From assembly GCF_019800885.1 (NCBI RefSeq), contig NZ_JAHVKE010000007.1, forward strand, positions 1 through 46,246: a DNA stretch of 46,246 bases. The letters are read 5' to 3'. How positions within the stretch are numbered: position 1 is the stretch's first letter; every line of letters starts with the position of its first letter. The notes beneath the pieces are model-generated. The model had not been told where the DNA came from and did not search any database. It saw only the letters and a program-made list of their open reading frames with translations. The stretch is from Maritalea mobilis. Lineage in GTDB: Bacteria; Pseudomonadota; Alphaproteobacteria; Rhodobacterales; Rhodobacteraceae. A program made the position numbers and the translations under genes. Shown here one piece after another: positions 1 through 46,246 of the stretch.

Positions 1-156
1 GCGTCCCCTCGTCATCTTGCGGCACATGTTCAGGACTTGCGCCCACTTCATAAGTAGCTGACCCGGCCTTTCGCCGGGATCGGCCTTTGCGTGCTTTCCT
101 GATCTTTCCCCACATCGCGGCCGATCCCTGTCTCCCTCCATCCGTGGAGTCAGCGC

Positions 157-1323
157 ATGTCGACCAAAGACCTCTATCCCTTCCTGCTCACCGAGCAGGC
201 CACCGAGCCGAAATACGATGAGAAAGAGCTCATCGCGTGGTTCACCCGCCACCTTCAGAAGCTACGCTTTAAGCCTCCAAGCCAAGAGGATCTCCAAAAG
301 GTTCTCGACGCCAGGACGGCTCTCAAGGAAGAATGTGGCGTGTCGGACGAGCAAGCCGCTGTCGGCCAGCCTTTCCCCCCGCTTCAGGCCAGCGAGATCT
401 TGCTACGGATGCGCGACCGGGAGCGGATCGCGCGCCGGGCGAAACGCCTCGCCCATGGCAAGACCGTTCCGGTCAATCCGTTTGCTGATCTGCGCAAGGA
501 AGAGGCCGAAAAGCTCAAACCGATCCAGAACGGGCTGCCGGCCGTCATGCCCGGAGATGAACACTGGGCCGACGAGATCGCCGCAGCACTTCACGATGAG
601 ATGCCCTGGATGGGCCCCGCCACTGAACATGCGTGGCACGCCCTGCGCCGGGTGGCGCGCCTTGGCGAGCCGATCACCTTGCGGCCTGTTATCTTGAACG
701 GCCCGTGGGGCATCGGCAAATCCGTCTGGGCCCGCCGCCTGGCCGAGCGGCTGTCCATGCCCTCGATCGAGATCGACGCCTCGAAGAGCGCCGCAGGCTT
801 CGCGCTGACCGGCCTCGAGAGGGGCTGGGGGAGCGCACAGGCTGGGCGACCCCTCGAGGTCATCCTGCAACGCCGGCTGATCAACCCGCTCTGTGTCGTG
901 GACGAGCTCTGCAAGGCCGGGTCAGCGACATCGGGCAAGGGCACCCGCTTCTCGTTCTCCGATGCGCTGCTGTCCCTGCTCGAGCCGGCCACGGCGAAGC
1001 ATTGGGAATGCCCGATGTATCGGCTGCCCTTCGACATGTCGCGGATCTCCTGGGTGCTGACGTCGAACCAGACCGCGACGATCGCCCCGGCTGTTCTGAA
1101 CCGCTGCCAGGTGATCGAGTTGCCCGACGTGACGGCGGACGACCTTGTTCGATTTGCGCGGCGGCAGGGCGTGGCGACGGGTTTAGGCGAAGCTGCAATC
1201 GACGCCGTGGTGGAAGCCATTCTCAGGGGTCCCAAGATCACGCATCGCCGTTTCAGCTTGCGCGACGTCAATCGGCTGCTCGCGCGCGCCGAAACGCTTC
1301 AACACAAGCCGGTGCTGCACTGA
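157..1323 (+). CDS. Lon-like AAA+ ATPase without protease domain
   Basis: This 388-residue AAA+ ATPase has a Walker A motif (GPWGIGKS, about residues 183-190) and a Walker B-like segment (CVVDELCK, about 246-253). They are followed by a stretch with the PFDMSRISWVLTSN pattern, which resembles the sensor-1 region of Lon ('PFDLSKVLFIATAN'), and an arginine-finger-like LNRCQVIELP. The Lon N-terminal substrate domain and the Ser-Lys protease domain are both missing, so it would remodel or unfold a partner rather than degrade it. The N-terminal 150 residues are charged and not recognised. It is the first gene of a tight operon with two small proteins and two metallophosphoesterases. The ATPase call is firm; the substrate is unknown. 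Confidence 0.8.
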   Translation: MSTKDLYPFLLTEQATEPKYDEKELIAWFTRHLQKLRFKPPSQEDLQKVLDARTALKEECGVSDEQAAVGQPFPPLQASEILLRMRDRERIARRAKRLAHGKTVPVNPFADLRKEEAEKLKPIQNGLPAVMPGDEHWADEIAAALHDEMPWMGPATEHAWHALRRVARLGEPITLRPVILNGPWGIGKSVWARRLAERLSMPSIEIDASKSAAGFALTGLERGWGSAQAGRPLEVILQRRLINPLCVVDELCKAGSATSGKGTRFSFSDALLSLLEPATAKHWECPMYRLPFDMSRISWVLTSNQTATIAPAVLNRCQVIELPDVTADDLVRFARRQGVATGLGEAAIDAVVEAILRGPKITHRRFSLRDVNRLLARAETLQHKPVLH

Positions 1324-1334
1324 AGGAGATCGCC

Positions 1335-1469
1335 ATGGAGCGGAAAGACTATTCCATCACGCCCGCGGCGATGGACATTCTCCGGCGCCATCCAAGCCTC
1401 TTTGGCCATGGTCCCTGGGCGGTCGAGAACATCTGCGACAGCTGCGCTGAAAAGGGGAGGCTCAAATGA
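1335..1469 (+). CDS. Small 44-residue hypothetical protein
   Basis: This short ORF starts 12 bases after the AAA+ gene, behind a good ribosome-binding site (AAGGAG, 1323-1328). Its TGA overlaps the ATG of the next gene in an ATGA junction (1466-1469), the coupling used throughout this operon, so it is probably real despite its size. The product starts MERKDYSIT and contains a CDSC pair near the C-terminus that could bind metal or form a disulfide. No family is recognised. Confidence 0.55.
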   Translation: MERKDYSITPAAMDILRRHPSLFGHGPWAVENICDSCAEKGRLK

Positions 1470-1837
1470 TCTTCCGAAAGGACATGGTCGAGGCGGCCGC
1501 CGCTGTGCTGACGGGCCCCACACAAGAGGATCTCGCCGCGGCGCCGACGCTTCATGACTGGGCTTTCGCCATCAGCGGGATCGGCAATCTCTGCCTTGAT
1601 GCCACTGGGGTCACGGGCCACCCGCATCTGCCTGAAGACGAGGCGGTCTTCACCAGCGCCCTGGTTTTTCTTGATCCGGCGCGGGGCCTCGCGCGGACAT
1701 CGTCGCGCTGGTATCGGCTGGGCAAGCACAGGGAAAACGAGGGTAGGTTTCGTCCCGAGATGGCGGATGTTCAGGCCTTCCTGAACGCGCAGCTGGTCTT
1801 GCTTGATGCCGCGCGTCCAGCCTTCGAGGGCCGGTGA
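1466..1837 (+). CDS. Conserved-looking hypothetical protein, 123 residues
   Basis: A soluble protein with no signal peptide or membrane segment. It begins in an ATGA overlap with the preceding small ORF and ends one base into the ATG of the downstream phosphoesterase, so it is translationally coupled on both sides. The middle is dominated by a histidine/proline and hydrophobic stretch (GHPHLPEDEAVFTSALVFLD) and then a basic SSRWYRLG segment. The family is not recognised. Its position suggests it works with the AAA+ ATPase and the phosphoesterases, but this is inference from the operon only. Confidence 0.65.
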   Translation: MIFRKDMVEAAAAVLTGPTQEDLAAAPTLHDWAFAISGIGNLCLDATGVTGHPHLPEDEAVFTSALVFLDPARGLARTSSRWYRLGKHRENEGRFRPEMADVQAFLNAQLVLLDAARPAFEGR

Positions 1838-2394
1838 TGGCAAACCTGTATACAGCCGACCTGCATATCGGCCACGCCCGGATCATCGAATTCTGCAAGC
1901 GTCCCTTCGCCTCTACAAAGGAGATGGACAGCGCTGTTTTGCGCGCCATGCAAGAGGGAATGACACCCGGTGAGGATCTCTGGATCATCGGGGATTTTGC
2001 CTTCGTCAGATCGGATGAGGCGGGCCGCGTCGAGACCATGCTAGCCTCTATCCCCGGCCGCAAGCATCTCGTCCGCGGCAACCACGACAAGCCCTGGATG
2101 GCGAAGCTCCCGGGGTGGGCAAGTGTGCATGATCTCGTCGAGATCCGGGATGGGGGCTCCCGGTTGACGCTGTGCCACTACCCCATGATCACCTTCCCCG
2201 GAGCGCTGCACGGCGCTCTGCAGCTCTTCGGACACGTCCATGAAAACTGGCGTGGATCCCGAAATGCCGTGAACGTCGGTGTCGACGTCTGGAACTTCCG
2301 GCCTGTCGGCTTGGCAGAGATCAAGCACCGCGCGGCGACCCTGCCGATCAATCCCCTGTGGAGCGCCGTAGAGCCAAGGAGCGAATTAGAATGA
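1837..2394 (+). CDS. Calcineurin-like metallophosphoesterase 1
   Basis: A 185-residue metal-dependent phosphoesterase. The binuclear-metal signature is complete and in order: DLHIGH near residue 8, GDFAF near 51, GNHD near 80, the histidine of LCHYP near 110, and GHVH near 128. Family members hydrolyse phosphomonoesters or diesters (nucleotides, RNA, phosphoproteins); the substrate here is unknown. A GTG three bases upstream is an alternative start. I chose the ATG because it overlaps the preceding TGA, as in the neighbouring junctions. It ends in an ATGA overlap with a second phosphoesterase, so the two are made together, yet they differ enough not to be a recent duplication. Confidence 0.82.
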   Translation: MANLYTADLHIGHARIIEFCKRPFASTKEMDSAVLRAMQEGMTPGEDLWIIGDFAFVRSDEAGRVETMLASIPGRKHLVRGNHDKPWMAKLPGWASVHDLVEIRDGGSRLTLCHYPMITFPGALHGALQLFGHVHENWRGSRNAVNVGVDVWNFRPVGLAEIKHRAATLPINPLWSAVEPRSELE

Positions 2395-3242
2395 CCGATC
2401 TCATGCCCCGTATCCTCGTGCTTGGCGACCTTCATGCCGACAGCTGGTGGCGTGTCGGCGCGCGCGTGCTCGACGACATGGGCCTCGGGAGGTGGATCCG
2501 CGACAGCGCGCCTGATCTCCTGATCGTCGCGGGTGACATCGTGAACAACCCCCGACAAAACTGGACCGGGGCCCTGCGCGAGATCGCGGAATACATCCTG
2601 CCTCGGGATGTCGTCATCATCCCCGGCAACCACGACTATTACCGCTTCCACCTCAATGGGGATGACGAGCTGCGCCGTCTGACGGGATCGGTCGGCATGC
2701 GCTTTGCGCAGAAGAACGAGATCCGCATCGGTACGGTCCGGATCTTTTGCTGCACGTTATGGACAGATTTCGCGTTCAATGACGACGCCGAAGGGGGCGC
2801 GGCCGCCGCGCGGCTCGGGCTGAACGATTATGTCCAGATCACCACGGGGCAGTCGCTTGATGTCGCCTCGGGTTACCGCCGGCAGATCCTGCCCGAAGAT
2901 GTGCTGCGCGTGAATGAAGATCACCTCGCATGGCTGACTGAGCGCCTGCACAGCCCGCATTTCGCGGGGCCCGACGGCACGACCCTCGTCGTCACGCATC
3001 ACGGGCCAAGCCCGGCAACGGCGGTGGGTGAGATCGATCATCTTACCCCCGCCTTCCACTCCAACCTTGATCCGCTGATCCTCGAAACGGCGCCCGACGC
3101 CTGGCTCTTCGGGCATTCCCACAGGCGCTGCCAGGCAATGGTCGGCAAGACCGACGTCCGCTGCGTCTCCATCGGCTATCCGTTCGAATGGAACCCTCGG
3201 TCACGCGAAGAGATCAAGGCGCTGGCCCGGCTGCTGCGATGA
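2391..3242 (+). CDS. Calcineurin-like metallophosphoesterase 2
   Basis: A 283-residue phosphoesterase with the full motif set: GDLHAD near the N-terminus, GDIVNN, GNHDYY, THHGPS and GHSHRRC. It is larger than its upstream neighbour, with a longer insert between GNHD and the first C-terminal histidine. The open frame extends upstream to 2358, but the start at 2391 overlaps the preceding stop (ATGA) and places the first metal-binding motif about ten residues in, as is usual. It closes the operon that begins with the Lon-like ATPase. The substrate cannot be inferred. Its size and motif spacing resemble cytosolic phosphodiesterases more than secreted phosphatases. Confidence 0.82.
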   Translation: MTDLMPRILVLGDLHADSWWRVGARVLDDMGLGRWIRDSAPDLLIVAGDIVNNPRQNWTGALREIAEYILPRDVVIIPGNHDYYRFHLNGDDELRRLTGSVGMRFAQKNEIRIGTVRIFCCTLWTDFAFNDDAEGGAAAARLGLNDYVQITTGQSLDVASGYRRQILPEDVLRVNEDHLAWLTERLHSPHFAGPDGTTLVVTHHGPSPATAVGEIDHLTPAFHSNLDPLILETAPDAWLFGHSHRRCQAMVGKTDVRCVSIGYPFEWNPRSREEIKALARLLR

Positions 3243-3360
3243 CGGAGAGACGTTTTAACACAAGCACGTTTTGCATTGAGAAGGCCACATGCCGATCCGG
3301 AGGCATCGACCTGTCCGGCAAATGGAAAACGTCCCATCGGCCGTATGAGGGACCACATCG

Positions 3361-3750
3361 ATGACCAAGACCTATGACGACATCCTCGCAAAACACCCCG
3401 CGCTCCTTGGATCGGAGCCGACGGACCTGAAGGCCTACGGTTTTTGCTGCGGTCCGGGATGGTTGCCCATCCTCGAGAGCCTTTTCGATGATCTCGAGAA
3501 AATCCGGCAAGAAGACGGCCTGACCATCACCGTGTTCCAGGTGAAGGAGAAATTCGGCGAGTTGCGGGTCTATGTCCGGGGCGGCAACGACCGTGTGCAG
3601 CGTCGTCTTCGCGACGCCGAATGGGACGCCATGTTCACGTGCGAAGACTGCGGCGGGCGAAGCCCTGGTGTCCAATCCCTTGGCGGCGGCCTGAACAACC
3701 TCTGCGGAGCATGCCGCAAGAAGCTGAGGCAGTCATGGAAGGATAGGTAG
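3361..3750 (+). CDS. Zinc-ribbon hypothetical protein, 129 residues
   Basis: A small soluble protein with two parts. The N-terminal half has a FCCGPGWLPILESLFDDLE segment and a VKEKFGELRVYVRG strand. The C-terminal half carries paired cysteines (CEDCGG and, about 23 residues later, CGACRKK) that should bind one zinc ion. Proteins of this general layout are frequent in phage and plasmid accessory DNA, but I cannot name a function. It lies 118 bases downstream of the phosphoesterase operon and may have its own promoter. The gap before it shows no other gene. Confidence 0.65.
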   Translation: MTKTYDDILAKHPALLGSEPTDLKAYGFCCGPGWLPILESLFDDLEKIRQEDGLTITVFQVKEKFGELRVYVRGGNDRVQRRLRDAEWDAMFTCEDCGGRSPGVQSLGGGLNNLCGACRKKLRQSWKDR

Positions 3751-4226
3751 CCGATCAGATCTTGAGGTCGTCCTCGGTTATGCCTTTCCGGAGCGCTGGA
3801 GGTGCGCTTCCAGTTCCTTGGCGACGGCCTGAAAAAGTGCAGCATGCGTTGGCCAAACACTCAAGGGCGGAAAGCAGACGTTCGCTGCAACGCCGCGATC
3901 ATCTGCTAAAATCCCTCAAACCGGACGTTTGGCGTGCACTCGACATAGAGAATGCGGTTGCAACTGCAGCGAAGGTCAGCACTGAGCCCGACCTATGAAT
4001 TCAATTTCGCGCTGCAAGCGCAAGCAGAAGAGATTTTCTGCGGGCGCATCATCTTTAGTACTGCAGTGCGGCGTAAAGTGCGGCCATTCCTGCTGAGCGC
4101 AGCAAAGTTTCGTCAGGCAATGAGCGAGACGTGTGCGAACTGACTGGCAGTTAGTGAACCGCGGTCCAGCGCACTCGGTTACAAGAAATAGGCGCAAGTG
4201 TTGAGCCATTTCGCGTCTAACCGACC
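3751..4226. other. Gene-poor spacer between left operon and metal island 1
   Basis: No ORF here has a plausible ribosome-binding site or a recognisable product. The stretch is slightly more AT-rich than its flanks and looks like decayed sequence separating two convergently arranged blocks. No tRNA or clear terminator hairpin was seen. Confidence 0.4.
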
Positions 4227-4982
4227 CTATCGAATGATCTGTGTGGCCACCCAGATGAAAGATATCAAAACGGGTTGGTGGGTCAAATAGACCACGATCG
4301 TGTGCCGTCCGAAGAAGCCGAATACACGCATCGTGCGCGACGTCTTGGTGGTGGAGAGTTTCTCCCAATAGCCTAAGTACGATGCCAATTTCGCCGCCGC
4401 GAGGCCTGCCAAGAAGGCCGCAAACCAGGGGAAAATCGGCTCATAATCCACGGTGCTCAGTGGGATCGTCTGCAAGCCCGTCCACCAAAGCCACGGTGCG
4501 TTGAAAGCCGGGGATGCCGCGAAGTCCGGTGCGAAGAATACCGCGACAGCGAGGAGTACGATGATGACAATCGGAAGGCGCAGAGCGGCCAATCCCAAGA
4601 CGCTGCACAAGGCAATCGAGTGCAGGATGCCGAAGAACACAAAGGCGTCAGGAAACGCAATGTAGGTCGCGACGGAAACCAGCGCTGCCGCCGCCAAAAT
4701 GATGGCCAAACGCCTGCTAAAGGCGGCCCATCTGATGGCATTTGAATGGGACAGCCATAGGCCAACGCCAGCCAAAAACACGAAGGAACCAGCAGAGGCT
4801 ATGGCAAGGCCACGCCAAAAGCCGGCGCTGGTCGTGCCGGGATCGACATAGCCAAAGATCTCCAAATCGAACACAAAGTGAAACACCGCCATCGCCAAAA
4901 GAGCCGCGACCCGTGCGATGTCGAGAACGAAAATGCGGGGACGCGGTGCGGAAACGTCGCCAGTTGTCGTGGTCATGGGCAT
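4227..4982 (-). CDS. DUF1624 / heparan-alpha-glucosaminide acetyltransferase-like membrane protein
   Basis: An integral inner-membrane protein of about 251 residues with seven or so hydrophobic segments. It opens with the family-like pattern RIFVLDIARVAALLAMAVFH followed by FDLEIFG, where the conserved histidine in the first membrane helix is the proposed acyl-transfer residue. The C-terminus has FGRHTIVVYLTHQPVL, typical of acyltransferase-3/DUF1624 relatives. Such proteins are thought to acetylate cell-surface sugars; the substrate here is unknown. The frame is open to 5060, but the first 26 residues look unlike a membrane-protein N-terminus, so I start at the ATG at 4982 (another ATG lies two codons on). 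It sits downstream of the CDF gene on the same strand, about 100 bases away. Confidence 0.72.
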   Translation of the reverse strand: MPMTTTTGDVSAPRPRIFVLDIARVAALLAMAVFHFVFDLEIFGYVDPGTTSAGFWRGLAIASAGSFVFLAGVGLWLSHSNAIRWAAFSRRLAIILAAAALVSVATYIAFPDAFVFFGILHSIALCSVLGLAALRLPIVIIVLLAVAVFFAPDFAASPAFNAPWLWWTGLQTIPLSTVDYEPIFPWFAAFLAGLAAAKLASYLGYWEKLSTTKTSRTMRVFGFFGRHTIVVYLTHQPVLISFIWVATQIIR

Positions 4983-5081
4983 TCGCCTCTGGGTGGGTTC
5001 TTCGTTGGTGCCCGAGAGACAATCATTACGACGTAGACCGACGCTTGAACGCAACCGCAATTCACTACGAGTTCAGCGGGG

Positions 5082-6053
5082 TTATGCATTGTCAGCCTGT
5101 CCGTGACTATGGGCATCATCGCCACTGGCATCGTCGTGACCGAACAGTGGCGCCGCAGCGTCACAGGCGCCATTCCGCTCGAACTCCAGAGTTGAGTGAT
5201 TGATCCCGAACTCTGCGCCAATGCGGGCCTTCAGCTCTGCCTTGATCTGTTCCAATCGGTCCCATGCTGTGTCTTCAATGACGGCATGCGCGTCTAGGGC
5301 TGGCGCATTTTCTTCCATTTGCCACAGGTGCACGTGGTGGACGTCACGTACTCCGTCTGTTTGGCGCAGGAGGGCCACCACATCCCGTCCATCGATGTCT
5401 GGCGGGCTTCCAAGCATGAGCGTTCGGATCGGACCACCGATCTCAGCAAATGCCAGGTACAGAATGTAAAGCGCGATCCCGATTGTGATCGCCGGATCCA
5501 CCCAACGCATGTCATAAAGGATGATCAGCGTGCCGCCGATGATCACCGCTACGGAGGCCAGAGCATCAGAAAGGTTGTGCAGGAATAGCGCGCGGATGTT
5601 CTGGCTGCCCTTCTGCATCGAATAGGTCAGTGCCGCCGTCAGGGCGTCGACTACCAGTGCCAGTCCCGCAATGATGACGACGGTCCACCCTTGAACCTCT
5701 GGCGGTTCAAACAGGCGCATGGCACCTTCATAGATCAGATAAAGACCGATCACGATCAGCGTCGTGTAGTTGATCAAGGCTGCCACGGTCTCGATCCGAC
5801 CATAGCCGAAGGTCATGCGTTCATCTGCGGGCCGTCGCGCGATCTTGCGAGCAGCAAAGGCAATGACGAGCGCGGCCATGTCCGAGAAGTTATGCAGCGC
5901 ATCCGCGATCAGGGCGAGTGACCCTGCGAAGATGCCGCCGAGGATCTGGGCGACGGTCAGGAGGCCGTTGGCCCAAATCGCAATCGCCACGCGGCGGTCT
6001 CCGCTGGATGGGTCCAGATGGACATGGCTGTGGCCGTGGTGATCATGCGGCAC
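5082..6053 (-). CDS. Cation diffusion facilitator (Zn/Cd/Co efflux)
   Basis: A 323-residue CDF transporter that exports divalent metals from the cytoplasm in exchange for protons. It has a histidine-rich N-terminus (HDHHGHSHVH), six membrane segments, the helix-2 metal site pattern ALIADALHNFSDMAAL (H and D), the matching helix-5 site LFLHNLSDALASV, and a cytoplasmic C-terminal domain with VHHVHLW. This HxxxD/HxxxD set is typical of zinc-type CDFs (CzcD/ZitB-like). The frame extends to a TTG at 6080 with an ATG at 6068. I prefer the GTG at 6053 because GGGAG lies seven bases upstream and the product then begins with the His-rich motif. It overlaps the end of the transglutaminase-like gene, so it is in the merR operon. 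Confidence 0.9.
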   Translation of the reverse strand: MPHDHHGHSHVHLDPSSGDRRVAIAIWANGLLTVAQILGGIFAGSLALIADALHNFSDMAALVIAFAARKIARRPADERMTFGYGRIETVAALINYTTLIVIGLYLIYEGAMRLFEPPEVQGWTVVIIAGLALVVDALTAALTYSMQKGSQNIRALFLHNLSDALASVAVIIGGTLIILYDMRWVDPAITIGIALYILYLAFAEIGGPIRTLMLGSPPDIDGRDVVALLRQTDGVRDVHHVHLWQMEENAPALDAHAVIEDTAWDRLEQIKAELKARIGAEFGINHSTLEFERNGACDAAAPLFGHDDASGDDAHSHGQADNA

Positions 6054-6804
6054 GGGTCTCTCCCTCATGCTGGTGCGCAATTGAGGCGTCGGGTTTCAGA
6101 CGGCCCGCGCGGAAGGCCCGCACCCGCGCGTTCATCCAGTGCCGGATGATGTTGCGATAGAGCCATCCACGGAAACGACCGAACGTCTGTTCATGCTCTG
6201 CATAAAAGGCGTCAGGCGTGTCGAACGTTCCGAAATCCTGCACGATCCCGGTGTCCTGGATGTAGGTATCCTGGCCGATCCATTCGACAGGCGGCGCGCC
6301 GAGGCAATCCGTCCCGGCACCGTAACCGCACAGACTCTCGCGGTCGGCAAACGAAGATTGCAGAACCTTCAGAAACGCATTGTCGAGGATGAAGCCTTCG
6401 AGATTGATCCACTTGCCGTCCAGTGCGACCTCGATCCACGAATGCAGGATCTCTTCCGGCGCAATCGGGTAGACCAGTTCCGGGACAACGCCGCGCTGAA
6501 GGCTCTTGTGGATCGTGAACCCGTGGATCCTGCATTTGATGCCGACACCCCGAAGGAGTGCCATGAGAAGCGTGCCCTTGGTATTGCACTGGCCATAGCC
6601 ATCTGACAGCACCTCGGAAGCCGAAATATCATCGGCGCGGTTGTAACCGAACGCGATTTCATTGTGCACGAAATCATACACAGCTCCGATCTTGTCGGTG
6701 TCAGACAAATCATGCCAACCTCTTCCATCGATGAGGCGCGCGATGGAAGCCGCCCCAAAATCCAGGATCGGAGTTGTCGTCAGCAATGGGTCTTTATGTG
6801 CCAC
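6043..6804 (-). CDS. Transglutaminase-like cysteine protein
   Basis: A 253-residue soluble protein with a transglutaminase-like fold. The catalytic triad is visible: Cys in GYGQCNTKGTLLMALLRGVGI (about residue 73), His in ILHSWIEV (about 122), and an acidic or amide residue in the following KWINLEGFILD. Bacterial members are usually peptidases or unknown enzymes rather than cross-linkers. No signal peptide is seen, so it is probably cytoplasmic. The start is a GTG behind GAGGAG. It lies between a MerR regulator and a CDF exporter on the same strand, directly behind a MerR-type promoter (6834-6864), so it is probably metal-induced. Its role in metal handling is not established by anything in the sequence. 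Confidence 0.75.
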   Translation of the reverse strand: MAHKDPLLTTTPILDFGAASIARLIDGRGWHDLSDTDKIGAVYDFVHNEIAFGYNRADDISASEVLSDGYGQCNTKGTLLMALLRGVGIKCRIHGFTIHKSLQRGVVPELVYPIAPEEILHSWIEVALDGKWINLEGFILDNAFLKVLQSSFADRESLCGYGAGTDCLGAPPVEWIGQDTYIQDTGIVQDFGTFDTPDAFYAEHEQTFGRFRGWLYRNIIRHWMNARVRAFRAGRLKPDASIAHQHEGETRAA

Positions 6805-6833
6805 AAATGATCTCCTCGAATCTTTCGAGGATA

Positions 6834-6864
6834 TAGATAATTGCTACAGTCACTGCAGCTTCAA
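6834..6864 (-). promoter_or_regulatory. MerR-family promoter/operator for the transglutaminase-CDF unit
   Basis: Read on the minus strand: TTGAAG (-35, 6859-6864), a 19-bp spacer carrying an imperfect dyad (CTGCAG-TGA-CTGTAG), then TATCTA (-10, 6834-6839). The over-long 19-bp spacer with a central dyad is the hallmark of MerR-activated promoters. The same boxes and spacing recur before the P1B ATPase at 17488-17518. Confidence 0.72.
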
Positions 6865-6895
6865 GTGGAAACTTGGAAGCTTTTTTTGCGCTTAC

Positions 6896-7324
6896 TCAAG
6901 TGCCAATTTGATCATGCTCGGTCAGACACTCCGAATGGTCTCTGAGCACCTCCAAAACACGGCATTGCGATGCTTTGCCGCCGCTGCATTCCTTGACCAT
7001 GCGCTTCAATTCCGCGCGCAACGCTTTCAAGCGTCTCATCCTTTGCTCGACAAGTTTCAATTGGCGGCGTGCAATCTCATCGGCTTCGTGACAGGGCCGG
7101 TCCGGCGCGTCGGACAAATCAAGCAACTCCCGGATCGCGTCGAGCGGAAATCCCAACTGTCTGCTGTGCCGAATGAATGCGAGACGATCAAGCTCGGCGT
7201 TACCATAGCGACGTTGCCCGCCTTCGGTCCGACCAGGTTCGGGCATCAGGCCGATTTGCTCATAGTACCGGATCGTCTGCACCTTGGTGCCGGTTCTCTT
7301 CGCCAAGGTTCCAATCGTGAGCAT
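6896..7324 (-). CDS. MerR-family metal-responsive regulator
   Basis: A 142-residue transcription activator. It opens with the family winged helix (LTIGTLAKRTGTKVQTIRYY, then EQIGLMPEPGR) and GGQRRYGNAELDRLAFIRHSRQLGF. A long dimerisation helix and a metal-loop region with cysteines follow (RPCHEADEIA near residue 78; CSGGKASQCRVLEVL near 115). The Cys near residue 79 plus the C-terminal Cys pair resembles Zn/Cd/Pb/Co sensors (ZntR/CadR/PbrR) more than CueR. The frame is open to 7582, but homology starts at the ATG at 7324. It is divergent from the SCO operon, whose MerR-type promoter lies in the shared gap, and upstream of the transglutaminase-CDF genes. It probably controls both, and perhaps the 17488 promoter. 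Confidence 0.88.
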   Translation of the reverse strand: MLTIGTLAKRTGTKVQTIRYYEQIGLMPEPGRTEGGQRRYGNAELDRLAFIRHSRQLGFPLDAIRELLDLSDAPDRPCHEADEIARRQLKLVEQRMRRLKALRAELKRMVKECSGGKASQCRVLEVLRDHSECLTEHDQIGT

Positions 7325-7430
7325 GCTCAATCCCCCAACATACGTAAAGTCTGTGTAGATTTCGGCATTACAGGTGGCAAGGGCTGGGGTCACGTCCTCG
7401 TGATGTTGCGTCGCGCAGCGAATTTCCGTC

Positions 7431-7461
7431 TTGAACCTAAAGTTGCTAGAGGATGTAGCGC
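7431..7461 (+). promoter_or_regulatory. MerR-family promoter/operator for the SCO-DsbBA-PCuAC operon
   Basis: TTGAAC (7431-7436), a 19-bp spacer with an imperfect dyad (CCTAAAG...CTAGAGG), then TAGCGC at the -10 position (7456-7461). The spacing and dyad placement match MerR-activated promoters, though the -10 is poor. It lies between merR and the first SCO gene, facing the latter. Confidence 0.55.
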
Positions 7462-7497
7462 ACGGATCCAACAGAAACCAAACGAAGGCAAACCTAG

Positions 7498-8109
7498 TTG
7501 TCCCGCCATTTCGTCCGAAGAATTCTATGGCTGTTGGTGGCTGTCGCGGCGCTTGCTGCGTCATGGCTATTGCTCTGGCCAAATCTTAGTGATGATCGCG
7601 CACAGACTAGGTCTGGTCCTGCTTTCTACGCAGATTTTGAGCTTACCGATCACCGCGGAATGGTGCAACAAGATGAGTACTTCGATGGGCGCTGGATGCT
7701 GCTCTTCTTTGGCTTCATCAACTGTCCAGATATTTGTCCTACCACGCTGTCCGAAGTCGCCTACGTGATGGACGGCCTGGGTGAAGACGCCGCGGAAGTG
7801 CAGCCTCTGTTCATCACGATCGATCCTGCACGGGATACGACGACCGCACTCGCCGAATACGTCCCGCTGTTCGACGCGAACATTATCGGCCTTACCGGAA
7901 CGCCGGAACAGATCGCACGCACATCTGAGACCTTCCCGATCTTCTTTGAGCGGATCGAAGAAGCGGCCGCACCTGTCGGCTACACCATGGGACACACATC
8001 GCATCTGTTCCTGTTCGACCCCGAGGCTGGCTTTGCGACCTCCTGGCCCTACGGCACACCCGCGGAAGAAATCCTCACCGATTTGCAGAACATGATGGAG
8101 GCCAGATGA
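7498..8109 (+). CDS. SCO1/SenC/PrrC-family copper chaperone (first copy)
   Basis: A membrane-anchored thioredoxin-fold protein of 203 residues that binds copper and helps assemble the CuA site of cytochrome oxidase. An N-terminal membrane anchor (about residues 8-27) is followed by the copper motif CPDICP (FINCPDICPTTLSEV) and the downstream ligand histidine in YTMGHTSHLFLF. The start is uncertain: the in-frame TTG at 7498 has AAGG about ten bases upstream, and no ATG precedes the anchor. It is the first gene of a six-gene operon with overlapping stops and starts, and ends in an ATGA overlap with the DsbB-like gene. A second, divergent SCO follows four genes later. Confidence 0.88.
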   Translation: MSRHFVRRILWLLVAVAALAASWLLLWPNLSDDRAQTRSGPAFYADFELTDHRGMVQQDEYFDGRWMLLFFGFINCPDICPTTLSEVAYVMDGLGEDAAEVQPLFITIDPARDTTTALAEYVPLFDANIIGLTGTPEQIARTSETFPIFFERIEEAAAPVGYTMGHTSHLFLFDPEAGFATSWPYGTPAEEILTDLQNMMEAR

Positions 8110-8528
8110 ACCGTTTGACCGGAGAAACCGCCCTTGGGCTGGCTTGGATCATCGCAGTCGTAGCCTCACTTGCCGTGCTTTTCATCGGTGAAGTCTTGGG
8201 ACAGACACCCTGCGTCCTGTGCTGGTTCCAGCGCGCTTTCATGTTCCCGCTGGCCATCATCCTTGGTCTTGGTCTCTGGTGGCAGGACACGCGGGTCGGC
8301 CGATACGGCATCGCACTGGCCCTCGGCGGCGGTGCAATCGCACTTTGGCATATGGGGCTCTATGCGGGCCTGATCCCCGAGCGCATCCAACCCTGCACAG
8401 CCACTGGCCCCTCTTGCACTGACGACAACCAATTGGTTTTCGGCATTCCCATCCCGCTGATGGCCCTCGCGGCCTTCGCCCTGGTCGGAATGCTGTCAGC
8501 CCATTCACTGAAGGACACACGAACATGA
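8106..8528 (+). CDS. DsbB/BdbC-type disulfide oxidoreductase
   Basis: A four-helix inner-membrane protein of 140 residues that would re-oxidise the DsbA partner encoded next and pass electrons to quinones. The first periplasmic cysteine pair is CVLC (GQTPCVLCWFQRAFMFP) and the second is a separated pair in CTATGPSC. This small form, with CxxC after helix 1, is typical of BdbC-like DsbB proteins. It overlaps both neighbours by ATGA junctions, so DsbB, DsbA and SCO are made together. That fits a job of keeping copper-binding cysteines in the right redox state. Confidence 0.85.
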   Translation: MNRLTGETALGLAWIIAVVASLAVLFIGEVLGQTPCVLCWFQRAFMFPLAIILGLGLWWQDTRVGRYGIALALGGGAIALWHMGLYAGLIPERIQPCTATGPSCTDDNQLVFGIPIPLMALAAFALVGMLSAHSLKDTRT

Positions 8529-9184
8529 ACCGACGTAGCCTAATCCTGTCCGTTCTCGCCTTGGGCGTTGCCGGTTTCGGCGGTGCGACCTGGTTGGCAA
8601 CAAGGCCAGGTCCGATTGTCGAGGCGGAGCCTTTGGCACCGGAACTGGCACAGGCCATGATCCGCCCCTACTCACCCGTCCTTGGGCCCGAAGAGGCGCC
8701 TGTCACGATCGTGGAATTCTTCGATCCTGCCTGCGAGGCATGCCGCGCCTTTCATCCAATCGTGAAAGACATCATGGCCGAACATGGTGACGCCGTCCGT
8801 GTCGTAATTCGGTACACACCGTTCCATGGAGAAGCGTCCGAGGAAGCGATCCGCGTGCTGGAAGCGGCCCGTATGCAGGGTGTCTTTGAACCAGTTCTCG
8901 AAGCTGTCTTGCGCGAACAACCAAATTGGGCGTCCCACGGAGCGCCTGCACCTGGCCGTCTTCTGCAAATCGCCGCGACAGCAGGTCTCGATGTCGACGC
9001 TGCGCGCACGCAAATTCTGTCGCCCGGTGTCGTGGCAATCCTGAACCAAGATCGTGCCGACGTTGAAACCGTCGGTATTCGTCAGACGCCGACCTTCTTC
9101 GTGAACGGCATTTCGCCTGATCCATTCGGTGAGGCGGAATTGCGACGGTTGGTTGCTGCGCAAGTCGCTGCAGCGCAGAGCTGA
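8525..9184 (+). CDS. DsbA-family thiol:disulfide protein
   Basis: A 219-residue periplasmic thioredoxin-like protein. It has an N-terminal signal anchor (RRSLILSVLALGVAGFGG), then VTIVEFFDPACEACRAFHP with a CEAC active site near residue 66, and the cis-proline loop IRQTPTFFVNG near residue 196. The order matches DsbA/DsbG-like oxidoreductases of the DSBA (thioredoxin_4) class. It starts within the stop of the DsbB-like gene, so the pair is probably a matched donor and acceptor. A second, longer DsbA-like protein with CPYC lies at 35979-36707 in the other copper cluster. Confidence 0.85.
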   Translation: MNRRSLILSVLALGVAGFGGATWLATRPGPIVEAEPLAPELAQAMIRPYSPVLGPEEAPVTIVEFFDPACEACRAFHPIVKDIMAEHGDAVRVVIRYTPFHGEASEEAIRVLEAARMQGVFEPVLEAVLREQPNWASHGAPAPGRLLQIAATAGLDVDAARTQILSPGVVAILNQDRADVETVGIRQTPTFFVNGISPDPFGEAELRRLVAAQVAAAQS

Positions 9185-9208
9185 ACTAATTGACTGGGAA
9201 TTAGACAC

Positions 9209-9676
9209 ATGAAAAAGATCGTATCCACGGGCGCGCTGTTGGTGCTGTTCTCTTTCGCGGGTGCTTCCATGCCTGCGCTAGCCGACGCGGACGATATCGT
9301 CATCGACGGCGCTTGGGCACGAGCGTCCATTGGAATGAACCGTCCCGGTGCCGCCTTTATGACGATCCGCAACACCAGCACAGAGCCTGTGACACTGATT
9401 GGACTCTCGACCCCACTGGCCATGATGCCCGCCATACATGAAACAAGAACCAGCGCCGACGGCGTCAGTAGCATGACGCCCACCGACGAAATTGCCATCG
9501 CACCGGGAGAGAGCGTGGCTCTGGAACCCGGTGGCTTGCACGCCATGTTGATGCAACTACAAGAGCCAATGACCGAAGGGGAGACGTTTCCATTAACACT
9601 GGTCTTCGAAGATGGTGGTGAAGCGACGGTCGAAGTGCCGATCCTTGGCTTCGCGGCGCGTGGGCCCGAAGACTGA
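9209..9676 (+). CDS. PCu(A)C periplasmic copper chaperone
   Basis: A secreted 155-residue protein with a clear signal peptide ending near ALA-DAD. It carries the PCuAC copper motif: His in IHETRTSADGVSSM, with a Met ten residues later, and a distal GGLHAMLM. This H-x10-M-x(about 20)-H-x-M set binds Cu(I) and hands it to SCO proteins or directly to cytochrome oxidase. It follows DsbA by 24 bases and directly abuts the second SCO gene (TGATG-type junction at 9674-9678). The neighbourhood SCO-DsbB-DsbA-PCuAC-SCO is a coherent copper-delivery pathway. Confidence 0.9.
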   Translation: MKKIVSTGALLVLFSFAGASMPALADADDIVIDGAWARASIGMNRPGAAFMTIRNTSTEPVTLIGLSTPLAMMPAIHETRTSADGVSSMTPTDEIAIAPGESVALEPGGLHAMLMQLQEPMTEGETFPLTLVFEDGGEATVEVPILGFAARGPED

Positions 9677-10302
9677 TGAAGCGAATGCGTGTTTGGGGCA
9701 TTGGCGCAACCGCCGTCGCGGCCATTGGCATGATGCTTTTCGTGGGGTGGTGGCAAGTCGACGGCCCCGGCTCACCGGAGCCGATGGGGCAACGCCCCAT
9801 GCCTTTGACCGAGATGGCGTTCAGCTTGACCGATCATGAAGGCAACGCTGTCGGGCCGGAGGCCCTTCTCGGCAATCCCACAATGGCCTTTTTCGGCTTC
9901 ACCTATTGCCCAGATGTCTGCCCGACCACGCTTTCCGATATCTCGAGTTGGCTTGACGCGTTGGGCGATGAGGCAGCGCTACTGAACGTGATCTTCATTA
10001 CGGTCGACCCCGAGCGGGATACCGTCGCCGCGATGGCGGAGTACGTCAGCTATTTCCACCCGGCAATCCGCGGCTGGACAGGTCCGGAAGAGCAGATCGC
10101 TCGCGCGGCGGAGGGCTTTCGTGACGTCTTTGAAAGAGTGCCGACCGACGGCGGAGACTACACGATGAACCATACCGCCAGCGTCTTTCTATTCGACGCC
10201 GAGGGGCAATTCGTCACCACGATCGATTACCATGAGGCAAGAGACTTCGCGCTGCCAAAAATCCGCCGCGCACTGCAACAAGAAATGGAAGAAACGACAT
10301 GA
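9676..10302 (+). CDS. SCO1/SenC-family copper chaperone (second copy)
   Basis: A 208-residue SCO protein with an N-terminal membrane anchor, CPDVCP in FGFTYCPDVCPTTLSDI, and the distal ligand histidine in YTMNHTASVFLFD. It resembles the first SCO in length and motif order but is clearly diverged, so this is an old duplication or an independent acquisition. Two SCO proteins beside one PCuAC and a DsbAB pair suggest separate steps (Cu insertion and cysteine reduction), which is inference. It ends in an ATGA overlap with the M23 peptidase gene. Confidence 0.88.
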   Translation: MKRMRVWGIGATAVAAIGMMLFVGWWQVDGPGSPEPMGQRPMPLTEMAFSLTDHEGNAVGPEALLGNPTMAFFGFTYCPDVCPTTLSDISSWLDALGDEAALLNVIFITVDPERDTVAAMAEYVSYFHPAIRGWTGPEEQIARAAEGFRDVFERVPTDGGDYTMNHTASVFLFDAEGQFVTTIDYHEARDFALPKIRRALQQEMEETT

Positions 10303-11672
10303 TGCTGAGGACGACAGCAACGGGTTGGGCAATTGTGGCTGGTGTCTCAGGGGCAGCGATTTTCGCTGCTGGGACCTGGTTGAGAGACCCGGTACCGAGC
10401 GGATTGGACGAGGCATCCCTGTGGCTGCCCGAGCCACCGACGCTTCCCGACACCATTGAGCACGCAGCAGTTCGTTTCGCAACGATGCAATCCGAGAGTG
10501 CGCGCGATCAACGCCCCCTGCCCCCTTTTCTGCCCCCTGCCATCGACGCACAGCCGCCAGCGATCCAACCTCCTCTGTCGACTTGGTCCCGTGATATCGC
10601 ACCCGGCGAAACGCTTGATGAAGTACTGGCCGACGCCGGGATGGCGGCGTCCGACCGGGCATCAGTCGCCTTGGCAATCGGCGCTGAATACGATCTGCGA
10701 CGGCTTCGGCCGGGCCATTCGCTCACGGTCGTCTCAACCATGGACGGCGGCCCGCAGACGGTAACCCTGGCCATTGAGGACGGTGTGAGGATCGAAGCAG
10801 TTTTTGGAACTGAGATGATCACGCAAGTTATGGCCCCGGAGACGGAAGTTGTGACGGTAGCCGGTGAAGCGATCATTTCGACCTCAGTGTTCGCCGCGCT
10901 CGATGAAGCCGGGATTCCTGCCCGTTTTGCCGTCGACCTCGCTCAGATGCTGGGCGGCACCGTGGATTTCCGCCGAGAGATGGCCGGTGGAGAAAGGCTC
11001 CGCCTGCTGTGGCGCGAGGCGCGTCTTGGCGAAGATCGGATCGGCCAGCCGGATCTTACCTTCGCTGCGTTGGAGATCGCGGGGAGCCTCTATGAGGTTG
11101 TATGGCCAGATGATGCCAGCGGACAGGCGACGATCTATGTAGATGGCGATGTGCTGCGCGTTTTCGCGCAACCCGTGGTGGGCGCACGCATGAGCTCTGT
11201 CTTCGGGCGTCGCACGCATCCGGTCTTTGGTAACGTAAGAATGCATACGGGCGTGGACTTTGCCGCGGCGCATGGAACGCCTGTGCAATCGACAGCGCCG
11301 GGCCGCGTGAGCTTCATCGGATGGCGAAACGGCTATGGCCGTGTTGTCGAAATAGCCCACGGTCCCGATATCATGACGCGCTATGCGCATCTTAGTACTG
11401 TGCCTGAAAGTCTCGCCGAAGGTCAGCGCGTCAACGCCGGAGATATGATCGGGCGCGTCGGAGAAACCGGCACTACCACGGCCCCGAACCTTCATTACGA
11501 AGTGCTCGTGAACGGCCGTCCAACAGACCCTCTCGCCGACGACCGTCTGGCTAACGCGGTTGATCCCGAAGCGGATGATGCAGCCGCGCTGTCGCGCCTC
11601 ACTGAGGCCCGCGCACGTATGGAACAAATTTTGGCTCCCAATAGTGCCACTTCGGCTTCTGAGAGGCTTTGA
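10299..11672 (+). CDS. M23-family peptidoglycan endopeptidase (membrane-anchored)
   Basis: A 457-residue protein with an N-terminal anchor, a proline-rich linker (about residues 40-95), a LysM/OapA-like middle (SRDIAPGETLDEVLADAGM...), and a C-terminal LytM domain. The zinc ligands are visible: H and D in MHTGVDFA, preceded by SSVFGRRTHPVFG, and H in NLHYEVLVNG, with the other family histidine in YAHLS. Such enzymes cut peptidoglycan cross-bridges and resemble MepM/ShyA types. It is translationally coupled to the SCO gene (ATGA), so it is expressed with copper delivery. It is zinc-dependent, which fits an island dealing with Zn and Cu. The length is normal and all ligands are present. Confidence 0.88.
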   Translation: MMLRTTATGWAIVAGVSGAAIFAAGTWLRDPVPSGLDEASLWLPEPPTLPDTIEHAAVRFATMQSESARDQRPLPPFLPPAIDAQPPAIQPPLSTWSRDIAPGETLDEVLADAGMAASDRASVALAIGAEYDLRRLRPGHSLTVVSTMDGGPQTVTLAIEDGVRIEAVFGTEMITQVMAPETEVVTVAGEAIISTSVFAALDEAGIPARFAVDLAQMLGGTVDFRREMAGGERLRLLWREARLGEDRIGQPDLTFAALEIAGSLYEVVWPDDASGQATIYVDGDVLRVFAQPVVGARMSSVFGRRTHPVFGNVRMHTGVDFAAAHGTPVQSTAPGRVSFIGWRNGYGRVVEIAHGPDIMTRYAHLSTVPESLAEGQRVNAGDMIGRVGETGTTTAPNLHYEVLVNGRPTDPLADDRLANAVDPEADDAAALSRLTEARARMEQILAPNSATSASERL

Positions 11673-11819
11673 TGTGTTCCGCGAATACAATCATGTCACC
11701 CGTTCCGACCGTCACCAGTCCTGACTACGAAACGCAAAGCCAAAGAGGCCTTCCCATATTGATCCGGAAGGCATACTGAGAACGAGTCGCATTATCGCTG
11801 ACATACGGGTTGGACTGCC

Positions 11820-12602
11820 ATGGAAACTCTCTCCCCCGTAGTGCTTGGCTCCCTTGGAAGCCTCGCTGCTGGATCACTCACCTCGGTTGGCGCCCTGCCT
11901 GTGTTGTTTGGCCGTGTCCCATCGCGTGCTACCCGTGATCTTTCGCTCGGATTCGCGGCAGGCGTGATGCTTGCGGCATCGTTCTTCTCACTCATTATTC
12001 CAGCATTGGACGCAGCTGATATTCGGTTTGAGAATGAGGCAGCGCCTGCGGCCATCGTTTGCCTCGCAATCCTGCTCGGGATGGGTGCAGTTGCGCTGAT
12101 GAACGAAAAGCTCCCGCACGAGCATTTCAACACTGGGCGCGAAGGACCCGAGGGGGCTTCGCTTCGGCGGGTTTGGCTTTTCATCATCGCGATCACGATC
12201 CACAACTTCCCCGAGGGCCTTGCTGTTGGTGTTGGCTTCGGTTCCGGCGGCATGGAAGGCGGTATGCCCCTTGCCATTGGGATCGGCCTGCAGAACGCAC
12301 CCGAAGGTCTTGCCGTCGCTGTGGCTTTGCTTGGAGAGGGTTATTCCAAATGGCGGGCGTGGGGCATCGCGGCGCTCACAGGCATGGTCGAACCCATCGG
12401 CGGATTGCTTGGGGCGGGAATCATCACGCTGTCAGAGCCGCTGTTGCCATGGAGCCTGGCCTTTGCCGCGGGCGCGATGCTCTATGTCATCAGCCACGAG
12501 ATCATCCCCGAAACCCACCGTAGCGGCCATCAGAACAGGGCAACTCTCGGCCTAGCGATCGGCCTCGTGATTATGCTTTTCCTGGATGTCTACCTGGGGT
12601 GA
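11820..12602 (+). CDS. ZIP-family metal transporter (ZupT-like)
   Basis: A 260-residue, roughly eight-helix transporter of the ZIP superfamily, which moves Zn(II) and related divalent metals into the cytoplasm. The two metal-site helices are present: AITIHNFPEGLAVGVGFG and GLQNAPEGLAVAVALL. The second has QNAPEG where ZupT has HE-type residues; such a change is seen in the GufA-like branch. It starts at an ATG 147 bases after the M23 gene and may have its own promoter. An importer beside several exporters is unusual for a pure resistance island and points to balanced zinc homeostasis or to intracellular transport in GufA-like members. Confidence 0.82.
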   Translation: METLSPVVLGSLGSLAAGSLTSVGALPVLFGRVPSRATRDLSLGFAAGVMLAASFFSLIIPALDAADIRFENEAAPAAIVCLAILLGMGAVALMNEKLPHEHFNTGREGPEGASLRRVWLFIIAITIHNFPEGLAVGVGFGSGGMEGGMPLAIGIGLQNAPEGLAVAVALLGEGYSKWRAWGIAALTGMVEPIGGLLGAGIITLSEPLLPWSLAFAAGAMLYVISHEIIPETHRSGHQNRATLGLAIGLVIMLFLDVYLG

Positions 12603-12607
12603 TGGCG

Positions 12608-12641
12608 CGGGACGCTGCCCACACAAAGGTGGTGCGTCCGT
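12608..12641. terminator. Possible bidirectional hairpin between convergent genes
   Basis: The 38-base gap between the convergent ZIP and L,D-transpeptidase genes holds an interrupted hairpin: GGACGC pairs with GCGTCC, with an inner CCAC/GTGG. No strong T-tract follows on either strand, so termination is only suggested. Confidence 0.3.
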
Positions 12642-13138
12642 CAGGGATAAATATCAATCGGCGTGCCAAGCTGCACCATCGAATAAATGATCTCAATATG
12701 GCGATCTGAAACAGAAGGACAGCCTGCCGTCCAATCCCGTACATTCATTGGGTCAATTCCGCGCCGCGGACCACCATGGATGAAGATATCTCCACCGGGC
12801 GAACGACCGTGCGACTCCGCAAACGCGATGTCGGCCTCATTCGGGTAGGAGATACCGATGGACAGATGGAATTCGCTGTTCGGATTGCGGCGGTCGATAA
12901 TGTACGCCCCTTCGGGCGTGCGGCCATCGCCTTCGAACTGTTTGTGACCCACGGGCGCGAAGCCAAGTCCGATCGGGAACCTCCGCAATTCACCCTCAGC
13001 GCCATCAAGGATTAGCAAACGCTCATCCTTGTACATCCTGAGCCGCGTGACCTGCGGTCCATCGTAGTCCCGGAACCTGCTGGCGCAGCCAGACAGAAGT
13101 GCGGTGGTCGTACCCAAAAGAAAGATGCGGCGTTTCAT
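12641..13138 (-). CDS. L,D-transpeptidase-like lipoprotein
   Basis: A 165-residue exported protein with a lipobox (LLSGC, about residues 14-18) and a YkuD-type catalytic domain. It has IFIHGG with the conserved histidine, and WTAGCPSV where the catalytic cysteine sits in an S/T-x-G-C context, though the usual following arginine (GCxR) is replaced by PS. The family makes 3-3 peptidoglycan cross-links or attaches proteins to the wall. The GCPS variant occurs in some short members whose activity is less certain. It is one of three L,D-transpeptidase loci in this window, all beside metal genes. It is convergent with the ZIP gene. Confidence 0.78.
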   Translation of the reverse strand: MKRRIFLLGTTTALLSGCASRFRDYDGPQVTRLRMYKDERLLILDGAEGELRRFPIGLGFAPVGHKQFEGDGRTPEGAYIIDRRNPNSEFHLSIGISYPNEADIAFAESHGRSPGGDIFIHGGPRRGIDPMNVRDWTAGCPSVSDRHIEIIYSMVQLGTPIDIYP

Positions 13139-13192
13139 GGAGAAAGCTCGGTTTTATGACTATGCCTCGTGAAGATAGTTAGCATTCCAAAT

Positions 13193-14560
13193 CTAGTTGA
13201 TCAAAGCCGAGTTTGATCGCGAAAGAACAAGTTGAGGCAGCCATGTGATCAATTCAGGTCGCCATGCCAGCAAAGCAATCAGTGCGACTTCGATGACTAC
13301 GAGCGGTCCCGCACCACGATAGATATCAGCCAGATCGACGCTTGGTGGTGCCGCCATCTTGGCGAAGAACAGCGCATATCCGAACGGCGGCGTGAGAAAT
13401 GAGGTCTGAAGCGCCAATGCGATCAAACCGGCCAACCAGACCTGCGAGAAATAGACCGACCCGACATGATCGGAGAAATCCAGCTGAGCGAACACAGGAA
13501 GGAAGATCGGTAGGAACACGAGCAGAATCTCGATCCAGTCGAATACGAACCCGAGCACAAGAATAACGCCCAACAACATGCCAAGGGTCGCCCAACGCCC
13601 AAGGGCAAATCCATCAATCCATGCAAGTAGCAGCTGGCCACCCTCTAGCAGATTGAAGCTGAGCGAGAAGATCGATGCACCCAAGACGATGAAGAACACC
13701 ATCGATGTCATGGACGCCGTCTGCACAATCGTCTCGTTTAGCCGCTCAAATGTCATGCGACCGCGAACCGACATAACAAATAGCGCGCCAAGGACCCCGA
13801 CGCCCGCAGCTTCCGACAGGGTCGCGACCCCGCCCATGATACTGAGGGGAATGGCGGCGATCACCGCGATCGCTAGGATCGAGGACACCAAATCCCGCAG
13901 GGTCGGCCTTGCGTCGTACGAAAGTGAGATATCGATACGCCCTCTCAGCGTTACGGCAAAATAGACGGAAAAGAAGAAAACCAGAATGAGCACTGGAACG
14001 ACCAAGGCCGAATACATCAGGGAAATACGAAGCTGAAAGACATTGGCCACGAAGAACAGAAGGACCGCCGGGGGGAAGACGACGCCCAGCGCGCCGGATG
14101 CCGCCACGGCCGATCCCGCCCCTGACGCGGAATACCCTGAGCGCAACATCGGGGCGTAGGCCACCAGTGCCACGGTCACGACGGAAGCTCCAATCACTCC
14201 AGCGGCAGGGGCCAGGATCAGGCCAATCAGCAACGTGGCAACGGCATATTGGCCGGGGAGCCACCTGAGTGCCTGCCCCAGTGTTCGAAACAGGGTTGAT
14301 GAAATGCCGCTGGCGTTCAGCACCAGCCCCAGAAAGATCAGAAGAGGCACGGTGGTGAACTGCACCCCTTCGTTCGTCAGGATGCCACGTACGCGAAGAT
14401 AGATCAGACCCAAGTGGCCGAAATCCGTGACCTCAAACCAGACCGCGCCCACAAAGGCAAGAAATCCAGTCGCCGTCAGAACCAAAGCCACGGGAAAGCC
14501 GCTGAACACGCCTAGCGCCAGAATACCTAGCATGGCGATGGCCAGGAATTCAGTCTCCAC
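13193..14560 (-). CDS. TRAP transporter large permease subunit (DctM-like)
   Basis: A 455-residue, about 12-helix protein matching the large TRAP permease. It has an FSGFPVALVLTATGF start, GLVLNASGISSTLFRTLGQ, GAVFPPA-type motifs (GVVFPPAVLLFFVANVFQL), and a C-terminal LALQTSFLTPPFGYALFFAKM. Tripartite TRAP systems import organic acids with a Na+ gradient. The N-terminus overlaps the end of the small subunit by 11 bases. No DctP/TAXI solute-binding protein is encoded within the window, so the pair is incomplete or uses one encoded elsewhere. The VFDWIEILLVFLPIFLPVF region resembles DctM of the carboxylate/mannitol group. Confidence 0.86.
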   Translation of the reverse strand: METEFLAIAMLGILALGVFSGFPVALVLTATGFLAFVGAVWFEVTDFGHLGLIYLRVRGILTNEGVQFTTVPLLIFLGLVLNASGISSTLFRTLGQALRWLPGQYAVATLLIGLILAPAAGVIGASVVTVALVAYAPMLRSGYSASGAGSAVAASGALGVVFPPAVLLFFVANVFQLRISLMYSALVVPVLILVFFFSVYFAVTLRGRIDISLSYDARPTLRDLVSSILAIAVIAAIPLSIMGGVATLSEAAGVGVLGALFVMSVRGRMTFERLNETIVQTASMTSMVFFIVLGASIFSLSFNLLEGGQLLLAWIDGFALGRWATLGMLLGVILVLGFVFDWIEILLVFLPIFLPVFAQLDFSDHVGSVYFSQVWLAGLIALALQTSFLTPPFGYALFFAKMAAPPSVDLADIYRGAGPLVVIEVALIALLAWRPELITWLPQLVLSRSNSALIN

Positions 14561-15071
14561 GGGGAAGGTCTTCCTCAGAGAGTGGGGAGAGGTTGTTACG
14601 ATTGCCGCGCAGGAACACGACGTTCCGCGCGATGACGATAAGCCCGGCCAATCCCAGAACCACCGGGCCGATCACAGCGGCAATGCGCCGTGCCCAAATG
14701 TCGGTGTCCGCGAATTGCGTCGTCCGCATCAGCCCATCCCAGCCGTAGTAGGTGAGGATGGTCGCGAGGGGCAGAACGACGAGGAGGCAACCACCAAGCT
14801 CGATCCAAGCCAGGCGGCGTGGCGGCCAATTCCTTCGAAATAAGTCCACGCGCACATGACCGTCTCGCAGATAGGTGAACCCAAACGTCACGTATATCAG
14901 TATGAACAGCAAGGACGTCGAAAAATCCGGAAGATACGACGACACCCCAAGGTGTAGTTTGCGATCAAGCATTTGTAGGCCGGTAAGAATCGCGATGGGG
15001 ACCACTGTCAGCCAAGCGGTCCCCACACTTAGCGCGCCAATGATCTTTTCCAACCCGTCAAATATGCGCAT
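14550..15071 (-). CDS. TRAP transporter small permease subunit (DctQ-like)
   Basis: A 173-residue, four-helix protein matching DctQ: an N-terminal GALSVGTAWLTVVPIAILTG helix, the family-like TFGFTYLRDGHVRVDLFRR between helices 2 and 3, and a final IGPVVLGLAGLIVIARN helix. It precedes and overlaps the large subunit on the same strand. The P1B ATPase gene ends 36 bases upstream, so the TRAP genes may be transcribed from the ATPase promoter. That would place an organic-acid importer under metal control. Confidence 0.82.
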   Translation of the reverse strand: MRIFDGLEKIIGALSVGTAWLTVVPIAILTGLQMLDRKLHLGVSSYLPDFSTSLLFILIYVTFGFTYLRDGHVRVDLFRRNWPPRRLAWIELGGCLLVVLPLATILTYYGWDGLMRTTQFADTDIWARRIAAVIGPVVLGLAGLIVIARNVVFLRGNRNNLSPLSEEDLPRGD

Positions 15072-15106
15072 TGCGTCACCCTGCCCCTTGGCTCTCCCGT
15101 GCCGCC

Positions 15107-17455
15107 TTATTGTCCTGGCACTAAAGCCCCGTTGGCCATCTGTTCGCCGACCCGCTTTCCACCGGCAGGTGGTAGCTTAGACTCTTCAGCTTTCAGAAGC
15201 CGCAGGGCGTTGGCAACGACGACCAGCGACACGCCGACATCTGCAGCGATAGCGCCCCACATGGACGCCATCCCGAAGGCCGTCAGGCCTACAAACAGCG
15301 CTTTGGTCGCGAGCGAAATCGCAATGTTCTGGCGGATGATCGACATGGCCCGGCGCGAATGGCCGATAAGCCAAGGCACCTTGCCGATATCGTCGGTCAT
15401 GAGTGCGATATCCGCCGTCTCAATCGCTGCATCCGAGCCGACGGCACCCATGGCAATCGCGTAATGCGCCCGCGCCATGGCGGGTGCGTCGTTCACGCCG
15501 TCGCCGATCATGGCCACCATGTCGTGGGTGTCGACGAGCTCTTCGATGGCTTTCACTTTGTCTTCGGGCAGAAGCTCAGCGCGGACTTCGTTAATGCCCA
15601 CAGCGGCGGCAACGGCGCGCGCGGTGCGCTCGTTGTCGCCCGTCAGCATGACGATGGTCTTCACGCCCTGCGCGTGAAGCTGTGCCACGATGCCTTTAGC
15701 GTCTGGACGGATCCTGTCACGCAACTCCAGAAGTCCCATGACGCCAGTGTCGTCGCCCACGGCGACAAGCGTGCTTCCAGCACCTTCAATCCGGTCGCGG
15801 ATGTCTTTCGGAATGGCGCTGCCAAATCCCTTCTCTTCCGCGAAACGGTCAGAGCCAAGCCAGATTGAACGGCCAGCAGCGCGCCCTTCAAGCCCGCGAC
15901 CCGGCACAGTGCGAGTATCTTCAGCGGCAGACACCGTGACGCCGTCGACCTCAGCCCGCGCAATAATAGCACGCGCCAATGGGTGCGAGGATCGCGCCTC
16001 AAGACCGGCAGCCATCTCGATTAGGTCCTCGGCCGTCGCGGTTCCCAACGGATGCACGGACGCCACCTCAGGCTCGCCCATGGTGATCGTTCCGGTCTTG
16101 TCCATCGCCAGCGCCGTCGTGCGACCGGGCGCTTCGACATAGGCCCCACCCTTGATCAGCACCCCAGCCCGAGCCGATGCTGCAAGTGCCGCAACGATGG
16201 ACACAGGCGTCGAGATGACCAGTGCGCAAGGGCAGGCAATGACCAGAAGGACAAGCGCGTTGTAGAACCAGTAGTCCCACGCTCCGCCTGCGCTGAGCGG
16301 CGGCAGAACTGCAATCGCGATCGCTAACACCATCACGATGGGCGTGTAGATACGTGCGAATTTCGTGACCCATTGTTCTACCGGCGCGCGGCGTGCATGG
16401 GCGTCGCCAACCATGCGCGTGATCTTAGCCAGCACCGTGTCCGAGGCCAACTTGGTAGCGCGCACCGTCAGTGTGCCTTCACCATTGATTGTGCCCGCGT
16501 AGACGTCGTCCCCGATTTCTTTAGGCACCAGCGCGCTTTCACCGGTGATCGGCGCCTGATCGACGGCTCCCATCCCGGATGTGACCTCTCCATCAAGCGG
16601 AATACGGTCGCCGCCGCGCACTATGAAGCGGTCGCCTACGACCACTTCTGCGGCAGGCACGTCCATTTCAGTGCCGTTATCGCGGATCACCCGCGCCGTT
16701 GGCGGTGCGAGATCGAGAAGTGCTGAGACCGCATTCCTTGCACGTCCGATGCTCCAACTTTCCAGGAAGAGAGACAGCGAGAAGAAGAACGCAACCGTTG
16801 CCGCCTCAAAGAACTCGCCCAGGCCGATCGCACCGGCAACCGCCACAACCATCAGCAGGTTCATGTCGGGCGAAAGCCGCCACGCGGAAGACCATGCTTT
16901 TGGCGCTACGAGCCAGACGCCGCACAAAACGGCGATTGCAAAAAATGCAAGCTCGATCAACGGCATCGGCGCTTCCCCGTGGCCGGAAAAGAGCCCGACC
17001 GCCCCGCCCAAGCCGGTCTCAACCACGTGCCAGACGAAACCTGCGGCCCAAAAGCCCCCACTGAGGAACGTGAACACCCTTTGGCGGGCAAGGTGTGCAG
17101 CCTGATCGACTGATGCGCTTTCGGCATCCCACGGCTTGGCTGTCATGCCGGTGCTTGCGACCAACTCTGCAACATGTGCGTCCGAAATCGCTTTGGCGCT
17201 ATCCAGAACGATCATTCGCCCATTGATCACATCGAAGGCCAAATGCTCAGCCCCGCCCACTTTAGGACCAACCACCCTGTTGAGGATCGAGACTTCCTCA
17301 GCGCAGTCTAGGCCAGACACCTGAAAGCTGCGCCCCGATGATGGGGCAACTGCGGAAGGCGCAATATCCCCACAAGAATTGGCGCTGCCGCAGCAGGCAT
17401 CGCCATCCGTCTGCGTTTTCTCGGAATGATCGTGACGGTGTGTGTCGGACGGCAT
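15107..17455 (-). CDS. P1B-type heavy-metal ATPase (Zn/Cd/Pb exporter, ZntA/CadA-like)
   Basis: A 782-residue cation-exporting ATPase. The N-terminus is His/Cys-rich (THRHDHSEK, DACCGSANSC) and leads into one HMA-like domain with GLDCAEE in place of the usual CxxC. The membrane metal site is CPC (LVIACPCALVISTPVS), with the P-loop aspartate in DKTGTITMGEP, the nucleotide-site HP in SHPLARAI and [16 protein letters not shown] with a DCAEE-type HMA and a His-rich tail fits the Zn/Cd/Pb class better than copper. The frame runs to 17497, but a MerR promoter occupies 17488-17518, so the ATG at 17455 must be used. Confidence 0.9.
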   Translation of the reverse strand: MPSDTHRHDHSEKTQTDGDACCGSANSCGDIAPSAVAPSSGRSFQVSGLDCAEEVSILNRVVGPKVGGAEHLAFDVINGRMIVLDSAKAISDAHVAELVASTGMTAKPWDAESASVDQAAHLARQRVFTFLSGGFWAAGFVWHVVETGLGGAVGLFSGHGEAPMPLIELAFFAIAVLCGVWLVAPKAWSSAWRLSPDMNLLMVVAVAGAIGLGEFFEAATVAFFFSLSLFLESWSIGRARNAVSALLDLAPPTARVIRDNGTEMDVPAAEVVVGDRFIVRGGDRIPLDGEVTSGMGAVDQAPITGESALVPKEIGDDVYAGTINGEGTLTVRATKLASDTVLAKITRMVGDAHARRAPVEQWVTKFARIYTPIVMVLAIAIAVLPPLSAGGAWDYWFYNALVLLVIACPCALVISTPVSIVAALAASARAGVLIKGGAYVEAPGRTTALAMDKTGTITMGEPEVASVHPLGTATAEDLIEMAAGLEARSSHPLARAIIARAEVDGVTVSAAEDTRTVPGRGLEGRAAGRSIWLGSDRFAEEKGFGSAIPKDIRDRIEGAGSTLVAVGDDTGVMGLLELRDRIRPDAKGIVAQLHAQGVKTIVMLTGDNERTARAVAAAVGINEVRAELLPEDKVKAIEELVDTHDMVAMIGDGVNDAPAMARAHYAIAMGAVGSDAAIETADIALMTDDIGKVPWLIGHSRRAMSIIRQNIAISLATKALFVGLTAFGMASMWGAIAADVGVSLVVVANALRLLKAEESKLPPAGGKRVGEQMANGALVPGQ

Positions 17456-17487
17456 GGAGACACCTCGGGATTCGGTATTATGCAACC

Positions 17488-17518
17488 GAGATAGCACCTA
17501 TAGCCACTATAGCTTCAA
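17488..17518 (-). promoter_or_regulatory. MerR-family promoter/operator for the P1B ATPase
   Basis: On the minus strand: TTGAAG (17513-17518), a 19-bp spacer with a perfect dyad CTATAG-TGG-CTATAG, then TATCTC (17488-17493). The boxes match the 6834-6864 promoter, so the same regulator (merR at 6896-7324) is the obvious candidate. It fixes the ATPase start at 17455. Confidence 0.82.
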
Positions 17519-17692
17519 GAGGTTAGATTTCGCCAACCCGCAGGTTGTTGAGAGGCGTTCTCGGCGCAGATTGGGCAGTCGCAAAGAAGAAACCACGCCC
17601 GGCAGTCGGGCATAGTTCCATCTTAACAAGTCTGGCGGTTGGCGAGAGCAAAGGCACGTTTGTGAGAACCCGGATTATTGGCCTCGAGTTTT

Positions 17693-18349
17693 CTAGGCCG
17701 GATAAAGGCGTGCCATGGATCCGATTTCGACATTGGGGAAGAGAGCGTTGATATGTGGCATTACCATCCGCACACATCCGGAACTCGCGCGACTTCCGAT
17801 TGACCAAGGCTGTGGTGTGCCATGGATCCTAAGGTAAGTATCTCGCTGGCCGACATACAAGTACAGCGCACGTGAGCCGAGCGCATTGTTGGGCCCAGGT
17901 TCCTGCCCGTTGGCATACTGCGAATATACCTCCGGCTCCCGCGCGATCATGTTTGCAGTGGGGGTCCAGTGTGGCCATTCGACCTTTCGCCGGATGGTGT
18001 AAGTCCCCGGTTGGTACAACCCGTCACGGCCAATGGCGACGCCATATCGCATCGCGGTTCCGCCAGATTCAATGTGGTACAAGTAGCGCGCGGTCGCATC
18101 GACGTGAATGTCACCTGGAACAAGCCCATCGTTCGCTGCCACCCTTTGAGGCAGCAGACGGGGGTGTAGGCCCCACGGATTGGTGGTGGCCAGATCAAAA
18201 CCGGGCGGCGTAACCTGCGCATCCCAAGCCGCCATTTCCGACTCTGTTGGCCAAGTATTTGCCAACGACGATTCAGCCAATGCAGCCGAAAACAACGCCG
18301 TGGTCGTTTGGATGAAATGTCGTCTCGTCAGCACCTGTTTTCCCCGCAT
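17693..18349 (-). CDS. Tat-exported L,D-transpeptidase (YkuD family)
   Basis: A 218-residue exported enzyme. The N-terminus has a twin-arginine signal (LTRRHFIQTTTALFSAALAESSLA). The catalytic domain shows the order expected for YkuD: TARYLYHIE, MRYGVAIGRDGLYQPGTYTI, IHGTPQPWSIG with the conserved His, and SSGCVRM with the catalytic Cys. It would make 3-3 cross-links in peptidoglycan or attach outer-membrane proteins. The open frame reaches 18568, but a MerR-type operator at 18393-18423 and the Tat motif place the start at 18349. Its first 38 codons resemble the truncated gene at 36745-36861, so a second copy once stood in the other metal cluster. Confidence 0.86.
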   Translation of the reverse strand: MRGKQVLTRRHFIQTTTALFSAALAESSLANTWPTESEMAAWDAQVTPPGFDLATTNPWGLHPRLLPQRVAANDGLVPGDIHVDATARYLYHIESGGTAMRYGVAIGRDGLYQPGTYTIRRKVEWPHWTPTANMIAREPEVYSQYANGQEPGPNNALGSRALYLYVGQRDTYLRIHGTPQPWSIGSRASSGCVRMVMPHINALFPNVEIGSMARLYPA

Positions 18350-18392
18350 CAAAATTTGTTTTTCAGTGGCATGATCTAAGGTCGCCTGTGAT

Positions 18393-18423
18393 ATGGTTAT
18401 ACCTCCAGTAGCTAGAGGTTCAA
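18393..18423 (-). promoter_or_regulatory. CueR/HmrR-type operator before the L,D-transpeptidase
   Basis: On the minus strand: TTGAAC (18418-18423), then a strong dyad ACCTCTAG-CTA-CTGGAGGT, and AACCAT at the -10 position after 19 bp. The GGAGGTATAACC run resembles the copA promoter of E. coli (GGAAGGTTTAACC), so copper-type control is more likely here than at 17488. Confidence 0.6.
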
Positions 18424-18503
18424 GAAAAAAGTTGGACGCGGAATACTGTGTTTGCGACTTAGCGGGAAAGTGGACGCACAGGTCGTCTTTAGGAAGGTAA
18501 ATA

Positions 18504-18914
18504 ATGCCAAAAATCCAACTTCCCGCACTTACCCCAAAACGCAGAGCCTGGAACATGGGGCGGGTCATCGGTCAGAAACGATCTTTGCTGCAACAACAGG
18601 TCTGTGCGATCCGGGCGCGGCTCGAGCTTGCGGGTTACCTAAGCGATCTGGCTCTATTCAACGTCGCCATCGGCAGCAAGCTACGTGGTTGTGAGCTGGT
18701 CAAACTGACTGTGTCCGACCTCGTCAAACATGACCGCGTCCGAGAAGGCGTTTCGATCATCCAGAGCAAGACCAAGCCACCGGTCCAGTTTGAACTATCG
18801 GAAAACACGCGTGAATCTGTCTTCGTCTGGGTCAAGTCACCTGAGATGTTTGCATGTCGGTTTTTGTTTCCCAGCCGCGTCCATGATCGCCCACACGTCT
18901 CGACCCGCCAGTAA
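18504..18914 (+). pseudogene. Truncated phage-type tyrosine integrase
   Basis: The product has the N-terminal half of a common proteobacterial tyrosine recombinase (ALFNVAIGSKLRGCELVKLTVSDL, with the catalytic-domain arginine context, then IQSKTKPPVQFEL). The frame stops right after HVSTRQ, before the segment that should hold the HxxR and tyrosine nucleophile, so about a third of the protein is missing. Downstream sequence does not resume the family in any frame I could see. It lies at the edge of the decayed zone and probably marks an old element boundary. Confidence 0.75.
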
Positions 18915-19059
18915 GGACGGCTTGTTCGTGATCGGGTCGCGGCGTTGGTCGTTGCTGATCCCATAATTACAGGCATGCTGTTCCGCAGCTAATGCCTGCT
19001 TTGGTTGGGCAGTATGGAGAACGGCGGCCCCATCTTCGGGGCCGCCCGAACCTTGTTTG

Positions 19060-19383
19060 CTAAGCTGGGTTGAACAGCCGCTGTGCGAACAAACCGTTTT
19101 GTTTGCTTTCGCGGAGCAGCTTTGCACCCGCCAGAACCGCCGGATCAGCAATAGGCTCGACCAGCACCACAAGCAGATAAGCTGCGCCGAAGCTAGCTAC
19201 GGCTGACATATTCTCGGCTCCAAAGCCCTGACCATAGAATGCCCAGAAGGCGACCCAAGCGATCACGCCGCCTTGGTAATCGAAAGACAGCTTCAGGACT
19301 TCACTGTAGTTACAGTCAACGAAAGCCTTCTGTTCGGGAATGATGCGCTTGGCCAAAGCGTCGATGGCAAAGAGCGCCCGCAT
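19060..19383 (-). CDS. Hypothetical membrane-associated protein, 107 residues
   Basis: The open frame extends to 19581, but its first 66 residues are arginine/serine-rich and look non-coding, so I start at the ATG at 19383. The product has a soluble N-terminal part (RALFAIDALAKRIIPEQKAF) and one or two hydrophobic segments (GGVIAWVAFWAFYGQGF and FGAAYLLVVLVEPIADPAVL). The family is not recognised. It may be the surviving 3' part of a longer gene, because the ORF at 19316-19786 overlaps its 5' side in another frame. Confidence that it is expressed is low. Confidence 0.35.
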   Translation of the reverse strand: MRALFAIDALAKRIIPEQKAFVDCNYSEVLKLSFDYQGGVIAWVAFWAFYGQGFGAENMSAVASFGAAYLLVVLVEPIADPAVLAGAKLLRESKQNGLFAQRLFNPA

Positions 19384-19786
19384 CTTCCGGGGCAGCGTGT
19401 GATGCAGCTGTGAACGCCCAGATCTTCCGGCGTTTCGGGCGCTCCGTGTTCCGCGACGCAGCCGGGCTCGCGACCACCAGTGAGCTGAATTCACCGAGCT
19501 CAAGCGCCTTGAACAACAGCATCTCGGACACGCCGATACGAATGGCCAATTCGATGCCATCGACCTCGGATCGGTGTCCATGCGGTCCTTCGTGTGTCAC
19601 CCGCGCAAACTCGTTAGTTTTTGCTGCGAATCCTCGAGTGCTGAGTTCATGACGACCACCTGAATCAATGTAAGAATCCCACATCGCAATACAGAGTGGA
19701 TATGGCGGCTCCATTATCGTTACCTTGAAGCGAGCGACTTGGCTCAAGTGGTGGACGTCCGCTTTGGGGAAGCTGAGTCGCAGCAT
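19316..19786 (-). pseudogene. Unrecognised coding remnant
   Basis: The middle of this frame looks protein-like (FAAKTNEFARVTHEGPHGHR, then VDGIELAIRIGVSEMLLFKA), but the last 35 residues are arginine/histidine-rich and overlap the better frame of the 107-residue ORF. A frameshift near 19380-19420 joining the two would give one continuous protein; I cannot confirm that they belong together. No family is recognised. Confidence 0.3.
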
Positions 19787-19888
19787 ATGGCTTCAACTTC
19801 AATGGCAGGTTTGGGCCGATTCTGTGGAAAACAACGCGTTGCTGGCGCAAAAAATGGTGATCTGCACAGCGAGCGAGCGCCTTTCTGG

Positions 19889-21321
19889 TCAGGCTTTTCG
19901 CATTTTCTGCGGTGCAGGAAAGATTTTGGCCAGTTTTCGGAGGTTTTGGGCGGTGGCGGCGAGCAGGAATTCGTCATTCGCACCGCATGGACCACGTAAT
20001 CGGAGCCGCCCCAGTCCAAGGATGCGCTTGAGGTGCGCGAAGAGCATCTCGACCTTTTTTCGGAGCTTCATCGAGATTTCGTATTGCTTGGTGTTGGCGA
20101 TATCGCGGGCGACCTGGCGGGCGTCTTCGCGCTCTTCAAGGGTGATCTAGCGCGCGTCGGCGTTTGGGCAGCACTTTAATTTGGAGGGGCAGGCCTGACA
20201 GACTACCTTCAAGGCGCGATACCGCGCCGTGCCTTTGCCCGATGGTCCCCGGTTCGGGTCTGAGTAGTTGCGCCGGAACTGCTTCAGTTCGTGGCCTTCG
20301 GGGCAGATGTATTGATCGTTCTCGGCATCCCACTCGAAGTCGGCACGGGTCCAGGTTCCATCGTTCCTTCCGGATTTATCGAAGACCGGGATGTGTGGTG
20401 CGATCTTTTGGCCGACAAGCCAGCCCAACATCGGGCCAGTGCCGTAGGCCGTGTCTGCGATCAGACGCTCGGGATGCAGATCGAAATTTGCCTTCACGCG
20501 GTTCAGCATTGTCTTGGTCGACCCAACCTCGGCCTGCCGGATCGACCTCGTTGCTTCGACATCAACGATGACGCCGTGGTCCATATCGATCAGGTAGTTG
20601 TCGGAATAACTAGAGAATGCAGGCCCTTTGCGTGCTGCTGTCCATTGGCTTGCAGGGTCGGAATGCGAGGTGAACTTGGGCTGAACCTCGCTGGCCCCGC
20701 CAAGTGCGGCCTCATCCAGCGTGTCGAGATACTCGCGGACCGCGCGTGGCGCATCTGCCGGATCTATCCGCGCTGTATCCCAGCCATCCTTCGATGTGGA
20801 GTGCTGTTTGTTCGCATCCGCCTCGCCTCTCGGGACATTGCTGTGCAATGCCCTGTTGGCCAGTGGATCAGGCTCGCGTTGATGGCCATGCGCTGGCCGC
20901 TCACCAGACCTTCCTCGATGCAACGCGCCACCGTCGTCTCGAACAGATGGCGTAGCAGTTCACTCTCGCGGAAACGACCATGACGGTTCTTGGAAAAGGT
21001 CGAATGGTTAGGAACACGGTCGTTCAAATCCAGACGACAAAACCAGCGATATGCCAGGTTCAGATGCACCTCCTCGCAAAGCCGCCGCTCCGACCGAATG
21101 CCGAAGCAATAGCCGACCAGAAGCATCCTGATCAGCAGCTCTGGATCGACCGAGGGGCGGCCCGTGTGGCTGTAGAAATCCGAAAGATGGGCGCGAATAC
21201 TGCTCAGATCGACGAACCGAAAAATCGACCGTAGCAGGTGATCCTGGGGAACGTGATCCTCCAGCGAGAACTCATAAAACAGCGCTGCTTGTGCTTCCTG
21301 CCTCGGTCCCATCATCGCCAA
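19889..21321 (-). mobile_element. Decayed IS1182-like insertion sequence (broken transposase)
   Basis: Read leftwards, the transposase begins at 21321 (MAMMGPRQEAQAALF, then LVGYCFGIRSERRLCEEVHLNLAYRW), which is IS1182-like. It shifts frame near 20820-20880: the first frame runs off after NASLI and the second picks up at EADANKQHSTSKDGW, with about 41 extra bases between. The second frame carries NYLIDMDHGVIVDVEATRS and a Cys-rich segment (ICPEGH, VCQACPSKLKC), then hits an in-frame TAG at 20147-20149. The same frame continues to 19889 (KVEMLFAHLKRILGLGRLRLRG). The shift and nonsense codon make it inactive. Ends are uncertain; GTTGAAAAAC-like sequence near 21380 may be one terminus. Confidence 0.75.
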
Positions 21322-21941
21322 TCCCTCCCTTCAGGAAGAATTGAATCAGCGAGTTACACGGCAATCAAGGAAGAGTTTTTCAACGAAATAGACCGTTCGT
21401 TAAACTCTATAAGGTCGGGTGAAGGTCGGCGCATAGATCTCCTGTCCAAAACAACGTCGACAAATGCCGATCCCGACAGCTGCGATCGCGCTCAAAGCGA
21501 TTTTTATTCTGGTCGTCGAGCGCAAACAGCAATGATGGTCCCAGTTGTGGTGTGGTATGTTTCTGCGTGAACCCAGCTGCGCGTTGCTTGCTTAACCATC
21601 GTCGGCGCTTCGATCACTGTAAGACGGCATTGGCGTGTAGCGGTCTGCCGGCTTAACTGGGCTCGTGTTTGATCTAAGCAACTTGACGTGTCGGCTCAAC
21701 ATACTTTCGGGAGCCTAGCATATTGCTTTTGCGTGACCTATTGAAATCGCGAGCTGTAGCTTCTCGGCTCCGTCTTGGCGCTGTGCGCCAAGGTATCGAC
21801 AGCACAAAGAGATTTTAAAGACATAACCGAAGGGGTCAGATGTAACGCCTACGATCGAGCTGCTGAAGGGCGCGATTTTCGTGGACAAGTTTCCGGAGAA
21901 TGCGTTTTGCGAGAAAAGAAGGTAACGCGTGAAGCGAACTG
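21322..21941. other. Gene-poor stretch after the IS remnant
   Basis: No ORF over 60 codons here has a plausible start site or recognisable product. The base composition is less GC-rich than that of the metal genes. It probably consists of decayed flanks of the insertion sequence and the broken DUF411 gene. Confidence 0.4.
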
Positions 21942-22396
21942 CTACGTCTGTCGCCGGAAAACTTCTGTTGATCCATGACCCATCACGAAAAGTGTATAGA
22001 ACACATCACGCTGATTGCCCATCTCCATGACGGGTGAGCCGATCGGCATGCCAAGGACCGACAAGCCCATGGCTTCCAGTCGTTCGGCGAGCAAACGCGC
22101 GACATCCTCGGCCGACCATGGCGCTCATCAAAGTAGCCGTCGACGAGCGCCGTGTGGCATGAGGCTAATTCGGACCTGCTATCTGACCGTTCCTTGAACG
22201 CATAGAGCACGTCCTGATTGATATCGTGTGTTTCCCCGACGAAACCCACGCGCTCCAAGTGCTCGCCCCACGCCGAGCAGTATCCGCAGGTCGGTGATTT
22301 CTACACCTCGACGCGCGGCGACGGCGACTGCGCGTGGACCATACCAGACAGCCCGGCGGCATTGACGCCTGCAACAATTAATTCTCGTCTGTTCAT
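21942..22396 (-). pseudogene. Broken DUF411 metal-binding protein gene
   Basis: Pieces of a DUF411 (periplasmic metal-binding, often CopG-like) protein are spread over several minus-strand frames. The start and signal peptide lie at 22396 (NRRELIVAGVNAAGLSGMVHA). The central SCHTALVDGY, whose SCHTA..DGY is the family signature, is in a second frame near 22150. The C-terminal MPIGSPVMEMGNQRDVFYTLF is in a third frame near 22050-21990. The N-terminal CGCC metal motif appears to be deleted between the first two pieces. At least two frameshifts plus the deletion make it non-functional. It lies just downstream of copZ/copA on the same strand. Confidence 0.7.
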
Positions 22397-22463
22397 GCGT
22401 ATTTCCAGTTCCAATCCTGTTCGGTTTAGGCGGCCATTCACTCGAGATGTCATATAAAGTTCA

Positions 22464-22658
22464 TCAAGCCGGAGTGACCGGGTAGCCGGCTCCCTCCAAG
22501 GCGGCCTGAAGCGCAGCGGCATCCTTGCCGGAAGAAATCATGACGGTCTTCGATGTCAGGTCTGTATCGACCTTGGCTGCTGGATCGATCGCCTTGAGCG
22601 CCTTGTCGATGGCGGCCGTGCAGTGGGCGCAGCTCATATCCGGGACGTGAAACTTCAT
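22464..22658 (-). CDS. copZ: CopZ-like copper chaperone (HMA domain)
   Basis: A 64-residue single heavy-metal-associated domain with MSCAHCTAAIDKAL (CxxC near residues 10-13) and a typical beta-alpha-beta-beta-alpha-beta length. It binds Cu(I) in the cytoplasm and passes it to a CopA ATPase, which is encoded 150 bases upstream on the same strand. GGAG lies seven bases before the ATG. The spacer between copA and copZ contains a 9-bp stem (GGGAGGCAA/TTGCCTCCC, 22702-22742) with a long loop and no T-tract, so transcription probably continues from copA. Confidence 0.88.
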   Translation of the reverse strand: MKFHVPDMSCAHCTAAIDKALKAIDPAAKVDTDLTSKTVMISSGKDAAALQAALEGAGYPVTPA

Positions 22659-22808
22659 TTCGAGTTCTCCTTGTCATGTTGAGTCTCAGAGGCTGGGTTT
22701 CGGGAGGCAAGCGGAGGACCGGATTGCCTCCCTGAACAGAACGTGCGTCGGCCCCGGTCTTTGGCTCCGATCATTTGCACGCGAGGTCGGGCGAGCATGT
22801 CGTGTCTG

Positions 22809-25142
<2,334 letters not shown>

Positions 25143-25164
25143 TGGGATTCCCCTTTCGGGACTC

Positions 25165-25195
25165 AATGTGGGGCTTCCAACGGTTGGAAGGTCAA
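25165..25195 (-). promoter_or_regulatory. CueR/HmrR-type promoter/operator for copA
   Basis: On the minus strand: TTGACC (25190-25195), a 19-bp spacer centred on a perfect dyad CTTCCAAC-C-GTTGGAAG, then CACATT (25165-25170). This closely matches copper-responsive MerR promoters. The -35 overlaps the stop codon of the upstream permease gene (25192-25194). No CueR-like gene lies in this cluster, so the regulator must be elsewhere (or the MerR at 6896). Confidence 0.82.
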
Positions 25196-26538
25196 GGGGA
25201 TGATTTCTCTGTTTCAATAGTGCCTGCCGGCCCGTGGTCATGATCGTCGTCCGTGGGCGGGTTGAGCTTCAGGAAGACATGCTCGAACGCGAAGACGGCT
25301 GCCATGGCGGCCAACGCGATCAGAACGATCGTCGGGTCGCTTTGCCATTTCATCACGGTGAAGGCTCCAAGCACGACGGCGTCGAGACCGATTGCGGTGA
25401 GGAGGATCCACCCTCGCGCGCCGATCTCTTCCCTAAGGTGACGCCAGACGCCCCAATGGATCAGAATGTCCATCACGAGGTAGAAGAAAGCTCCGAGCGA
25501 CGCGATGCGACTGAGGTCGAAGAAGATGGTGAGAACGCCTGCGATCACGACTGTGTAGACAAGTGTGTGATCCCGGATCGTGCCCGGCATCCCGAAATGG
25601 CTGTGCGGGATCATCTTCATGTCGGTCAGCATGGCGAGCATGCGGGACACCGCGAAAATGCTTGCGATCACGCCCGAGGCCGTCGCGACAAGCGCCAGCG
25701 CCACCGTCAGGTAGAAACCGATCCGGCCGAGCGCGGGTTCGGCCGCTTCGGCGAGCGCGTAGTCTTTCGCGGCGATGATCCGGTCGAGCGGCAGGCTCGA
25801 GCCCACGGCGAAGGCCACCAGCAGGTAGACCACCACGCAGATCGCGATCGAGATGACGATGGCGCGGCCGACATTGCGGTGCGGGTCCGTGATCTCGGCG
25901 CCGGAATTCGTGATCGTCGTGAAGCCCTTGAACGCGAGGATCGCGAGGGCGAGCGATGCGACGAAACCGGCGGCGCCCGTTTCCCCGTCGCCCGTCGCCT
26001 CGAAGGAGATGCCACCCGCCCACAGCGCCGCGATGCCGAAGAGCGCGATCCCTCCAACCTTGAGGACCGCCATGACCTGCGACAGGAGCCCCACCGATCT
26101 GTTGCCGGAGGCATTCACGAGGTAGGCGAAGACGATGAGGCCGACACCGATCGCCGGGACGAGCCAGCCGCCCGGCTCCATCCCCAGACCGCGCAACAGG
26201 TAGGTGGCGAAGGTCCGTGCAACCAGGCTTTCGTTGATGACCATCGAAAGGGCCATCAGGAGTGCCGCGCCAGCGGCGACCGTTGTCGGTCCGTAGGCCT
26301 TCTTCAGGATCATGCCGATGCCGCCCGCGGACGGCCAGGTATTCGACATCTTGATGTAGGTGTAGGCGCTGAATGCCGTCACGACGGCGCCCGCGACGAA
26401 CGCCAATGGGAACAACGGGCCTGCCAGTTCGGCAATCTGCCCGGTCAGGGCAAGGATGCCGGCGCCGATCATCACGCCCGTTCCCATCGCCACGGCGTCA
26501 GGCAGGCTGAGGCTGTTCTGCTGGTAGTCGGAACTCAT
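25192..26538 (-). CDS. APC-family amino-acid/polyamine-type permease
   Basis: A 448-residue, 12-helix transporter of the APC superfamily. The N-terminus has [22 protein letters not shown] and the unwound-helix region of LeuT-fold transporters, and helix 6 has [25 protein letters not shown]. The C-terminus is aspartate/histidine-rich ([12 protein letters not shown]) and may bind metal. The substrate is unknown. The ATG at 26538 overlaps the stop of the VTT gene (ATGA), so the two are co-transcribed, and the frame upstream to 26658 is not used. It sits directly upstream of the copper ATPase promoter. Confidence 0.8.
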
Positions 26539-27266
26539 GATCGACCGGCCTCCGTAATGTCCTTCTCGTTTCGGTCCTTTCTCGAAGCGGCACCACGCCG
26601 AAGCGCAACCAGCAGGAGGGGAAGGCCCGTCATGAGGCCCAGTCCAAGGGCGATCCATTCAGCGCTGCCGAAGGTGCCCTCCATCGCAGCGCTGCCGAAA
26701 TGCGCGAGCACGAAGCTCGCCGGCAGGATGCCGGCCATCGTGGCAAGGGCGAAGCGCCAGAAGTGCAACCGACTGAGCCCCGCAGCATAACTCATCGCGT
26801 CGAAAGAGACAAAGGGCAGTAGTCGGCTCACGAAAACCGTGAGCGTCAACGCGTTCTGCGACCCCAGCAGACCGTAGTCGGCCCTTTCGCCTAGAAGACG
26901 CTCGACCGGGCCACGCCCCAAACCTCGAGCGATGAGGAAAGCCACAAGCGCACCGATCTCGGATCCAAGGGCGACATATAGAGTACCGGCGTAGTGGCCA
27001 TAAGCGGCCCCCGAGGCCAGCGCGACCGGCGCGCTTGGAATGGGGCTGGCAACGATCGCGACCGTCATGAGGAAGACTACTGCGAGCGGCCCCAAGGGCC
27101 CGGCGCGCGCGACCCACGTCTCGACTTTCACCCGGTCCAGGTCGAACGACCACCATCCTGCAGCCCAGCCAACGAGGCCCAGCCCTAGGACGGCGCCGAC
27201 GACAAGGGCGGCACCCTTGCCGAGGGACAGATAATTTTTTCTCTTGGAGGCGCTCTCTTCGGGCAC
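26535..27266 (-). CDS. VTT/DedA-type membrane protein (TVP38/TMEM64 family)
   Basis: A 243-residue membrane protein with about six hydrophobic segments. It carries the family core ASPIPSAPVALASGAAYGHYAGTLYV, then GALVAFLIARGLGR, and FVSRLLPFVSFDAMSYAAGLSRLHFWRF with the re-entrant F/P-rich motif. These proteins act as lipid scramblases or support membrane homeostasis, sometimes linked to metal stress (selenite, mercury). The frame is open to 27416, but a GTG at 27266 follows the rhodanese stop by one base and has GGAGG upstream, so I start there. The gene is coupled to both neighbours. Confidence 0.78.
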   Translation of the reverse strand: MPEESASKRKNYLSLGKGAALVVGAVLGLGLVGWAAGWWSFDLDRVKVETWVARAGPLGPLAVVFLMTVAIVASPIPSAPVALASGAAYGHYAGTLYVALGSEIGALVAFLIARGLGRGPVERLLGERADYGLLGSQNALTLTVFVSRLLPFVSFDAMSYAAGLSRLHFWRFALATMAGILPASFVLAHFGSAAMEGTFGSAEWIALGLGLMTGLPLLLVALRRGAASRKDRNEKDITEAGRS

Positions 27267-27267
27267 G

Positions 27268-27741
27268 TCAGGCAAGTTCCTCCGGCATCGAGGCAACCGC
27301 TGCGTCCAGCGGAACCACGGGCAGACCGGCAGCAAGCCAGCCGGGACCCCAGCGAGACCCCAGCATTCCCTCGGAGATGTCCACGTAGCCATCGTAGCGA
27401 GCCTGCCGGAGCGCACGGAGCAGGGACGCCGAACGCCCCCCGGTCGCGCAGATCAGGCCGACGTCTCGGGATCCGGCCAGCGCCTTCGCCGCAAAGAGGC
27501 GATCCGGAAAACGGTCCTCGTGCATGCTGATCGGCCAGACCCCGGCCCCGACGCCGGTTTCCAGCCATTCTTCGCGCGACCTCACATCGATCACGCGCGC
27601 GCTGTCCGCCAAAAGGGCGTCGTAGGCCTCGGCCGCCGACCAGATTGTCCGGGCCTGCGCGGTCAGGGGAGACGTGATGAGGGTAACAGGCGCCGCCGCC
27701 AGCCCAAGAACAAAGACGCGCCGCGCGTGTGCCATTGTCAT
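27268..27741 (-). CDS. Exported rhodanese-like protein
   Basis: A 157-residue protein with a signal peptide (RRVFVLGLAAAPVTLITSPLTAQA) and a single rhodanese domain: ARVIDVRSREEW with the structural DxR, and ICATGGRSA with the active-site cysteine. It could carry sulfur or act on thiols or metals in the periplasm. The catalytic loop CATGGRS is six residues long, as in sulfurtransferases. AAGGAG lies nine bases before the ATG. It stands between the DUF302 gene and the VTT gene on the same strand, one base from the latter, in an operon that ends at the copper ATPase promoter. Confidence 0.82.
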   Translation of the reverse strand: MTMAHARRVFVLGLAAAPVTLITSPLTAQARTIWSAAEAYDALLADSARVIDVRSREEWLETGVGAGVWPISMHEDRFPDRLFAAKALAGSRDVGLICATGGRSASLLRALRQARYDGYVDISEGMLGSRWGPGWLAAGLPVVPLDAAVASMPEELA

Positions 27742-27753
27742 CGGTTGTCTCCT

Positions 27754-28140
27754 TCAGGCCGCATCCACAGCGCGCACGAGCATGTCGCGGACCTGACCGG
27801 CCACCGCGTGCAGGTCGGGGTTTTTCACGGCCGACATGGAGGCGACGGGGTCGATAGCGCTCACCTCGGTCCCGCCATCGACGCTGCGAAGGATGACGTT
27901 GCACGGCAACATCGCGCCGATCCGCGGCTCGAGACCGATGGTCTCCCAGGCCATTTTCGGGTTGCAGGCGCCGAGGATCAGGTACCCATCCATGTCGGCA
28001 TCGATCTTCTTCTTCATAGTGGCCTTCACGTCGATCTCGGTCAGGACGCCGAAGCCTTCGGCCGTCAGCGCCTCGCGCACGCGCCGGTCCGCTTCCTCGA
28101 TGCTGGTGTCGGCGAGCAGGCGATCATGTGTGTAGGGCAT
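27754..28140 (-). CDS. DUF302 family protein
   Basis: A 128-residue soluble protein with the DUF302 pattern: an N-terminal helix SIEEADRRVREALTAEGFGVL, IDVKATMKKKI, and LGACNPKMAWETI followed by GAMLPCNVILRS. No signal peptide is seen. The function of the family is unknown; members often sit beside metal-resistance and rhodanese genes, as here. It begins behind an excellent AAGGAGG and runs directly into the rhodanese gene (12 bases), so it is the same operon. Confidence 0.85.
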   Translation of the reverse strand: MPYTHDRLLADTSIEEADRRVREALTAEGFGVLTEIDVKATMKKKIDADMDGYLILGACNPKMAWETIGLEPRIGAMLPCNVILRSVDGGTEVSAIDPVASMSAVKNPDLHAVAGQVRDMLVRAVDAA

Positions 28141-28223
28141 CTCGGAATACCTCCTTCTTCTTCAATGGGTATGGGCCGGAGGTTCGCTCCGGCCCTCATT
28201 CTCGACAACGCGTGAAGAGACCG

Positions 28224-28817
28224 TCAGTTGCCCTGCATGCGCAGGCCGCCTTCGTCCATCATGCGTCCCTGTCCGGGCATCATCTGGCCCGGAGCATATC
28301 CACCTTCGTTCATCATCCGCTCACGCAGGCCGTGCATGCGTTGCATCTGCGCGGCAGGTGCCTGCATCTCTTCCGCGGCGATCCGGCCGTTGCCGTCCGC
28401 GTCGAGATGCTGGAACCGGTCGACCATCGTCTCGCGGATGAGCGCGCTGTGCAGCGTCTCGAACTCTGCGATGGAGAGTGTGCCATCGCCGTCTGCATCG
28501 TACTCCGACAGAAGACTGCCGAGCCCGGACTGCGCCTCTTCGGGCGCCACCAAACCGTCGCCATCCGCATCGAGATCCACCATCATGCCCATGCCGCCAG
28601 GCATGCCCATCTGACCACCCATCATTCCCATGCCCGGAATCGCGTCATCAGCGCCCATCATGCCGTGCATGCGTATCATCATCTCCATCATGCCGTGCTC
28701 GACGCCCATGCCTGCGCCGCGAGCATCCCCATGATGCGGCCCGCTGTCCGCCATTGCCGCTCCTGCCGCCAACAGGACTGCCACCACGGAAGCTGCCATC
28801 TTTCCACGCAACGTCAT
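28224..28817 (-). CDS. Methionine-rich EF-hand periplasmic protein
   Basis: A 197-residue exported protein. After a signal peptide (KMAASVVAVLLAAGAAMA) comes a His/Met-rich block (residues about 23-75, with many Met residues such as MMEMMIRMHGMM) and then three EF-hand loops: DLDADGDGLVAPEE, DADGDGTLSIAEFE and DADGNGRIAAEE. The C-terminus is again Met-rich (MMPGQGRMMDE). EF-hands bind Ca(II); the methionine clusters would suit Cu(I). It is divergent from the two-component system at 28988, with about 170 bases between, a layout that suggests it is a target of that system. GGAGG before the ATG supports this start (the frame reaches 28844). Confidence 0.82.
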   Translation of the reverse strand: MTLRGKMAASVVAVLLAAGAAMADSGPHHGDARGAGMGVEHGMMEMMIRMHGMMGADDAIPGMGMMGGQMGMPGGMGMMVDLDADGDGLVAPEEAQSGLGSLLSEYDADGDGTLSIAEFETLHSALIRETMVDRFQHLDADGNGRIAAEEMQAPAAQMQRMHGLRERMMNEGGYAPGQMMPGQGRMMDEGGLRMQGN

Positions 28818-28987
28818 TCGAATATCCTCCGTTTTGCCTTGCACGCCTCATGTCGGTAGTCACTGTGCAAATCGGAACGGGCGTCATTCAGGGATTTGTA
28901 TCCGCGTGTCGCAGGCAGCCGATTTGATACACATGGAGACAAAACAGCCTCTGACCGTAGAAAGCCAGTTCTGTAAAACAAGAAAAA

Positions 28988-29710
28988 ATGACCACCAGCC
29001 CTCATATCCTCGTCGTGGATGACCACAGGCAGATCCGGGAGTCAGTCACCCGGTTCCTGGAAAAGAACGGCATGCGCGCAACCGCGGCCAAGGACGCGGT
29101 CGAAATGGACGCCCAGTTGGCCTCTGGCCATTACGATCTGCTGGTGCTGGATGTGATGATGCCAGGGGAAGACGGTCTTTCCGTCTGCCGAAGGCTTGCG
29201 AGGCAATCGAGCCTCCCAATCATAATGTTGACCGCGCTCGGCAAGGAGACGGACCGGATTGTAGGCCTGGAACTCGGTGCGGACGACTACCTACCGAAGC
29301 CCTTCAACCCCCGTGAGCTGCTGGCGCGCATCAAGGCCGTGTTGCGCAGGAGTTCATCCGCCGAGAACCACGCCGGGGAACTCGCAGGAAAACGCGTTCG
29401 CTTCGCCGGTATGACGCTCGACACGGATGGACAGGCGATCGAGACGCCCAGCGGGGAACGTCTGCTGCTGACGACCGCGGACTTTCGCCTGCTGACGGTC
29501 CTCCTTGAGCGCCCCCGGAAGGTCCTGAGCCGGGATCAACTGCTCGACCTGACCTCGGGCCGGGCTGCGGGCCCCATGGACCGGACCATCGACAACCAGA
29601 TCAGCAGGCTCAGGCGCAAGATTGAGCCCGATCCCCTGCGGCCGAGGATCATCACGACGGTTCGAAACGGGGGCTACTGCCTCGCAACGGATGTCGAGGT
29701 CGTCGAATGA
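28988..29710 (+). CDS. OmpR-family response regulator
   Basis: A 240-residue regulator with a CheY-like receiver domain (VVDDHRQIRESVTRFL; acceptor aspartate in LLVLDVMMPGEDG; conserved Lys in LPKPF) and an OmpR-type winged helix at the C-terminus (LTTADFRLLTVLLERPRKVLSRDQLLDLT...RTIDNQISRLRRKIE...ITTVRNGGYCL). It overlaps the histidine kinase gene by four bases. Position suggests it answers periplasmic copper or redox stress and controls the EF-hand gene and the cytochrome/oxidase cluster, but the metal is inferred, not visible. Confidence 0.9.
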   Translation: MTTSPHILVVDDHRQIRESVTRFLEKNGMRATAAKDAVEMDAQLASGHYDLLVLDVMMPGEDGLSVCRRLARQSSLPIIMLTALGKETDRIVGLELGADDYLPKPFNPRELLARIKAVLRRSSSAENHAGELAGKRVRFAGMTLDTDGQAIETPSGERLLLTTADFRLLTVLLERPRKVLSRDQLLDLTSGRAAGPMDRTIDNQISRLRRKIEPDPLRPRIITTVRNGGYCLATDVEVVE

Positions 29711-31218
29711 GACAGCCGTTTCGAAGCCTGCGCGCACAACTCGTCACTCTGATCGTCGCTGCACTCGTCGTCGCGCAGGCCATCAGCCTGTGGCTCTTCG
29801 TTGACGAGCGCAGCCTGGCCATCCGCGCGGCGCTTGGCTTCGAGGCCGCTGGCCGTGCCGCCAACGTCGCCCGACTCTTGGAAGAAGCGCCGCCCGACCT
29901 TCAGGCATCGATCCTACGAGCCGCGAACTCGCCGCTCGTCCGTTTCGAATTATCCGACGCACCGAGCGTGGCCGAGCCGGACCACCACCATGCGGCACCC
30001 GTGGAAGCCCGCGTGCGAGCACTTCTTGGCGACAGCTACAGCCGCGACATCCGTGTCCAACTCGATGACATCGAGACGCCGGTCCTGCCGCTGCCGAACC
30101 TCTCGCCGGAGATGGCGGAAATGCACCGCTCGATGATGCGGGGCGAGATCGCAGCGGTTGAAATGAATCTGTCCATCGCGCTCCTCGGAGGGCAATGGAT
30201 GAACGTCGGGACTCGGTTCGAGCGGCCACCGCTGCAATGGCCCCTGTTTTCCACCTTCACCTTCGCGACGACGGCGGCACTCATCCTCGTTACGGTGTGC
30301 TGGTTTCTGGTCACGCGCCTGACCGGGCCATTGCGCAAGCTGGCAGGCGCGGCTGAGCGCCTCGGGCGAGGTGAAGACGCGGTGCCATTGCTCCTCGCAG
30401 GTCCCGCAGAGGTCGAGGACCTGACGCGGGCGTTCAATCTGATGCAGGAACGCCTGACCAGATACGTCGCCGACAGAACGCGTGTTCTTGCCGCCGTGGG
30501 TCATGATCTGCGATCGCCGCTCACAGCGCTTAGGGTGCGTGTCGAGATGGTGGACGACAATGAGACCCGAGAAAGCCTGATCGAGTCGATTGAGGAAATG
30601 CAGACCATGGCGGAGGCGACGTTGAGCTTCGCCGAGGACCTGACCGGCACCGAAGAGCCGCGAGAGTTCGACATCGGTACGTTTTTTCACGATCTGGCAT
30701 CCGACATGCCGGACCCGCCCAAGATCCTCGGTGGTCCTGGCGTTCATGCGCGCCTGCGACCGGTCTCGTTTCGCCGTGCCGTGCGAAACGTCGTGGAGAA
30801 TGCCCTTCGCTACGGAGGAAACGCCGAAATCGCCTGGCGGGCCGAAGGCGATACTCTCGTCGTCGAGATAAGCGACGAGGGCCCTGGCATCCCGTCCGAC
30901 AAGCTCGAGCAGGTGTTCGACCCGTTTTACCGGCTCGAAGGCTCGCGCTCACTCGAGACCGGCGGGCATGGTCTGGGACTTTCAATTGCCCGATCCATCG
31001 TCCGTGCGCATGGAGGCGAGATCCACCTGGCGAACCGGAGGGACGGCGGACTCGTGGCGACCATGGCCGTCCCGCTTGCGGACAGGCGATCTCGCAAGAC
31101 GCCATCGGCGAAAGAGGAGTGGGAGAATGCTGAGACCGAAAGCTATAATGGCGACCTTCGCCATGCTTCCGACGGCGGTGGCCGCCGATACTCCGGCGGA
31201 TTGGCAGAGGAGGTATGA
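29707..31218 (+). CDS. Sensor histidine kinase (HAMP, EnvZ-like)
   Basis: A 503-residue membrane kinase. Two membrane segments (about residues 12-30 and 180-200) bracket a periplasmic sensor domain with a histidine run (EPDHHHAAP) and Met-rich patches (MAEMHRSMM), consistent with metal sensing. Then come HAMP, the phospho-acceptor H-box VGHDLRSPLTALRVRVEM, the N-box NVVENALRYGG, and G boxes DEGPGIP and GGHGLGLSIA. All catalytic motifs are intact. The gene starts in the stop of the response regulator. Its last 30 codons overlap the next small gene (31127) in another frame. Confidence 0.9.
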   Translation: MRQPFRSLRAQLVTLIVAALVVAQAISLWLFVDERSLAIRAALGFEAAGRAANVARLLEEAPPDLQASILRAANSPLVRFELSDAPSVAEPDHHHAAPVEARVRALLGDSYSRDIRVQLDDIETPVLPLPNLSPEMAEMHRSMMRGEIAAVEMNLSIALLGGQWMNVGTRFERPPLQWPLFSTFTFATTAALILVTVCWFLVTRLTGPLRKLAGAAERLGRGEDAVPLLLAGPAEVEDLTRAFNLMQERLTRYVADRTRVLAAVGHDLRSPLTALRVRVEMVDDNETRESLIESIEEMQTMAEATLSFAEDLTGTEEPREFDIGTFFHDLASDMPDPPKILGGPGVHARLRPVSFRRAVRNVVENALRYGGNAEIAWRAEGDTLVVEISDEGPGIPSDKLEQVFDPFYRLEGSRSLETGGHGLGLSIARSIVRAHGGEIHLANRRDGGLVATMAVPLADRRSRKTPSAKEEWENAETESYNGDLRHASDGGGRRYSGGLAEEV

Positions 31219-31447
31219 TCACATGATGTGGGGCAGCGGCTACGGAATTGTGGGTGGCTTGATGATGCTTCTTTTCTGGGGCGTCGTCATCGTCGCGGTC
31301 GTCCTGGCCGTGAAATGGTTCACCGATAAACAGGTCGGCGGTAATCGGAAAAGGCGCGACGCGATCGAAATCCTGCGCGAGCGCTTTGCCGACGCCGAGA
31401 TAGACGAAGAGGAATTTGAACGCCGAAAGAAGGCGCTGGAACGGTGA
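31127..31447 (+). CDS. Small SHOCT-domain membrane protein
   Basis: A 106-residue protein with a cleavable or anchoring N-terminus (RPKAIMATFAMLPTAVAADTP), a hydrophobic helix (GLMMLLFWGVVIVAVVLAVKW), and a C-terminal SHOCT motif (AIEILRERFADAEIDEEEFERRKKAL). SHOCT domains mediate oligomerisation in small membrane proteins often linked to two-component operons. It overlaps the end of the kinase gene by 92 bases and has AGGAG eleven bases before the ATG. A weak 7-bp hairpin (CGGACCG/CGGTCCG, 31461-31480) follows the stop. Confidence 0.78.
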   Translation: MLRPKAIMATFAMLPTAVAADTPADWQRRYDHMMWGSGYGIVGGLMMLLFWGVVIVAVVLAVKWFTDKQVGGNRKRRDAIEILRERFADAEIDEEEFERRKKALER

Positions 31448-31659
31448 GGCGTCACCCCGTCGGACCGGTCACTCGGTCCGGCCGAATTCGCGGGTGCCGG
31501 CCCGATCGAAGGCGTCCATGACTGCGTCGGCCGTCAGCAGTCCCGGCCGAGCGATACATTCCGATACAAAAATCTCCGCCTTGTCAGATTGATGGAGCGC
31601 ACGAAGCAGATAGAAACTTCGACCAGCAAACTGAGGGTGTGACGAGGCGTGAGAGCAAA

Positions 31660-32115
31660 ATGAATACCAAGTCTGTCGCTATTGCGATCGCATTCGTTGT
31701 TGGTGCCATCGGAGTCGGCTGGTGGTTGTTCGCGCCAGTCGGAAGCGAGCAGAGTCCAGCGGCCGCCTCGGACGCCGTGGCGGTCGCACAAGGCTCGCCC
31801 ATGGTCGAGGTGCAGGTGCCTGAAACACTCTCGGGGCAGGCGCAGATCGGGCAACGCGGGTTCGAGGGTCTGTGCGCCCAGTGTCATGGCGAGAACGCGG
31901 CCGGACGTCAGGGGATCGGGCCGCCGCTCGTTCACCGTATCTATGAACCCAGCCACCACGCAGATGCTGCGTTTCTTCTGGCTGCCCAGAACGGCGTGAG
32001 AGCGCATCATTGGGATTTCGGGAACATGCCGCCGGTTGAAGGCGTCACGCGCGCCGATGTCATGGCCATCACGGCGTATGTCCGTGAACTGCAGCGTGCG
32101 AACGGGATCAATTGA
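31660..32115 (+). CDS. Membrane-anchored c-type cytochrome (single haem)
   Basis: A 151-residue monohaem cytochrome c. An N-terminal anchor (SVAIAIAFVVGAIGVGWWLFAP) precedes a linker and one haem site CAQCH (FEGLCAQCHGENAAG); the axial Met is probably in FGNMPPVEGVT. The fold resembles the class I domains attached to oxidases. The frame reaches a GTG at 31639, but the ATG at 31660 gives a normal N-terminus. Its stop overlaps the start of the next His-rich gene. It opens a plus-strand redox cluster running to 36707. Confidence 0.86.
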   Translation: MNTKSVAIAIAFVVGAIGVGWWLFAPVGSEQSPAAASDAVAVAQGSPMVEVQVPETLSGQAQIGQRGFEGLCAQCHGENAAGRQGIGPPLVHRIYEPSHHADAAFLLAAQNGVRAHHWDFGNMPPVEGVTRADVMAITAYVRELQRANGIN

Positions 32116-32465
32116 TGCGAACCGGGCATCGCACCTTGGCCAGAGCCATTCTCGTCGTCTGCGTCATGCTGTCGATGGCCCTCTCGTCTTTGCCCGATAC
32201 CGCTGCCGCAATGGGCGGAGTGTTCGAGCAAGTACACTTGCACGACCATGCGGACGCTCATCGAGGCCATGCCGAGGATGAAAACGCAGCGGTGGACCGG
32301 CATTGTCATCCGGGGCTCGATTGCAAAACCGTATCCGTGTTTCTGAATAGTCCCCGGTTCGAAATCCAAGTTGCGGAATTCGTCCATCGCTTTGCTTCGA
32401 CTAGAAGCGATGGCCAAAGCTTGACGATACCTTTTGATCTACCGCCTCCCCGAAATGGGTCGTGA
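32115..32465 (+). CDS. Histidine-rich exported protein, 116 residues
   Basis: A small exported protein with a signal peptide (ARAILVVCVMLSMALSSLPDTAAA) and then a histidine cluster (VHLHDHADAHRGHAED...DRHCHPGLDC) that should bind Cu(II) or Zn(II). The C-terminal part is not recognised. It overlaps the preceding cytochrome's stop by one base, so it is translationally coupled. Its role is probably periplasmic metal buffering; the sequence gives no family name. Confidence 0.68.
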   Translation: MRTGHRTLARAILVVCVMLSMALSSLPDTAAAMGGVFEQVHLHDHADAHRGHAEDENAAVDRHCHPGLDCKTVSVFLNSPRFEIQVAEFVHRFASTRSDGQSLTIPFDLPPPRNGS

Positions 32466-32506
32466 GTCTTTCAAGAATTTCGCCCCCCGAGACGAGGAGA
32501 AACCCC

Positions 32507-33106
32507 ATGAACATCAGACTGACGAGCATTGCTCTTGCCAGTGTCATCGCCGGTGCGGCGGCGCTGGCGCACACGGGCGCCACCGGCGTCGTCCTGGAGC
32601 GCATGGAAGGCATGAAGGCTATGGGCGATGCGGTGCAGGCCGTCGCCCCCATGATGCGCGGCGAACGCGAATACGATGCAGACGCCTTGAGGCGCGCGGC
32701 GGAAACCATCGAGGCGCATTCCGGCAGCGCAATGACGGACCTGTTCCCCGAAGGCAGCAACGGCGATCCCTCCGAGGCCCGCGATCTGATCTGGGAGGAG
32801 TGGGACAGGTTCGCCGCCCTCGCTGAGCAGATGCAGGTGGCCGCACGCGGTCTCGCCCTAGCCGCAGACAACGGCCTCGCTCATGAGCAAGGTGGGATGT
32901 CTACCGGCACCATGATGGGCGGCGGCAGCATGATGGGTGACAACGGCAGCGCCATGATGGGCGGTGCCAGCGGCATGATGGGTGGCGGCATGATGAGTGG
33001 CATGACGGCTGAGGACATCGGCGTCATGCCCGCCGATGCAGCCTTCGCGATGGCAAGCCAGGTCTGCTCGGCCTGCCACACCCGGTTCCGCGCCGAGGAC
33101 GAGTGA
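32507..33106 (+). CDS. Cytochrome c'-like protein with methionine-rich insert
   Basis: A 199-residue exported protein. After the signal peptide, ATGVVLERMEGMKAMGDAVQAV, RAAETIEAHSGSAMTDLFPEGS and FAALAEQMQVAARG follow the four-helix cytochrome c' pattern. The haem site CSACHTRFR is near the C-terminus, as in that family. A stretch of about 40 residues between helices 3 and 4 (roughly residues 130-170) is extremely rich in methionine and glycine (TMMGGG, SMMGD, SAMMGG, GMMGGGMM) and is absent from ordinary cytochrome c'. It could be a Cu(I) site. The frame reaches 32462; the ATG at 32507 follows GAGGAG. Confidence 0.8.
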   Translation: MNIRLTSIALASVIAGAAALAHTGATGVVLERMEGMKAMGDAVQAVAPMMRGEREYDADALRRAAETIEAHSGSAMTDLFPEGSNGDPSEARDLIWEEWDRFAALAEQMQVAARGLALAADNGLAHEQGGMSTGTMMGGGSMMGDNGSAMMGGASGMMGGGMMSGMTAEDIGVMPADAAFAMASQVCSACHTRFRAEDE

Positions 33107-33108
33107 CG

Positions 33109-34047
33109 ATGCCACCCGTCCTGAGATTCGGCGCAGCGGCAGCGGTGCTTGGTGCAGCCATCGTTGCCGCGCTTGCCGCATGGCCGGTTGGCGTGGAGCC
33201 GGAACCGATCGAACTGGTCGGAGATATCGAGCGCGGGGCCTATCTGGCTCGCGCCAGCGGCTGTATTGCCTGTCACACCAACTTCGAGGACGGAGGCGCG
33301 CCGCTTGCCGGCGGCGCGCCGCTTCCAACTGATTTCGGCACGTTCTATCCGCCGAATATTACCACTGACCCCGACTTTGGCATCGGAGCGTGGACTGTCG
33401 AGGACTTTGCGCGCGCGGTGCGGCAAGGCATCGGGCCGGATGACGCGCCCTACTATCCGACATTCACCTATCCGTTCTACGCTGACTTTTCCGACCAGGA
33501 CATTGCCGACCTCTGGGCCGCATTCCAGACTGTTCCTCCGGTGGCCGAAAATGCGCCCTCACATGACGTGGTGTTCCCTTTCGATCAGCGCTGGGGTCTG
33601 AAGCTCTGGCGGGCGGCCTATCTCGATGATCCTGAGACGGAGCCGGTCGATGGGCAGAGTGAGATGTGGAACCGCGGGCGGGAACTGGTTCGGGGCGCGA
33701 CGCATTGCGGCGCCTGCCATACGGAGCGGAACCTTGCGGGTGGGCGCGTGCTCGACGCCGTGTTCGCCGGCAACGATGCGCTTCCCGGCGGCAACGACGC
33801 TCCGTCGATCAGATCCCCCGACCTGATTGCGGGCGGCTGGACCGTCTCCAACCTCGCCTACGCTCTCAGAACGGGCATCACGCCCTCCGGCGACGCTTTC
33901 GGAGGCTCGATGGGAGAGGTCGTCATGTACGGGACGAGCTTCCTGACACCCGCGGATCTCGAAGCGATGGCTACATACCTGCTCGACAGCGATGTCGCCG
34001 AGATCGAGATGGCAGGTGTGAATACGACGGAAGGCGAGGCCGACTGA
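33109..34047 (+). CDS. Di-haem cytochrome c
   Basis: A 312-residue exported cytochrome with two haem c sites: CIACHTNFEDGGAPLAGG near residue 50 and CGACHTERNLAGG near 200. It has an N-terminal anchor. The domain order and the FGTFYPPNITTDPDFGIG motif match the cytochrome subunits of membrane alcohol or gluconate-type dehydrogenases, which feed electrons to oxidases; no dehydrogenase gene is adjacent, so its donor here is unclear. The ATG at 33109 is preferred over a GTG at 33103. It is followed at a short distance by the multicopper oxidase gene. Confidence 0.86.
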   Translation: MPPVLRFGAAAAVLGAAIVAALAAWPVGVEPEPIELVGDIERGAYLARASGCIACHTNFEDGGAPLAGGAPLPTDFGTFYPPNITTDPDFGIGAWTVEDFARAVRQGIGPDDAPYYPTFTYPFYADFSDQDIADLWAAFQTVPPVAENAPSHDVVFPFDQRWGLKLWRAAYLDDPETEPVDGQSEMWNRGRELVRGATHCGACHTERNLAGGRVLDAVFAGNDALPGGNDAPSIRSPDLIAGGWTVSNLAYALRTGITPSGDAFGGSMGEVVMYGTSFLTPADLEAMATYLLDSDVAEIEMAGVNTTEGEAD

Positions 34048-34091
34048 GATGGCGCGATCCGATCCTGGCGTGCGCCCCCGAGGAAGATGAC

Positions 34092-35486
34092 ATGATCTAC
34101 TCAAGACGCGATATCCTGAAGATCGGTGCGGCCGCGGGGTTCGCCTCGACCTCACCGTCCAATCTGTTCGCGCAGAGCAACTCGGCCGTGCCGCTGACGG
34201 CCCGCGAAGCCAGCCTGCAACTGGCGCCGCCGGACTATCCGCAGACCGCCATCTGGGGCTTTGACGGCTCCATGCCGGGACCGGTGATCCGGGTTCGGCA
34301 GGGCGGTCGTGTCACGCGCCGGCTGGTCAATGAACTGCCTCAGGCCACGTCGCTCCACTGGCACGGCGTCCGGATCGACAATGCGATGGACGGTGTCGCG
34401 GGCCTGACGCAGGAGGCCGTCGCCCCAGGCGCGTCCTTCGACATCGATTTCGTCGCGCCCGATGCCGGCACCTACTGGTACCACGCCCACAATCGCTCCG
34501 TTGAACAGGTCGCGCGCGGTCTTTACGGAGCGCTCGTGGTCGAAGAGCCGGAGGGGCCCGACGTGTATCGCGACGAGGTCCTGATCCTCGACGACTGGCT
34601 CCTGAACCCTGACACTGCCCAGATCGATCCCGACTTCACCTCGCGCCATGATCGCAGTCACGCGGGCCGGGTCGGGAACTTCATCGCGACGAACGGACAA
34701 TACGGGCACAGCCTCGATGTGCGCCGCCATGAGCGGCTGCGGCTTCGCCTCGTGAACGCGGCAAATGCCAGGATCTTCGAACTGGCGCTGGCCGGCCTCG
34801 AAGGCTGGGTGATGGCGCTCGACGGCATGCCGCTGGAGGCGCCGCAGCCCGTGTCCGATACGGTTTTGCTCGGGCCGGGGCAGCGGGCCGACCTCCTTGT
34901 GGACGTCGTGGCGGAGCAAGGTGAGACGGCCTATCTGGTTCGTGTCGACAACGGTGAGGGGTTCGTTCAGTCGGCCTTCCCGGTGATCGCGGCATCGTCC
35001 GGCGCGCGCAGGGATGCCCCGCAGGCCTTGCCCCCGAACGCCAACATGGTTCCTCCGGATCTCTCACAAGCCCGGCATGTGCGCCTTCACATGGGTGGAG
35101 GCGCGATGGGCCGCCTGCAGTCGGCCCAATTCAACGGTGAGCGGAGAACCTTTCGCCAACTGGTCGATGCCAACCAGTTCTGGGCCTTCAATGACGTCAT
35201 CGGCATGACAGATGACCCACTGGCCGTTCTGGCACGTGATGAGCCGGTCCGTCTTGAAATAGTCAATGACACCTCCTTTCCGCATGCCATGCACCTTCAC
35301 GGAATGCACTTCCGCGAGATCGCGGCAGACGGCACGCTGGGACCGCTCCGGGATACCGTCCTGACATTCGGGGGCGAGGCGCGCGAGATCGCGTTTTCGG
35401 CGCATAATCCCGGCGACTGGCTGTTTCACTGCCACATGCTTTCCCATGCCGCGTCAGGGATGACGACTTGGGTCAGGGTGACCTGA
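34092..35486 (+). CDS. Multicopper oxidase (Tat-exported)
   Basis: A 464-residue three-domain multicopper oxidase with a twin-arginine signal (SRRDILKIGAAAGFAST). The copper sites are present in order: SLHWHGVRID and YWYHAHNRSVEQ (type 2/3 ligands), MHLHGMHF and WLFHCHMLSHAASGM with the type 1 cysteine and its Met ligand. The family oxidises Cu(I), metals or phenols and reduces O2. The frame is open far upstream (33666), but the ATG at 34092 starts the Tat signal. It overlaps the next cytochrome gene (TGATG). The axial type-1 Met and the absence of a long Met-rich loop place it near CumA/laccase-like forms rather than CueO, though I am not certain. Confidence 0.86.
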   Translation: MIYSRRDILKIGAAAGFASTSPSNLFAQSNSAVPLTAREASLQLAPPDYPQTAIWGFDGSMPGPVIRVRQGGRVTRRLVNELPQATSLHWHGVRIDNAMDGVAGLTQEAVAPGASFDIDFVAPDAGTYWYHAHNRSVEQVARGLYGALVVEEPEGPDVYRDEVLILDDWLLNPDTAQIDPDFTSRHDRSHAGRVGNFIATNGQYGHSLDVRRHERLRLRLVNAANARIFELALAGLEGWVMALDGMPLEAPQPVSDTVLLGPGQRADLLVDVVAEQGETAYLVRVDNGEGFVQSAFPVIAASSGARRDAPQALPPNANMVPPDLSQARHVRLHMGGGAMGRLQSAQFNGERRTFRQLVDANQFWAFNDVIGMTDDPLAVLARDEPVRLEIVNDTSFPHAMHLHGMHFREIAADGTLGPLRDTVLTFGGEAREIAFSAHNPGDWLFHCHMLSHAASGMTTWVRVT

Positions 35487-35974
35487 TGCGGAGGAGTGTC
35501 GTCGCGGTAGCTGCTGCCGCCATCGTCTCCGTCGCGCTGGTTGCTTTCTGGTGGACGGGCGGGGGCTCGGAGTCTGAGGCTGCAATGGTCATTCCAGAAG
35601 GTCTCGACCTGGCACAAGGTGAGGTGCTCTACGGCGAGTACTGCGCGTCCTGTCATGGCGCAAACCTGGAAGGGCAGCCTGACTGGCAAAGCCCGGGGCC
35701 CGACGGCCGGTTGCCGGCGCCCCCTCACGACGAGACCGGGCATACATGGCACCACCCCGACAGTGTCCTGTTCCAATACACGAAGCTTGGCGGCCGTGAG
35801 ACGCTGGCCATGCAGGGCATCGAGTTCGACAGCGGCATGCCCGGCTTCTCCGGGCAGCTGAGCGATCAGGAAATCTGGACCATTCTCGCCTACATCCGAT
35901 CGACGTGGCCGGAGCGCGCGCGTGCCGCGCAGGCCGCCCGTACGGAGGTGAGCCTCGCCAACGAAGGGAGTTGA
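35486..35974 (+). CDS. Membrane-anchored c-type cytochrome (single haem)
   Basis: A 162-residue monohaem cytochrome c with an N-terminal anchor (AVAAAAIVSVALVAFWW), the haem site CASCHGANLEGQPDW, and a likely axial Met in MPGFSGQLSDQEIW. The domain matches the cbb3-type/class I cytochromes that accept electrons from periplasmic oxidoreductases. Its ATG lies in the multicopper oxidase stop (TGATG), so the oxidase probably donates or accepts electrons through it. The C-terminus is arginine/alanine-rich. Confidence 0.86.
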   Translation: MRRSVVAVAAAAIVSVALVAFWWTGGGSESEAAMVIPEGLDLAQGEVLYGEYCASCHGANLEGQPDWQSPGPDGRLPAPPHDETGHTWHHPDSVLFQYTKLGGRETLAMQGIEFDSGMPGFSGQLSDQEIWTILAYIRSTWPERARAAQAARTEVSLANEGS

Positions 35975-35978
35975 CCCA

Positions 35979-36707
35979 ATGAAGAAATCCATTTTCTCCG
36001 CCGCGGTTTTGGCTGTCTTTCTGCCAGTCGCAGCGTTCGCTGACGACCTTTCGGAGGATCGGGTACGTGAACTGGTCCTCGAGACCATTCGCGAGAACCC
36101 GGAAATCGTGATGGAGGCCGTCGCCATCCTGGAACGCAGGAACGCGGATGCGCAGGCCCAGGCGCAAGCGCAGGTCCTGGAAGAGCAACGCGACCTGCTT
36201 GAGCAGGATCCGAACGCGCCCGTACTCGGAAATCCGGATGGCGACGTCACCATCGTCGAGTTCTTCGACTATAACTGCCCCTACTGCAGGCGGGTGAAAC
36301 CCGAGATCGAGGCTTTGCTGGCCGCTGATCCAAACGTTCGACTCGTCTACCGCGAGTGGCCCATCCTGGGCGAGGGGTCCGTTTTCGCCGCGCGGGCGGC
36401 ACTCGCCGCACGCGAGCAGGACCTCTACGAGGAGTTCCACTGGGCTCTGATGGGGATGAACGGCCGGGCAGAGGAAGCATCCGTCATGCGGGTGGCCGAA
36501 GAAGTCGGGCTCGATCTCGCGCAACTCCGTCGGGACATGGCAGCGCCCGAAATCGAAGAGCATATCGAAACTTCGATGCGTCTTAGCGAGGCTCTGGGGT
36601 TCAACGGTACTCCGTCCTTCATTGTCGGGGAGGCGCTCATCCCGGGCCTCGTTGAACAGGAGCATTTGCAGGCCCTAGTCGCGCAGGTGCGTGATGGGTC
36701 TGAATGA
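35979..36707 (+). CDS. DsbA-like thioredoxin (Com1/ScsC-like)
   Basis: A 242-residue exported protein: signal peptide, an N-terminal coiled-coil-like region (about residues 25-70, ILERRNADAQAQAQAQVLEE), then a thioredoxin domain with VTIVEFFDYNCPYCRRVKPE (CPYC near residue 97) and a cis-proline loop GFNGTPSFIVGE. The helical extension before the catalytic domain is typical of trimerising ScsC/Com1-type proteins, which act on copper-stress substrates. It is four bases after the cytochrome gene and closes the redox cluster. A perfect 18-bp palindrome (36706-36723) overlaps its stop. Confidence 0.85.
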   Translation: MKKSIFSAAVLAVFLPVAAFADDLSEDRVRELVLETIRENPEIVMEAVAILERRNADAQAQAQAQVLEEQRDLLEQDPNAPVLGNPDGDVTIVEFFDYNCPYCRRVKPEIEALLAADPNVRLVYREWPILGEGSVFAARAALAAREQDLYEEFHWALMGMNGRAEEASVMRVAEEVGLDLAQLRRDMAAPEIEEHIETSMRLSEALGFNGTPSFIVGEALIPGLVEQEHLQALVAQVRDGSE

Positions 36708-36723
36708 TCGCAAGCTTGCGATC
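36706..36723. repeat. Perfect 18-bp palindrome at the dsbA-like stop codon
   Basis: GATCGCAAGCTTGCGATC overlaps the TGA of the DsbA-like gene. With no loop and no T-tract it is unlikely to terminate transcription; it could be a protein-binding site or chance. Confidence 0.35.
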
Positions 36724-36744
36724 GACTGACCGGAGTTGCGCGCG

Positions 36745-36861
36745 ATGCTGACCCGCCGCCATTTCATCGCTTCTACAGCCGCCCTTTTCTCGCCGCCGAT
36801 CACCGGTTCGCTGTTTGCCAGCACCTTGCCGAGTGAGACACAGAACGCGGAATGGGAATAA
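36745..36861 (+). pseudogene. 5' fragment of a Tat-exported L,D-transpeptidase
   Basis: The first 38 codons (LTRRHFIASTAALFS, then SLFASTLPSETQNAEW) match the start of the L,D-transpeptidase at 17693-18349 (LTRRHFIQTTTALFS, SLANTWPTESEMAAW). The frame then ends at TAA 36859-36861 and the following sequence no longer encodes the enzyme. The breakpoint is therefore near 36853. It lies 37 bases after the DsbA-like gene, so the intact form was probably the last gene of the redox cluster before a rearrangement. Confidence 0.72.
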
Positions 36862-37167
36862 TGTCCCTGCCTCGAACTTCGAAGTCCGTGCCGTACACCC
36901 GAACCAGCCAGACAACACCGTGCGCGCCATCGGCGTCGTTCTCTAGATAGACGTCATAGCCCCGATACTCCCGGTGTAGCCTATTGTGCTTCCTCAATCG
37001 CTGCGCTGGTGGATGAAAGTGCGGCCTCCGAGCCAACGTCAGCTGTGGCGGGATGAACCGCAAATTCCGGTAGCCACAAGAATGGCATGTCATGGCTCGG
37101 CAAGACTCGAGCGATGGTCAAAGCGTGTGGTCCTCCGACCCATACCCTCAAGGCGAAGCAGCCTTCT
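36862..37167. other. Junction spacer with a possible minus-strand ORF remnant
   Basis: A minus-strand frame (36800-37093) reads TCHSCGYRNLRFIPP and then YRGYDVYLENDADGAHGVVW before running into the reverse of the truncated L,D-transpeptidase, so at most it is a 3'-truncated gene of unknown type. No transposon end or target duplication could be identified here. Confidence 0.35.
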
Positions 37168-39021
37168 TCACTCCTGCAAACTTTCGAAATGTTCCCGCAA
37201 ATACACGGGCCCATAGTCCTGACCATCCGGGGCAAAGGGCTTGATTCCTTCGGATTTGAACAGTCCCTTCAGCGTATTTCGGTGTTTCCCGGTTTCCGCC
37301 GACAAGGTCGTCAGGGTCACAAAGCGACGGTGGAACGCTTCAATGTGCTCCGGGTTCATCCTGTATTGTGGCCGCCCGGTACGTGGGTGTTCGATCGCCT
37401 GCGCCGGTACGTGACCGGCCTCGATAAGGGCCAAAAACGCACCGCCATCCCGCAAGCCGACTGACCTGCCAAATTCGGCGGCAGACACAGTTCCTGGTGC
37501 CTCGTCCAGAACGACATCGAGTGTCGTTTTTTGGGGAGGGACCACACGGTCGACCTCGACCTTCGCGACGACAATACCGTGAAACCCTTCGACCCCAACT
37601 CTTTGCCCGACCTGCAACCGTTTTTCCCGAACCGCGCCAATCAACTCGATAAGTGAGACATTGCGCCTGTTCCGGGCGAGAAGCAGAGTTTCCCAGTCCT
37701 TGTCCGTCTCGCCTACCGGGACGGCATTGGCAGACAGGTCCTCAACCAGGGCAACTCCATCCGAGATGCGCCAAGGGTTCTTCACCTTTTTGACGCGCGT
37801 TCGAGGAACCAAGAGGCCATCCTCAGCGAGCGCCGACAGCTCCTGACGCGTCGCTCCCATCGCATTCCGCATGGCGATTGGCCCAACCAAGGTCGGTATC
37901 TCCGACAAAAGGGCCGCATAGGCCTGCGCATCGAATAGCCTGCGGTTTGCAGGTTTGGGGTCGTTGGGTATGAGAGCGCCCGCTTCGGTCAGGAAGTGTT
38001 CTAGCACTAGGACCCCCATACCGGTCTCAGCGGCTGCCGTCGTGAGCGAATGTAGACGGCGCTCCTCCAAGCACTCTCCCAAAACCACCTCGCCGGGCCC
38101 GATTGGCCAATGTGCAAGAATACAATCCCGCAGGATTTGGCGGAACGGCGCGAAAGCCTCTTCATCCAGATAATCCCGAGCAAGATTTGAGTAGAGGCGC
38201 CTAAAAACACCTGACGGTTCATCCAAATAGCCGGTCGTTGTAGCTGCGATCTGATCAAGTACCCGTCGAGCCGCCTCTGGGCCGTAGACCGCCGCATCGA
38301 AGCCCAGAGCGTGAGGATTGTCGGGTGACGAATGCTGGCCTGCTGTCCCCCGTCGGGCCATCGCTTCGCCAAGCCCCTTCAGGAATGTCGTCACAGCGAA
38401 TACTGAGTGTTCCCGGAACCACGTACCGTCCGTGCCTTTTTCCAGACGTTGGTCAAGCCAGAGGTCATAGGCCGATGGCGTGACGCAGGCCTGATCCAGT
38501 GCGCCCGACATGATGTCGTGCTCCAACTCGCGAAGCCGGGCCCCGATGTCGAAACGATCTTTCACTGCCGTCGCGGTCCACAACGGGACAAGGGGGTGGC
38601 CATGTTCGATGCAAAGCGTCACTTCACGGAATAGCCAATCGCCGCGCATGACCATCGCCGTGGTTCCACTACCGTTGGCACGAAGCGCGTCCTCACGCAG
38701 ACAAATCGGGCACCCCCGCATCACCGGATTTCTCAGCGCACGAGAAACGAAAACCTCCCCCCGAAATTCCATGCGAACTTCGCCAGTCCGGACCCCGGTC
38801 CATGACAGAAGCTCTTCCAGAAGGTCCGGTTCGAGCTGAGCCCAATCGGCCAAGATTTCGAGGGCGTCCTCATCCTGATCCAACAGCCGTTTGAAGGAGG
38901 CTCCCATATCATATGCCAAATCGGGAGCTTCCGTCTGCCAAGTCGCGGCAAGGCGTGCGAGGTAGGAGAATAAAGTTTCACGAGGCGCGGGTCTCGGGCT
39001 GGAGATGGGCAGGAAGGACAT
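37168..39021 (-). CDS. tniQ: TniQ/TnsD-like target-selection protein
   Basis: A 617-residue TniQ-family protein, the target-choosing partner of Tn7-like transposases. The N-terminal domain begins FLPISSPRPAPRETLFSYLARL, and the zinc finger is visible as CPICLRE (C104, C107) with C137 and H140 in LCIEHGHPL. The length is closer to TnsD than to short TniQ. The long C-terminal half contains a helix-turn-helix-like end (LTTLSAETGKHRNTLKGLFKSEGI) that could contact target DNA. The frame begins with a TTG at 39036; I use the ATG at 39021. It follows the methylase-like gene on the same strand, divergent from tnsABC. Confidence 0.87.
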   Translation of the reverse strand: MSFLPISSPRPAPRETLFSYLARLAATWQTEAPDLAYDMGASFKRLLDQDEDALEILADWAQLEPDLLEELLSWTGVRTGEVRMEFRGEVFVSRALRNPVMRGCPICLREDALRANGSGTTAMVMRGDWLFREVTLCIEHGHPLVPLWTATAVKDRFDIGARLRELEHDIMSGALDQACVTPSAYDLWLDQRLEKGTDGTWFREHSVFAVTTFLKGLGEAMARRGTAGQHSSPDNPHALGFDAAVYGPEAARRVLDQIAATTTGYLDEPSGVFRRLYSNLARDYLDEEAFAPFRQILRDCILAHWPIGPGEVVLGECLEERRLHSLTTAAAETGMGVLVLEHFLTEAGALIPNDPKPANRRLFDAQAYAALLSEIPTLVGPIAMRNAMGATRQELSALAEDGLLVPRTRVKKVKNPWRISDGVALVEDLSANAVPVGETDKDWETLLLARNRRNVSLIELIGAVREKRLQVGQRVGVEGFHGIVVAKVEVDRVVPPQKTTLDVVLDEAPGTVSAAEFGRSVGLRDGGAFLALIEAGHVPAQAIEHPRTGRPQYRMNPEHIEAFHRRFVTLTTLSAETGKHRNTLKGLFKSEGIKPFAPDGQDYGPVYLREHFESLQE

Positions 39022-39123
39022 ACTGGCTACCGGCAAAGCAAAATGCGACGTGTGAGCGAGTTGAGGACAGTTTGGTAGGAGACGGTTGCGGCAACTAGTT
39101 ATGAAATGGCAGCTTACTCATAA

Positions 39124-40881
39124 TTATTTTTCATCTTCGCTTTTCGGCCGGCTCCAGACTGCACCCCATACGCGATCCAGTCCGTCATTCATGCGCGCTT
39201 CGATTTCTCTTATCTTGGCGCGATTTTGCCGCAAGCGCTGATACTCCGACAGAAAAAGATTGGAAGCGCTTTCCGCTTCCGGAGAATGGGATGGTTTCTT
39301 GGCATTTTTTCGAAGGACCAAGCTCTCTGGCACTCCAAAGCGTTCGACTTCACCGATTGGGATTGCCGGGCTTCGCCTGTCTGTGGCCTTTCCTTGCCAT
39401 GACTCCTGCACCTTGGCGGTCAGTAGGTACATGAACAAGGCTCTCGGGTCGCAGGACGGCATATCTGACGATTGGACGTACTTCCTCCGCGGCCGAATGA
39501 TCAGCAGCGTCTGACCCGCCCATAGGCTCATGTTGTCAAGGTCTTCCTCTGAAACATATGCGACGCACCCTACTGGCCCGCGGTGGGCAAACAGGATGTC
39601 ACGAGGCCTTATGCGTTGCTCATCCAGTCGGCGTTCTACCGTTGCGCGTAAATTGACGCTGCGAAAAGGCCCCGACAATTCACCATAGGTCGCAAGGTTC
39701 CCCGCGCTGACCTCATGAATGGTCAGCGTTCCGACAGGATCATTCTTCGTTGTCTTCGGCCTGATGATATCGAACAAGTCCGAGAGCGGGTATTGCGTGG
39801 CGGTCATCAAATTTCGGAAATGCGCCGCTATGCTTGGACCGCCCACGGGGCCCGTCGTGAGGTATCGGGTTGGTGACAGAAAGTCACCTGAGGTTCGCAC
39901 CTCTTGCGTGGGTACCGTCCGTGACTTTCCACGGATATCCCGACTGTACGGATCCGAGCCGACGAAGCGCTGAACCGTGTTGGTGGATACCATCTGGATG
40001 GTTTCGCTAGGGCCCTCACCCCAGGCAAGCTCCACCAAGTGCCGCTTGTCTTGCGGCTCCGAGAAGGCCGCTACCCGCCTGACCCGCCCCATATCCATGA
40101 GGTGCTGGCGTGCCATGAGGCGCGACTGTTTCGTTGAGGTCAGAAAGCGCTCAGACACGAAAACCAAAGCCTGTGAAGTCGTGCCGCAAAGGTACTCCAG
40201 CATAACGCTTTCAAGATCGTACTTTCCCCGGTCAACGGCGCGGGGCAGCCGATACTTTCGCACGCTGGTTTCAAGATCAGGTGCGTCATTCATGCTGAAC
40301 TCGCTTGGCGGGAACGAAATCTCGAGTCCCGGGGACTCTGTGATTGGTTCCCCATCATCGAAGAGCTGGTCTGGCTCCCAAGGTGGATTTGACTCTGTGT
40401 AGACAGGCAGATCGAGAAACAGAGATGCAAATGCCATGAGCTGCCGGTCTGGTCCGATACCAGCGTACCTGATGTCATAGCCCGGATAGCGATTTCTGCG
40501 AGCCGGCCGGGTCAATCGCGCGCGGTGAAGACAAAGCAGAAGGCTGGTTTCAAATGAAAACCGGACAGTCTCCTCGGAGCAGCTGGCTTTCAGCAGTGCT
40601 TCAAAAAGCTCATCATTCAGGCTTGCATCGTCAGGAAGCGCTCGAGCAATCAACTTGCAGACTTCAATGAAGCGTTCGTCTTCGCCAAAGCCGTCGAGAT
40701 GCCGAGCGAAGTCCTCCAAGGCGCCGCGGAACTGCGGCTCATACGTCGATAGGTCGAAACGGCCCTCGAGACGTTTGAGTTCGCTTAGGTCCGCGTCACG
40801 ACCCCGCAATTGGATGGCAAAACGCAAGAGCCGCGTCAGGCCTTCGATCGTGTCAGTTTCCAACTCCGACGGCCCGTCCAT
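39124..40881 (-). CDS. Degenerate N6-adenine methylase/specificity-like protein
   Basis: A 585-residue protein whose layout resembles type I restriction-modification methylases fused to a DNA-recognition half. Residues about 135-160 (YDIRYAGIGPDRQLMAFASL) correspond to the region after SAM motif I, but no GxG-type motif I is seen. Where the catalytic NPPF/Y is expected there is ISFPPSEF (about 188-195). An earlier NPPW at 165-168 is out of place. About 235-275 resembles the post-catalytic V-F-V-x-x-R-F-L segment of methylases. Residues about 370-520 look like an S-subunit target-recognition domain (RPRDILFAHRGPVGCVAYV). No HsdR or second MTase is nearby, so it is probably a DNA-binding, non-methylating relative. 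It lies 102 bases upstream of tniQ. Confidence 0.6.
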   Translation of the reverse strand: MDGPSELETDTIEGLTRLLRFAIQLRGRDADLSELKRLEGRFDLSTYEPQFRGALEDFARHLDGFGEDERFIEVCKLIARALPDDASLNDELFEALLKASCSEETVRFSFETSLLLCLHRARLTRPARRNRYPGYDIRYAGIGPDRQLMAFASLFLDLPVYTESNPPWEPDQLFDDGEPITESPGLEISFPPSEFSMNDAPDLETSVRKYRLPRAVDRGKYDLESVMLEYLCGTTSQALVFVSERFLTSTKQSRLMARQHLMDMGRVRRVAAFSEPQDKRHLVELAWGEGPSETIQMVSTNTVQRFVGSDPYSRDIRGKSRTVPTQEVRTSGDFLSPTRYLTTGPVGGPSIAAHFRNLMTATQYPLSDLFDIIRPKTTKNDPVGTLTIHEVSAGNLATYGELSGPFRSVNLRATVERRLDEQRIRPRDILFAHRGPVGCVAYVSEEDLDNMSLWAGQTLLIIRPRRKYVQSSDMPSCDPRALFMYLLTAKVQESWQGKATDRRSPAIPIGEVERFGVPESLVLRKNAKKPSHSPEAESASNLFLSEYQRLRQNRAKIREIEARMNDGLDRVWGAVWSRPKSEDEK

Positions 40882-41506
40882 CTACTCGTTACTCCTGACT
40901 AAACACACTCACGACCGAACGATGGATCAAACTGCTACGCCAGGAAAGCACACGCCCCCAGAAGCGGGCGAGAAACATCTATCAGCATCCGATAGGTGCC
41001 GGCATGAACGCGCTCTTTTCCTCGCCGCCCCTCCCGTCATTCGCTACCGTTTGGGCATGAGCGTCGCAGCTGAACAAGATGAAGACAGCGAAACGCGAAG
41101 GTTCATGACTACGAAGATTCCGGTCCGAGGCTTCCGACTCCCCCATGAGCAGCCAAGGACCGGGCGTCAGAAGGAAAGGAAGGCTGCACAAGAGGGTAGG
41201 ACAGCGATCAAAACGGGTGAGAATCACGCGCCGAATCTTCGTGATGAAGGCGGCTACAACGGCAGGTTTTCAACGGACGCGCGAGGCGCTCTCGGTAGAA
41301 AACCGTGTTCGCTGATCGTTTTCACAAAGACGAAAGCAAAGTTCGGAATGACACCGGCACGAAATCTAGTGCCAAGGCGGGACAGAGAACCAAGCCCTCG
41401 CCCGCATGCATCGCGAAAAAGCCCCATCGGTTTCATTTTCGCAAGACCCTGAAAATATTGTATTTTATTTCCCACAGCCGGGGCTGGTGATATAGAACTG
41501 CCCGTC

Positions 41507-41551
41507 ATGAAGAACACGGTATCAACAACGAAAAGGAGCGCCACAATGTAG
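41507..41551 (+). CDS. 14-codon leader ORF ending ATG-TAG
   Basis: The frame starts at ATG 41507 and reads MKNTVSTTKRSATM before TAG. The strong AAGGAG (41533-41538) lies inside it, eight bases before the last in-frame ATG, whose next codon is the TAG. So ribosomes either translate the 14-codon peptide or start at an ATG-TAG minimal ORF. It precedes the 41565-41598 hairpin and tnsA, so it may be a translational attenuator. Expression is not shown by the sequence alone. Confidence 0.4.
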   Translation: MKNTVSTTKRSATM

Positions 41552-41564
41552 TTTGATCAAACGA

Positions 41565-41598
41565 AAACGACTGATCCGTTGGCGCGGATCAGTCGTTT
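41565..41598 (+). promoter_or_regulatory. Perfect 14-bp hairpin before tnsA (possible attenuator)
   Basis: AAACGACTGATCCG (41565-41578) pairs perfectly with CGGATCAGTCGTTT (41585-41598) across a 6-base loop. Three Ts end the stem but no long T-tract follows, so it may pause or attenuate rather than terminate. It begins 14 bases after the leader ORF stop, close enough for a stalled ribosome to affect it. Confidence 0.55.
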
Positions 41599-41826
41599 CA
41601 GGACGGCGTAAACCACCCTTGTTTCCACCTTCGTCGGTATCACATCGACGCTCCTGCCTCAAGGTTTCCCGTCTAATCCTGCTGACCCTGCACCCCGCGC
41701 TTCGCGGGAACGGTGACGGCTTGCGTGAAGCTCCGTTGCCGCACCTTCGATGCAGGTGAAGCGTCAAACGATGACGCGGACCGACTTTTCGGTCGCGGTG
41801 GTATTTCACGAGACCAAGCTAAAACC

Positions 41827-42606
41827 ATGCCCAAGACCCAAAAGAACTACGTCGAATACTTCGATTTCGTCAAAGACAATGATACGTGGTGGTACGCACC
41901 CCAGAAACTGCCGCGAAAGAGCCCCATCGAGTTGGATGAAATCCACGGCGTTCTGGGTTTTGACGGCGTGCGCAATCCAAGCTCGCGCAGCAACACCAGC
42001 CACAAGGTGTTCATTCCATACCGCACGCCGGCCAATGATTGGGTGCCCAAGGTCGGCATTGCGGAAAGCGCTGCTGAGGCTGCTGTGTCGGTGCAGGTGC
42101 TCCTATCACGAGACACCTTCGATCTGCACTTCCAGCCGCTCACCGTCGAATTCCAAGATGAAGACGGTCGCACTCGCGCCTACACCCATGACCTCCTCAT
42201 CACGTTATGCTCGGGGCACCGTCGCCTCGTCTTCGTCCGCAATGAAAGCAGCCTGGAAAAGCCGAGAACCATGCGGGACATCGCGGCCATCAGTGCCGCG
42301 ACACCCAAGAGCGCGGCGGATGATTTGATCGTTGTGAATGCAAACGACTACACGCGGCAGCGCCGCGAAAACCTTTTCAGGATGTATGCGATGATGGCTG
42401 ATCCTGATCCGGAAGCGGATGAGATCGTCTGGCAGACTGCGCGAAATCTGCGGACGCTTTATCACATGAAGGATCTGTTCCCGCATGTGCCCATTTCTCA
42501 GCGTCGCGCCTTTCGAGCTTGCTACCGTTTGGTCGCGCAGGGCGCTCTTTCCGCGAACCTCGATCATGTTCTCTGGGAGCACTCGCGCCTGGAGGTCGCC
42601 GCATGA
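41827..42606 (+). CDS. tnsA: TnsA-like transposon endonuclease
   Basis: A 259-residue protein matching TnsA, which makes the 5'-strand cuts at transposon ends with TnsB. The fold is of the restriction-endonuclease type. A catalytic glutamate is in AESAAEAAV (E84 or E80), the QP and D of the core are in HFQPLTVEF and YTHDLLITL (D122), and the expected lysine strand reads RLVFVRNE, with Arg138 in the lysine position. That substitution could weaken or abolish cutting, or another lysine may serve. The frame is open from 41713, but the ATG at 41827 gives a natural start. It overlaps tnsB by ATGA. Confidence 0.85.
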   Translation: MPKTQKNYVEYFDFVKDNDTWWYAPQKLPRKSPIELDEIHGVLGFDGVRNPSSRSNTSHKVFIPYRTPANDWVPKVGIAESAAEAAVSVQVLLSRDTFDLHFQPLTVEFQDEDGRTRAYTHDLLITLCSGHRRLVFVRNESSLEKPRTMRDIAAISAATPKSAADDLIVVNANDYTRQRRENLFRMYAMMADPDPEADEIVWQTARNLRTLYHMKDLFPHVPISQRRAFRACYRLVAQGALSANLDHVLWEHSRLEVAA

Positions 42607-44945
42607 GCATCACCCCGCGTTACAATCTTCTTCCGGGAACCGAGATCACTCTGCTCAACCGGCCAATGGCAGTCACTGGAAGCAATGACGTTGGATACAC
42701 GGCAGTCGGCCTCGAGGACGGTGTCGCGACTGTCGTTCCCTATGAAAAGTTCGTCGAGTACCTCAAGCTTCCCGGGGCAAGGATCAACAGCGCGCAACCC
42801 GCGAACGGTGATCACATCCGGAAGCGGCTTGGTGGCCACGAGTCGATCATGTCCCTGAAAAACAAAGATCAGCAGGCTCTGGGACGATTTCACGTGGCCA
42901 TGTGTCAGGTCGTGGATATTTATGTTGCTTTGCGACAAGAAGACGATCCGCGTTTTCGCCCGACCGTCCGGAACCTGAGCACATTGAGCGCCCGCCGGTT
43001 TATCGCTGAACAAACGACACTGCTGTTGGAAGAGCCTGTTCGAATCGCGCCGCGTCGTGGAGGAGAGAAAACCAAAGCGCGCATTCTCTACAAAGGCCGC
43101 ACAATCCTGAAATACTACAATAGGTATAAGAAGCTCGGCAATGGTGAGGGCGTGGCCGAGGCCCTCGTTCCATTGACGCACCTACGTGGTAACAGGTCGC
43201 CGCGTATTTCCGTACCACTCCGCGATTTGATGACCAAAGCCTGGGGCGAATTTGGCTTCGACCTAAGAGGATATTCGATCGCGAATGTTCACCAATACCT
43301 TGAGACGCTCGTTCATGAGGAGAACAAGCGCCGCATCTTGAACGAGTTGCCAGAACTCGCTGTGCCATCAAAGAAGACGCTTCGAGAGCACCGTGACCGC
43401 CTCGTCACACCAACTGAGTATGCGATTGTAGTAGACGGGCTTCGAGAAACCCGCCGAAAGCATGGGCGGGGCAGCACTGACTTCCGGGCGCTCATGCCTG
43501 GTGAGCTCTGCGGCATGGACGAGCAGAAAATGTCGCTCGTGACGTCTGCAAAAGAGAAAGGCTTCTGGCACACCCTCTCGGACGAAACGAAACGGGCCTA
43601 TGAAAAGGCGGATGAGTATATTCGAAAACGGCTTCACATCATCGTCCTTTTTGATGTTGCCAGCCGCATGCCTTTGGCATGGATCATTACTGAACACCCG
43701 AATGCAGAGGCTACTCTTGCCCTTCTGCGCATGGCGACCCGTGACAAGACCCGCGAAAAGATCCGCTACGGGTGCAAAAATGATCCCGCCGGGGAGTGCG
43801 GTATTCACCTTTTGCGAAACGATAATGGGTCAGGGCTACGAAATTCACCTGTCATCGCATCATCGATGGGAATTGGAACGATCAACGAAATCACCCGAAC
43901 GTACTCTCCTACGGACCGTGCTCATGATGAACGTTTTTTTGGAACAGTGGAGTCGTGTTTTTTCAAGGTGATGCCGGGATACACGGGGCGCCGGCCGGGG
44001 GACATCCCCGGTTACGACGCAATCAAGAATGGGGTTGTCGATGTGGAACTCTTGTATGCCATGCTGACCCGCTACCTCGTGGACGAATACCCTTTTCAAA
44101 AGCACTATGGCGTTGGCATTTTCGGCCGCCGTCCTTGGGATGTCTATAATGAGCTCAACGACACCCGCGGGAAGGCTGGTGTGATCGATCCCCACACCCG
44201 CCGCATTCATCTCGGCTGGCAGGTCTGCACCACCCCTTCCGATGAAGGCGTGCGCGTCTTCGAGGGTATTTGGTTCAACTCGGGCGAACTGCAGCTGGCC
44301 CGCGAAGAGCAGTTCTTCAAAGGGAAAGTCGAGGTCTTTGTCGACCCCGACAATTTGAACATTGCCACGGTCCTCATGCCGGGCGTGCCGGATCCGATCG
44401 AAGTCACCCTTCAGACGACCGCATTCGCAGACATGACCCTGGGCGAAGTCCTGCAGTTGGTCGCCGAGTATCGTCGCGAGGATCCGCACGTCACTGAACT
44501 CTATCATGACCGCCTGATGGAAGCGCGGACACGCCGTTACGCGGACATCTCGTCCATCGGTGTCGAACACGACCTGCCCCGCAGCTATTCGACCATCGAG
44601 GAGTGCAAGGCACTTGCGAAGGCGGTCTTCGCAGGCGCCCGTGTTCCACGCACAAGGCAGCTAGACGGCACAACCTCTCCAGACGATGTCACCAACTTGG
44701 CGCAAAGCGACGGGGTTTTCGCCATCGGTGAAGAACCCTCCGTCATTGATGGGACGGCTGAAGAAGTGCCCGCTACCTCCGAGCCGTCGTCGGACGACCA
44801 GTCCACTGACCATCGGACACAGGAGCAACAATCGCCGGGCGCTTCGGCGAGCAACCCATCTCCCCCCAAGGGAAAGGCGCCTCGCACACGCAAGTCGCAG
44901 TCCATGAAATCCGCGCGTCCTTCCAACCTCAAGGAGTTGAAGTAA
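42603..44945 (+). CDS. tnsB: TnsB-like DDE transposase
   Basis: A 780-residue transposase of the TnsB/MuA/TniA class. The integrase-like core has Asp306 in LCGMDEQKM, Asp407 in RNDNGSG and Glu443 in AHDERFFGTVE (the 36-residue D-E spacing is right). An N-terminal DNA-binding half with several HTH segments and a C-terminal tail rich in Pro/Ser/Lys (about the last 90 residues, likely the TnsC-contact tail) complete it. The frame is open upstream to 42519, but the ATG at 42603 overlaps the tnsA stop. Its stop overlaps tnsC (TAATG). All three catalytic residues are present. Confidence 0.92.
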   Translation: MSITPRYNLLPGTEITLLNRPMAVTGSNDVGYTAVGLEDGVATVVPYEKFVEYLKLPGARINSAQPANGDHIRKRLGGHESIMSLKNKDQQALGRFHVAMCQVVDIYVALRQEDDPRFRPTVRNLSTLSARRFIAEQTTLLLEEPVRIAPRRGGEKTKARILYKGRTILKYYNRYKKLGNGEGVAEALVPLTHLRGNRSPRISVPLRDLMTKAWGEFGFDLRGYSIANVHQYLETLVHEENKRRILNELPELAVPSKKTLREHRDRLVTPTEYAIVVDGLRETRRKHGRGSTDFRALMPGELCGMDEQKMSLVTSAKEKGFWHTLSDETKRAYEKADEYIRKRLHIIVLFDVASRMPLAWIITEHPNAEATLALLRMATRDKTREKIRYGCKNDPAGECGIHLLRNDNGSGLRNSPVIASSMGIGTINEITRTYSPTDRAHDERFFGTVESCFFKVMPGYTGRRPGDIPGYDAIKNGVVDVELLYAMLTRYLVDEYPFQKHYGVGIFGRRPWDVYNELNDTRGKAGVIDPHTRRIHLGWQVCTTPSDEGVRVFEGIWFNSGELQLAREEQFFKGKVEVFVDPDNLNIATVLMPGVPDPIEVTLQTTAFADMTLGEVLQLVAEYRREDPHVTELYHDRLMEARTRRYADISSIGVEHDLPRSYSTIEECKALAKAVFAGARVPRTRQLDGTTSPDDVTNLAQSDGVFAIGEEPSVIDGTAEEVPATSEPSSDDQSTDHRTQEQQSPGASASNPSPPKGKAPRTRKSQSMKSARPSNLKELK

Positions 44946-45916
44946 TGTCATTCGTCAAAAAGTCGGTGGTCGACGTTCGAAAGCCCCTGATGAAGGCCCG
45001 CTTTCCGTTCAACCGAGCGCAGGGCCTCGCCGAGGCCATGACCATGTGCGCCACGGATTACTATATCAAAGCCTCTATCGGCGGCCGTTTTGAGGCTTCC
45101 GGGATTTTGGTGATCGGTGACTCCCGGCAAGGGAAGTCGACCGAAATCGATGTCATGTTGGAGCGCCTCAACGATGGATCAACCATCATGCCCGATGGGC
45201 GTCCAGCTCGGATTATTTCATGTCTTCTGTCCGGCAGGGTCACCTGGAAAGATCTCGGCGTCGAAATTCTGGACGTCCTCGAGTACCCGCTTCGAGGGAG
45301 GCACTCGCAAAGCGAGATTTGGTCCAAGGTCAGAAAGTATGCGGAGCTTCAGGGTGTGGTTGGCATTCACTTTGATGAGTGCCAGCACGTGTTCACGGAA
45401 AACGACAGCCTGACCAACCAGAAACTTCTGGATAGCTTCAAATCCCTTCTGAAGGATCATAAGTGGCCGCTGATGCTGATCTTCTCCGGGGTGCCCAGCC
45501 TCGCCGCCCAAATTCAGAAGGAAGAGCAGCTCTACAGGCTCCTGCGCACCGTGAGCTTTTCCGGCATCGATCTCGCGAACAAAACCGACAAGGACGAGCT
45601 CCTTCATCTTATCTTTAGCTACTGTGACAAGGCGCAGCTTGAGTTCGATGACTTCGAGCTGGATGACTTCATGGAACGCTTGGTTTTCGCGACATGCCAA
45701 CGATGGGGGCTGGTGATCGAGCTCTTGATCGAAACTCTGACGGTCACGCTTCGTGCAAATGAAAAAGTCTGCACTATTGACCATTTCTCCGAAGGGTTTT
45801 CGCGTCGGACTGGTTTGCCTTTGGGTTATTCGCCCTTCACGATGCCCAACTATCAAAACAGCTTTGACCAAGACAAATTGTTCGACGCCTACGAGGAAAT
45901 GCGCAAGAAAAAGTGA
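44945..45916 (+). CDS. tnsC: TnsC-like AAA+ transposition regulator
   Basis: A 323-residue AAA+ ATPase that would link TnsAB to the target-choosing TniQ. Walker A is GDSRQGKST (residues 58-66); Walker B is VVGIHFDECQHVF (D144, E145 region); a sensor-1-like LMLIFSGVPS follows. The size and the FDECQ box match TnsC/TniB. It begins at the ATG in TAATG and is the last gene of the tnsABC operon; an intrinsic terminator follows 26 bases after the stop. Both nucleotide-binding motifs look intact. Confidence 0.9.
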   Translation: MSFVKKSVVDVRKPLMKARFPFNRAQGLAEAMTMCATDYYIKASIGGRFEASGILVIGDSRQGKSTEIDVMLERLNDGSTIMPDGRPARIISCLLSGRVTWKDLGVEILDVLEYPLRGRHSQSEIWSKVRKYAELQGVVGIHFDECQHVFTENDSLTNQKLLDSFKSLLKDHKWPLMLIFSGVPSLAAQIQKEEQLYRLLRTVSFSGIDLANKTDKDELLHLIFSYCDKAQLEFDDFELDDFMERLVFATCQRWGLVIELLIETLTVTLRANEKVCTIDHFSEGFSRRTGLPLGYSPFTMPNYQNSFDQDKLFDAYEEMRKKK

Positions 45917-45941
45917 TGCCTGCGCTACTTCGAAAATCGAC

Positions 45942-45968
45942 GGCCCGCCTCGCGCGGGCCTTTTTTTG
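45942..45968 (+). terminator. Rho-independent terminator of tnsABC
   Basis: A GC-rich stem (GGCCCGC / GCGGGCC with loop CTCGC) is followed by seven T residues at 45961-45967. It lies just after the tnsC stop and ends the operon. Confidence 0.88.
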
Positions 45969-45986
45969 TCTTCAGCAATGTGAGGT

Positions 45987-46150
45987 GTGCATGGTTATGG
46001 TTCGAGCGTGCATCCTTATGCCATCGGATTTCGATGACGTGCAATTTTATTGTTTAATATCAATATATTGAGGGGGTGAGTTTTGATTGCGAATCACCTG
46101 AGCGTGCATACATATGCCCCATCCACAGTAGATGGGGCATATGTATGCAC
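45987..46150. repeat. Array of GCAT-N4-ATGC dyads ending in a 20-bp inverted repeat
   Basis: Four copies share the core GTGCAT-N3-TATGC: 45987 (GTGCATGGTTATGG), 46008 (GTGCATCCTTATGCC), 46104 and, reversed, 46131-46150. A weaker copy sits at 46039. The last two form a perfect inverted repeat: GTGCATACATATGCCCCATC (46104-46123) and its complement (46131-46150) around CACAGTA. The first two are 21 bp apart, two helical turns. Because each core is itself a near-palindrome, orientation is ambiguous. They could be TnsB-binding sites at a transposon end, iterons or operators; no T-tract supports termination. Confidence 0.65.
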
Positions 46151-46246
46151 AAAACGGCTGTTTTTGATGCAAACCCTGTCAAGGATTTTTCGCCCCTCCT
46201 GGCCAGAAGTCAATTAAGGCTTTGCTAACATGGGGAAAATAATGGG
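46151..46246. other. Unassigned right edge
   Basis: No gene is visible in the last 96 bases. If the inverted repeat is a transposon terminus, this is flanking DNA, beginning AAAACGG after the terminal ...GCACA. Confidence 0.3.

Follow-up and report, generated by a model that had tools for sequence, protein, structure and literature searches.

A Tn7-like transposon of Maritalea mobilis carries, divergent from its tnsA gene, a gene for a 585-aa protein (hereafter M, or M1 when compared with its twin) that belongs to a family of HsdM/HsdS-like fusions, lacks the methylase motifs I and IV and has stayed under constraint. A twin, M2, occupies the same position in a second Tn7-like element of this genome, and the only two CTATC-N7-GATAG palindromes of the genome lie one before each of the two genes. 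The reading that we tentatively favour is that M may be an intact, non-catalytic, self-regulating DNA-binding pseudo-methylase that stands alone in a variable slot beside tnsA. Within this reading it could quite possibly be accessory to transposition and not a required target selector; M is probably best seen as a DNA-binding passenger that controls itself, and not as a factor that steers the element. The window, i.e. the whole stretch of DNA that was analysed (46,246 nt), is the entire contig C7, and its main features are the following.

157 to 1323, plus strand: AAA ATPase of the left end, 92.5% identical to its counterpart in element 2.
37168 to 39036, minus strand: tniQ, encoding TniQ1 (PF06527, E 6.1e-18), on the same strand as M.
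39124 to 40881, minus strand: M, a pseudo-HsdM/single-TRD fusion, apparently catalytically degenerate; ATG start, 585 aa.
41713 to 42606, plus strand: tnsA-like gene, given as the longest ORF (PF08722, E 9.3e-4, below cut-off).
42519 to 44945, plus strand: tnsB-like transposase gene, given as the longest ORF (rve, E 0.0023, below cut-off).
44945 to 45916, plus strand: tnsC-like ATPase gene (TniB, E 2e-8; AAA_22, E 3e-9).
45986 to 46127: right end of the element, with repeated TnsB-site-like sequences ending ...CCCCATCCACA at 46127.
46128 to 46132: 5-bp target duplication GTAGA, with a second copy on contig C1, 11 nt after a tRNA-Arg gene.
46133 to 46246: part of a resident left-end copy (tandem insertion).

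Searched alone, M gave no match at E<=1 in Pfam and NCBIfam, the TniQ model of Pfam included, and none at E<=10 in the PDB. PADLOC detected a similarity to type I specificity subunits that peaks at residues 413-518 (E 3.3e-5), and a profile of the 11-member family matched the solved HsdM 3lkd (E 1.3e-11) and HsdS 5ybb (E 9.6e-12) in the PDB, in agreement with the initial annotation, which had described a methylase-like and specificity-like protein at this place and had proposed to check its fold. M has an HsdM-like domain and one HsdS-like recognition domain; these profile matches are what the fold check yielded, while the AlphaFold2 model of the single M sequence is unusable (pLDDT 36.3, pTM 0.24). 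The consensus of SAM motif I is DPxxGxG. In an alignment with ten other family members, the positions that we take to be motifs I and IV read VRFSFETSLLLCLHRAR and ISFPPSEF in M, the latter aligned as SFPPS in M1 and SFPPA in M2 and not as NPPF/Y/W, which bears out the earlier remark that motif I is lacking and that ISFPPSEF stands in place of NPPF. DPxxGxG is missing from both M1 and M2 and is found in the neighbouring true HsdM and in the host HsdM; the true HsdM encoded beside one relative has DPTIGTG and NPPF. The search for a complete SAM-binding and catalytic site in M found none, both motifs being lost. An NPPW does occur at residues 165-168, and it was rejected as a catalytic motif because the M2 equivalent is GPPW and because it aligns upstream of motif IV. 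M thus appears to have lost catalysis, and it is conceivable, as part of the whole reading given above and with the same reserve, that it combines a gamma-type adenine-methylase fold devoid of AdoMet and catalytic motifs with one type I recognition domain and a C-terminal coil.

With TnsA, TnsB, TnsC, TniQ, repeated end sites and a 5-bp duplication, the window is by its features one Tn7-like transposon (element 1). The Pfam matches of TnsA and TnsB are below cut-off when taken alone, yet both proteins match those of relatives; the true tnsA start probably lies further in than that of the longest ORF. By longest ORF, tniQ lies 87 nt downstream of M, and the ATG at 39021 may be its true start. 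The arrangement that had been noticed at the outset, i.e. M directly upstream of tniQ on the same strand with tnsABC divergent, was confirmed by the ORFs and by Pfam. GTAGA is found before the left end on contig C1 and after the right end in the window, and we read it as a duplication at the two junctions. On C1 the left end comes just after tRNA-Arg(TCT), with the duplicated bases starting 11 nt and the element 16 nt from the gene. Positions 46131-46246 match the end of contig C1 in 115 of their 116 nt, and in our reading the window element landed in the left end of an older element. Both elements of the genome adjoin another left-end copy outside their right end (window 46128-46246; L008 from 4826-4880), a tandem insertion next to older remnants. 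Between M and tnsA, positions 41565-41598 form a strong inverted repeat with 14-nt arms and a 6-nt loop; the corresponding region of element 2 has no inverted-repeat arms as long as 14 nt.

Among the 35 ORFs of the window scanned with Pfam, the cargo includes metal-handling and transport genes, and there is no restriction subunit and no true HsdM subunit; M has no restriction partner among them, as had been stated before, and a complete restriction system within the window was rejected. The stretch 4227-36707 is rich in copper and metal genes (P-type ATPases, cation efflux, PCuAC, SCO1, multicopper oxidase) and also holds DsbA/DsbB, ScsC-like proteins and a two-component system. The left-end stretch 157-3242 encodes the AAA ATPase, a DUF6634 protein and metallophosphoesterases, which recur singly or together in Tn7-like elements of this order at 34-51% identity (L065 11741-14996; L141, L146, L147, L153, L158 and L159).

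A search of the own genome with M returned M itself and M2 (C4:282862-284610, minus strand), which is 49% identical over the full length, and no third copy; the TAG flagged at M2 is the stop codon of M2 itself. Between M1 and M2 we obtained dN 0.43 and a saturated dS of 2.77, while identity by part is 62% in the pseudo-methylase core, 58% in the TRD and 30-46% in the other parts. By these substitution patterns M is an intact protein under constraint. The full-length twin and the low dN/dS rule out a decaying gene, and the word decayed in the initial annotation did not hold.

M2 is divergent from the tnsA of element 2, which is followed by tnsB, tnsC and tniQ, so that tniQ2 stands after tnsC and away from M2. 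The gap between M and tnsA, measured by ORF starts, is 0.66 and 0.83 kb in the two elements, and the two genes are divergent both times. Site-like repeats with a 22-bp period mark the ends of element 2 at C4:258655 and C4:290701-290815, M2 therefore being within the element; its target duplication is, as we read the sequence, TGTGT, and the gene immediately before the element is NDUFS4-like (PF04800). CBASS genes and a UvrD-type helicase came up among those of its cargo ORFs that were scanned, and a complete restriction system was rejected here also, none being found in this set. PADLOC lists two CBASS-type cyclases and a SAVED-HNH effector in this element (L013 16479-19276, L007 1588-2826 and L007 6935-9841, helicase included).

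Comparison of the two elements sets M apart from its neighbours. Identity between elements 1 and 2 is 19% for TnsA (114 columns, E 0.03), 21% for TnsB, 24% for TnsC and 27% for TniQ, so the M pair, at 49%, is much more alike than the Tns proteins. Since the insertion sites differ (tRNA-Arg for element 1, the NDUFS4-like gene for element 2) and the TniQs share 27% identity, against 58% for the recognition domains of M1 and M2, M does not follow the insertion site. The left-end genes are 92-95% identical between the elements, which indicates that cargo moved recently between them, though not M; as these identities are read, this is a recent left-arm exchange between unrelated Tn7-like elements of one genome. 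The matching segments are window 157-1323 (92.5%) and 3361-3750 (95%) against C4:258953-260658, despite Tns proteins of 19-27% identity.

We then compared 36 related tns loci (20, 13 and 3 plasmid stretches, picked from Tns matches), and tblastn found M in none of them. When the count is restricted to loci that include tnsA and 2.5 kb or more of the sequence before it, M is present in 0 of 23; TnsB identity in these is 42-69% in 13 loci, including four relatives of element 2 at 67-69%, and 25-38% in the other ten. Of the remaining 13 loci, five have a shorter upstream stretch, six are without a tnsA match and two without a tnsB match. Among the 390 genomes of the order set (E<=1e-20, own genome included), relatives of TnsC1 occur in 77 genomes and relatives of TnsB2 in 88, and despite this the full-length M is limited to the own genome. 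The initial annotation had considered that M, paired with tniQ, could help TniQ to choose a target, and had proposed to follow the tniQ-M pair across related tnsABC loci; M is missing from the 23/23 with enough sequence, an absence of the kind that the annotation had named as refuting, and M2 is not beside tniQ2, so that this part of the annotation is not supported. A role of M as the target-selection partner of TniQ, to which its place directly upstream of tniQ on one strand in the window had pointed, is accordingly extremely improbable: besides the 23 loci and the distant position of tniQ2, the locus L073 has a TniQ 54% identical to that of the window, facing tnsA with no M between (its tnsB is incomplete), and the two M recognition domains are similar although the two elements sit at different sites. 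With a twin in element 2 and a palindrome upstream of both genes, M may still have an accessory, perhaps regulatory, role.

The region upstream of tnsA looks like a variable cargo slot. In relatives it holds genes with no Pfam match or with below-cut-off Xre/MbcA-like, TIR-like or peptidase-like matches, and in a related locus a DNA polymerase IV family gene lies further from tnsA. The AAA gene is found in 6 of the 36 compared loci, directly upstream of tnsA in five, and its tns linkage is thus commoner than that of M. In a plasmid element of Paracoccus ferrooxidans (L065 1748-7184), two tniQ genes flank an ORC-CDC6-like ATPase gene upstream of tnsA. Such a slot could mean that M is ordinary cargo, an orphan piece of a restriction or defence system lodged in a hot spot by tnsA with no role for the element, its palindrome serving M expression only. 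We regard this as a plausible if somewhat doubtful reading. It is consistent with the absence of M from 23/23 comparable relatives, with the other genes (e.g. TIR-like or Xre/MbcA-like, Pfam below cut-off) that fill the slot there, with the CBASS genes carried by element 2 and with a passage of PMC8649781 that gives RM modules as the commonest defence cargo of Tn7-like elements. It accounts less well for the fact that M, a very rare protein among the searched genomes, nevertheless has both copies in the same slot upstream of tnsA and in the same orientation in unrelated elements, which argues against pure chance, and that neither M1 nor M2 has the hsdM partner present at nine of ten distant relatives.

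These distant relatives were the sole matches found outside the own genome. There is no other full-length M among the 195 genomes of the relatives set (distant relatives in 3), none outside the own genome among the 390 of the order set (distant relatives in 6), and among the 385 of the class set M is in the own genome only, with 0 distant relatives; the three sets have genomes in common, and each species is represented by one genome. A search of 72,556 plasmid records gave one distant match and no full-length copy, and a phage search gave no M. Two pattern scans of genome contigs (92 and 74 stretches) confirmed no M and a scan of viral contigs (103 stretches) found none, such scans requiring exact short peptides, possibly omitting records of own or near genomes and being able to miss relatives.

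The distant relatives come from ten loci (the genome sets and one plasmid) and are proteins of ~530-580 aa, the plasmid one being a split copy annotated as two genes, with stops in one frame. An hsdM gene directly follows the pseudo-HsdM gene at 9/10 loci, by motif reading and annotation and, for one, Pfam; the tenth (L030) has 1.2 kb of downstream sequence only. At three loci there are also hsdS and hsdR, two of these by reading of ORFs, and no tns genes were found near the relatives at the four loci checked. All six relatives scanned with Pfam matched N6_Mtase as well as Methylase_S; of the 12 matches, that of P0009 to Methylase_S is below cut-off. Although whole-length identity to M is 21-23%, hhalign of M1/M2 against seven relatives gave 99.8% (E 9.7e-29) over residues 47-573. 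Motif I is absent from 11/11 aligned rows, and motif IV in the relatives reads MSPF, MAPF, FPPF and similar; on this alignment the pseudo-HsdM family looks dead as a methylase, and since the loss of motifs I and IV is family-wide, the lesion predates the association with the transposon. The relatives, e.g. the 'N-6 DNA methylase' of the Roseovarius sp. S88 plasmid NZ_CP146070.1, have the domain order of M and the same lost motifs; they precede hsdM (9/10 loci), whereas M is solitary in a transposon. By our reading of the DNA, a similar small ORF (~90 aa) lies just upstream in these type I operons (L010, L011, L012, L009, L028, L029, L031, L032 and L033), possibly a further component of this type I variant.

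The usual company of the family raises a further possibility, that M joins or titrates a host type I complex through its HsdM- and HsdS-like parts and shields the incoming element from restriction. The host does have a type I locus on contig C1, with one N6_Mtase match over cut-off beside ORFs that we read as HsdS and HsdR, and the family of M normally accompanies type I systems. The genome-wide search found M and M2 only, with no M relative at the host type I locus, and we consider an anti-restriction role quite improbable.

The favoured reading, a self-regulating DNA-binding pseudo-methylase, draws on a short sequence shared by the two M upstream regions.

40979 to 40995 of the window: interrupted palindrome CTATCAGCATCCGATAG, 97 nt upstream of the M start codon.
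C4:284702-284718: its M2 counterpart CTATCAGACGCTGATAG, 91 nt upstream of the M2 start codon.

BLAST between the two M-tnsA intergenic regions gave one match above noise (20 nt, 90%, E 0.029). In the 3.67-Mb genome CTATC-N7-GATAG occurs at two sites only, one before each M, where about 1.9 sites would be expected from the base composition of the elements; a reversed control pattern likewise occurs at two places. Concerning position, 51 of 20,000 simulated Markov pairs shared an inverted repeat, 2 of them with distances that agree within 10 nt; for 62,500 pairs of real 400-nt stretches, one from each element, the corresponding figures were 330 and 20. These real pairs are not independent, and both controls were designed after the palindrome had been seen, the palindrome itself having been found by comparing the two M regions. 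In the 36 tns loci without M the pattern occurs once, within a tnsB gene, and among all 164 loci scanned the sole match beyond the two M sites is that in tnsB (L069, with an overlapping copy, L037). In these loci, then, the palindrome tracks M and not tns. A scan of the window with <=2 mismatches gave 8 extra sites against 9.2 expected, and we claim no second site. Upstream of the ten type I-associated relatives there is nothing like CTATC-N7-GATAG and no palindrome common across groups, which leaves family-wide autoregulation unsupported. Besides, a promoter scan near M and M2 found no sigma-70-like promoter.

The same letters could act in RNA, the palindrome being an attenuator or terminator hairpin in the M leader and not a protein site. 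Read in the M direction, both copies can fold into a 7-bp stem around a 3-nt loop, with a G-U pair in M1; the M2 palindrome is followed by T9 in this direction and scores as terminator-like, as does the M1 hairpin, and the predicted fold of the M1 leader includes the stem. Against this, M1 lacks a long T run, the stem is absent from the minimum-free-energy fold predicted for the M2 leader, and terminator-like sites are in no clear excess over shuffles in either region (6 vs 3.7 and 4 vs 3.1). We find the hairpin rather unlikely.

As for how a pseudo-methylase of this kind could work on a DNA site, two M chains would join through their C-terminal coils so that their recognition domains oppose each other; this dimer would bind the candidate site CTATC-N7-GATAG, ~95 nt upstream of the M start, and the bound M may control the promoter of its gene and perhaps also the divergent region. 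Dimer formation, DNA binding and autoregulation are what we infer by analogy, from the single-TRD, homodimeric-type build of M together with the symmetric 5-N7-5 site. Stronger still would be the proposal that a dead restriction-type methylase was recruited as a dedicated regulator of Tn7-like elements, a dimer at CTATC-N7-GATAG timing the expression of the element; we hold this to be decidedly unlikely, and if it were true, recognition domains that evolved for restriction would serve transposon control. At hand in any case is a restriction-derived, apparently non-catalytic, putative DNA reader that two unrelated elements carry at one and the same position, its candidate site being present twice in the genome. 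The finding also draws attention to an unexplained family of dead methylase/specificity proteins encoded ahead of hsdM in type I restriction operons.

Published systems offer parallels for the build of M, for its position and for its candidate site. According to sections of PMC3874165, type I proteins with a single TRD work in opposed pairs and target symmetric interrupted sites, and homodimeric gamma-MTases with a type I-like specificity domain recognise interrupted palindromes; a part of PMC2877798 gives GAAN7TTC as the site of EcoR124INT, a single-TRD HsdS pair. M resembles M.XmnI and M.DrdI, to which the same sections of PMC3874165 ascribe a C-terminal type I TRD-like domain and suggested coiled-coil helices, although M lacks their catalytic motifs and its specificity is predicted from a candidate site. 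The non-canonical type I enzymes with two M subunits carry NPPF and NPPY in the portion of PMC9613975 that describes them, unlike M, which has neither at the aligned position.

Among transposon proteins, the titles and abstract openings of the literature searched describe no methylase-like Tn7 factor, and the main text of a Tn7 target selector survey (PMC10293859) contains no word starting with 'restriction' or 'methyl'. The TniQ, TnsD and TnsF selectors in that text act in the same element class as M, whereas M has no consistent linkage to it. Excerpts of PMC9938897 describe RM systems as frequent cargo of CASTs, with no evidence of mechanistic cooperation with the CAST machinery. A further parallel is with CvkR and the Arc-type repressors of type V-K CASTs, which according to the same excerpts are encoded divergently beside a core element gene: the divergent position is common to both, and the conserved palindromic site of the CvkR-like proteins would have a counterpart in the candidate site of M, while CvkR is a MerR-type protein of 139-185 aa conserved across many elements, whereas M is a 585-aa pseudo-methylase present in two.
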